A DNA stretch of 48,553 bases, from the NCBI RefSeq assembly GCF_027000115.1, contig NZ_JALTON010000038.1:1-48553 (forward strand), written 5' to 3'. Positions 1 through 48,553 of this stretch are shown in pieces. The position numbers were made by a program, and so were the translations under genes. The notes under the pieces were generated by a model. That model was not told the DNA's origin and searched no databases. It saw only the letters and a list, made by a program, of their open reading frames with translations. The stretch's first letter is position 1. Each line of letters begins with the position of its first letter. The stretch is from Thiohalobacter sp. (GTDB lineage: Bacteria > Pseudomonadota > Gammaproteobacteria > Thiohalobacterales > Thiohalobacteraceae).

Positions 1-64
1 GCCGCAAGCACCAGCATGGTCGCCCCCGCCCCTGGCGGCTGGCGACCATGCTGGTGCTTGCGGC
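1..64. repeat. Perfect 23-bp inverted repeat at the left edge
   Basis: Bases 1-23 are the exact reverse complement of bases 42-64, with an 18-base spacer. The right arm reads naturally as part of the membrane helix of the anti-sigma gene. The left arm begins exactly at the first base of the window. A perfect fold-back that starts at a sequence end is typical of a chimeric read or contig-end artefact. A genuine hairpin is possible but less likely. Confidence 0.9.
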
Positions 65-557
65 GGTGCTGGCCGGTGGCCTGGGCTGGGTCCTGGGCCG
101 GCACCAGGCACAGCCGGCGCCGGCACTGGCCCACCTGGTGGCCCCGGCGGCCTTCGCCCACCGGGTCTACGCCACCGATCCCAGGCATCCGGTGGAATTC
201 GACGCCAGCCGCGCGGCGCAGCTCGCGGCCTGGGTGTCCGAACGCATGCACAGCGCCCTGTCGCCGCCGGACCTCACCGCAGCCGGCTTCCGGCTGGTGG
301 GCGGCCGCCTGCTCCCCTCCACCAATCGCATGGCCGCCCAGTTTCTCTACGAGGACAATGCGGGGCGGCGGGTCAGCCTCTATGTGCGCCGTGCCGACTG
401 GCAGGCCGCGAGCGACGCATTCCACTATCGCGAGCTGGACGGGCTGGGGGTGTTCTACTGGACCCGCGGGGAGATGGCCCATGCCCTGGCCGGGCGTCTG
501 CCGCGCGCAAAGCTGATCGAGCTGGCCGCGCGGGTACAGGCGGCCGATGCAGGCTGA
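3..557 (+). CDS. Anti-sigma factor, 5'-truncated (membrane and periplasmic part)
   Basis: The reading frame is open to the left edge, so the N-terminal cytoplasmic zinc-finger part that would bind an ECF sigma factor is missing. The visible part starts with one membrane helix (from MLVLAAVLAGGLGWVLG at 48). A periplasmic domain follows, with the pattern usual in proteobacterial transmembrane anti-sigma proteins: HPVEFDASR, then GFRLVGGRLLP, AQFLYEDNAGRRVSLYVRR and FYWTRGEMAHALAG. That pattern is the basis of the family call. The ATG at 48 would leave a protein with no sigma-binding domain, so it is unlikely to be the true start. The first 23 bases may not be genuine because of the fold-back there. 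The partner sigma gene should lie just outside the window. Confidence 0.75.
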   Translation, partial: RKHQHGRPRPWRLATMLVLAAVLAGGLGWVLGRHQAQPAPALAHLVAPAAFAHRVYATDPRHPVEFDASRAAQLAAWVSERMHSALSPPDLTAAGFRLVGGRLLPSTNRMAAQFLYEDNAGRRVSLYVRRADWQAASDAFHYRELDGLGVFYWTRGEMAHALAGRLPRAKLIELAARVQAADAG

Positions 558-679
558 GGCGGCGGTTCTGTGATTCGGGTCACGGTTCCGAGGCCCCGAA
601 AGGCGTCAGATAGGACCCCCGCGGCCGGACAACGGGACGCGGCGAACATTCCAGATCAACTGTTACGGAGGACAGACTC

Positions 680-967
680 ATGGCGACCCTTCGCATTCTG
701 TTTGCATCCCTCGCGCTGGCCCTGGCCGGTACCGCTCACGCCGGCCCGCAAGGCCCGATGATGGATTTCAACACCCTGGACGCCGATCAGGACGGCCATA
801 TCTCGCGCACCGAGGCCGAAGGCCATCGCAGCCTCACCGAGCAGTGGCAAAAGCTCGACGTCGACGGCAACGACCGGATCGAGCCGGCGGAATTCAGCGC
901 CTTCGAACCCATGCCCATGCACGACGGCAGCGGCATGGGCATGAAGCAGGGCACGCCCGAAAAATAG
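680..967 (+). CDS. Secreted EF-hand calcium-binding protein
   Basis: A 95-residue protein with a Sec signal peptide (hydrophobic stretch at residues 4-19, likely cut after AHA at 21). Two canonical EF-hand loops follow: DADQDGHISRTE at 34-45 and DVDGNDRIEPAE at 60-71. Both have acidic or Asn residues at positions 1, 3 and 5 and Glu at position 12, so calcium binding is expected. The tail is rich in Met, Gly and His (PMPMHDGSGMGMKQG). ACGGAGGA lies just before the ATG and fixes the start. It follows the anti-sigma gene by 122 bases on the same strand and could be a target or partner of that sigma system; this is inference from position only. Confidence 0.8.
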   Translation: MATLRILFASLALALAGTAHAGPQGPMMDFNTLDADQDGHISRTEAEGHRSLTEQWQKLDVDGNDRIEPAEFSAFEPMPMHDGSGMGMKQGTPEK

Positions 968-975
968 CGCCGGCG

Positions 976-1479
976 TCAGGAACCGGGTCGTCCGGGTGTG
1001 CCTTCCGGTGCGCCCGCGGCGACCCGCTCGCCGCCGCAGTGGCTGAGCACCAGCTCCGGCGGCTCGAAGGAAAAGATGAAGGGGCCGGCCGCGCGCAGGG
1101 CGTTGAGCCCGAGGATCTGCCGGGTGCGTCCCGGAAACACCGCCGCCTCCAGTTCACCGATCCGGCACCGCTCGCCGATGGCCAACCCCGAAAGGCGGTA
1201 CACCGGCACGCTGAGGATGTCGCCGTTGGCCAGCCGGCCCCGCAGTTCACGCACGAAGGTCGCCGCATTGCGGGCGTGCAGCGCCTCGAGGGTGACCTCG
1301 TTGATGGTGGTCAGGCCGGCGCCGGTGTCGACCAGGAAGGGGGCGGGATCGAGCCCGCCCACCGCCGCCGGGACATAGTAGGTGGCCGGTCCCTGCCGGC
1401 TCATGGCGATGCGGGTGTCAAACTCCTGTCCCATGGCCATCCCCGACAGCCCCAGGGCCAGGATGGCCGAGATTCGCAC
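976..1479 (-). CDS. Small retropepsin-like aspartyl protease, secreted
   Basis: A clan AA single-domain protease. The catalytic motif FLVDTGAG has its Asp near residue 51, and a later hydrophobic stretch ILGLNALRAAGPFIF is typical of the family. The preferred start is the GTG at 1479. It follows AAAGGA by four bases and gives a short signal peptide (RISAILALGLSGMAMG). An in-frame ATG at 1518 would add 13 charged residues and lacks a clear ribosome site. Enzymes of this family work as dimers; the substrate is unknown. The gene follows metH on the same strand (117 bases from this start) and converges tightly on the EF-hand gene, with eight bases between the stops. Confidence 0.75.
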   Translation of the reverse strand: MRISAILALGLSGMAMGQEFDTRIAMSRQGPATYYVPAAVGGLDPAPFLVDTGAGLTTINEVTLEALHARNAATFVRELRGRLANGDILSVPVYRLSGLAIGERCRIGELEAAVFPGRTRQILGLNALRAAGPFIFSFEPPELVLSHCGGERVAAGAPEGTPGRPGS

Positions 1480-1595
1480 CCCATCCTTTCCGTTCAATCG
1501 CTTGTCCCGCGTGCGCATGCCCGTCCCGCCGCTGCTCCGGTCTCTGCAGCAAGGGGGCTGCAAGGAGCGCGCCAGCCTCGATCCGCGCTGGCGGG

Positions 1596-5297
<3,702 letters not shown>

Positions 5298-5381
5298 GGG
5301 GAAATCCGTGCCAGGAGAGGAAACCTGAGGAATCTCGGAGTTTAGCACGGTTCCCGGCGGGCTTGCCGCCGGCGCCGGACC

Positions 5382-5855
5382 TCAGCGGTCTGGACCGGCC
5401 GGGGACGCATCGGTGACGGGCACCACCCGCAACAGGGTGCCATCCACGCCCACCACGCGCACCCGCGCTCCCGCCGCGCAGTCCGGTCCCTCCGCGCGCC
5501 AGGTACTGTCGTCGACACGGATCTTGCCGACACCGTTGACAATGGGCTGTTCCAGGGTGAATACCCGGCCCACATACTGTTCGCCACGCCGGTTGAGGGT
5601 CGGCTGGTCCGTTTCCAGGGGGTGGCGCCGGCGCCACAGCCTCCACAATGCGATGCTGGCGACCGACACCACGGCAAAGATCAGCAGCTGGTATTCCCAC
5701 CCCAGGCCGGGCAGGACGAGCACCACCACGCCGACCACGCCGGCGGCCACCCCCATCCACAGCAGGAAGGCACCGGGCGCGAAGATCTCCAGGGTCACCA
5801 GCACCGCGCCCAGGATCCACCAGTGCCAGTAGGTGACGGTTGCCAGTTCGTTCAT
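5382..5855 (-). CDS. NfeD-family membrane protein
   Basis: A 157-residue membrane protein. The N-terminal half has closely spaced hydrophobic helices (WWILGAVLVTLEIFAPGAF, a Gly/Val-rich segment, then LLIFAVVSVASIALW). A basic turn WRLWRRR follows, then a soluble OB-fold domain (roughly residues 80-150) of the NfeD1b type. Short NfeD proteins of this kind are partners of SPFH proteins and are thought to help organise membrane microdomains. Its ATG overlaps the stop of the preceding SPFH gene by four bases, so the two are co-transcribed and probably translationally coupled. The equivalent E. coli pair is ybbJ/qmcA. Confidence 0.88.
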   Translation of the reverse strand: MNELATVTYWHWWILGAVLVTLEIFAPGAFLLWMGVAAGVVGVVVLVLPGLGWEYQLLIFAVVSVASIALWRLWRRRHPLETDQPTLNRRGEQYVGRVFTLEQPIVNGVGKIRVDDSTWRAEGPDCAAGARVRVVGVDGTLLRVVPVTDASPAGPDR

Positions 5856-6781
5856 GACGTGCGCCCTGCCTTGGCGAATGCCTCGCGGGCCAGTTCACTG
5901 ATGCCGCCCAGCGAGCCAATCACGCTGGATGCCTCCAGCGGCATGAACACCAGCTTCTCGTTGGGCGAGGTGGCGATGGCCTGCAGCGACTCGACATACT
6001 TGGTGGCGACGAAATAGTTGATGGCGTTGATGTCGCCCTCGGCGATGGCGCGCGACACCATTTCCGTGGCCCTGGCCTCGGCTTCCGCCAGGCGTTCACG
6101 GGCCTCGGCCTCGAGAAAGGCCGCCTGGCGCTTTCCTTCGGCCTCGAGGATGGCGGCCTGCTTCTCGCCGTCCGCCTGCAGGATCTCCGACTGCTTGATG
6201 CCTTCGGCCTCGAGGATACGGGCGCGCTTGTCGCGTTCCGCCTTCATTTGCCGGGCCATGGCGTCGACCAGGTCACGTGGCGGCGTGATGTCCTTTATCT
6301 CGATGCGGGTGACCTTCACGCCCCAGGGCGTGGTCGCCTCGTCCACCACGGCCAGCAACTGGGCATTGATGGTGTCGCGCTGGGACAGCAGCTCGTCCAG
6401 GTCCATCGAGCCCATCACGGTGCGGATGTTGGTCATGGTGAGATTGAGTATGGCCAGCTCCAGCCGGTTTACCTCGTACGCGGCCTTGGCGGCATCCAGC
6501 ACCTGGAAGAAGACCACGCCGTCGACCGCCACCATGGCGTTGTCGCGGGTGATGACTTCCTGGGTGGGTACGTCCAGCACACGTTCCATCATGTTGATCT
6601 TGCGGCCGACGCGATCCACGATCGGAACGATCAGGTTGAGTCCGGGCCGCAGCGTGCGGGTGTAGCGGCCAAAGCGCTCGACCGTGTATTCCATGCCCTG
6701 CGGAACGGACTTGACGCCGGCGAACACCAACGCCACGGCCAGCACTGCCAGCAGAATGACGAATTCCTGAAAGCCGAACAT
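5852..6781 (-). CDS. qmcA: SPFH/stomatin-like membrane protease modulator
   Basis: A 309-residue prohibitin/stomatin family protein. An N-terminal anchor helix (FVILLAVLAVALVFAGV) is followed by the SPFH core: QGMEYTVERFGRYTRTLRPG, then PTQEVITRDNAMVAVDGVV, TIRTVMG-like and GVKVTRIEIKDI segments. After that comes a long Ala/Glu-rich coiled coil (about residues 185-245, repeated ILEAEGKRQAA-type units) and a short C-terminal tail. It matches the QmcA/YbbK branch, which forms large membrane-attached rings. CTGGAGGGAAACC precedes the ATG and supports the start. It overlaps nfeD by four bases downstream. It lies 106 bases after uup on the same strand. Confidence 0.92.
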   Translation of the reverse strand: MFGFQEFVILLAVLAVALVFAGVKSVPQGMEYTVERFGRYTRTLRPGLNLIVPIVDRVGRKINMMERVLDVPTQEVITRDNAMVAVDGVVFFQVLDAAKAAYEVNRLELAILNLTMTNIRTVMGSMDLDELLSQRDTINAQLLAVVDEATTPWGVKVTRIEIKDITPPRDLVDAMARQMKAERDKRARILEAEGIKQSEILQADGEKQAAILEAEGKRQAAFLEAEARERLAEAEARATEMVSRAIAEGDINAINYFVATKYVESLQAIATSPNEKLVFMPLEASSVIGSLGGISELAREAFAKAGRTS

Positions 6782-6887
6782 GGTTTCCCTCCAGTCGCGT
6801 TTCCCCAGCCATTAGGCGGGAAAAGGCAGGGCCACGCAAGTCTGCATATCGCCTGCTTGCCGAACGAAACGCGGTTGCCGGCGCGGT

Positions 6888-8783
6888 TCAACCGGTCTGG
6901 CGGGTTTCCAGTTCCGACCAGCGCCGGAAGCAGTGCTCCAGTTCGCGTTCGATGGCCGCCAGGCGCTCGCGCAGTTCCGCGACCCTCTCGGCCTGCTCGC
7001 GATAGAGCGCAGGATCGGCCAGCCGCGCATGCAGCTCGCCCTGTTCGGTTTCCAGCGCCTCGATGCGTTCCGGCAGTTCGGCGAGTTCACGCTGTTCGCG
7101 GTAGGAGAGCTTGCGATCGGGCCGGCGGCGAGGTGCGGGCGTGGTGTCGGCTGTGGGTCGCGCCTTTGCTGGCTCGGACTGCGGCGGCGCGGGGCGCTGG
7201 CGCAGCCAGTCGCTGTAGCCGCCGACGTATTCACGGACCTCGCCATTGCCCTCGAATGCCAGCGTGCTGGTCACCACCCGGTCGAGGAATTCGCGGTCGT
7301 GGCTGACCAGCAGCAGGGTGCCATCGAATTCGAGCAGGCGTTCCTCCAGCAGCTCCAGGGTCTCCATGTCCAGATCGTTGGTCGGTTCGTCGAGGACCAG
7401 CAGGTTGCAGGGGCGTGCGAACAGGCGCGCCAGCAGCAGCCGGTTGCGCTCGCCGCCCGACAGGGCTCGCACCGGCTGGCGGGCGCGCTCGGGCTCGAAC
7501 AGGAAGTCGCGGAGCCAGGACATGACATGGCGGGTGCCGCCCTGGATTTCGATGCGGTCCCGACCTTCGGCGACATTGTCGAGCACGCTGGCATCGGGAT
7601 CGAGGGTCTCGCGCTGCTGATCGAAGTAGGCCACCTCCAGTCCGGTCCCGCGCCGCAGCCGGCCCGAGTCGGGCGCCAGTTCGCCCAGCAGCAGGCGGAT
7701 CAGGCTGGACTTGCCCACACCGTTGGGGCCGATGATGCCGACCCGGTCGCCGCGCAGGATGCGGGTGCTCAGCCCATGGATCAGGGTGCGGTTGCCCAGG
7801 GTCAGCGACACCGCCTCGGCCTCGAACACCAGGCGTCCGCTGCGCTCGGCCTCCTGCAGCCGGATGCGGGCCTGGCCCGGGCAGCTGCGGCGCGCACGGC
7901 GTGCCTCGCGCAGGCGTTCCAGCGCACGCACCCGACCCTCGTTGCGGGTCCGCCGGGCCTTGATGCCCTGGCGGATCCAGGCCTCCTCCTCGGCCAGGCG
8001 GCGATCCTGGCGCGCGTTCTCGGCGGCCTCGGCGGCCAGTGCTTCCTCGCGGCGTTCCAGGAAACGGTCATAGTCCCCGGGCCAGCTCCGCAGCCGGCCG
8101 CGGTCCAGCTCGACGATGCGCGTGGCGAGCCGGCGCAGGAAGGCGCGGTCGTGGGTAATGAACAGGAGTGCCCCGCGGAACTCGACCAGAAAGTCCTCAA
8201 GCCAGCGGATGGCCTCGATGTCGAGATGGTTGGTGGGCTCGTCCAGCAGCAGCAGGTCGGGCTCGGTGACCAGCGCGCGTGCCAGCAGCACACGGCGTTT
8301 CAGGCCGCCGGAGAGCTGCGCGACCTCGGCATCGGGATCGAGCCGCAGGCGAGACAGCACCGCCTCGATGCGGTGGGCGTGGTTCCAGCCTCCGCCCGCC
8401 TCGAGCCGGTGCTGGATGCGCGCCAGGTGCGCCAGCGCGTCATCCGAACCGCTCTCGGCAACCCGCCGGCTGGTGGCATGCCAGTCGCGCAGGTCCGCGG
8501 CCAGCTCGCCCAGGGCATCCGCGACCCGGTCGTACACCCGGCCCGTGAGGTCTTCGGGCACCGCCTGCGCCAGGCGGGCGATGCGCACGCCGTCCCCGAC
8601 CCGGCGTTCGCCGCTGTCGGGCGCCAGTTCACCGGCGATGATGCGCAGCAGCGTGCTCTTGCCGGCACCGTTGCGACCGACCAGGCACACCCGCTCGCCC
8701 TTTTCCAGATTCAGGTCCGCGCCGTCCAGCAGCGGCGGGCCGCCGAGGGCGAGCGAAACATTGCGAAGGGTGAGCAGGCTCAT
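6888..8783 (-). CDS. uup: ABC-F family ATPase, Uup type
   Basis: A 631-residue soluble protein with two ABC ATPase domains and no membrane segments. Domain 1 has Walker A GRNGAGKS at 36-43, signature LSGGLKRRVLLARAL and Walker B LLLLDEPTNHLD. Domain 2 has GPNGVGKSS, LSGGERNRLLLARLF and LLVLDEPTNDLDM. The linker between them is long and Arg-rich (ARQDRRLAEEEAWIRQG). A basic region (RRRPDRKLSYREQREL) then leads to a C-terminal coiled coil, the hallmark of Uup. ABC-F proteins act on the ribosome, and Uup is linked to replication-related DNA structures and precise excision of transposons. The start ATG is the only one that gives the full first strand. Confidence 0.93.
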   Translation of the reverse strand: MSLLTLRNVSLALGGPPLLDGADLNLEKGERVCLVGRNGAGKSTLLRIIAGELAPDSGERRVGDGVRIARLAQAVPEDLTGRVYDRVADALGELAADLRDWHATSRRVAESGSDDALAHLARIQHRLEAGGGWNHAHRIEAVLSRLRLDPDAEVAQLSGGLKRRVLLARALVTEPDLLLLDEPTNHLDIEAIRWLEDFLVEFRGALLFITHDRAFLRRLATRIVELDRGRLRSWPGDYDRFLERREEALAAEAAENARQDRRLAEEEAWIRQGIKARRTRNEGRVRALERLREARRARRSCPGQARIRLQEAERSGRLVFEAEAVSLTLGNRTLIHGLSTRILRGDRVGIIGPNGVGKSSLIRLLLGELAPDSGRLRRGTGLEVAYFDQQRETLDPDASVLDNVAEGRDRIEIQGGTRHVMSWLRDFLFEPERARQPVRALSGGERNRLLLARLFARPCNLLVLDEPTNDLDMETLELLEERLLEFDGTLLLVSHDREFLDRVVTSTLAFEGNGEVREYVGGYSDWLRQRPAPPQSEPAKARPTADTTPAPRRRPDRKLSYREQRELAELPERIEALETEQGELHARLADPALYREQAERVAELRERLAAIERELEHCFRRWSELETRQTG

Positions 8784-9174
8784 GAGCGGTTCGGGCGCCG
8801 TTGAGGGATGCGGGACATGATACGCCGGCTGCCGGAAAGGCAGGTGTCGGTTGGCGGCATTTTCTGCTCCAGTTCCTCAGGGATATCGTTTAACCCCTTG
8901 CTGTTACGGGGTAATCCGGGGTTGTCCACAAAAACTGTGGATAACCTTGTGCATGAATTCCGGATGACGCCGCTTCCAGGCCATGAATATGGCGCTTTCG
9001 TTAAACTGGTCAATTTTTGACCACTGGATAGAGATGGCGAAAAATCAGATGGTTGAGTGTGCCCGCCGGGCCGCATTCGGTGACTGGTGCGCGACCGGAC
9101 CGGGTGACGGTTTTTTGTCGCCAGGCTGTGTATAACCGTTTTCTGCAGGCCGGGCACGCGCCTCGGCGTCGGTG
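8784..9174. other. 391-base gene-free region between uup and tRNA-Ile2
   Basis: No convincing gene is present. It is AT-richer than its surroundings. It contains a facing pair of DnaA-box-like sites (8921-8945), a third box (9127-9135), a short ACCCC/GGGGT hairpin just before the pair (about 8892-8912), and a T run at about 9112-9117 without a strong stem before it. The uup promoter and any processing signals of the tRNA 3' side must lie here, but no clear -35/-10 pair could be picked. Confidence 0.6.
8921..9135. promoter_or_regulatory. Cluster of DnaA-box-like sites
   Basis: GTTGTCCACA (8921-8930) and TGTGGATAAC (8936-8945) face each other across five bases. The second is a perfect TTATCCACA box on the minus strand; the first differs by one base. 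A third site, TGTGTATAA at 9127-9135, matches TTWTNCACA on the minus strand. Perfect boxes are rare by chance in DNA this GC-rich. The site could bind DnaA as a regulator of uup or rpoD-region genes, or as a DARS- or datA-like titration element. It is not an obvious origin, because no dnaA, dnaN or AT-rich unwinding region is nearby. Confidence 0.5.
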
Positions 9175-9251
<77 letters not shown>

Positions 9252-9318
9252 GCGATGGGCGAAGGGGATGATACGTCCTGAAGTCCCCGGCGGGAATACC
9301 CGCTTTGGCGGGCGTGCA

Positions 9319-9345
9319 TGAAAAGGGCCCCGGAGGGCCCTTTCC
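9319..9345 (-). terminator. Rho-independent terminator of rpoD
   Basis: On the minus strand, AAAGGGCCC and GGGCCCTTTT form a strong GC-rich stem with a small CCG-containing loop, followed by a T run. It lies 16-42 bases past the rpoD stop and ends the rpsU operon ahead of the tRNA. The run of A on the other side makes it able to act in both directions. Confidence 0.85.
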
Positions 9346-9360
9346 GGCTGACCGCGCGGG

Positions 9361-11172
<1,812 letters not shown>

Positions 11173-11225
11173 AGATGTCGGTTCTGTCGGCGCTTCGCGC
11201 AAATGGGTTCGTCCGAAATGGAACG

Positions 11226-11248
11226 GGCCGAGGCACTGGGCCTCGGCC
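11226..11248 (-). other. Hairpin in the dnaG-rpoD gap
   Basis: A perfect 9-bp stem, GGCCGAGGC with GCCTCGGCC and a five-base loop, lies in the 133-base gap between dnaG and rpoD. It has no strong T run, so it is not a classic terminator. In E. coli the same gap carries control elements that make rpoD expression differ from dnaG. An RNA-processing or partial-termination role is inference. Confidence 0.5.
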
Positions 11249-11305
11249 GGGTCAGCAAAATCAAACGTTCAGTGTAGCTGAACCCGGTTCCGTTTTCCAG
11301 CCTGG

Positions 11306-13090
11306 TCAGGGTTGCGGCGGGGCGCCCGACTGGTGGGGGCGCCTGCCCATGAGTTCTTTCCATTCAACAAGTTCGTCGTCGGTCAGGCGGCCATCCCGGG
11401 CCAGTTTGTCCTGGAGCAGGTGCCAGCGCGCATCCTGCCACGCCGTCACCATGAGACGGAGCAGGCCGCGCAGTTCTTCCCTGAGATCAACCCCGGCCGG
11501 CGTCTCCGGCGGGCGGCTGGCAAGCTTCCACAGGGCCGCTTCGGCCGGGTGTCCGCGGAAGTGCTCCATCAGGCTGCCGACGTTCCTTAGATGCGGCTCG
11601 CGGCGCAGAAGTTCAAGCAGTTCCCGCAGCAGCGGCACCCCCGGCAGTTCGATCGCGGACAGTTCCGGCGGCGGCTCGATCCCGCCGGCCAGCTCCGGGT
11701 GGTGCAGCAGCAGGTGGATGGCACTGCGCACCGGGCGCCGCGAGCCTTCGGCGGGGCGTCGCGGTCGCCGCGATGCCGGTGCGGTATTGTCCGCGGCTGG
11801 CTCGCGCTGCAGCAGTCGCGTCAGGTGTCCGACCTCCATGTCCACCTGCTCGGCCAGGCGCTGCACCATCAGGTCGTGGAATACGCCCTCGGGCAGCCGG
11901 GCGAGCAGGGGCCGCGCGCGCTCCACCAGCCGCGCCTGACCCTCGCTGGTACGGATATCGGCCTCTTCCCGCAAATGTTCATAGAAATATTCGGAAAAGG
12001 GGGTCGCCGCCTCGGTGCGGGCGAGAAAGGCGTCACTTCCCTCGCGGCGCACCAGGCTGTCCGGGTCCTCGCCCTCGGGCAGAAACAGGAAGCGGGCCTG
12101 GCGGCCGTCGCGCATGACCGGCAGGGCGTTCTCCAGCGCGCGCCAGGCGGCGGCGCGGCCGGCGCGGTCGCCGTCGAAGCAGAAGATGACGTCCGGCACC
12201 ACCCGGAACAGTTGTTCCAGATGTTCGCGGGTCGCGGCGGTGCCCAGCGTCGCCACGGCATGGCTGATGCCGAACTGGGCCAGCGCCACCACGTCCATGT
12301 AGCCCTCGACCACCAGCAGCGATTCCAGCTTGCGGGTGCGGCGGCGCGCCTCGAACAGGCCGTACAGCTCGCGGCCCTTGTGGAACACGGGGGATTCGGG
12401 CGAGTTGAGGTATTTCGGCTTCTCGTCACCCAGCACCCGGCCGCCGAAGCCGATCACGCGGCCGCGGCGGTCGTGGATGGGAAACAGGATGCGGTCGCGG
12501 AAGCGGTCGTAGAGGCTGCCGTCGTCGCGGCGGATGGCCAGGCCGCTGTCGGCCAGCAGTCGGCGCGCGGCCTCCGTGGTGCCCAGCGCCGCGACCAGGT
12601 TCTCCCAGCCCGGCGGCGCATAGCCCAGCCCGAAGTCGCGGGCGATCTCGCCGGACAGGCCGCGCCGGCGCAGGTAGTCCACCGCACGTTCCCGTTGCGG
12701 GTGCTCGCGGAGCTGGCGCTGGAACCAGCGCGCGGCCTCGGCCTGGATCTCGTACAGGCCGCCATGGGCCTCGGGCGCCGCCGCCAGTGCCTCGCGCGGG
12801 ACCTCGACCCCGGCCAGCCGTGCCAGTTCCTCCACCGCCTCGACGAAGGCGAGGTGGTCGTATTCCATCAGGAAACCGATGGCGTTGCCATGCGCGCCGC
12901 AGCCGAAGCAGTGATAGAACTGCTTGGTCGGGCTGACGGTGAAGGAGGGGGTCTTTTCGTTGTGAAAGGGGCAGCAGGCGCTGAATTCGCGGCCGCTTTT
13001 CTTCAGCGGCACCCGCGCCTCGATGACCTCGACGATGTCGACGCGCCCGAGAAGGTCGTCGATGAACTGCTGCGGAATACGGCCGGCCAT
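11306..13090 (-). CDS. dnaG: DNA primase
   Basis: Makes RNA primers for the replication fork with DnaB. The protein has 594 residues. The N-terminal zinc finger has ligands Cys40, His43, Cys61 and Cys64 (CPFH and CFGC). It is followed by the primase core and the TOPRIM domain with SLLVVEGYMDVVAL and the acidic metal site CFDGDRAGRAA. The C-terminal third is the helicase-binding domain and is rich in Arg, Glu and Leu. The ATG at 13090 gives the normal start (AGRIPQQFIDDLLGRVDIVEVI). It is the third gene of the rpsU operon. A 112-bp inverted-repeat element fills the gap to the upstream yqeY gene. Confidence 0.97.
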   Translation of the reverse strand: MAGRIPQQFIDDLLGRVDIVEVIEARVPLKKSGREFSACCPFHNEKTPSFTVSPTKQFYHCFGCGAHGNAIGFLMEYDHLAFVEAVEELARLAGVEVPREALAAAPEAHGGLYEIQAEAARWFQRQLREHPQRERAVDYLRRRGLSGEIARDFGLGYAPPGWENLVAALGTTEAARRLLADSGLAIRRDDGSLYDRFRDRILFPIHDRRGRVIGFGGRVLGDEKPKYLNSPESPVFHKGRELYGLFEARRRTRKLESLLVVEGYMDVVALAQFGISHAVATLGTAATREHLEQLFRVVPDVIFCFDGDRAGRAAAWRALENALPVMRDGRQARFLFLPEGEDPDSLVRREGSDAFLARTEAATPFSEYFYEHLREEADIRTSEGQARLVERARPLLARLPEGVFHDLMVQRLAEQVDMEVGHLTRLLQREPAADNTAPASRRPRRPAEGSRRPVRSAIHLLLHHPELAGGIEPPPELSAIELPGVPLLRELLELLRREPHLRNVGSLMEHFRGHPAEAALWKLASRPPETPAGVDLREELRGLLRLMVTAWQDARWHLLQDKLARDGRLTDDELVEWKELMGRRPHQSGAPPQP

Positions 13091-13112
13091 GGGGTGCAGT
13101 CTAGCCTAAACG

Positions 13113-13224
13113 AATGGCCACGGAATCCACTGAATCCACGGCAACGCCAATCGCTGCGCACGCGTCCTGCGCGACACCAGGGAGGGCCGCCATTGCAGTG
13201 GGTTCAGTGGATTCCGTGGCTATT
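13113..13224. repeat. Palindromic intergenic element, copy 1
   Basis: Arms at 13113-13141 and 13196-13224 are inverted copies matching at 26 of 29 positions. Both contain GCCACGGAATCCACTGAA. The same arms recur around 34389-34496, so this is a dispersed family. It has no coding capacity and no transposase. The right arm carries the TAG stop codon of yqeY (13220-13222). Confidence 0.85.
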
Positions 13225-13666
13225 CCGAGAGTCGGGCCTTGACCTGGCCGCTGACCTTGCCCATGTCGGCGCGGCCGGCGAGCTTCGGCTTGAGCTGGCC
13301 CATGACCTTGCCCATGTCCTTGATGCTGGAGGCGCCCGTTGCCGCAATGGCTTCGTCGATCAGGGCGTTGATTTCGGACTCGCTGAGCGGTTCCGGGAGA
13401 TAGGTCCGGATGACCTCGATCTCGGCCTGTTCCTTTTCCGCCAGTTCTTCGCGCCCGGCCTTGCGGTACTGGTCGATGGACTCGCGGCGCTGCTTGACCA
13501 TCCTGTCCAGGGTGGCCACCACTTGCGCGTCGTCGAGCTCGATGCGCTCGTCGACCTCGCGTTGCTTGATGGCGGCGATGATCAGCCGGATGGTGCCCAG
13601 GCGCACCTTGTCGCCGGCGCGCATGGCGGCCTTCATATCCTCCTGGATACGGGCCTTGAGTGTCAT
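13220..13666 (-). CDS. YqeY/GatB-tail domain protein
   Basis: A 148-residue YqeY-like protein, all helical. Its two sub-domains are an N-terminal four-helix part (MTLKARIQEDMKAAMRAGDK, LIIAAIKQREVDERI) and a C-terminal part resembling the tail of the GatB/Asp-tRNA(Asn) amidotransferase subunit (YLPEPLSESEI, then DMGKVMGQLKPKLAGRADMGKVS). The exact function is not established; the family is assumed to bind tRNA or assist aminoacylation. Its place between rpsU and dnaG is conserved in many gammaproteobacteria, and rpsU lies only 13 bases upstream. Its stop codon lies inside the arm of an intergenic palindrome. Confidence 0.93.
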   Translation of the reverse strand: MTLKARIQEDMKAAMRAGDKVRLGTIRLIIAAIKQREVDERIELDDAQVVATLDRMVKQRRESIDQYRKAGREELAEKEQAEIEVIRTYLPEPLSESEINALIDEAIAATGASSIKDMGKVMGQLKPKLAGRADMGKVSGQVKARLSE

Positions 13667-13679
13667 GAGGAGAGCAGGT

Positions 13680-13895
13680 TCAGTAGGGGCGCTGACGACG
13701 GGCAGCCTCGCGCGACACCTTCTTCATGTGACGCTTGATGGCCGCGGCGCGCTTGCGCTTGCGTTCCTGGGTGGGCTTTTCGTAGTACTCGCGGCGGCGG
13801 ACCTCGGAGAGGATGCCGGCCTTTTCGCAGGAGCGCTTGAAGCGGCGCAGGGCGACTTCGAAGGGCTCGTTTTCCTTGACGCGTACGCTGGGCAT
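13680..13895 (-). CDS. rpsU: 30S ribosomal protein S21
   Basis: A 71-residue basic protein with the invariant S21 pattern [39 protein letters not shown] and a C-terminal Arg/Lys-rich helix. It binds the 30S subunit near the 3' end of 16S rRNA and helps initiation. A Shine-Dalgarno-like GAGGTG lies nine bases before the ATG. A good sigma-70 promoter lies at 13961-13989. It is the first gene of the four-gene operon ending in rpoD, which links translation, priming and transcription. Confidence 0.98.
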
Positions 13896-13960
13896 GAACT
13901 CTTTCACCTCACGGCAATGACAGAAGCCGGACCGGCCGTGGCGGGCCCGAAAGGGCGCAC

Positions 13961-13989
13961 ATTCTAAACATTCGCCGCCGGGAACGCAA
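13961..13989 (-). promoter_or_regulatory. Sigma-70 promoter for rpsU
   Basis: On the minus strand, TTGCGT (13984-13989) and TAGAAT (13961-13966) are separated by exactly 17 bases. The -10 matches at five of six positions and the -35 at three to four. Transcription would start near 13954, leaving a leader of about 59 bases before the rpsU ATG. Confidence 0.6.
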
Positions 13990-14035
13990 AACGGCCGCTT
14001 GCGGCCCGGTGCCGGGGCCCGGACAATGGCGCGCC

Positions 14036-15052
14036 ATGCGGGTCCTCGGCATCGAAAGCTCCTGTGACGAAACCGGGCTGGCGCTCTACGACAGCGAGCG
14101 CGGCCTGCTGGCGCACGCCCTGCACAGCCAGATCGCGGTTCACGCCGAGTTCGGCGGCGTGGTGCCCGAGCTGGCGTCGCGTGACCATGTCCGAAAACTG
14201 CTTCCACTGATGCGGCAGGTCATTGATGAAGCAGGGGTTTCCGTCCGGGAGCTGGACGGCGTCGGCTATACCGCCGGGCCGGGCCTGATCGGTGCGCTGC
14301 TGGTCGGGGCCGCGGTGGGGCGCTCGCTGGCCTGGAGTCTGGGCGTGCCCGCGGTCGGCGTGCACCATATGGAAGGCCACCTGCTGGCGCCGATGCTGGA
14401 GGCCGATCCGCCGGCCTTCCCCTTCGTGGCGCTGCTGGTCTCGGGCGGGCACACGCTGCTGGTCGAGGTCGCGGGCGTCGGGCGCTACCGGGTGCTGGGG
14501 GAGTCGCTGGACGACGCCGTGGGCGAGGCCTTCGACAAGACCGCCAAGCTGCTGGGCCTGCCCTATCCCGGCGGACCGGCCCTGGCCCGGCTGGCCGAGG
14601 CCGGCGATCCCGGACGTTTTCGTTTCCCGCGCCCCATGACCGACCGCCCCGGACTGGATTTCAGCTTCTCCGGTCTCAAGACCTTTGCCCTCAATACCTG
14701 GCAGGGCTGCGCGCAGACCGACGCCGACCGTGCCGACATCGCCCGCGCCTTCGAGGAGGCCGTGGTCGACACCCTGGCCATCAAGTGCCGCCGCGCCCTG
14801 GAGCAGACCGGCCTGTCGGCGCTGGTGGTCGCCGGCGGCGTCGGTGCCAACCGACGGCTGCGCGAGCGGCTGGCACGGCTCGCTGCGGAGCGGGGCGCGC
14901 GGCTGCACTTTCCGCGGCCCGAGTTCTGCACCGACAACGGCGCCATGATCGCCTTTGCCGCCAGCTGCCGGCTGGCCGCGGGCGAGACGGCGCCGCTGGC
15001 CGTCGAGGCACAGGCGCGCTGGTCGCTGGAATCGCTGGCGGCGGTTCCTTGA
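14036..15052 (+). CDS. tsaD: tRNA N6-threonylcarbamoyladenosine transferase
   Basis: The catalytic subunit that, with TsaB and TsaE, places the threonylcarbamoyl group on A37 of ANN-decoding tRNAs. The protein has 338 residues with the ASKHA fold. The start is [14 protein letters not shown], and the metal site HMEGH has His111 and His115, the same spacing as in E. coli. The phosphate loops ALLVSGGHT and [12 protein letters not shown] and the late Asp in CTDNGAMIA are present. The ATG at 14036 matches the family; a GTG nine codons earlier does not. It is divergent from rpsU, a common arrangement. Confidence 0.97.
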
Positions 15053-15083
15053 CCTGCCGTTGGCCAGCCTTTCCAATACGCCC

Positions 15084-15683
15084 ATGTCGCAACTGATCCC
15101 CTGGCTCGTCGTCGTCGCCGGTTATCTGCTCGGCTCCATCGCCACCGCCATCCTGGTCGGCCGCCTGCTGGGTGTGGGCGATCCGCGCGCCCGCGGGTCC
15201 GGCAACCCCGGCGCCACCAACATGCTGCGTCTCGGCGGCCGCAAGGCCGGGGCGTTGACCCTGATCGGCGATATGCTCAAGGGCCTGCTCGCGGTGCTGC
15301 TGGCGCGCCTGCTGGAGCAGCCCGTCCCGGTGCAGGCGGCGGCCGGTTTCGCCGCCTTCATCGGCCACCTGTATCCGGTCTATTTCGGCTTCAGGGGCGG
15401 CAAGGGCGTGGCCACCGCGCTGGGGGTGCTGCTGGGACTGAACTGGCTGGTCGGCCTGGCCACCATCGGCACCTGGCTGGCGGTGGCCTTCGTCAGCCGC
15501 ATCTCCTCGCTCTCGGCCCTGGTGGCCAGTGCGCTGGCGCCCTTCTATCTGTGGTGGCTGGCGCCGGAGCCGGTGGCGGTGAGCCTGGTCGCCGTCATGA
15601 CGGTGCTGCTGTACTGGCGGCATCGTTCCAACATCCGCAATCTCGTCAACGGTACGGAAGGAAAGATCGGCGCGCGGAACTGA
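15084..15683 (+). CDS. plsY: Glycerol-3-phosphate acyltransferase PlsY
   Basis: An inner-membrane enzyme that transfers the acyl group of acyl-phosphate to glycerol 3-phosphate, the first step of phospholipid synthesis. The protein has 199 residues with five predicted membrane helices. The three cytoplasmic motifs are visible: GSGNPGATNMLR, the Gly-rich GHLYPVYFGFRGGKGVATA, and the C-terminal RHRSNIRNLVNGTEGKI. The ATG at 15084 gives the usual short first segment; the frame extends upstream into the end of tsaD without family similarity. It lies 31 bases after tsaD and 21 before folB, so these are likely co-transcribed. Confidence 0.96.
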   Translation: MSQLIPWLVVVAGYLLGSIATAILVGRLLGVGDPRARGSGNPGATNMLRLGGRKAGALTLIGDMLKGLLAVLLARLLEQPVPVQAAAGFAAFIGHLYPVYFGFRGGKGVATALGVLLGLNWLVGLATIGTWLAVAFVSRISSLSALVASALAPFYLWWLAPEPVAVSLVAVMTVLLYWRHRSNIRNLVNGTEGKIGARN

Positions 15684-15704
15684 GTACCCGGCGCCAGCAC
15701 AGCC

Positions 15705-16067
15705 ATGGATACCATTTTCATACGTGACCTGCGCGTCGACACCGTGATCGGCATCTTCGACTGGGAACGCCGCATCCGCCAGACCATCAGCTTGGATCTG
15801 GAAATGGCCACCGACATCCGCAAGGCGGCGGCCAGCGACCGCATCGAGGACACGCTCAACTACAAGGCCGTGGCCAAGCGTCTGATCGCCTTCGTCGAGG
15901 CCAGCGAGTTCCAGCTGGTGGAAACGCTGGCCGAGCGCTGCGCCGAGATCGTGCGCGAGGAGTTCGGCGTGCCCTGGCTGCGGCTCACCGTGAACAAGAC
16001 CGGCGCGGTGCGCGGTGCGCGCGACGTGGGCGTCATCATCGAGCGCGGCAGCCGCGAGGGAGGTTGA
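15705..16067 (+). CDS. folB: Dihydroneopterin aldolase
   Basis: Converts 7,8-dihydroneopterin to 6-hydroxymethyl-7,8-dihydropterin and glycolaldehyde in folate synthesis. A 120-residue tunnelling-fold protein beginning MDTIFIRDLRVDTVIGIFDWER, with the family's conserved Tyr-Lys pair (TLNYKAVAKRL), a glutamate in LVETLAERCAEIV, and a late VNKTGAVRGARDVGV strand. It forms homo-octamers in known cases. Its stop is followed directly by the GTG of folK, the next enzyme of the pathway. Confidence 0.95.
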   Translation: MDTIFIRDLRVDTVIGIFDWERRIRQTISLDLEMATDIRKAAASDRIEDTLNYKAVAKRLIAFVEASEFQLVETLAERCAEIVREEFGVPWLRLTVNKTGAVRGARDVGVIIERGSREGG

Positions 16068-16559
16068 GTGGCGCGGGTGCATGTCAGCATCGGCAGCAAC
16101 ATCGACCGCGAGCGTTCGGTGCGCCAGGGCGTGGCCGGACTGCGCGAGGCCTTCGGTCCCCTGACCCTGTCGCCAGTCTATGAAACGGCCGCGGTCGGTT
16201 TCGAGGGCGACGACTTCTACAACCTGGTGGCCGGCTTCGACACCGATCTCTCCCCGCAGCAGGTCGCACAGCGGCTGCGCGCCATCGAGGACGCCGCCGG
16301 GCGCGACCGCAGCCAGCCGCGCTTCTCGCCGCGCACCCTGGACCTCGACCTGCTGCTCTACGATGACGCCGTGCTGCAGGCGGATGGCGTGCACATCCCG
16401 CGCGACGAGATCCTCAAGTACGCCTTCGTGCTCAAGCCGCTGGCCGACATCGCCGGCAGCCTCCGTCATCCCGAGTGCGGCGAAACCTACGCGGCGCTGT
16501 GGGCGCGCTTCCAGGGCGACCGTGATCTTCGGCCCGTCGCGCTCGAACTCGGCGACTGA
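16068..16559 (+). CDS. folK: 2-amino-4-hydroxy-6-hydroxymethyldihydropteridine pyrophosphokinase
   Basis: Transfers pyrophosphate from ATP to the folB product, giving the substrate of dihydropteroate synthase. The protein has 163 residues. SIGSNIDRERSVRQGVAGL lies at the N-terminus, followed by VYETAAVGFEGDDFYNLV, the Arg-rich ATP loop GRDRSQPRFSPRTLDLDLLLYDD containing the two magnesium-binding Asp residues, and HIPRDEILKYAFVLKPLADIA. It starts with GTG directly after the folB stop (TGAGTG), so translational coupling is likely. Confidence 0.95.
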   Translation: MARVHVSIGSNIDRERSVRQGVAGLREAFGPLTLSPVYETAAVGFEGDDFYNLVAGFDTDLSPQQVAQRLRAIEDAAGRDRSQPRFSPRTLDLDLLLYDDAVLQADGVHIPRDEILKYAFVLKPLADIAGSLRHPECGETYAALWARFQGDRDLRPVALELGD

Positions 16560-16562
16560 GGC

Positions 16563-17750
16563 GTGGGCCGCCCCTGGGACATCCCGCCGGACTGGCCGCC
16601 GCCTCCGCCGGAGGCCCTGGCCGTCAGCGAGCGGCTGGTGGACGCCTTGCGCGCCGAGATGGCCGAGGCGGGCGGCGACATCCCCTTTTCGCGTTTCATG
16701 GAGCGTGCCCTGTATGCGCCGGGGCTCGGTTACTACAGCGCCGGCAGTCGCAAGTTCGGCGCCGAGGGCGACTTCGTTACCGCTCCCGAGGTGTCCGACC
16801 TGTTCTCCCTGTGTCTTGCCCGCACGGTGGCCGACCTGCTCGATGCGCTCGATGGCGGCGATGTCATCGAACTGGGCGCCGGCAGCGGGCGCATGGCCGC
16901 CGTGCTGCTGCGCGCACTGGAACGCGCCGGCCGCCTGCCGGCCCGCTATCGCATCCTCGAACCCAGCGCCGCGCTGTGCGAGCGCCAGCGCCAGGCACTG
17001 GCGCTGGAGGTGCCCGATCTGCTGGCGCGGGTGGAATGGATGGCGGGCCCGCCCGACGAGCCCTGCGAGGCCGCGGTCGTCGGCAACGAGGTACTGGATG
17101 CCTTGCCGGTGGAGTGCCTGCGCTGGCGTGACGGAGGGATCGAGCAGGCAGGTGTGGGCTGGGACGGCGAAGGCTTTGCACTGTCCTGGCGGCCGGCACA
17201 GGGTGACTGGGTGGCGACGGTGGCCGCCATTGCCCGCGAGCAGGGCTGGCCGGAGGGCTACCGGACCGAATGGTGCGCCATGCTGCCGGCCTGGCTGCGG
17301 ACCATCGCCGCACCGGTCGCGCGCGGTGCCTTCCTCTTCATCGATTACGGCCATCCGCGCCGCGAGTATTTCCATCCCCAGCGCAGCGGCGGCACGCTCA
17401 TGTGTCACTACCGCCATCGCGCTCATCCCGATCCGCTGCTGCTGCCGGGGCTGCAGGACATCACGGCCCATGTCGACTTCACTGCCCTGGCCGAGGCCGG
17501 GGAGGCCGCTGGCCTGGCACCCGCCGCCTGCGTGACCCAGGCGCAGTTGCTCATGGATGCCGGCATCGATACCTGTTTCGCCGAGGCGCAGACGGGTGAT
17601 CCGGTGCAGGATCTGGCACTCGCCCAGCAGGTCAAGACCCTGATGCTGCCCGGCGAAATGGGCGAACGATTCCAGGCCATGCTGCTCCTGCGGGGCGAAC
17701 TGCCGCTGCCGCGCGGCTTTCGCAGTGGCGATCTGCGTTGGCGGTTGTGA
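16563..17750 (+). CDS. MidA/NDUFAF7-type SAM-dependent methyltransferase
   Basis: A 395-residue class I methyltransferase of the family that includes mitochondrial NDUFAF7 (MidA), which methylates an arginine of a complex I subunit. The N-terminal part has IPFSRFMERALYAPGLGYYS and FGAEGDFVTAPEVSDLFS. The SAM site is VIELGAGSGRMAAVLL (about residues 99-114), and the conserved VGNEVLDALPVE and FLFIDYGHPRREYF segments follow. The bacterial substrate is not known. It starts with GTG three bases after folK. The C-terminal stretch FQAMLLLRGELP is also typical of the family. Confidence 0.88.
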   Translation: MGRPWDIPPDWPPPPPEALAVSERLVDALRAEMAEAGGDIPFSRFMERALYAPGLGYYSAGSRKFGAEGDFVTAPEVSDLFSLCLARTVADLLDALDGGDVIELGAGSGRMAAVLLRALERAGRLPARYRILEPSAALCERQRQALALEVPDLLARVEWMAGPPDEPCEAAVVGNEVLDALPVECLRWRDGGIEQAGVGWDGEGFALSWRPAQGDWVATVAAIAREQGWPEGYRTEWCAMLPAWLRTIAAPVARGAFLFIDYGHPRREYFHPQRSGGTLMCHYRHRAHPDPLLLPGLQDITAHVDFTALAEAGEAAGLAPAACVTQAQLLMDAGIDTCFAEAQTGDPVQDLALAQQVKTLMLPGEMGERFQAMLLLRGELPLPRGFRSGDLRWRL

Positions 17751-17813
17751 GGGCATGAGGAGTGAGGTGTGAGAAAAGGGTTGCGGGGACGCGGGCGGTT
17801 GCGGACACTGCTC

Positions 17814-17848
17814 GCCTGACGCCTGACGCCTGACGCCTGACGCCTGAC
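17814..17848 (+). repeat. Five tandem copies of GCCTGAC before uppP
   Basis: Five perfect 7-bp units run from 17814 to 17848 and end four bases before the uppP ATG. They fill the place where a Shine-Dalgarno site should be; the nearest purine-rich stretch (GAGGAGTGAGG) is about 85 bases further upstream. An in-frame TGA within the repeat rules out an upstream start. Copy-number change would alter the leader but not the protein. Confidence 0.95.
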
Positions 17849-17852
17849 GCCC

Positions 17853-18650
17853 ATGGACCTCCTGCACATCATCGTCCTCGCCCTGTTGCAGGGCCTGACC
17901 GAATTTCTGCCCATCTCCAGCTCGGCGCACCTGATCCTGGTGCCGCAGCTGCTGGGCTGGCCGGATCAGGGTCTGGCCTTCGACGTGGCGGTGCATGTGG
18001 GCACGCTGGCAGCGGTGGTCTTCTACTTCCGTGCCGAGCTGCGACGGATGCTCGGCGACTGGCTGGCCTCGCTGGCCGGACGCGGGCTGACGGCGGAGGC
18101 GCGCCTGGCCTGGGCGGTGGGCTTCGGTACCATCCCGGTCGGGCTCGCAGGGCTGCTGTTCAAGGACTTCATCGAGACCGCGCTGCGTTCGCCGCTGGTC
18201 ATCGCGGCCACCACCATCGGCTTTGGCCTGCTGCTGGGCTGGTCGGACCGCATCGGCCGGCGCGCGCGTGACGAACACGCCATCGGCTGGCGCGACGTGC
18301 TGGTGATCGGCGTCGCCCAGGCGCTGGCCCTGATCCCGGGGACCTCGCGTTCCGGCGCCACCATGACCGCCGGCCTGCTGATGGGCCTGACCCGCGAGGC
18401 GGCGGCACGCTTTTCCTTCCTGCTGTCGATTCCGGTGATCCTGCTCGCCGGCCTGCTGGAGGCGCGCGAGCTGGTCGGCAGCGCTGCACCCGTCGACTGG
18501 CGGGCGCTGATCATCGGCGCCGGCGTGTCGGCCGTCAGTGCCTATCTCTGCATTCACTTCTTCCTGAAACTGCTGGCACGCATCGGCTTCATGCCCTTTG
18601 TGATCTATCGCCTGCTGCTGGGCGCGGTGCTGCTGGTGATCTTTCTCTGA
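17853..18650 (+). CDS. uppP: Undecaprenyl-diphosphatase
   Basis: An inner-membrane BacA-type enzyme that recycles undecaprenyl pyrophosphate to the carrier phosphate used for peptidoglycan and other wall polymers. The protein has 265 residues with about eight membrane helices. Both catalytic motifs are present: QGLTEFLPISSSAHL with Glu17 near the N-terminus, and PGTSRSGATMTAG. The C-terminal helices (IGFMPFVIYRLLLGAVLLVIF) are typical. The ATG at 17853 gives the standard MDLLHIIVLALLQG start, although no ribosome site is visible because five heptamer repeats lie directly in front. Confidence 0.96.
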   Translation: MDLLHIIVLALLQGLTEFLPISSSAHLILVPQLLGWPDQGLAFDVAVHVGTLAAVVFYFRAELRRMLGDWLASLAGRGLTAEARLAWAVGFGTIPVGLAGLLFKDFIETALRSPLVIAATTIGFGLLLGWSDRIGRRARDEHAIGWRDVLVIGVAQALALIPGTSRSGATMTAGLLMGLTREAAARFSFLLSIPVILLAGLLEARELVGSAAPVDWRALIIGAGVSAVSAYLCIHFFLKLLARIGFMPFVIYRLLLGAVLLVIFL

Positions 18651-18689
18651 GCGGGTCGGGCGTCAGATTCCTCGACAGCCCGTTTCTCG

Positions 18690-18775
18690 CAACCTGTTGA
18701 TTTTTTGTGATCTGGTGTCGAACTTCCTGACGCCGCCGGTAGGGCACGGCTGCGGCGCGCGATTCAACCTGTTGA
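18690..18775 (+). promoter_or_regulatory. Paired direct repeats, possible activator sites
   Basis: CAACCTGTTGAT occurs at 18690-18701 and again at 18765-18776, with matching T-rich flanks. Each holds a small dyad (CAAC..GTTG). The spacing is 75 bases, close to seven helical turns, upstream of the candidate sigma-54 promoter at 18798. This is the arrangement expected of an enhancer-binding activator; the activator itself is unknown. Confidence 0.45.
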
Positions 18776-18797
18776 TATTTATGACACTCCAGGCCTG

Positions 18798-18814
18798 TTG
18801 GCACGGAAGCTGTA
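18798..18814 (+). promoter_or_regulatory. Candidate sigma-54 promoter
   Basis: TTGGCACGGAAGCTGTA has a perfect -24 element (TGGCAC) and correct spacing to a weaker -12 element (CTGTA in place of TTGCA; the usual GC is GT). Transcription would start about 18825, some 33 bases before the ATG of the CTERM-like gene at 18858. Sigma-54 control of PEP-CTERM genes is known from Zoogloea. Confidence 0.45.
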
Positions 18815-18857
18815 TATAAGTAACGTCTAATTTTCTGATAAAGATCGGGTCGACGCC

Positions 18858-19094
18858 ATGATGAAGAACAGTTGCCGCTGCATTGGCCTTGCCCTGGGCC
18901 TGCTGGTGTCTGTCGGTGTCCCTGCAGCGAGCCTCTGGCTGCCCGGGATCGAGGGCATGCTGCCCACCGTGCCCAACCCCGGGCTGCTGGTCGAGGCCGA
19001 AGCGGCGGCCGAGGCACTGCCGGTTCCCATTCCGGTGCTGCTGATGTCCGGCCTGCTGCTGGGGCTGGTCGCGGTACTGCGCGCGCGGCGCTGA
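18858..19094 (+). CDS. Tiny PEP-CTERM-like exported protein
   Basis: A 78-residue protein. A signal peptide covers residues 1-24 (basic start, then GLALGLLVSVGVPAA). The mature stretch is short, Pro/Leu/Glu-rich (LPGIEGMLPTVPNPGLLVEAEAAAEA). It ends in VPIPVLLMSGLLLGL and a basic RARR tail (residues 56-78). This tripartite end, with VPxP, a helix and an Arg cluster, is the layout of PEP-CTERM/VPxPA sorting signals recognised by exosortase. The mature part is much shorter than usual, so it may instead be a small bitopic membrane peptide. No family is recognised for the middle. A candidate sigma-54 promoter and paired upstream repeats precede it. Confidence 0.6.
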   Translation: MMKNSCRCIGLALGLLVSVGVPAASLWLPGIEGMLPTVPNPGLLVEAEAAAEALPVPIPVLLMSGLLLGLVAVLRARR

Positions 19095-19167
19095 CCGGGG
19101 ACAGGCCGGCAAGGCCCGTCGACCACCCCGGGTAGCGCGCTCCGCCTCACCGCTCGCGCCTCACGCC

Positions 19168-19899
19168 TCAACTCCGCTCGCGCAGCAACTGCCGGATCTC
19201 GCCGGCATGGCGGCGACTGACCTCGAGCCGGACCCCGGTGCCGGCCACGGGCACGCAAAGCTGGCCCTCGGCATTCTTTTCCAGCGCCTGCAGGCAGCCG
19301 CGCGCAACCAGGGCGTTGCGGTGCACCCGCACGAAGCGTTCGCGGAACTCCTCCTCCAGGGATTTGAGCGACGCCTCGATCAGGGTCTCGCCGGCACTGG
19401 TACCGACCGCGACATACTTGTGGTCGGCACGGAAATAGCGGATGTCGGCCACGGGGATCAGCCGCAGGTTGCCGCGCTCGCGCACCAGGATGTGGGTGCG
19501 GCTGCGGGGCGCCTCGCCCTCGAGCTGTCCGGCCTGGGCGCGGGTCAGGCGGCGTGCGTTGGCCAGCGCGGTGGCCAGCCGGTCGGCCCGCACCGGCTTG
19601 AGCAGATAGCCGAGCGCGCAGGCCTCGAAGGCCTCCAGCGCATGCTCGCCGTAGGCGGTGGTGAAGATCACGGCCGGCGGCGCCGGCAGCGCGGCCAGGT
19701 GGCGGGCCGCCTCCAGCCCGTCCATCTCGGGCATGCGGATGTCCAGCAGCACCAGATCCGGTTCCAGTGCCTGCACCTGCTCCAGCGCCTCGCGGCCGGT
19801 GGCGGCCTCGCCGACCACCTCCGTCTCCGGTAGCTCGGCGAGCAGGCGGCGCAGGCGGTCGCGGGCCAGCGCCTCGTCGTCGACGATCAGGATCTTCAC
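19168..19899 (-). CDS. algR: LytTR response regulator, AlgR type
   Basis: A 243-residue regulator. The receiver domain (1-120) has DDEALAR acidic pocket residues, the phospho-acceptor Asp in [13 protein letters not shown], and the Lys of LLKPV. The C-terminal LytTR DNA-binding domain has [20 protein letters not shown] and [11 protein letters not shown]. The pair divergent from argH matches the fimS(algZ)-algR arrangement of Pseudomonas, where AlgR controls type IV pili, alginate and other genes. Here hemC does not follow. It starts with GTG overlapping the kinase stop by four bases (GTGA), so the pair is coupled. Confidence 0.85.
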
Positions 19900-20957
19900 G
19901 AACCCTCCTCCAGCGGAAACAGCAGCCGCACCCGGTATTCGCCGTCACGGACCTCGGTCTGCAGCCGCGCCCCCGGGCCGAACGCCAGCGTCAGCCGCTC
20001 GCGGATGTTGGCCAGCGCCATGCGGTTGCCGTCGGCATGCGGCGTGACCCCGCCCGGCGGCAGCGGATTGCGCACCTCGAGGCGCAGCACGCCGCGGTTG
20101 CAGGTGGCGATGATGCCCAGCCGGCCGCCGCTGGCGGAGGCCTCGATGCCGTGATAGACGGCGTTTTCCAGCAGCGGCTGCAGAATCAGCGGGGGCACCG
20201 GCTGCTCCAGCGGCAGATTCTTGGTGGTCCACTCGGTCTGCAGGCGCTCCCCCAGGCGCTGGGCCTCGATGTTGAGGTAACGGCGGGCGATCTCCAGCTC
20301 CTCGCCGAGGGTGATGCGCGCCTCGACGTCGCGCATGGTGACCCGGAACAGGTCGGCCAGGTCCTGCACCAGCTCCTCGGCCAGCGCCGGGTCGCTGCGG
20401 GTGAGGGAGGCGATGGTGTTGAGGCTGTTGAACAGGAAGTGGGGACGAATGCGGGCGGCCAGCGCCTCCACCCGCGCCCTTGCCTCCGCCTGCACCTGCT
20501 GTTCCCATTGATGCCGCACGTAGAAGTAGCGCAGCACCATGCCCACCACCAGCGCCCCCACCAGCAGGTTGCGCAGCGTGAACAGGGCATGGTCGGGCGT
20601 CGCCGCCGCCAGCCCCAGGGGACCGGTCAGGCGGTAGGCGACCTCCGAGAACAGCGCAATCAGCAGCAGCAGCAACAGGTAGCTGATCAGCGCCGCGGAC
20701 CGGGGAGACAGCCGCTCCAGATGACCGCGCAGGAGGCACAACAGGCCGGCGCAGGAAAGCGCCGTCCACTGCACGAACAGCGAGGTGACGCCCAGGTCAC
20801 TCCAGGTGCGCTCGCTGAAGTCGGCATCCGCCAGCACCAGCAGGAAGGCCAGCAGCTCGGCCACCACCACCACCGCGAACACCCGCCGCACCTGGCAGAA
20901 GTCGGGCAGGAAGAAGCCGTCCGCCGCCGTTCCCTGGATCTTTCCGGTCTCCCCCAT
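19896..20957 (-). CDS. algZ: LytS/AlgZ-type sensor histidine kinase
   Basis: A 353-residue membrane kinase. Four hydrophobic segments between residues about 25 and 165 form the membrane part, with little extracytoplasmic sequence. The His_kinase domain has the unorthodox phospho-site [17 protein letters not shown], in which the His is part of the HFLFN motif. An ATPase region follows ([14 protein letters not shown], then [12 protein letters not shown]). It is co-transcribed with, and overlaps, its regulator. In Pseudomonas the equivalent FimS/AlgZ mainly tunes AlgR. The argH gene starts 102 bases away on the other strand. Confidence 0.87.
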
Positions 20958-21059
20958 GACGGGAGTTTCGGTGTTCGCGGCCCCGCTGGCAAGCGCCCGC
21001 GGGCGCCGGCTCCGGTATACTGGGCGCCCCTGCCATCCGCGAGAGTCCTAAAGCAAGCC

Positions 21060-22457
21060 ATGACCGACAAGGACAGCACCGACAAGCCCTGGGGCGGCCG
21101 CTTCAGCGAATCCACCGACGCCTTCGTGGAAGCCTTCACCGCCTCGGTGGGCTTCGACCACCGGCTCTATGCCTGCGACATCCAGGGCTCCATCGCCCAT
21201 GCCCGCATGCTGGCCCGGGTCGGCGTGCTGGACGAGGCCGAGTGCCAGCGCATCGTCGAGGGGCTGGAGGCCATCCGCGGCGAGATCGAGCGCGGCGAGT
21301 TCGAATGGTCGGTCGGGCTCGAGGACGTGCACATGAACATCGAGGCACGGCTCACCCAGCGCATCGGCGATGCCGGCAAGAAGCTGCACACCGGCCGCTC
21401 GCGCAACGACCAGGTAGCGACCGACCTGCGCCTCTACCTGCGCGAGCAGATCGACGCCTGCCGCGCCGAACTGCGTCGCCTGCAACAGGGGCTGGTCGAT
21501 CTCGCCGAGCGCGAGGCCGACACCATCATGCCAGGCTTCACCCACCTGCAGGTGGCCATGCCCGTGACCTTCGGCCATCACCTGCTGGCCTGGTTCGAGA
21601 TGCTGGAACGCGACCGGGCGCGGCTGGCCGACTGCCGTCGCCGGGTCAATGTGATGCCTTTGGGCGCGGCGGCGCTTGCCGGCACCACCTATCCGATCGA
21701 CCGCGCCTACACCGCCGAGCTGCTGGGCTTCGATGCGCCGTCGGAAAATTCGCTGGACGCGGTCAGCGACCGCGACTTCGTGATCGAGTTCACCGCGGCC
21801 GCGGCGCTGATCATGACCCACCTGTCGCGCATGTCCGAGGAGCTGATCCTCTGGACCTCGGCCCAGTTCGGCTTCATCGACCTGCCCGACCGCTTCTGCA
21901 CCGGCTCCAGCATCATGCCGCAGAAAAAGAACCCGGACGTGCCGGAACTGGTACGCGGCAAGACCGGCCGGGTCAATGGCCACCTGATCGGCCTGCTGAC
22001 GCTGATGAAGGGCCAGCCGCTGGCCTACAACAAGGACAACCAGGAAGACAAGGAACCCCTGTTCGACACCCTCGACACCCTGCTTGGCTCGCTGCGCGTG
22101 TTCGCCGACATGATCCCGGCCATCGAGCCGAACCGCGAGCGCATGCGCGAGGCGGCGCGGGCGGGTTTTTCCACCGCCACCGATCTCGCCGACTATCTGG
22201 TGCGCAAGGGCGTGCCCTTCCGCGATGCCCACGAGATCGTCGGCAAGGCGGTGCGCCACGGCATCGACACCGGCCGCGACCTGGCCGAGCTGCCGCTCGA
22301 GGACCTGCAGCGCTTTTCGTCCGTCATCGGGGCAGACGTGTTCGAGGTGCTGACCCTGGAAGGCTCGGTGGCGGCCCGCAACCACCTCGGCGGCACGGCG
22401 CCGGAGCAGGTGCGGGCGGCGGCGCGGCGGGCCCGGGAGCGGCTGGCGCGGGATTGA
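21060..22457 (+). CDS. argH: Argininosuccinate lyase
   Basis: Splits argininosuccinate into arginine and fumarate, the last step of arginine synthesis. The protein has 465 residues. [20 protein letters not shown] lies at the N-terminus, then the conserved [31 protein letters not shown] and [11 protein letters not shown] regions. The catalytic mobile loop with its Ser is [12 protein letters not shown]. The ATG at 21060 is the family start. A -10-like TATACT lies at 21016-21021, but no good -35 was found. It is divergent from the algZ/algR pair and converges on the GGDEF-EAL gene. Confidence 0.97.
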
Positions 22458-22507
22458 ACCGCCCCTGCGGGCTGTCCTTTCAAGGGTTGCCTGGCCTGCC
22501 GCCTGCC

Positions 22508-25264
22508 TCAGCCGGCCGCGACCTGCGGCCCGGAGAGATTCGGGATCCTGAGCTTGTCGCGCTCGATGTGCGGCTGCGGCCGACCGACGAAATACCCCTG
22601 CACATAGTCCACGCCGATGCGGCGCAGCAGCGCGAAGGCCTCGGCCGACTCCACATATTCGGCAATGGTGCGGATGCCCAGTCCGCGCGCCACGTCGACC
22701 AGCGCCTTCACGAACAGCCGATCCTCGCGGTTGCGGGTGATGTCGCGAATGAAGCTGCCGTCGATCTTGAGGATGTCGACCTTCAGGTTCTTCAGATAGG
22801 AGAAGGAGGAGAAGCCGACCCCGAAGTCGTCCAGCGAGATCCGGCAGCCGAGCTGTCGCACCCGGGCGATGAACTCGACGGCTCGGCTCATGTTCTCGCA
22901 GGCCGCGGTCTCGGTTACCTCAAAGGTGATACGCGAGGGATCCACGCCGCTGTCGCCCAGTGTCTCGCGGATGAAATCGAGCATGGCCTCGTCACCCACC
23001 GAAAGGCCGGACAGGTTGATGGAAATTCCCACGGACGCCATGTCCGCGGGCAACCCGGCCAGATAGGCAACCGCCTTCCGCATGATGATGCGATCCACCT
23101 GTCCGATCAGCCCGAACTGCTCGGCCGCCGGGATGAAGTTGCCCGGCATCAGGCTGTTGCCGTCAGTGTCGCGGATGCGCACCAGGGTCTCGAAATGGTG
23201 CACCTGGCCGTCGACCACGCCAGCGATGGGCTGGAACACCAGCTCGAAGAGTTCGTGGTCGATGGCCTCCAGCACCTTGTTCTTCCACGCCAGCTGCGAG
23301 CCCATGCGCTCGCGGGCGGTGTCTGCCTCGCTGTAGACCTGAATGCGGTTGCGGCCTCCGTCCTTGGCGGCATACATGGCGGTATCGGCCATGGCCATGA
23401 GTTCCACCGCCTGGCCGCCCTGGTCCGGGAAGAACACCAGGCCGACAGAAGCGGTGACATTGATGGTCTGGCCGCCATGAATGGGGCGGCATTCGTTCAC
23501 GGCATCGAGCACCTGGCGCGCCTTGAGCAGCGCCTGCTCGCGATCCATCTCGGGAAAGGCCATGGCGAACTCGTCACCGCTGACGCGGGCCACCAGGTCC
23601 TCCTTGCGCGACAAGCGGTTCAGCACCCCGGCCACCTGGACGATGATCTCGTCACCCACGGCATGGCCGGCGGCATCGTTGATCAGCTTCAGGTGGTCGA
23701 GGTCGATCAGCAGCAGCGCACCGCGGGTACCGCGCGACTGGCTGCGACGGATCTCGTGGGCGAGATCGATGAGGAAGCGGCGACGATTGGCCAGGCCGGT
23801 CATCTGGTCCTGGTTGGCCAGCACGGTCAGCCGTTCCTCGTCCTGCTTGGCCTTGGAAATATCGCTGGCGGTGCCGCGGTAGCCGCGGAAGTGCCCGCCT
23901 TCCAGCACCGGCATGCCGTTCAGGCGCAGGTGGCGCCGGCTGCCGTCGATCAGGGTCAGGGTCAGCTCCAGATCGCGGAAGGGATAGTAGCGCTCGCGGT
24001 CGGGGCACAGCCGTGCCATGACGTCGCTCATGTCGTCGCGCACGAAGATCTCGTCCAGCCGCCGGCCGATGAACTCGTCGGGACGCATACCCATGGTGGT
24101 GGTGATGCTCGACGACACATAGACGAAGCGGCACTCGGCGTCGGTTTCCCACAACCAGTCCGAGGAACTCTCGGCGAAGTCGTGGAAACGCTGGCGGTTG
24201 CGTTCCAGTTCCGCCTGCGAGGCACCCAGGTTGTCGAGCATGAGGTTGAAGGCCTGGGCGAGCTGGCCCAGCTCGTCGCGGCGATGGATGTTGACCTTGT
24301 GATTGAGGTCGCCCGAGGCGATCTGGCGCGTGGCCTTCACCAGCGCCAGCACCGGGCGGGTGAGCGTGGCACCGCTGACCGCCACGCCGAACACGCCCGC
24401 GACCACCAGAATGACGGCCGAGAACAGCAGTGCGCGCTTGCCCAGCGCCTCGTAGGGGGCCCAGTAGTGGGCAGCGGGGTGTGCCAGCAGCAGATGGGCC
24501 GCGGTGGTTTCGCCGTCACCCGCCAGCACCCTGAACACATGACCGATGTAGCGCTCGCCGCCGGCGAGGAACGCCAGCGGCCGGCGGTCGTTGCCGCCAT
24601 AGCTGAGCTCGGCAAACGGGGTCTCGGGTGTCGGCAGGGTGCTGCCCAGCACCGCCTGGCCATGGAACAGGGCCACATCGGCGGATACCAGTTCCTTGAG
24701 CCGGGCCACCGCCGGCTGGCCGACCTCCTCGCCCAGCAACAGCACGCCGATGGGCGTGCCGTCGGGCGCCTGGATGGGCGTGGCGGCCAGACGCAGGAAG
24801 GTATCGAAGATGAGCGCATTGCCGAAGGCAGCATCGGCACCGCCCAGCACCCGCTGCACCAGCTCGTCCAGTGGCCGCGAGGCCAGCACCTGGGGCGAGG
24901 TGAAGTGGGGCTTGCGACCTTCTGCGACGACATTGCCACCACCGGCATCCAGGTAGATGGCGAGCAGGTCGATGCCGGGGCGCGGAAACAGGTCTTCCAG
25001 CATGCTGCGCACGGTAGCGGCATCGCCGGTGATGGCCGCAGCCATCAGCGCCGGCTCGCGGCCGATGCCGCGGGCGGTGCTGACCATGCGGTCGAAGGCG
25101 GTCTTCTGCGCCTCCACGAACACGCCGTGGGCACGCTGTATGTCCTGATCGATCATCTGCCCGACATGGCGCTGGATGAGCAGGTACCCGGACACGGCCA
25201 CGCCGATCATCACCGCCAGCAGCAGCAGGACGACGAAGAGGGTGTTTTTCTGGCCGAGCTTCAT
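22508..25264 (-). CDS. Membrane sensor with HAMP, PAS, GGDEF and EAL domains
   Basis: A 918-residue c-di-GMP enzyme. Helices at 9-30 and 279-300 enclose a periplasmic Cache-like sensor (about 31-278). HAMP (300-352), PAS (358-475), GGDEF (480-645) and EAL (660-905) follow. The GGDEF signature is SGDEF (562-566) with an intact inhibitory site RKED (553-556), so cyclase activity and product feedback are possible. In the EAL domain the first motif reads ETL (692-694) but keeps Glu. The metal and catalytic residues in INLSG, FEVTETA, DDFGVGFSS, the Lys of LKVDILKID and AEYVES are present, so phosphodiesterase activity is expected. It lies 19 bases after the cupredoxin-like gene in one operon. Confidence 0.92.
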   Translation of the reverse strand: MKLGQKNTLFVVLLLLAVMIGVAVSGYLLIQRHVGQMIDQDIQRAHGVFVEAQKTAFDRMVSTARGIGREPALMAAAITGDAATVRSMLEDLFPRPGIDLLAIYLDAGGGNVVAEGRKPHFTSPQVLASRPLDELVQRVLGGADAAFGNALIFDTFLRLAATPIQAPDGTPIGVLLLGEEVGQPAVARLKELVSADVALFHGQAVLGSTLPTPETPFAELSYGGNDRRPLAFLAGGERYIGHVFRVLAGDGETTAAHLLLAHPAAHYWAPYEALGKRALLFSAVILVVAGVFGVAVSGATLTRPVLALVKATRQIASGDLNHKVNIHRRDELGQLAQAFNLMLDNLGASQAELERNRQRFHDFAESSSDWLWETDAECRFVYVSSSITTTMGMRPDEFIGRRLDEIFVRDDMSDVMARLCPDRERYYPFRDLELTLTLIDGSRRHLRLNGMPVLEGGHFRGYRGTASDISKAKQDEERLTVLANQDQMTGLANRRRFLIDLAHEIRRSQSRGTRGALLLIDLDHLKLINDAAGHAVGDEIIVQVAGVLNRLSRKEDLVARVSGDEFAMAFPEMDREQALLKARQVLDAVNECRPIHGGQTINVTASVGLVFFPDQGGQAVELMAMADTAMYAAKDGGRNRIQVYSEADTARERMGSQLAWKNKVLEAIDHELFELVFQPIAGVVDGQVHHFETLVRIRDTDGNSLMPGNFIPAAEQFGLIGQVDRIIMRKAVAYLAGLPADMASVGISINLSGLSVGDEAMLDFIRETLGDSGVDPSRITFEVTETAACENMSRAVEFIARVRQLGCRISLDDFGVGFSSFSYLKNLKVDILKIDGSFIRDITRNREDRLFVKALVDVARGLGIRTIAEYVESAEAFALLRRIGVDYVQGYFVGRPQPHIERDKLRIPNLSGPQVAAG

Positions 25265-25283
25265 GTGTGCCGTGATGTCCCTG

Positions 25284-25970
25284 TCAGTAACCGGGCCGTG
25301 CCGGGTAGAGCTGTTCCACGGCGACCACCGGCAAGCCCGCCGGTCCCCGCCGTTGCAACATGCGCCGCTGCAGGACGATGGCCAGGGGCGGCGGCGCCGT
25401 CATCGCCAGGGCGTCGATCTCGCGGGTCTCGGCGCCGGGCGCGGCGATGCGCAGCTTCCACTGTCCGGGCCGCAACCCCCTGAACTCGAACCGCCCACCG
25501 GGCTCCAGCAGCCGGGTTTCGCCGCTCTCGAGCACGTCGATGCGGGCATGGTTGCGGCTGTGTATGCGGCAAAACAGGTGATAGATGCCGGGATGCGCCA
25601 GCGGTCGGCTGAGCTCTGCCGCCAGGCCGTCCCGCTGGGGAGGTGCCAGCCGGATCTCGGTGTCCTCGGGCTCCCAGAACAGCAGGTGATGCACCGGATC
25701 CTCGTTGCGGAAACGGATGCGGTCACCGCGCTGGACGACCAGATAGGCGGGCTGGAAGCGGCCGTCCACGACCCGCAACAGATGCTCGCGCGACGCCGCC
25801 GACGTCACGGGTCCGTCGGGTCCGGCGAGCAGGGTGACGCCGATGCGCGGGTCGGCCAGACGCGGCGCGACGCCCTCGTGGCTGGCCCAGTCCACGCGAC
25901 CGCGGATCTCGGCCGCCTGGATGGCACTCCATGCAAACAACAGCCCCAGCGCCCATGCCCGGTGTGGCAT
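25284..25970 (-). CDS. Exported cupredoxin-like protein
   Basis: A 228-residue protein with a signal peptide (residues 1-20, cut after IQAA). The central part resembles a cupredoxin: YLVVQRGDRIRFRNEDPVHHLLFW with His94/His95, then GIYHLFCRIHSRNHARI with Cys134, His137 and His141. The spacing resembles a type 1 copper site in which the usual Met is replaced. The C-terminal part (about 155-190) looks like a carboxypeptidase-regulatory beta sandwich (FEFRGLRPGQWKLRI). Such proteins are often loosely labelled methylamine-utilisation proteins. Start chosen at the ATG giving the signal peptide; the frame extends further upstream. It heads an operon with the GGDEF-EAL sensor, so it may bind copper and report to that sensor's periplasmic domain (inference). 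Confidence 0.7.
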   Translation of the reverse strand: MPHRAWALGLLFAWSAIQAAEIRGRVDWASHEGVAPRLADPRIGVTLLAGPDGPVTSAASREHLLRVVDGRFQPAYLVVQRGDRIRFRNEDPVHHLLFWEPEDTEIRLAPPQRDGLAAELSRPLAHPGIYHLFCRIHSRNHARIDVLESGETRLLEPGGRFEFRGLRPGQWKLRIAAPGAETREIDALAMTAPPPLAIVLQRRMLQRRGPAGLPVVAVEQLYPARPGY

Positions 25971-26084
25971 CCCGCTCCTCGCTTTCCCTGATATCATCAG
26001 AACGGTTAACGGCCGCCCCATGACCTTTCTTGATGCGGGCGCCGGATCAAGGGACCCCCATCGGACCGGCCAGAAGAGTCTTCC

Positions 26085-26456
26085 ATGAAACCCGGCGACG
26101 CACCTGTTCGCGACTCGCTCGAAGGCCTGCGCCAGCGACTGCGCGCCTTCGCCGACGCCCGTGACTGGGAACAGTTCCACTCACCGAAGAACCTGAGTAT
26201 GGCGCTGATCGCCGAGGCGGCCGAGCTTGTCGAGCATTTTCAGTGGCTTGACCAGGAAGCCAGCCGCAAGCTGCCGGCGGAAAAACTGGCCGAGGTGCGC
26301 CTGGAACTGGCCGACATACTTATTTATTTGGTGCGCACCGCCGACCAGCTCGGCGTGGACCTGATTGCCGCGGCCGAAGACAAGATCGCGCTCAACGAGC
26401 AACGCTATCCGGTGGATCTCGTACGCGGCCGGGCCGGCCGGGCCGAGGACTTCTGA
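26085..26456 (+). CDS. MazG-like nucleotide pyrophosphohydrolase
   Basis: A 123-residue all-alpha NTP pyrophosphatase of the RS21-C6/dCTPP1-like MazG group. The metal-binding acidic residues are visible in MALIAEAAELVEHFQWL and EVRLELADILIYLVRTADQLG. The conserved HSPKNLSMAL before the first helix and KIALNEQRYPVDLVRGRA at the end are family features. Members hydrolyse non-canonical or modified dNTPs to the monophosphate and so clean the nucleotide pool. It is divergent from the cupredoxin operon and is followed after 152 bases by the PAS protein. Confidence 0.92.
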   Translation: MKPGDAPVRDSLEGLRQRLRAFADARDWEQFHSPKNLSMALIAEAAELVEHFQWLDQEASRKLPAEKLAEVRLELADILIYLVRTADQLGVDLIAAAEDKIALNEQRYPVDLVRGRAGRAEDF

Positions 26457-26608
26457 AACGGCTGCATATCCGCCATCATCCACAGCCCCGGGCGCAACAT
26501 GCGGGCTAAAGGCCCACCCCAGGCCCGTCGCTATCCTCCCTGTAAACCCGTTTCCGCCGTCGGTCGCCCCGCGTCCGGCGCGTCCACCCGTGCAAGGAGC
26601 CTCATGCC

Positions 26609-27352
26609 ATGAAGGATGCACTGACCCCCGAACAGTGGCAGGCACTGTTCGAAACCCTGCCCGACCCGGTACTGGTCACGGGCGAGGACCTGGAGATCCT
26701 GGCCGCCAATCCGGCCGCGCGATCGCTGCTGTCCGACTCGGCGCACCAGCTCACCCCCGGCCACCCCATGCTGCAGGCTGCGCAATCCGGCAGCACCTGG
26801 GAATGGCGCGATGCCGGCGGCGAACTGCGGCCGTTCGAGGTCACGACCCGGCCCCTGCCCGGCGGCCTGCGCGCCCTGCTGTTGCGCGACACCAGTGATC
26901 AGGCCCGTCTGCGGGAGGAACTGGCCGCGCAGACCCTCAAGGACCCGCTCACCGGCCTGCTCAGTCTGCGTGGCCTGATCGTTGCCCTGGAACCCCAGGT
27001 TTCGCGCAGCCGCCGCTACGACAGTCCGCTGTCCGCCGTCGCCCTGCGACTGGACGGAATCGCCGAGGAACCGGCCCTGCTGGCCATCAGCCGCCTGTTG
27101 CGGGACAAGCTGCGCTGGGCCGACCTGGTGGCGCGCATCGAGGAAGACACCTTCATCGCGGTCCTGCCGGAGACCCGCCTGGGCGATGCCCGCCGGCTGA
27201 TCGAGAAACTCCACGCCGAACTCGGCGTCTGCTGCAGCGAGCTGGCACTGCGGGTACAGTTCGGCGTGGTCGAGTGGTCGCGCGCCGACAGCGCCCAGAC
27301 CCTGGTGCGCCGCGCCACCGACGCCGCGAGTCCCCAGGCCGCGGCCTCCTGA
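26609..27352 (+). CDS. PAS protein with degenerate GGDEF domain
   Basis: A 247-residue cytoplasmic protein. A PAS-like fold occupies about 8-100 (LFETLPDPVLVTGEDLEILAANPAA). A short helix then leads to a GGDEF-type domain. The start motif DPLTGLLSLRGL (112-123) is kept, but the signature loop reads IEEDTF (177-182) in place of GGDEF and the domain is shortened, so diguanylate cyclase activity is not expected. AAGGAG lies before the ATG. The cyaA gene begins 11 bases after its stop. That makes it a plausible regulator of the adenylate cyclase, perhaps sensing c-di-GMP, GTP or a PAS ligand; this is inference from operon position. Confidence 0.8.
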   Translation: MKDALTPEQWQALFETLPDPVLVTGEDLEILAANPAARSLLSDSAHQLTPGHPMLQAAQSGSTWEWRDAGGELRPFEVTTRPLPGGLRALLLRDTSDQARLREELAAQTLKDPLTGLLSLRGLIVALEPQVSRSRRYDSPLSAVALRLDGIAEEPALLAISRLLRDKLRWADLVARIEEDTFIAVLPETRLGDARRLIEKLHAELGVCCSELALRVQFGVVEWSRADSAQTLVRRATDAASPQAAAS

Positions 27353-27363
27353 GCCGGAGCCCC

Positions 27364-30219
27364 GTGGCCACCCTGCTCAAGCACCCGCGTCCGGCCGTCG
27401 AACTCGACGGCGTGCAACTGCGCACCGTCAAGCGCCGCTTCATGGCGATCAACGCCGATCGCCTGAAGCGGGTGCAGCTGAGCCTGCGTGACCGCCAGAA
27501 GCTGTTCCTGGAACTGTTGCCGCTGCTGTTCCACGTCAACCATCCCATGCTGCCCGGCTACCTGAGCAGCAAGGCACCCTGCGGGGTGGCGGAATACAAG
27601 CCGTCCAAGCGCACACTGAGCGCCGCCAAGCGCCTGGCCAAGAGCCTCAGCTACACCCATCGTCCCGGGCAGGCATGCGACATCCTTGCCCTATACCTGA
27701 TGGGTTCGAGCGGCACCATCGCCTACTCCAGCCGCAGCGACTTCGATATCTGGGTCTGCATCCGGCCCGACCTGCCGGCCGAGGCGCAGACCCAGCTTGC
27801 GCGCAAGGCCGAGGGCATCGAATCCTGGGCCGCCAGCCTGGGACTGGAAGTGCACTTCTTCCTGATGAACGACGAGGCCTTCCGCGCCGGCGAGGTGGCC
27901 TCGCTGTCCACCGAGAGCAGCGGCAGTGCCCAGCACCATCTGCTGCTCGACGAGTTCTATCGCACGGCACTGCTGCTGGCGGGACGCTATCCGCTCTGGT
28001 GGCTGGTGCCACCGGAATACGAGGGGGACTACGACCGCTATGCCGAGGAACTACGCCGACGCCGCTTCGTCAGCCCCAGGGAGACCGTGGACTTCGGCGG
28101 CATCGGCCACATGCCCGAAGGCGAATTCTTCGGCGCCGCCCTGTGGCAGCTCTACAAGGGCGTGTCCTCGCCCTACAAATCGGTACTCAAGATCCTGCTC
28201 ATGGAAGCCTACGCGGACGAGTACCCGCACATCCGCATGCTCAGTACCCGCTACAAGGCGTCGGTGTACGAGGGCAAGGTGCACCTCGACGACCTGGACC
28301 CCTACATCCAGATGGTATCGCGGGTGGAAGAATACCTTCTGGAGAACGGCGAACTGGAACGCCTGGAACTCGCGCGACGCTGCTTTTATTTCAAGATATA
28401 CGAGAAGATGAGCCTGCCGGATCGGCGCGGCAACATCAGCTGGCGACGCGAGCTGATGCGTGAACTGGTCACTGAATGGGGCTGGACCCAGCCACACCTG
28501 GTCATGCTGGACTCGCGCTCGGAATGGAAGATCGAGCGGGTCACGGAGGAGCGCCAGGCCCTGGTCGACGCCCTGGGCCGCAGCTATCGCGCCCTGTCCG
28601 ACTTCGCCCGCAGCCACGCCGACCGCCAGGCCATCGATCCACGTGACCTGAATCTGCTCGGCCGTCGCCTCTATGCTGCCTTCGAGCGCAAGGCCGGCAA
28701 GGTGGACATCATCAATCCGGGCATCTCCGGCAATCTGCTGGAAGAGCGCCTGTCACTGCACCAGATCCGTGGCGAACAGGCCGGCTGGGCACTCTATCGC
28801 GGTACCCTGCGCTTTGGCGAGACCCTCGGCGAGCGCCCCATCAAGCGCAGCCACAGCCTGGTCGAGCTGCTGGCCTGGTGTCACTTCAACCAGATCAGCC
28901 GGCCCTACGGTTCCATGATCACCCTGCACCCCGAGGACTGCGATGTCAGCACCTGGGAACTGCGCTCGGTGATGGAATGTCTGCAGGACCTGTTTCCGGA
29001 CGGACACCTCGACGAACCGGGCATGGAAGACCTGGCCCAGCCGGCCCGGGTCCGCCGCAATGCCCTGTTCATCAACCTCGGCATCGACCCCATGTCCAAG
29101 CTCACCCGCGAGGGCATGCAGCTGGTCAGCAGCCGCACCGATGCGCTGAGCTACGGCGGTCGCTGGGAAAACCTCGCCGTGGCCTTCGAGTTCATCATGG
29201 TCTCGAGCTGGCAGGAGGTGCTGACCTATCGCTACAGCGGCGCCGATGGCCTGCTGGACTGCCTGTGCGATTATCTGGCCTGGGCCCCGCTGTCATCCGG
29301 ACAACGGCCGATCCCGGTCAACGGGTTCAGCTTCTCCTCCACCCGCGGCGGCCCCATCGCGCGCCGGGTCGAGGACGTGTTCCGCAATGTGATCGACTGG
29401 TACTACGGCAACGAGTGGGCGCAGACCGCACGCTACATCCTGCAGGTGGGCCACAGCTACTACGTTCTGCAACCCGAGAACGACGTGCCGCGCTATACGC
29501 GGCTCAAGAACCAGCGCGCGCTGCTCAACCACCTGGGCCAGCCGCAGGAGGGCTTCAGCCCGGTGCGGGTGGACGACGCCACCCTGCAGGACACGCCGCT
29601 GGCGCTGATCTATTCGGCCAACGAGCCGTGCAAGGTCCAGCTGTTCTACAAGGTCGAGGGTGACAAGGCACAGGTCTACGTGCTGGACGAGCACGGTTCG
29701 CTGTTCCACCAGAAGGTTGCCTATCACGATGCGCTGACCCTGCTGACCCAGTTTCAGCGCTTTCTGGATCACGTCGAACAGCGCCGCGCCGACCTCACCC
29801 GCGAATTCGGCATGGGTGACACCCATTACGAGGCAGAGTACTTCCAGATCGTGCAGCGACCGGGCAGCCCGATGCGGCTGGAACGGCAGAATCTCAGCCC
29901 CTTCAAGCAGTCGCGCAGCTACTTCGGCGTGCAGGTGATCGGCGACGTGCGCGAGCACAACCGCACGGTATTCACCATGTACTGCAACGATCGGGAGTTC
30001 TCGTCACTCGAATATGGCGAGGCGCTGTTCGAGGAAGTGGCGCGCCACGTGCTCAGCCACCGCGCCGGCGGCCAGACCTACCCCATCTATATCACCGACA
30101 TCGACCTCGCCCGCAACCTGATCGGCGCCGAGGCCATTCGCGGCCTGCAGACGGTGCACTTCCTGAACTACAAGAAACGCATCGAGCAGCGACTCAACGA
30201 GGCGCTGGCCCGGCTGTAA
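27364..30219 (+). CDS. cyaA: Class I adenylate cyclase
   Basis: Makes cAMP from ATP in the cytoplasm; a class I (enterobacterial/Pseudomonas type) enzyme of 951 residues. The catalytic nucleotidyltransferase site is LMGSSGTIAYSSRSDFDIWV, with GSS at 114-116 and metal-binding Asp126 and Asp128. Further family blocks are HFFLMNDEAFR, SSGSAQHHLLLDEFYRTA and NPGISGNLLEERLSLHQIRG. The long C-terminal half is regulatory in the family. The GTG at 27364 follows CCGGAG by four bases and lies 11 bases after the PAS gene. An upstream frame extension overlaps that gene and is not used. A Crp-type receptor would be expected elsewhere. Confidence 0.93.
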   Translation: MATLLKHPRPAVELDGVQLRTVKRRFMAINADRLKRVQLSLRDRQKLFLELLPLLFHVNHPMLPGYLSSKAPCGVAEYKPSKRTLSAAKRLAKSLSYTHRPGQACDILALYLMGSSGTIAYSSRSDFDIWVCIRPDLPAEAQTQLARKAEGIESWAASLGLEVHFFLMNDEAFRAGEVASLSTESSGSAQHHLLLDEFYRTALLLAGRYPLWWLVPPEYEGDYDRYAEELRRRRFVSPRETVDFGGIGHMPEGEFFGAALWQLYKGVSSPYKSVLKILLMEAYADEYPHIRMLSTRYKASVYEGKVHLDDLDPYIQMVSRVEEYLLENGELERLELARRCFYFKIYEKMSLPDRRGNISWRRELMRELVTEWGWTQPHLVMLDSRSEWKIERVTEERQALVDALGRSYRALSDFARSHADRQAIDPRDLNLLGRRLYAAFERKAGKVDIINPGISGNLLEERLSLHQIRGEQAGWALYRGTLRFGETLGERPIKRSHSLVELLAWCHFNQISRPYGSMITLHPEDCDVSTWELRSVMECLQDLFPDGHLDEPGMEDLAQPARVRRNALFINLGIDPMSKLTREGMQLVSSRTDALSYGGRWENLAVAFEFIMVSSWQEVLTYRYSGADGLLDCLCDYLAWAPLSSGQRPIPVNGFSFSSTRGGPIARRVEDVFRNVIDWYYGNEWAQTARYILQVGHSYYVLQPENDVPRYTRLKNQRALLNHLGQPQEGFSPVRVDDATLQDTPLALIYSANEPCKVQLFYKVEGDKAQVYVLDEHGSLFHQKVAYHDALTLLTQFQRFLDHVEQRRADLTREFGMGDTHYEAEYFQIVQRPGSPMRLERQNLSPFKQSRSYFGVQVIGDVREHNRTVFTMYCNDREFSSLEYGEALFEEVARHVLSHRAGGQTYPIYITDIDLARNLIGAEAIRGLQTVHFLNYKKRIEQRLNEALARL

Positions 30220-30269
30220 CTTTCGTGAACGGCGACCGACGGGTTTTGGCCACGGCAGGTGGATATTGT

Positions 30270-30349
30270 GTAGCCCGGATGCAGGCCCGCAGGGCCGGAA
30301 TCCGGGTCAGCACCGCTCCCGGATTCCGCTCACGCTCCATCCGGGCTAC
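30270..30349. repeat. GTAGCCCGGATG palindromic repeat
   Basis: Ends GTAGCCCGGATG (30270-30281) and CATCCGGGCTAC (30338-30349) are perfect inverted copies. A second inner pair, CGGAATCCGGG (30296-30306) and CCCGGATTCCG (30318-30328), is also perfect. The sequence matches a REP-like intergenic repeat type seen in many proteobacteria. Confidence 0.9.
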
Positions 30350-30374
30350 CTGTCTGTAACCTTGATCAGACCTG

Positions 30375-30465
30375 GTAGGATGGGCAAAGGAGCGCAGCGA
30401 CGTGCCCATCAGCATCCCCTGACCATCATGATGGGCACGGCCCTTCGGGCCTTTGCCCATCCTAC
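30375..30465. repeat. GTAGGATGGGCAAAGG palindromic repeat
   Basis: Perfect 16-bp inverted ends: GTAGGATGGGCAAAGG (30375-30390) and its complement at 30450-30465. A perfect inner pair is CGTGCCCATCA (30401-30411) and TGATGGGCACG (30429-30439). This is another common proteobacterial intergenic repeat type. No transposase is nearby. Confidence 0.9.
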
Positions 30466-30550
30466 AATTTCACAGGACTTCCATGTTCAGACAATTGTGA
30501 GACGACCAATATTTGGTTGCCGGGTTAATAATCAGTGGCTTCCACAAGGG

Positions 30551-30635
30551 AACGCAGAGAGCGCAGAGACACGGAGGACACCGAAGGGCCATTCGCAAAC
30601 CCGATGCACTCCCTGCCCTCTGCGTCTCTGCGGAC
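30551..30635. repeat. CGCAGAG-type inverted repeat
   Basis: The left arm CGCAGAGAGCGCAGAG (from 30553) pairs with the reverse complement of the right arm around 30617-30633 (CGCAGAGACGCAGAG) with one base of gap. The left arm also resembles the sequence at 42637-42675 after ubiB. Confidence 0.65.
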
Positions 30636-30672
30636 TCGGCGTCAACAACTGCCGTGAACGAAAAGAGCAAAC

Positions 30673-31125
30673 TCACTCCAGCTCGCGCAAGCGATCGAAG
30701 ATGGCCTCGAAATCACGCGCCCACTGTTCGAACACGGGTACCAGGTCCTCGGCCGGATAGAAGCGCTCGAACTCGCGCGGATCGGCCGCGACCAGCAGGG
30801 TCTCGTCGGCCTCGGCGAAGATGGCGACCTTGAGCGGCAGATAGGGGATCAGCTCCGGGTGCCCGGCCGACAGCCGGCGCAACTGTTCCGGCTTGCCGAA
30901 GAACACCACCCGATACTTGTCGGTCTGGTAGCCGAAGGTTGTCAGGCCGACGTCGACCCGCTGCACCCGCGACAACTGATAGCCCCGTTCCCTGATCGCC
31001 TCCTGCAGGGCCAGCATGGTCTCCGCGAAAGGCTGCGGCGAACGCGTCATCATCAGCTCGCTGGCAGCGAGCGCACCCGCGGCCAGCATCAGGATGCCGG
31101 CGAGGATCAGGCGCAACAGATTCAC
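30673..31125 (-). CDS. Exported DUF302 protein
   Basis: A 150-residue protein with an N-terminal signal or anchor helix (LLRLILAGILMLAAGALAAS) and a DUF302-like domain (RSPQPFAETMLALQEAIRERGYQLSRVQRVDVGLT, then YRVVFFGKPEQLRRLSAGHPELIPYLPLKVAIFAE). DUF302 proteins are small alpha/beta folds found in sulfur- and metal-active bacteria; the function is unknown. It starts with GTG overlapping the stop of the cytochrome-DUF302 gene by four bases (GTGA), so the two are made together. A longer upstream frame runs through the cytochrome gene in the wrong register and is not used. Confidence 0.78.
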   Translation of the reverse strand: MNLLRLILAGILMLAAGALAASELMMTRSPQPFAETMLALQEAIRERGYQLSRVQRVDVGLTTFGYQTDKYRVVFFGKPEQLRRLSAGHPELIPYLPLKVAIFAEADETLLVAADPREFERFYPAEDLVPVFEQWARDFEAIFDRLRELE

Positions 31126-32156
31126 AGTGTCGCCTCCTCCAGGATGTCGACATACACCTGGTGCATCTGCTCGCAGGCCTCGTCGAGGTTGTGGTTGTTG
31201 AACAGCCGGCTCAGGCGCTTGGGATTGATGGACATCACCTTCACCACGCCCTTGTCCTCCACCACCGTCACCCGGCAGGGCAGGAACAGCCCCACCCGGG
31301 GGTCCAGCTTCATGGCATCGTAGAGGAAATTGAAGTTGCAGAAGTAGACGATGACCTGCTTCGGGTTCTGCTCGCCCTCCGGGAACAGCCCATGCTCGAG
31401 CAACTGGGTGCGGATGATGCGGAAGTTCTTGCCGATCACCGCCCGCTTCACCGCCTCCACCGTCTCCTCGACGCTGTAGGGCGATTCGTAGACCATGACC
31501 GCCGGTTCCTCCCGAGCCGGCCCGGCCGCACGGGGTGCCTGCTCGAAGCTGCGCACGAAGGCGACCAGATCGTCGATGTCCCGCTCGCTCAGGCCCCGAT
31601 CCAGGAAGGACGCCATGGGCGTGCCCTCGCGGCCCTTCATCAAGGTGGCCTTGATCATGGCGTCGCTGGCAGCCTTGAGGAAGCCGGGATTGTTCAGCGC
31701 CGGAGCGATGATGGGCAGGTCGCGGGGCCGGGAGAAGGTGACCCCGGTGCCCTTGCCGCCCTCGCCGTTGGCCCCGTGGCAGGCCGCGCAGTGCTGCGCG
31801 AACAGCGCACGGCCGTGCTCGACGTCGCCGCGGATGCGCTGCTGCGAGAACCGGGGGCGCTCGACCTTCGCAAAGCCGCGGACATGTTCCACGATGGCGC
31901 GCACTTCCTCGTCGCTCAGCCGGGTGAAGGCCGGCATCACCCGGCCGGGTCGGCCGTGGCGGATGGTCTGTTCGAGATAGTGATCGGAAACGCTCTCCTG
32001 AAAGGCGGGCAGGGCCAGCGGCACGCCGACGCCGCCGTTGCCGGCACGACCATGGCAGACGGCGCAGTTGCGGGCATAGAGCTGCGCACCGTTCGGGGCC
32101 GCGACGACCCCGCCGGTCAGCACCATGAGCAACGCAAACAGAAATAGTCTGGGCAT
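31122..32156 (-). CDS. Di-haem cytochrome c fused to a DUF302 domain
   Basis: A 344-residue periplasmic protein with a signal peptide (residues 1-20). The first cytochrome c domain has haem site CAVCH (Cys31, Cys34, His35) and likely Met74 as the second ligand (GRVMPAF). The second has CAACH (Cys123, Cys126, His127) and likely Met181 (GTPMASF). From about residue 215 a DUF302 domain follows (SVEETVEAVKRAVIGKNFRII, then QVIVYFCNFNFLYDAMKLDPRVGLFLPCRVTVVE). Its two exported Cys residues (FCNF and LPCR) could form a redox pair. Electron transfer coupled to whatever DUF302 binds is a reasonable inference. The neighbour downstream is a second DUF302 protein. Confidence 0.9.
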   Translation of the reverse strand: MPRLFLFALLMVLTGGVVAAPNGAQLYARNCAVCHGRAGNGGVGVPLALPAFQESVSDHYLEQTIRHGRPGRVMPAFTRLSDEEVRAIVEHVRGFAKVERPRFSQQRIRGDVEHGRALFAQHCAACHGANGEGGKGTGVTFSRPRDLPIIAPALNNPGFLKAASDAMIKATLMKGREGTPMASFLDRGLSERDIDDLVAFVRSFEQAPRAAGPAREEPAVMVYESPYSVEETVEAVKRAVIGKNFRIIRTQLLEHGLFPEGEQNPKQVIVYFCNFNFLYDAMKLDPRVGLFLPCRVTVVEDKGVVKVMSINPKRLSRLFNNHNLDEACEQMHQVYVDILEEATL

Positions 32157-32219
32157 GTCGCCTTCCTCGTCCTGGGCTCCAAGTATGGTAGCCCGGCGCC
32201 GGTGTGACGTTGACGTGCG

Positions 32220-32888
32220 TCAATCTGCGGCCAGATGGCGTGCGATCCAGCCGCGGATGTCGGCGATTTCGTCCGGACAGACCGCGTGCGCCATGCGGTA
32301 GCGGTGGAACTCGACAGCGACGCCGAGCGCGCGCAGCCTGGCGACGCCCTGTTCGGCCAGCGCCGGCGGAACGATGGTGTCCTCGCTGCCATGGGCCTGG
32401 AATACCGGCGTGGCGGTCTGCACCCGCCCGGGCTCCAGGCGCTGCGGCAGGGGAAGATAGGTGGACAGCGCCAGCACCCCGCCCAGCGGCTCGGCGCGTT
32501 CCAGTGCCAGTTGCAGGGCGATGGCCCCGCCCTGGGAAAAGCCTGCCAGCAGGATGCGCGCGGCCGGGATGCCTGCCGCCTGCTCGGCGGCGACCAGCGC
32601 CTCGACCCGGGCCATCGAATCGAGGATGCCGGCCTCGTCGACGGCGCGGGTCAGGTCGGGCAGGCGGATGTCGTACCAGCCACGCATCCGCATGCCGCCG
32701 TTGATGGTCACCGGCCGCACCGGGGCATGAGGCAGGATTACACGCACCCCGCCCTCGACAATGCCCAGTTCCGGGATCAGGGGCTCGAAGTCGTGCCCGT
32801 CCGCCCCCAGCCCATGCAGCCAGACGAGACTGGCCTGCGCGGGGCCTTCGGGTTCGATGACGATGCGTTCCAGGGGTTCGCCGTTCAT
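32220..32888 (-). CDS. Phospholipase/carboxylesterase family hydrolase
   Basis: A 222-residue alpha/beta hydrolase. The oxyanion region is LVWLHGLGADGHDFEPLIPEL and the nucleophile elbow GFSQGG has Ser118. The acid is Asp170 in HGSEDTIVP and the base His201 in RMAHAVCPDEI. It matches the bacterial carboxylesterase/thioesterase group (EstB and APT1-like) that acts on short-chain esters. No signal peptide is seen, so it is cytoplasmic. It lies 63 bases upstream of the cytochrome gene on the same strand and is divergent from lptM. Confidence 0.9.
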   Translation of the reverse strand: MNGEPLERIVIEPEGPAQASLVWLHGLGADGHDFEPLIPELGIVEGGVRVILPHAPVRPVTINGGMRMRGWYDIRLPDLTRAVDEAGILDSMARVEALVAAEQAAGIPAARILLAGFSQGGAIALQLALERAEPLGGVLALSTYLPLPQRLEPGRVQTATPVFQAHGSEDTIVPPALAEQGVARLRALGVAVEFHRYRMAHAVCPDEIADIRGWIARHLAAD

Positions 32889-32922
32889 GCCCGCCAGTAT
32901 GCCGCAAGTGGCGCGGGATGCG

Positions 32923-32952
32923 TTGTGTCCGGCGGCGATTTTGCGCTATGGT
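32923..32952 (+). promoter_or_regulatory. Possible sigma-70 promoter for lptM-lysA
   Basis: TTGTGT (32923-32928) and TATGGT (32947-32952) are separated by 18 bases, 37 bases before the lptM ATG. Each hexamer matches consensus at three to four positions, so the call is tentative. Confidence 0.35.
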
Positions 32953-32988
32953 CGGCGTCCGTTTCCGCTACCGCCGTCGAGGCCCGCC

Positions 32989-33105
32989 ATGGCATCTGCC
33001 CCGCTGCGCCTGTTGCTCGTGCTGCTCACGCTGCTCGCCCTCTCGGGCTGCGGCCAGAAGGGCGACCTGTACCTGCCGGATCGCGACGCCCCCGCCGGAT
33101 CCTGA
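32989..33105 (+). CDS. lptM: LptM/YifL-type small lipoprotein
   Basis: A 38-residue lipoprotein. A hydrophobic signal (LRLLLVLLTLLALSG) ends in the lipobox LSGC, followed by the family's signature CGQKGDLYLP. In E. coli LptM (YifL) helps oxidative maturation of the LptD outer-membrane translocon for lipopolysaccharide. GAGG lies eight to nine bases before the ATG. Its stop is followed within three bases by lysA; this lptM-lysA-dapF order is common in gammaproteobacteria. Confidence 0.88.
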   Translation: MASAPLRLLLVLLTLLALSGCGQKGDLYLPDRDAPAGS

Positions 33106-33108
33106 GCC

Positions 33109-34356
33109 GTGGACCACTTCGACTACCGAGACGGGCGGCTGCACGCCGAGTCGGTGCCGCTGGAGGCGATCGCCGAGCGTTTCGGCACGCCCTGCTACGT
33201 CTATTCCCGGGCGACGCTGGAGGCCCACTGGCAGGCCTTCGACCGCGCGCTGGGCGCGCATCCCCATCTCATCTGCTACGCGGTCAAGGCCAACTCCAAC
33301 CTCGCGGTGCTAAGCTTGCTGGCACGGCTGGGCTCGGGCTTCGACATCGTCTCGGTGGGCGAGCTGGAACGGGTGCTGGCCGCCGGCGGCGAGCCCTCGC
33401 GGGTGGTCTTCTCCGGGGTCGGCAAGCGCGCCGACGAGATGCGTCGCGCGCTGGAGGCCGGGATCCACTGTTTCAATGTGGAATCGACGCCGGAACTGGA
33501 GCGGCTGGAAGCGGTCGCGGCCGAGTGCGGCCGGGTAGCACCGGTGTCGCTGCGGGTGAACCCCGACGTCGACGCCGGGACCCATCCCTACATCTCCACC
33601 GGGCTCAAGGAGAACAAGTTCGGCATCGACATCGAGCAGGCAGCCGAGGTCTACCGCCGGGCCGCGGCCAGCCCGCACCTGGCGGTGCGCGGCATCGACT
33701 GCCACATCGGCTCACAGCTCACCCGGGTGGAACCCTTCGTCGATGCGCTGGATCGGGTGCTGGTGCTGGTCGATCGCCTCGCCGACGAGGGCATCGCCAT
33801 CGAACACCTGGACATCGGTGGCGGCCTCGGCATCCGCTATCGCGACGAGACGCCCCCGCTGCCGGCGGACTATGTCCGGCCGTTGCTGGAACGGCTGGGC
33901 GACCGCCGCCTGACCCTGCTGCTGGAACCGGGCCGCGCCATCGCCGGCAACGCCGGCGTGCTGCTCACCCGGGTCGAGTACCTGAAGGAAACGCCGCACC
34001 GCAATTTTGCCATTGTCGATGCGGCCATGAACGACCTGCTGCGCCCGGCGCTGTACGGCGCCTGGCAGGAGATCGTGCCGGTGGCACCGCGCGAGGCCGA
34101 GCCCCGCATCTGGGACATCGTCGGCCCGGTGTGCGAGACCGGCGACTTCCTCGGCAAGGATCGCAGCCTGGCCCTGGCGGCGGGCGACCTGCTCGCGGTG
34201 CGCTCCGCCGGCGCCTACGGCTTCACCATGAGCTCCAACTACAACTCCCGGCCGCGCGCCGCCGAGATCATGGTCGACGGCGACCAGGCCCACTGCGTCC
34301 GCGCCCGCGAGACCCTCGAGGACCTCTGGCGCGGCGAGGCGCTGCTGCCCGGCTGA
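33109..34356 (+). CDS. lysA: Diaminopimelate decarboxylase
   Basis: A PLP enzyme that converts meso-diaminopimelate to lysine. The protein has 415 residues with an alanine-racemase-like barrel. The PLP lysine is Lys60 in CYAVKANSN. Other family blocks are [27 protein letters not shown] and LDIGGGLG. The C-terminal domain with [12 protein letters not shown] and [18 protein letters not shown] contributes the Cys and Tyr of the dimer active site. It starts with GTG right after lptM. Together with dapF downstream, it places the last steps of lysine synthesis in one locus. Confidence 0.96.
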
Positions 34357-34388
34357 TCCTCCGGAACCGCACCGGCGGTATGCGGGCC

Positions 34389-34496
34389 AATGGCCACGGG
34401 ATCCACTGAACCCACGGAAGGTTGATCGGGCCCGTTCGGATCAGGGCCACCGGCACATGGCGCGCGTACAGTGGGTACCGTGGATCCCGTGGCCAT
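34389..34496. repeat. Palindromic intergenic element, copy 2
   Basis: Arms at 34389-34417 and 34469-34496 are inverted copies matching at 25 of 28 positions, both containing TGGCCACGGGATCCAC. They match the arms of the element at 13113-13224, while the centres differ. It lies in the 226-base gap between lysA and dapF and carries no gene. Confidence 0.85.
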
Positions 34497-34582
34497 GCCC
34501 GGCCCTGTCCGCAGCCCCCGCGCACCGCCGCGACCAGCCAGCCCCTTTGCATCCCGGCCGCGAGCGCTGCATCCTTCCCGCC

Positions 34583-35413
34583 ATGAGACTCGAGTTCACC
34601 AAGATGCACGGCCTCGGCAACGACTTCGTGGTCATCGACGGCATCCACCAGACGGTGCCGACCGATGCCGCGACGCTGGCCCGGCTGGCCGATCGTCGCC
34701 GCGGCATCGGCTGCGACCAGATCCTGATCGTGGAGCCCCCGCGGGCGCCGGGCGCCGAATTCCGCTACCGCATCTTCAATGCCGACGGCGGCGAGGTGGA
34801 ACAGTGCGGCAACGGCGCGCGCTGCTTCGCCCGCTTCGTGCGCGAGAAGGGGCTGACCGACCGCGATCGCTTCCCGGTGGAGACCCTGGCCGGGGTCATC
34901 GAACTGCGGGTGCGCGACGACGAACAGGTGGAAGTGGACATGGGCGTGCCGCGGCTGGAACCGGCCGAGATCCCGTTCGAGGCACCAGCGCGCGCGCCGC
35001 GCTATGCGCTGGAAGTGGCGGGCGAGACGCTGGAGGTCGGTGCGGTGTCCATGGGCAACCCCCATGCGGTGCTGGAAGTGGACGACGTCGACAGCGCGCC
35101 GGTGGCGCGGCTGGGACCGGCCATCGAGCATCACCCCCGCTTCCCCAGGCGCACCAATGTCGGTTTCATGCAGGTGGTCGCGCCCGACCACATCCGCCTG
35201 CGGGTGCACGAGCGCGGCGCCGGCGAGACCGAGGCCTGCGGCACGGGGGCCTGCGCCGCCATGGTGATTGGCCGGCTGTGGGGGCGGCTGGATCCCGAGG
35301 TCACCGTCAGCCTGCCCGGCGGCGATCTTGTGATAAGCTGGGCGGGCGAGGGCACGCCCGTCATCATGACCGGGCCCGCGGAGACGGTCTTCGAAGGCAG
35401 CATCGAGCTATGA
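34583..35413 (+). CDS. dapF: Diaminopimelate epimerase
   Basis: Interconverts LL- and meso-diaminopimelate without a cofactor, using two cysteines as acid and base. The protein has 276 residues. The first active-site Cys is Cys75 in [12 protein letters not shown]; the second is Cys219 in [23 protein letters not shown] near the N-terminus and [12 protein letters not shown] in the second half are family blocks. The ATG at 34583 is the normal start; the frame extends upstream through the palindrome without family similarity. The next gene starts in a four-base overlap (ATGA). Confidence 0.97.
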
Positions 35414-36144
35414 GCACCCCCAGCGAACTCGACAACAAGGCAGCGGCCGGCGCCGAAGGTGCCGACGCCCCCGAGGCCGGCCAGGTCGCCGAGTATCTGC
35501 GCGCCCACCCCGACTTCTTCGACCGGCAGCCCGGCCTGCTCGCCGAGCTGCGCATCCCGCATGCCAGCGGCAAGGCGGTTTCGCTGATCGAACGCCAGGT
35601 GCAGGTGCTGCGCGACCAGAACCGCCAGTACAAGCGCAAGCTGATCGAGCTGGTGGAAATCGGCCGCGAAAACGACCAGCTCCACGCCAGCCTGTACCGC
35701 CTGACCATGGCGCTGATGCGCGCGTCCGGCCCCGAGGCGCACCTGCAGGCCCTGCACACCCACCTTGCTGACGATTTCCGCGCCGAGGCCATCGCCCTGC
35801 GGCTGGTGAATCCCCCGGCCGGGGCAGGCGACTGGATCGGCCCCTTCGGCCCGGAGGATCGCGAACGCGACTGCCTGGCCGGCCTGTTCAAGACCGGGCG
35901 GCCGCTGGTGGGGCGACTCAAGCCCGAACTGCTCGAATACCTGTTCGGCGAGCGGGCCGGCGCGCTGGGCTCGGCGGCACTGATCCCGCTGGGCGAGGAT
36001 GCCCGCCAGGGCCTGCTCGCCATCGGCAAGACCGACCCGGACGGTTATCACCCCGGCATGGACGTGCAGTTCCTGACCCATCTCGGCGAACTGGTGGCCT
36101 GCGCGCTGGCGCCGGACTGCGGAGACGGCACCGGCGCCGCCTGA
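35410..36144 (+). CDS. DUF484 (GAF-like) protein
   Basis: A 244-residue cytoplasmic protein of the DUF484 family found between dapF and xerC in many gammaproteobacteria. The N-terminal part has [23 protein letters not shown] helical segment ([22 protein letters not shown], likely a coiled coil) and a C-terminal GAF-like domain (roughly 95-235; [19 protein letters not shown]) follow. The role is unknown. The conserved position suggests a link to the XerC recombinase, but this is only context. It overlaps dapF by four bases and precedes xerC by ten. Confidence 0.92.
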
Positions 36145-36154
36145 GGCCGCCACC

Positions 36155-37066
36155 ATGGACTGGCCCGCCGCCATCGACGACTATCTCCGCTACCTGCGCG
36201 ACGCCCGCCGTCTTTCCCCCCACACCCTGAAGGCCTATGGCCGCGACCTCGACGCCTTTCGTGTTCACTGCAGTGGCCGGGGCTTCGAGGATCCGTTGCG
36301 CGTCACCACGCCCGAGGTGCGACTGTTCGCGGCGGCCCTGCACCACCGCAACCTGGCGCCGAAGAGCATCCAGCGCCACCTGTCCGCGGTCCGCGGCCTC
36401 TATGACCATCTCGCCCGCGAGGGCCACCTGGCCAGCAATCCGGCCCGGGGCGTGCGTGCGCCGAAGGCCGAACGCCGGCTGCCGCAGACCCTGGACGTGG
36501 ACCAGATGGCGCGGCTGCTGGACCGGCCGGCCGACGATCCCCTCGCGCTGCGCGACCTGGCCATGCTGGAACTGCTGTACGGCTGCGGCCTGCGCCTGGC
36601 CGAACTGGTGGGGCTGGACGTCGACGACATCAACAACGACCTGGTGCGGGTCACCGGCAAGGGCCGCAAGACCCGCGAGGTGCCGCTGGGCAGCAAGGCG
36701 CGGGCGGCGCTGGCGCGCTGGCGGCCGGAACGCGACCGGCTGGCCGGGGACGGCGAGCCGGCCCTGTTCGTCAGCCGGAAGGGGCGCCGGTTGAGCCCGC
36801 GCAGCGTGCAGGAGCGCCTGCGGCGCCAGGCGCTGGCCGCCGGCGTGCCGGGCCGCCCCCACCCGCACATGCTGCGCCACGCCTTTGCCAGTCACCTGCT
36901 GGAATCCTCCGGTGACCTGCGCGCGGTGCAGGAACTGCTCGGGCATGCGGACATCGGCACCACCCAGATCTATACCCACCTCGACTTCCAGCATCTGGCC
37001 GAGGTCTACGACCGGGCCCACCCGCGCGCCCGCCGCAAGGATTCCGAACCCGAAAAGGGGCAGTGA
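36155..37066 (+). CDS. xerC: Tyrosine recombinase XerC
   Basis: With XerD, resolves chromosome dimers at the dif site. The protein has 303 residues. An N-terminal SAM-like DNA-binding domain ([21 protein letters not shown]) is followed by the catalytic domain. The full catalytic set is visible: Arg147 (GCGLRLAEL), Lys172 ([10 protein letters not shown]), His238 and Arg241 ([12 protein letters not shown]), His264 (LGHADI) and the nucleophile Tyr273 (TQIYTHL). The length and the DUF484 neighbour argue for chromosomal XerC, not a mobile integrase. hslV follows after 167 bases. Confidence 0.95.
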
Positions 37067-37196
37067 CAGCGCGCCGCGGACGGCACGGAAGACACGGGCA
37101 GCCGCCCATTCGCCGCAGCGGCAACGGCCAACCCGATAGCGGGGAGGGGAAACGGGTCGGCCACGCCCCGGTCCCTCACTCCGCCCGCCCTTGGTG

Positions 37197-37202
37197 TACA
37201 AT
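37197..37202 (+). promoter_or_regulatory. Possible -10 element before hslV
   Basis: TACAAT (five of six to consensus) lies 32 bases before the hslV start. No matching -35 hexamer is seen at 16-18 bases spacing, and no convincing sigma-32 promoter was found, although hslVU is heat-shock controlled in E. coli. Confidence 0.3.
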
Positions 37203-37233
37203 CGGTGCCCCCTTGAGCACGGATTTCCCCGCA

Positions 37234-37782
37234 GTGGATCAGTATCGCGGCACCACCATCGTTTCGGTCCGGCGCAACGGCCGCGTCGTCATCGGCGGCG
37301 ACGGCCAGGTCAGCCTGGGCAACACGGTCATGAAGGGCAACGCGCGCAAGGTCCGGCGCCTGCACCAGGACCAGGTCCTGGCCGGGTTCGCCGGCGGCAC
37401 CGCCGATGCCTTCACCCTGTTCGAGCGCTTCGAGGCCAAGCTCGACAAGCACCGCGGCAACCTGACCCGGGCCGCAGTGGAACTGGCCAAGGACTGGCGC
37501 ACCGACCGCATGCTGCGCCGGCTGGAGGCCCTGCTGGCGGTCGCCGACCGCTCGGCCTCGCTGATCATCACCGGCAACGGCGACGTGGTGGAGCCGGAGG
37601 CGGGGCTGATCGCCATCGGCTCCGGCGGGCCCTATGCCCAGGCCGCGGCCCGCGCCCTGCTCGAGAACACCGAACTGGAAGCAGACACGATCGTGGAAAA
37701 AGCCCTCCATATCGCCGCAGATATCTGCATTTATACCAACCACAACCTGACCGTCGAGGTCCTGGACGAGGGTGCGGACTGA
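37234..37782 (+). CDS. hslV: HslV peptidase subunit of the HslUV protease
   Basis: A proteasome-like threonine peptidase that forms a double hexameric ring capped by HslU. The protein has 182 residues including a six-residue propeptide (DQYRG after the initiator). The catalytic Thr is therefore residue 7 in [11 protein letters not shown], as in related species that start with M-E/D-Q-Y-R-G. Further blocks are [18 protein letters not shown] and the C-terminal [14 protein letters not shown]. The GTG at 37234 is chosen for this reason over a TTG seven codons upstream. The stop shares one base with the hslU start (TGATG). Confidence 0.95.
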
Positions 37783-39119
37783 TGTCGGAGATGACCCCGC
37801 GCGAGATCGTCCAGGAACTGGACAAGCACATCATCGGCCAGGCCGAGGCCAAGCGGGCGGTGGCCATCGCCCTGCGCAACCGCTGGCGGCGGATGCAGCT
37901 CGACGCCGAGCTGCAGAACGAGATCACGCCCAAGAACATCCTGATGATCGGCCCCACCGGCGTCGGCAAGACCGAGATCGCGCGCCGGCTGGCGCGGCTG
38001 GCGAACGCGCCCTTCATCAAGGTCGAGGCCACCAAGTTCACCGAAGTGGGCTATGTCGGCCGCGATGTGGAGTCGATCATCCGCGATCTTGTCGATGTGT
38101 CGCTCAAGATGATGCGCGAACAGGCGGTGGAAAAGGTCCGCCACCGGGCCGAGGAGGCCGCCGAGGAGCGCCTCCTCGATGCCCTGCTGCCGAAGCCGCG
38201 CAGCATCGGCTTCGGCGAGCCGGCGCCCTCGGCGCCCGAGGACTCCGAGACCCGCCAGAAGCTGCGCAAGCTGTTCCGCGAGGGCCGGTTGGACGACCGC
38301 GAGATCGAGATCGAGGTGTCCGGCAGCACGGTGGGGGTGGAGATCATGGCCCCGCCGGGCATGGAGGAAATGACCAGCCAGCTGCAGGGCCTGTTCCAGA
38401 ATCTCGCCGGCAGCCGCACCAAACAGCGCAAGCTGCGGGTGCGCGAGGCCTTCCGCCTGCTGTGCGACGAGGAGGCGGCGAAGATGGTCAACGACGAGGA
38501 GCTCAAGACCCGCGCGGTGGAGGCCGTGGAGCAGAACGGCATCGTGTTCATCGACGAGATCGACAAGGTCACCCAGCGCTCGGAGACCAGCGGCGCCGAC
38601 GTCTCCCGCGAGGGGGTGCAGCGCGACCTGCTGCCGCTGGTGGAGGGCAGTACCGTCACCACCAAGTACGGGATGGTGAAGACGGACCACATCCTGTTCA
38701 TCGCCTCCGGTGCCTTCCACCTGTCCAAGCCCTCGGACCTGATCCCGGAACTGCAGGGGCGGCTGCCGATCCGGGTCGAGCTGGATGCACTGAGCGCGGA
38801 AGACTTCGTGCGCATCCTCACCGAACCGGATGCCTCGCTGACCCAGCAGTACGCCGCGCTGCTGGGGACCGAGGGCGTGCAGCTGGAGTTCACGCCCGAC
38901 GGCATCGAGCGCATCGCCCAGTTCGCCTGGGAGGTAAACGAACGCACCGAGAACATCGGCGCACGGCGCCTGCACACGGTCATGGAACGACTGCTGGAAG
39001 ATATCTCCTTCAGCGCCGCCGACCACGGCGGCGAAACCCTGACCATCGACGCCGCCTACGTGGACACCCATCTGCGCGACCTGGCCGGCGACGAGGACCT
39101 GAGCCGTTATATACTCTGA
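37782..39119 (+). CDS. hslU: HslU ATPase subunit of the HslUV protease
   Basis: An AAA+ unfoldase that feeds substrates to HslV. The protein has 445 residues. The start is [19 protein letters not shown], with Walker A GPTGVGKT at 57-64. [20 protein letters not shown] follows, then the inserted I domain (about 105-245), Walker [12 protein letters not shown] and sensor region [11 protein letters not shown]. The C-terminus EDLSRYIL is the tail that inserts into HslV to activate it. Length and motifs are complete. Confidence 0.97.
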
Positions 39120-39180
39120 CCGGCGCGGCAACGCCGGTCCCCGAACCCCAGGCACCCGAGTGCCAGCGAGGACAGACAGC

Positions 39181-39555
39181 ATGAGCAAGGTACACCCCAC
39201 CGAAATCAACATTCACACCCAGTCGCGAACGCTGGAAATCGCCTTCGACGACGGCGCCCGCTTCGTGCTGCCCGCCGAGTACCTGCGCGTGTACTCCCCT
39301 TCAGCGGAGGTGCAGGGCCACGGGCCGGGCCAGGGCGTGCTGCAGGTCGGCAAGGAAGACGTGAACATCGAGAACGCCGCGCCCGTGGGCAGCTACGGCA
39401 TCCAGCTTTTCTTCGACGACAACCACAACACCGGCATCTACTCCTGGGAGACGCTCTACGACCTGGGCAAGAACTACGAAGCCTACTGGCAGGACTACCT
39501 GCGGCGGCTCGAAGAGGCCGGGCACAAGCGCCGCGATCCCAGCGAGATCATCTGA
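39181..39555 (+). CDS. DUF971 protein
   Basis: A 124-residue protein of the DUF971 family, which resembles the N-terminal domain of gamma-butyrobetaine hydroxylase and is often linked to iron-sulfur or metal handling. Visible blocks are [38 protein letters not shown] and [21 protein letters not shown]. No catalytic residues can be assigned. The ATG at 39181 is preceded by GAGGACAG. The frame could be extended seven codons but the family starts here. The hslU-DUF971-ubiE order is conserved in related gammaproteobacteria. Confidence 0.9.
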
Positions 39556-39574
39556 CGCCACGGAGCCCCGGGCC

Positions 39575-40321
39575 ATGAACGAGGACACCACCCACTTCGG
39601 CTTCCAGCAGGTCCCCCGGAGCGAGAAGCACAAGCGGGTGGCGGCGGTGTTCGAGTCGGTCGCCGACAAGTACGACGTCATGAACGACCTGATGTCGTTC
39701 GGCATCCACCGGCTGTGGAAGCGCTTCACCATCGAGATGAGCGGCGTGCGCCGCGGCCAGCGCGTGCTCGATCTGGCCGGCGGCACCGGCGACCTGGCGC
39801 GCCGCTTCGCGCAGCTGGTCGGCCGCGAAGGCGAGGTGGTACTGGCCGACATCAACGCCGCCATGCTCGCGCGCGGGCGGGAACGGCTGCTCGACGAAGG
39901 CATTGCCGGCAATGTCCACTACGTGCAGGCCAATGCCGAATGCCTGCCCTTCCCGGACAACCATTTCGACTGCATCACCATCGCCTTCGGCCTGCGCAAC
40001 GTCACCGACAAGGACGCCGCCCTGCGCGCCATGTACCGGGTATTGCGACCGGGCGGGCGGCTGCTGGTGCTGGAATTCTCGCAGGTCACGCTGCCGGTGC
40101 TGCGCCCGCTGTACGACTTCTACTCCTTCAAGGCCCTGCCGCTGATGGGCCGGCTGGTGGCCAACGACGCCGACAGCTACCGCTACCTGGCCGAATCCAT
40201 CCGCATGCACCCCGACCAGGAAACGCTCAAGGCGATGATGGCAGCGGCCGGTTTCGAGCGTTGCGAGTACTTCAATCTCAACGGCGGCATCGTCGCCCTG
40301 CATCGCGGGTACAAGCTGTGA
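39575..40321 (+). CDS. ubiE: Ubiquinone/menaquinone C-methyltransferase
   Basis: Methylates the quinone ring at C5 (ubiquinone) or demethylmenaquinone. A 248-residue class I methyltransferase. SAM motif I is [15 protein letters not shown]. The family signatures are [28 protein letters not shown], near the N-terminus, and [28 protein letters not shown]. The C-terminus ends [17 protein letters not shown]. It heads the ubiE-ubiJ-ubiB cluster, so aerobic ubiquinone synthesis is expected. Confidence 0.96.
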
Positions 40322-40340
40322 CCGGTCGCGCCGGGGACCG

Positions 40341-40964
40341 ATGAAGGCGCCGACCCTGCTCACCGCGGCGGTGGAAACCGCCCTCGACCGGGCGCTCGCG
40401 CTGGACCCGGAAACCGCCGACCGGCTCGCCGGTCTCGAGGGGCGGGTGCTGGCGCTGGTGTTCGAGGGACCGGACCTGACCCTCTACCTGGTCCTCGGCC
40501 GGCGCATCCAGGTGCTGGGCGGTTACGAGGGCGAAGCCGATGCCACGATCCGCGGCACGCCGCTCTCGCTGGCGCGCCTGCCCTTCGAGCAGAAGGGACG
40601 CAGCCTGTTCGCGGGCGAGGTCCGACTGAGCGGCGACAGCGAGGTCGCGCATCGCTTCCAGGCCGCGCTCGAGGACCTGGACATCGACTGGGAGGCGCTG
40701 CTGGCCGGCGTGATCGGCGACCCCGCCGCGCACCAGATCGGGCGCGGCGCCCGCGGCCTCGGCCAGTGGCTGACGCAGGCGGCCGACACCCTGGCCGCCG
40801 ACCTCGGCGAATACCTGCGCGAGGAATCCCGCCTGACCCCGGCGCGCATCGAGCTGGACAACCTGTTCACGGACATCGATCGGGTACGCAGCGACGCCGA
40901 CCGCCTGGAGGCACGCATCCGCCGCCTCGAGACGCGGCTGCAGGCAGGGGGGGCGGCCGACTGA
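40341..40964 (+). CDS. ubiJ: Ubiquinone biosynthesis accessory factor UbiJ
   Basis: A 207-residue protein. An N-terminal SCP2 lipid-binding domain (about 5-105; [25 protein letters not shown], then [18 protein letters not shown]) is followed by a C-terminal helical region ending in a coiled coil rich in Arg and Leu ([15 protein letters not shown]). UbiJ holds ubiquinone intermediates for the Ubi enzyme complex. The position between ubiE and ubiB is decisive. Its stop overlaps the ubiB start by one base. Confidence 0.9.
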
Positions 40965-42619
40965 TGCTGCGACCGGGCCAGCTGTGGCGTGTGCTGAATA
41001 TCAACCGGGTGCTGGTCGCCAACGGCCTGGACGAGATCGTCTTCGCCACCCACCTGTTCCGCCCCATCCGTTTCCTGCTCTACCTGGCGCCCTGGAACTG
41101 GCTGCCGCGCAAATACCCGCCGCGCGGCGTGCGCATCCGCCGCGCGCTGGAGCAGCTCGGCCCCATCTTCGTCAAGTTCGGCCAGATCCTGTCCACCCGC
41201 CGCGACCTGCTGCCCGACGACATTGCCGATGAACTGGCCCAGCTCCAGGACCGGGTGCCGCCCTTCCCCGGCGATCAGGCCCGGCGGCTGATCGAGAAGT
41301 CGCTGGGGCGCCCGGTGCAGGCGGTGTTCGCGGCCTTCGACGAGACGCCGCTGGCCTCGGCCTCCATCGCCCAGGTGCATGCCGCGCGCCTGCACGACGG
41401 CCGCGAGGTGGTGGTCAAGGTGGTGCGGCCCAACATCAAGCCGGTCATCCGCCGCGACGTGTCGCTGCTGTACTATGTCGCGCAGCTGGCGGAACGCTAT
41501 TCGGCGGAGGCACGGCGCCTGCACCCGGTCGACATCGTCGCCGAATTCGAGACCACCATCCTCGACGAACTGGACCTGTTGCGCGAGGCGGCCAATGCCT
41601 CCCAGCTCCGCCGCAACTTCGCCGATTCCGATCTGCTGTACGTGCCCGAGGTGCACTGGCCGCTGTGCCGCCGCAATGTCATGGTGGCCGAACGCATCCA
41701 CGGCATCCCGGTCAGCGACATCGATGCGCTGCGCGCCGCCGGCATCGACCTGGAACAGCTCGCGGCGCGTGGCGTGGAGATCTTCTTCACCCAGGTCTTC
41801 CGCCACAACTTCTTCCACGCCGACATGCACCCCGGGAACATCTTTGTGTCGCCGCAGGGCCAGTACATGGCGGTGGACTTCGGCATCATGGGCACCCTCA
41901 GCCCCGAGGACCAGCGCTACCTGGCGGAGAACTTCCTGGCCTTCTTCCGCCGCGACTATCGCCGGGTCGCGGAACTGCACGTGGCATCCGGCTGGGTGCC
42001 GGCCGGCACCCGGGTGGACGAGTTCGAGTCCGCCATCCGCACCGTGTGCGAGCCCATCTTCGAACGCCCGCTGAAGGACATCTCCTTCGGCCAGCTGCTG
42101 CTGCGGCTGTTCCAGACCGCGCGCCGCTTCCACATGGAGGTGCAGCCGCAGCTGGTGCTGCTGCAGAAGACGCTGCTGGCCATCGAGGGGCTGGGCCGCC
42201 AGCTCTACCCCGACCTCGACCTCTGGCGCACCGCCAAGCCCTTCCTCGAACGGTGGATGAGCGAGCAGCTGGGCGCGCGCGCCTTCGCCGGCCGCATCCG
42301 CCGCGCCCTGCCGGAATGGGGCGAGACCCTGCCCGAGGTGCCGCAGCTGGTGCACGAGGCCCTGACCCGGATCAACGAGGGCCGGCTGACGCTGAACTGG
42401 CAGTCACGGGAACTGACCGAACTGCGCCGCGACCTGCGGCGCACCAACCGTCGCACCGTCGGCGCCATCGTCGGCAGCGCGCTGGTCGTCTCCGGCGCGC
42501 TGGTCTACGGCCTGGACGGCTACCAGCCGCTGGTCATCGCCGGCGCGCCGCTGCTCACCTGGCTGCTGGGACTGTTCGGCGCCGGCCTCCTGCTGCGGGT
42601 GTGGTTCGACGAGCCCTGA
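40964..42619 (+). CDS. ubiB: UbiB protein kinase-like ATPase
   Basis: A membrane-anchored atypical kinase needed for ubiquinone synthesis. The protein has 551 residues. The UbiB hallmark [14 protein letters not shown] begins at 71. The Ala-rich loop [12 protein letters not shown] replaces the P-loop, and the catalytic region has [11 protein letters not shown] and VDFGIMGTL. Two C-terminal membrane helices follow ([17 protein letters not shown] and [16 protein letters not shown]). The third gene of the ubiEJB set, it overlaps ubiJ by one base. A hairpin 72 bases downstream may end the operon. Confidence 0.95.
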
Positions 42620-42636
42620 GGTTCCACTTGGCGGGG

Positions 42637-42675
42637 CAACGCCGAGGGCGCGGAGGAGACACGGCGTACACCGAG
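42637..42675 (+). repeat. Degenerate copy of the CGCAGAG-type repeat arm
   Basis: This stretch (AACGCCGAGGGCGCGGAG, then GAGACACGG and ACACCGAG) aligns with 30550-30586 (AACGCAGAGAGCGCAGAG, then ACACGG and ACACCGAAG) with a short gap. The likeness suggests a dispersed intergenic family in different states of decay. Confidence 0.5.
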
Positions 42676-42690
42676 CTGTCATGGAAAGGC

Positions 42691-42714
42691 AACGCCGGCG
42701 CTGAGGCCGGCGTT
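42691..42714. terminator. Hairpin between ubiB and the CTERM gene
   Basis: AACGCCGGC and GCCGGCGTT form a perfect 9-bp stem with a six-base loop, followed by only a short T run on either strand. It lies between two converging genes and is a likely bidirectional terminator. Confidence 0.6.
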
Positions 42715-42749
42715 TGCGTGCTGGCGAAACCTGTCGTTCAGTGGGTCGT

Positions 42750-43496
42750 TCAGCGGCGGCGGGCGAGGCCCGCGAGGCCCAGCAGGCCGCTGCCGAACAG
42801 CCACAGGGCCGCGGGCAGGGGGACGGGCGTCACCGACAGGCTGGCGATCTTGAAGCGATCGTTGTCATAGAGGTTTCCGTAGTCGAGCCGCCCCCCGAAC
42901 AGCAGCGCGTTGCCCGCGCCTCCGCCCAGGTTGATGGTGACCGGGCCGTAGCCGGGCGTGTTCGAGACATTGGTCGGGCTGCCGAACACCGAGGTGCCCG
43001 CCAGCAGGTCGGCCGGGCTCAGACCAACGAGGTCGGTACTGGTGATATCCGCCACCCAGAAGGTCACATCCCGATCCCAGTAGCCATAGGGATCGATGAC
43101 GATGCTGTCGAACCGGACCGGACCGTCGAAGGCAAAGAGCACCAGATCGTCATCGCCCACGTTGTCGATCTGATGCTGGGGATTGCCGCAGTCGGTGCCT
43201 TCGCTCTTGTTGCAGGCGCCGAGGCCGGTGGTATAGCGGATGATCTGGCCCTCGTCGATCAGACTGTTGGCATTCTGCGGCACGCCGGTGGTACCCCAGG
43301 CCGTGACGGTCAGATCACCGTAGTCGAGGGCATTGCCGAAGCCGCTGCCGATCGCGGTCGGCGTCGGGCCGTTGCTGGTGAAGTCATAGGTGGTTGTTGC
43401 GGTTGCAGCGCTGGCCGCGACGGTCAGCGCCGGCGCAACAAGAAGACGGGCGCACCAGCGCACCCCTCGGGACACTGCGTGCCTTGTTGGTGTCAT
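42750..43496 (-). CDS. VPLPA-CTERM sorting-domain protein
   Basis: A 248-residue exported protein. A signal peptide covers roughly residues 1-32 (basic, then LLVAPALTVAASAATA). The mature part is rich in Gly, Asp, Asn and Thr (TTYDFTSNGPTPTAIG, NAGVDDDLVLFAF-type strands) and looks like a beta-rich extracellular domain with no known enzyme motif. The last 24 residues begin VPLPAALWLFGSGLLGL and end in RRR, the classic VPLPA-CTERM signal processed by exosortase. Such proteins are associated with exopolysaccharide and biofilm or floc. GAGAGGGA precedes the ATG at 43496; the frame extends further without sense. A candidate sigma-54 promoter lies 173 bases upstream of the start codon. Confidence 0.9.
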   Translation of the reverse strand: MTPTRHAVSRGVRWCARLLVAPALTVAASAATATTTYDFTSNGPTPTAIGSGFGNALDYGDLTVTAWGTTGVPQNANSLIDEGQIIRYTTGLGACNKSEGTDCGNPQHQIDNVGDDDLVLFAFDGPVRFDSIVIDPYGYWDRDVTFWVADITSTDLVGLSPADLLAGTSVFGSPTNVSNTPGYGPVTINLGGGAGNALLFGGRLDYGNLYDNDRFKIASLSVTPVPLPAALWLFGSGLLGLAGLARRR

Positions 43497-43862
43497 CGTT
43501 CCCTCTCCCTGATCCCGTCCAGGGGATCCCGGCGACCGGGGCCATGGCCACCCGTTACCGGAAACCGTCCGGCTCCATGCGGTCGGGTTTCTCCCGAGGC
43601 CCCTGATTTGAGTGGTGCGCCGGGACGAACCCGGCGCGCCTTTGTTGTACTCCTCCGCCCTCCAATGAAGCAACATCCGGGCCAGATACGCTTTTCCCTG
43701 GTAAAACAGGACCCTGGATTCAGCCAACCCTGGCCATGGCAACGGCACTGTCAGATCCGCCGACACCGCCCGGTTCGTGCGGTTCACTGCAGCACCTTGA
43801 AGTGACTGGGAAAACGCCAGGTCTGCTGCGGCAGGCCCACCTGTAAGGCGAGCCGACAACCC
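43497..43862. other. Long leader and spacer upstream of the CTERM gene
   Basis: No gene is seen in these 366 bases. They hold a candidate sigma-54 promoter (43669-43684, minus), an 11-bp hairpin with a five-base loop (43614-43640; core GCGCCGGG/CCCGGCGC), and about 180 unassigned bases next to the DUF389 stop. The hairpin would lie in the CTERM gene leader; on the plus strand it is followed by TTTGTTGT and could also be a weak terminator. Confidence 0.6.
43669..43684 (-). promoter_or_regulatory. Candidate sigma-54 promoter of the CTERM gene
   Basis: On the minus strand, TGGCCCGGATGTTGCT matches TGGCAC-N5-TTGCT at 10 of 11 positions with exact spacing. Transcription would begin near 43657, giving a leader of about 160 bases containing the 43614-43640 hairpin. 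Confidence 0.6.
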
Positions 43863-44852
43863 TCAGGCGGCGACCCGTCCGTAGAGCACCACCAGTACCA
43901 GCAGCAGGCCGAACAGCACCAGCCAGAGGAGGGTATAGACGCGGGTGGACTGGCGGGCGGCGGCGCGCTCGTACCAGGTGCGTGGCCGCACGCCCTTGGC
44001 CAGGAACACCAGCTTGGCAGCAAGGATGACACAGACGATATTGACCGCGAGCAGCAGACCGGCACCCATGGCCGGCCGCCACTGGCCGCTGCCCGCGAGC
44101 ATGCCCATGGTGGCGGTGGGCGGGAGCAGGGCGACGGCGACCATCACGCCCACCAGGGCCGAGGACAGGCCCGTGGTCAGCGACAGCACCGCGGCCGCGC
44201 CCGAGGCCAGTGCCAGCGCCACGCCGGCGAGATCGACACCGGTGCGGGAGGCGAGTTCACGGGACGCGAGATCGACCGGCCACAGCAGGCCGATCAGCAG
44301 CGACACCGCCAGTGCCAGGCCGAGCCCCGCGACGCCGGTGAGGAAGGCCTGGCCGAGCAGCTTGCGGTCACCGAGCGAGGTGGCGAAGGCCAGCGCGATG
44401 TTGGGGCCGAGCAGCGGCGCGATGACCATGGCGCCCACCACGACGGCGACATTGTCCTCGGCCAGGCCGATGGCTGCGACCAGGGTGGAGAGCAGGACCA
44501 GCAGCAGGTAATTGCTGTCCAGCCGTGCCCCGCGCTCGATCTGGGCATAGAGTTCCTCCCGGGTGGCCCGGGTGGCCTTGCGGCGCTCGTCCTCGGGTTC
44601 GGGGGCCGGCGGGCGTGGCAGCACCGCGTCCACCGGCAGCAGCAGGATGCGGGTCCCGGCGCTGGAACCGAGCAGGGCCTGGAGCCGGTCGAGCACCGCC
44701 TGGCGATGAGCGTCATCGACCAGCAGATGGAAGGTCTGGCGTCCGGCCTCGTCCTCGGCCCCGCACCAGACGTCGACCACGCCCTGCTCGGGCCCCAGGC
44801 TGGTGAGGGTGTCGGCGTGACCGGCCTCGGCGACCACCTCGAACAGGCGCAT
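43863..44852 (-). CDS. DUF389/TIGR00341-type membrane protein
   Basis: A 329-residue protein. A soluble N-terminal domain (1-100; MRLFEVVAEAGHADTLTSL, then FHLLVDDAHRQAVLDRLQALL) is followed by about six or seven membrane helices. Conserved family blocks are LVAAIGLAEDNVAVVVGAMVIAPLLGPN and SSALVGVMVAVALLPPTATMGMLAG. The function is unknown. Its start lies nine bases after the stop of the DJ-1 gene, so it is probably the last gene of the operon that includes ctpA. Confidence 0.88.
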   Translation of the reverse strand: MRLFEVVAEAGHADTLTSLGPEQGVVDVWCGAEDEAGRQTFHLLVDDAHRQAVLDRLQALLGSSAGTRILLLPVDAVLPRPPAPEPEDERRKATRATREELYAQIERGARLDSNYLLLVLLSTLVAAIGLAEDNVAVVVGAMVIAPLLGPNIALAFATSLGDRKLLGQAFLTGVAGLGLALAVSLLIGLLWPVDLASRELASRTGVDLAGVALALASGAAAVLSLTTGLSSALVGVMVAVALLPPTATMGMLAGSGQWRPAMGAGLLLAVNIVCVILAAKLVFLAKGVRPRTWYERAAARQSTRVYTLLWLVLFGLLLVLVVLYGRVAA

Positions 44853-44861
44853 GGGCCGGAT

Positions 44862-45416
44862 TCAGACCGGGCGCTGAAGGGGCGCCTCGACCTCGCGGCG
44901 CCGGTCCGGCCCGGCCAGGGCCTCGATCAGCGCCAGCGCGAAGTCCATGGCCGTGCCCGGTCCGCGCGAGGTGATCACCCGGCCGTCCTGGACCACGGCC
45001 CGCGTTTCGTAGCTGAGACCCGGCACACCGGCGTTGTCCAGCACACCGGGAAAGCTGGTGGCGTGGCGGTTGTCCAGCAGGCCGGCGCTGGCCAGCACCT
45101 TGGGCGCGGCGCAGATGGCAGCGACGTAGCGGCCGCCTTCCGCAGTGCGCCGCAGCAGCTCGTGGATGCGCGGATCGGCATTGAGATGGTCGGCGCCGGG
45201 CAGGCCGCCGGGCAGCACCATCATGTCGAAGTCGCGATCCATGACCGCGTCCAGCGGGATGTCGGTGAGGATGACGGTGCCGCGCGAGCCGCGCACCGGG
45301 CCCTCGTGCAGGCCGGCAACGACGACCTCGATGCCGGCGCGGCGCAGCAGATCGATGACGGTGACGGCCTCGAGTTCCTCGAAGCCCTCGGCTAGCGGGA
45401 CAAGGACAGTCGCCAT
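44862..45416 (-). CDS. DJ-1/PfpI family protein, YajL-like
   Basis: A 184-residue DJ-1 superfamily protein. The nucleophile is Cys102 in VAAICAAPKVLASAGLL, with the supporting Glu14 in EGFEELEAVT and the block MMVLPGGLPGADHL. This matches the YajL/ThiJ branch, associated with protection against oxidative and carbonyl stress. The ATG at 45416 lies inside the end of the upstream deacetylase gene, a 25-base overlap, so the two are tightly coupled. Confidence 0.9.
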   Translation of the reverse strand: MATVLVPLAEGFEELEAVTVIDLLRRAGIEVVVAGLHEGPVRGSRGTVILTDIPLDAVMDRDFDMMVLPGGLPGADHLNADPRIHELLRRTAEGGRYVAAICAAPKVLASAGLLDNRHATSFPGVLDNAGVPGLSYETRAVVQDGRVITSRGPGTAMDFALALIEALAGPDRRREVEAPLQRPV

Positions 45417-46206
45417 GCGGAATCCCTCGCGTACTGCTGTTCGACCAGACGGGTGATGGGCACCAATTCTACGCCTTCCCGGCGCAGCCGGGGCAAGCGG
45501 GATTCCAGCACCTGGAGCGTGGCCGGGTAGGGGTGGCCGATGGCGACGGCCGCGCCCTGCCGCCGCGCGAGCGCGAGCAGGTGATCGAACTGGGCATTGA
45601 TGGCCTCGACATCCGGGGTGTTGTCCAGGAACACGTCGCGCGACAGGCTGGGGATGCCCTGCTCGAAGGCGAGCTGGCGGGCCACGGTATGCAGGGTGGT
45701 GCGGCTGTCGATGAAGAACAGGCCCCCACGCTCGCGCAGGGCCTCCATCAGCCACAGCATGTGGCCGGGGTGCCGGGTGAGCAGGCTGCCCATGTGATTG
45801 TTGACCCCCTGGACATGCGGCACCCGGGCCAGGTCCTCGGCCAGCGTGGCCTCGAACTGGCGCCGGGTCATGTGCAGGGTGAGGCCGCCGGCATCGAGCC
45901 TGCGCTGTTCCATGGACTGCATGGGCAGGTGCAGCATCACCACCTGACCGCGGCGGTGGGCCAGTCGCGCGAGCGCCGGGGAATGCGGCGCGCGCGGCAG
46001 GAAGGCGCAGGCCACCGGTCCCGGCAGGCTCGCGGCGCGCCGCCCCTGGGCCTCGCTGCGGCCGAGATCGTCGATGATGATGGCGATCCGCGGCACGCCA
46101 TCGGCCTGCGGCCGCTGGCCGCGGTGGGGCAGTCCGGAGCCGGCCAGGGCCAGCGACAGGGGCAAGGTCAGCAGCAGCCAGGCCCAGCGGGCGAGGCGCG
46201 GTGCCT

Positions 46207-46210
<4 letters not shown>
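45392..46210 (-). CDS. Divergent polysaccharide deacetylase, YibQ type
   Basis: A 272-residue exported protein of the YibQ family. A signal peptide (RWAWLLLTLPLSLALAGSG) is followed by the NodB-like barrel. Visible blocks are PRIAIIIDDLGRSEAQGR, VVMLHLPMQSM, VNNHMGSLLT, GLFFIDSRTT and the late AIGHPYPATL. Members occur with EnvC and CtpA in gammaproteobacteria, and a role in septal or cell-wall glycan processing is assumed. It starts with GTG in a four-base overlap (GTGA) with the ctpA stop. Confidence 0.9.
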
Positions 46211-47526
<1,316 letters not shown>

Positions 47527-47663
47527 TCTCGTCCAGCCATGGCCGTTCCGCGGCCTTGTCGTGTGATGATGGTCAGGCGGGCATAACGGCCTGTTGTGCC
47601 GGCCCTTTTGCCCCCGTCAGGCATGCGCCAGACCTTAGCACAGCAGGCCGGGTGCAGGAAGTT

Positions 47664-48553
47664 TCAGCGCGCGGCCTGCAAGGCCACCGGCCTCCCCGCA
47701 CACCACTTGAGCGGGTTGACCGGCTTGCCGTTGCGGCGCAGCTCGAAGTACACGCCGGGTTGCTCCGCGCCGCCGGTATCCCCGGCGCCGGCGATGACCT
47801 CGCCCGCTGCCACCCAGTCTCCCGGCGCGCGGTACAGGGCCTGGTTGTGACCGTACAGGCTCATGTACCCGTCACCGTGGTCGAGGATGAGCAGCAGGCC
47901 GAAGCCGCGCAGCCAGTCGGCGAAGGCCACACGCCCCGGCGCCACGGCGCGCACCTCGGTGCCCTCCGGTGCCGCGATCAGCACCCCGCGCCAGGTGAGG
48001 CCGCCGACGCCCCGCGATTGTCCGAAACGGGCCGCGATCCGCCCGGGAGACGGCCAGGGGAGCCGGCCGCGCAGGCTGGCGAAATCCAGACCACCGGCGG
48101 CCGCCTCGGCCTCGTCGAGGGCGCGCCGCAGATCTTTCAGCAGACGCTGCAGCCGCTGCTCGTCCCGGGTCAGCCGGTCCAGGCGCCGGCCCTGGTCGCG
48201 CAAGGCATCGCGCACCCGCATCAGCAGCGCGGCGCGCTCGGCGCGGCGCGCTTCCAGCTCGTTCAGGGTGACGGCGCGCGCCTTGCGGTTGTCCTCCAGC
48301 CGGGCAAGCGTTGCCGAAATGTCGGCCTCGAGCGTGTGCAGACGCTGCAGCAGCGCGTCGACCTCGCGGATGCGCTCGGCACGGACCCGGTTCAGGTAAT
48401 CGAAGTAGACCAGGGTTCGACCGAGGCGCTGCGGATCCTCCTGACTGAGCAGCAGCTTGATCCGGGCCTGGCGGCCGAGAACGTAGGCGCTCCGCACCTG
48501 CTCGCGCAGGGCCACGGTCTGACGGTCCAGTTGTGCCCGGGCCTCGGCCCGGG
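47664..48553 (-). CDS. envC: EnvC-like amidase activator, 5'-truncated
   Basis: The frame is open at the right edge, so the signal peptide and first part of the coiled coil are missing; the GTG at 48515 is not the real start. The visible part has a long coiled coil (LLQRLHTLEADISATLARLED) followed by a C-terminal LytM/M23 domain (RIAARFGQSRGVGGLTWRGVLIAAP, FGLLLILDHGDGYMSLYGHN). Zinc-binding residues are replaced: the H-x-G-x-D region reads LTWRG and the last HxHxE region reads GVYFELRR. Such inactive LytM proteins do not cut the wall but activate AmiA/AmiB amidases at the septum. First gene of the envC-ctpA-yibQ set. Confidence 0.88.
   Translation of the reverse strand, partial: RAEARAQLDRQTVALREQVRSAYVLGRQARIKLLLSQEDPQRLGRTLVYFDYLNRVRAERIREVDALLQRLHTLEADISATLARLEDNRKARAVTLNELEARRAERAALLMRVRDALRDQGRRLDRLTRDEQRLQRLLKDLRRALDEAEAAAGGLDFASLRGRLPWPSPGRIAARFGQSRGVGGLTWRGVLIAAPEGTEVRAVAPGRVAFADWLRGFGLLLILDHGDGYMSLYGHNQALYRAPGDWVAAGEVIAGAGDTGGAEQPGVYFELRRNGKPVNPLKWCAGRPVALQAAR

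Follow-up and report, generated by a model that had tools for sequence, protein, structure and literature searches.

A di-haem cytochrome c fused to DUF302 and its cysteine-free DUF302 partner form a conserved gene pair associated with sulfur oxidation

We analyzed a 48,553-nucleotide stretch of DNA from Thiohalobacter sp. (contig NZ_JALTON010000038.1; hereafter the window) and identified a two-gene module in which a di-haem cytochrome c fused to a DUF302 domain (subunit A) is obligately paired with a second, Cys-free DUF302 protein (subunit B). Both proteins have export-type N-termini, the DUF302 domain of A has conserved Cys residues, and pairs of the same two DUF302 types also exist free of cytochrome. 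Across Gammaproteobacteria the fused module is statistically associated with sulfur oxidation. DUF302 is widespread and its structures have been solved, but its function is not established in the available literature; the module turns this into a testable hypothesis for the whole family, as it connects the DUF302 Cys site with haems and an asymmetric partner in Sox- and Dsr-containing organisms.

The A gene (31,122–32,156, 344 aa; identified by Pfam and homologues) and the B gene (30,673–31,125, 150 aa; identified by Pfam and a structural model) lie on the reverse strand, as do all genes and gene parts of the window for which coordinates are given below. They are coupled by a four-base stop/start overlap, GTGA, at 31,122–31,125, with GTG as the start codon of B. 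Subunit A begins with a Sec-type signal sequence (aa 1–20, 32,097–32,156), read from the sequence, with VVAA at its end and a helix at residues 2–13 in the model. The haem-binding motif CAVCH (aa 31–35, 32,052–32,066) is invariant in all complete sequences and the second motif, CAACH (aa 123–127, 31,776–31,790), is likewise kept in all of them. Met74 for haem 1 and Met181 for haem 2 are conserved in all complete fused sequences and are the likely axial ligands, which would give His/Met ligation.

By its two CxxCH motifs and its Pfam scores, A qualifies as a class I c-type cytochrome (PF13442 in two stretches, E 3.9e-28, 98 bits; PF00034, 82 bits). This part resembles CcoP and bc1-type di-haem subunits. 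Assignment of A as the CcoP of a cbb3 oxidase was rejected at 62.2 bits against an equivalog cut-off of 179.95 (TIGR00782), and assignment as a SoxA/TsdA cytochrome at 14.5 bits against a cut-off of 27 (PF21342). The DUF302 domain occupies approximately aa 217–344 (31,125–31,508), with a PF03625 match at aa 261–312 (E 7.5e-12, 45.4 bits, cut-off 23), and its model matches the DUF302 structures 1Q9U (Foldseek TMt 0.85), 1J3M (TT1751) and 7TJ1, whose fold is also matched by the model of B. The 7TJ1 entry, from Brucella, is titled 'putative fluoride ion transporter CrcB' and has the DUF302 fold, so that its title is probably a misannotation.

Three Cys are conserved in the DUF302 domain of A. In the model, Cys273 (YFCNF; 31,338–31,340) ends one beta strand, Cys294 (LPCR; 31,275–31,277) starts the next and Cys328 (EACEQM; 31,173–31,175) lies in the last, C-terminal helix; they are present in 66, 62 and 60 of 68 distinct fused proteins, respectively. 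The first-pass annotation of this locus, made from the sequence, had pointed out the first two (as FCNF and LPCR) and overlooked the third, and the conservation among fused members that it proposed to check is borne out by these counts for both of the residues it named. The clade with soxYZ upstream of the module has Phe at position 294 and has gained a Cys at 316, and a few fused members are without C328.

C273 and C294 conform to the CN...LPC motif of ordinary DUF302 members. Of 30 regular-expression pickups of ordinary DUF302 proteins, 4 were wrong frames and were discarded; each of the 26 clearly recovered sequences has both motif Cys (GACNP...LLPCNVVV). The CN...PC form is also found in one exported-type DUF302 protein whose gene lies between soxA and soxB. 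FCN...LPC is thus not specific to the fusion. C328, on the other hand, is present in unfused A subunits and absent from ordinary DUF302 proteins. The comparison of fused with single members, also suggested at first pass, therefore separates two classes of Cys: C273/C294 belong to the general DUF302 motif and C328 is a mark specific to the A subunit. It is possible that C273 and C294 act as a redox pair.

Subunit B is a weaker match to PF03625 than A (E 1.9e-5, 24.9 bits, cut-off 23), and its model (pLDDT 91) aligns with 1q9u at a VIA Z of 18.0 over 127 residues, the first match outside DUF302 having a Z of 8.7. Weak structural matches of B to AMPK KA1-like and Bet v1-like folds (Z <9) were discounted as evidence. 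B has a signal-like N-terminus and no Cys at all, with Gly/Ala and Leu at the positions of the CN...LPC motif, confirming the earlier impression that the stand-alone copy lacks the Cys and that the two copies differ.

To describe the spread of the module we used an evenly drawn sample of 369 Gammaproteobacteria genomes. The full-length fused protein is present in 61 of them, from 33 GTDB families, so the fusion is not restricted to the source of the window. Of the two outcomes named at first pass as refuting its proposal, this excludes one, and the other, Cys not conserved among fused members, was not obtained either. A profile search for B in the same 369 genomes matched exactly those 61, and B was never found apart from the fusion in this sample. 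The B gene adjoins the fused gene at all directly read loci (19/19 and 30/30), with the four-base overlap at 28 of 30 loci checked. Such recurrence of the same pair and of its overlap indicates that the locus arrangement is not due to chance. The remaining first-pass claims, that two haem domains and DUF302 form one protein, that its gene overlaps a stand-alone DUF302 gene by four bases, and that the product is exported, redox-linked and made with a partner, agree with the CAVCH, CAACH and Pfam matches, the GTGA overlap, the signal-type N-termini and the identical 61-genome set of the two genes.

Beyond the class sample, we scanned 84,980 species genomes by a search that detects only close relatives; it returned about 20 loci of the fused form, every one in Gamma- or Betaproteobacteria, and Thiohalobacter thiocyanaticus is among the closest (72% identity). 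We found no viral contigs encoding a relative, and the plasmid matches were to CcoP only.

The two DUF302 types also occur as adjacent pairs in which A has no cytochrome. Such unfused pairs are found in several of the 61 carriers (G001, G043, G045, G048, G184, G186, G270 and G326, the last more fused-like), mostly with the four-base overlap. Their first member shares the three Cys of the fused domain and resembles it at the C-terminal end; the second, often lipoprotein-like, has other residues in place of these Cys. We therefore consider the conserved unit to be the A/B DUF302 pair and the cytochrome an addition to A.

Several further observations concern the wider family. At the unfused pairs of loci L177–L183 (for example L177:3436-4370) A is apparently membrane-anchored or exported; two of these pairs (L178 and L182) lie beside mla lipid-transport genes, and one unfused pair is next to a thioredoxin-domain gene. 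A genome without the cytochrome fusion encodes a Cys-free protein of 285 aa with two DUF302 domains in tandem (L184:193-1050). DUF302 was found in 66 of 114 class genomes and in 3 of 14 control genomes, some of them without a sulfur-oxidizing lifestyle. Several sulfur-oxidizing Gammaproteobacteria have four to nine DUF302 genes apiece, and the genome of the window has one additional, ordinary DUF302 gene besides the A/B pair.

At the genome level, soxB (matches above cut-off) is present in 55 of 61 carriers and in 93 of 308 other genomes (90% versus 30%, P 7e-19) and dsrA in 47 of 61 versus 65 of 308 (77% versus 21%, P 1e-16), the counts and P values being inflated by shared ancestry, as carriers are related organisms. 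A pattern complementary to SoxCD appears as a weak trend for soxC (3/33 versus 12/47, P 0.08). The genome of the window has soxB, soxY and dsrA and lacks soxC. Where bacteria have Sox proteins and in most cases lack SoxCD, the module could fill a gap in electron transfer.

Two carriers without soxB and dsrA were also found to lack all three Cys, which prompted a search of their GTDB family. In one genus, g190, soxB, dsrA and soxY are absent from all eight genomes, and the fused gene is kept in seven, in every one of which C273 is replaced by Gly, C294 by Asn or Ser, and C328 is lost. In the sister genus, soxB occurs in 3/3 genomes, and the one complete fused protein has all three Cys. The Cys-free proteins form a single nested clade (support 0.999), indicating that the loss of the Cys is derived and occurred once.

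Only five of the 58 positions that are at least 95% conserved elsewhere are lost in every g190 protein (S142, N244, C273, F275 and C294); the other 53 remain and both haem motifs are intact. The Cys-free genes are under purifying selection (dN/dS mostly 0.03–0.27), suggesting that part of the function is independent of the Cys. The joint loss of the Cys and of sox/dsr, a single event, is suggestive of a tie between the DUF302 Cys site and sulfur chemistry rather than proof of it. Together with the co-occurrence of soxB and dsrA, this lineage backs the hint at sulfur oxidation given by the first-pass annotation, and it supplies natural Cys-free controls. Flavocytochrome c (PF09242) was considered as a discriminator and proved uninformative: it is absent in g190, but also in the window's genome and in most of the set.

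The Sox system offers a parallel to the division of labor in this pair. There, a cytochrome, SoxXA, acts with a two-subunit carrier, SoxYZ, and the reactive Cys belongs to just one of the two carrier subunits. The likeness to A/B, Cys in one subunit only plus a cytochrome, is one of analogy and not of homology. Neither A nor B has a Pfam match to SoxY (PF13501) or SoxZ (PF08770) at E values up to 1; unlike SoxXA, the haem domains of A keep Met, not Cys, as the likely ligand; and soxX, soxA and soxB are not constant neighbors of the module. TsdA is, like A, a periplasmic di-haem cytochrome of sulfur oxidizers, and it is reported to work through a Cys that ligates its active-site haem (PMC4423706). 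A instead has Met in both haem domains and its Cys in DUF302, and its similarity to the TsdA fold is weak (Foldseek E 0.02). Relative to CcoP, whose structures and PF13442 are matched by its cytochrome part, A differs by having DUF302.

Within DUF302 itself (PF03625), A keeps the two-Cys motif of the family. The structures known for the family are of single-domain proteins that have no cytochrome, whereas the module consists of two exported proteins, of which A adds a third Cys and two haems and B has no Cys. Links of the family to sulfur metabolism have been reported before: an uncharacterized DUF302 gene is flanked by soxA and soxB in Acidithiobacillia and other groups, for which a role with trithionate has only been proposed (PMC5037610, PMC5248467), Sulfitobacter sox clusters include a DUF302 gene (PMC11034169), and a DUF302 relative is found in the Synechocystis sqr1 operon (PMC5061849). 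The sox-cluster proteins resemble A in being exported-type, in having the CN...PC motif and in occurring in sulfur oxidizers; unlike the module they stand alone inside the sox operon, with no cytochrome and no Cys-free partner described. The DUF302 literature we read, which lay outside most subscription journals, describes no cytochrome fusion and no Cys-free partner.

We give roughly even chances to A/B being a periplasmic sulfur-linked electron-transfer module. In the mechanism we infer, A and B would be exported as one unit and associate physically as a DUF302 heterodimer, A supplying the Cys site and the di-haem cytochrome c and B acting as a Cys-free structural or gating partner. The Cys site of A (C273 and C294, perhaps C328) would bind or oxidize a reduced sulfur group in the periplasm, with a thiol, a persulfide, or a sulfur species from Sox or another periplasmic enzyme as the candidate, and the two haems would then relay electrons to a respiratory or photosynthetic chain. 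A bolder version, which we put forward tentatively and consider on balance doubtful, sees in DUF302 A/B a new device for handling sulfur in the periplasm and a counterpart of SoxYZ plus SoxXA. Its Cys site would load or oxidize sulfur while the haems take the electrons; a lineage abandoning sulfur oxidation would have kept the scaffold and haems and dropped the Cys.

Alternatively, the fused protein may be a generic periplasmic electron carrier, for example to a cbb3 oxidase, inherited in sulfur-oxidizing lineages, with the DUF302 pair serving in docking or stabilization only and the link to sulfur reflecting ancestry. The resemblance of the cytochrome part to CcoP and bc1 subunits, the housekeeping surroundings at many loci, the continued selection on the Cys-free version and the relatedness of the carriers all fit such a carrier. 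It accounts poorly for a partner that never leaves the fusion in the sample, for Cys that almost every member retains and whose loss coincides with the absence of Sox and Dsr, and for A/B pairs that exist without a cytochrome, and we regard it as rather improbable.

That the DUF302 Cys handle thiol-disulfides or a metal such as copper in the assembly of periplasmic redox enzymes, the cytochrome re-oxidizing the Cys site, seems to us unlikely. This reading draws on the two-Cys motif being common to ordinary DUF302 proteins, including those of genomes without a sulfur-oxidizing lifestyle, on the mla and thioredoxin-domain neighbors of some unfused pairs, and on a microoxically induced Bradyrhizobium DUF302 gene next to ccoG (PMC6515984). 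Yet the fused form strongly tracks sox and dsr, a pattern not required of a general assembly factor, and assembly genes are not constant neighbors of the pair.

Several points weigh against the sulfur-linked reading: the relatedness of the carriers, the continued selection on the Cys-free g190 genes, the Phe at position 294 in one clade, the few members lacking C328 and the variable surroundings of the module. Among the 60 loci read we found no constant third gene beside the pair, and no sulfur gene or assembly gene was a constant neighbor among the loci read. A frequent slot has lysA/cyaY, sometimes with a carboxylesterase, on one side and cyaA on the other, and in other genomes the pair lies elsewhere. 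In one clade soxYZ lies a short way upstream, separated from the module by cyaY. One genome with soxYZ near the module (G317) has short soxB matches, N-terminal and of 67 residues each, on contigs C300 and C87, which could reflect a broken, divergent or mis-assembled soxB.

In the window, a co-directional carboxylesterase gene (PF02230; 32,220–32,888) lies 63 bp upstream of the fused gene. It is a variable component, and the carboxylesterase cluster recurs at 12 of the 60 loci. Between 30,200 and 32,950 no sigma-70-like promoter was found and terminator-like sites occur at a frequency near chance level. A strong 37-nt inverted repeat with 86% complementarity lies at 30,375–30,465, between the B gene and cyaA, and resembles an extragenic palindromic element.
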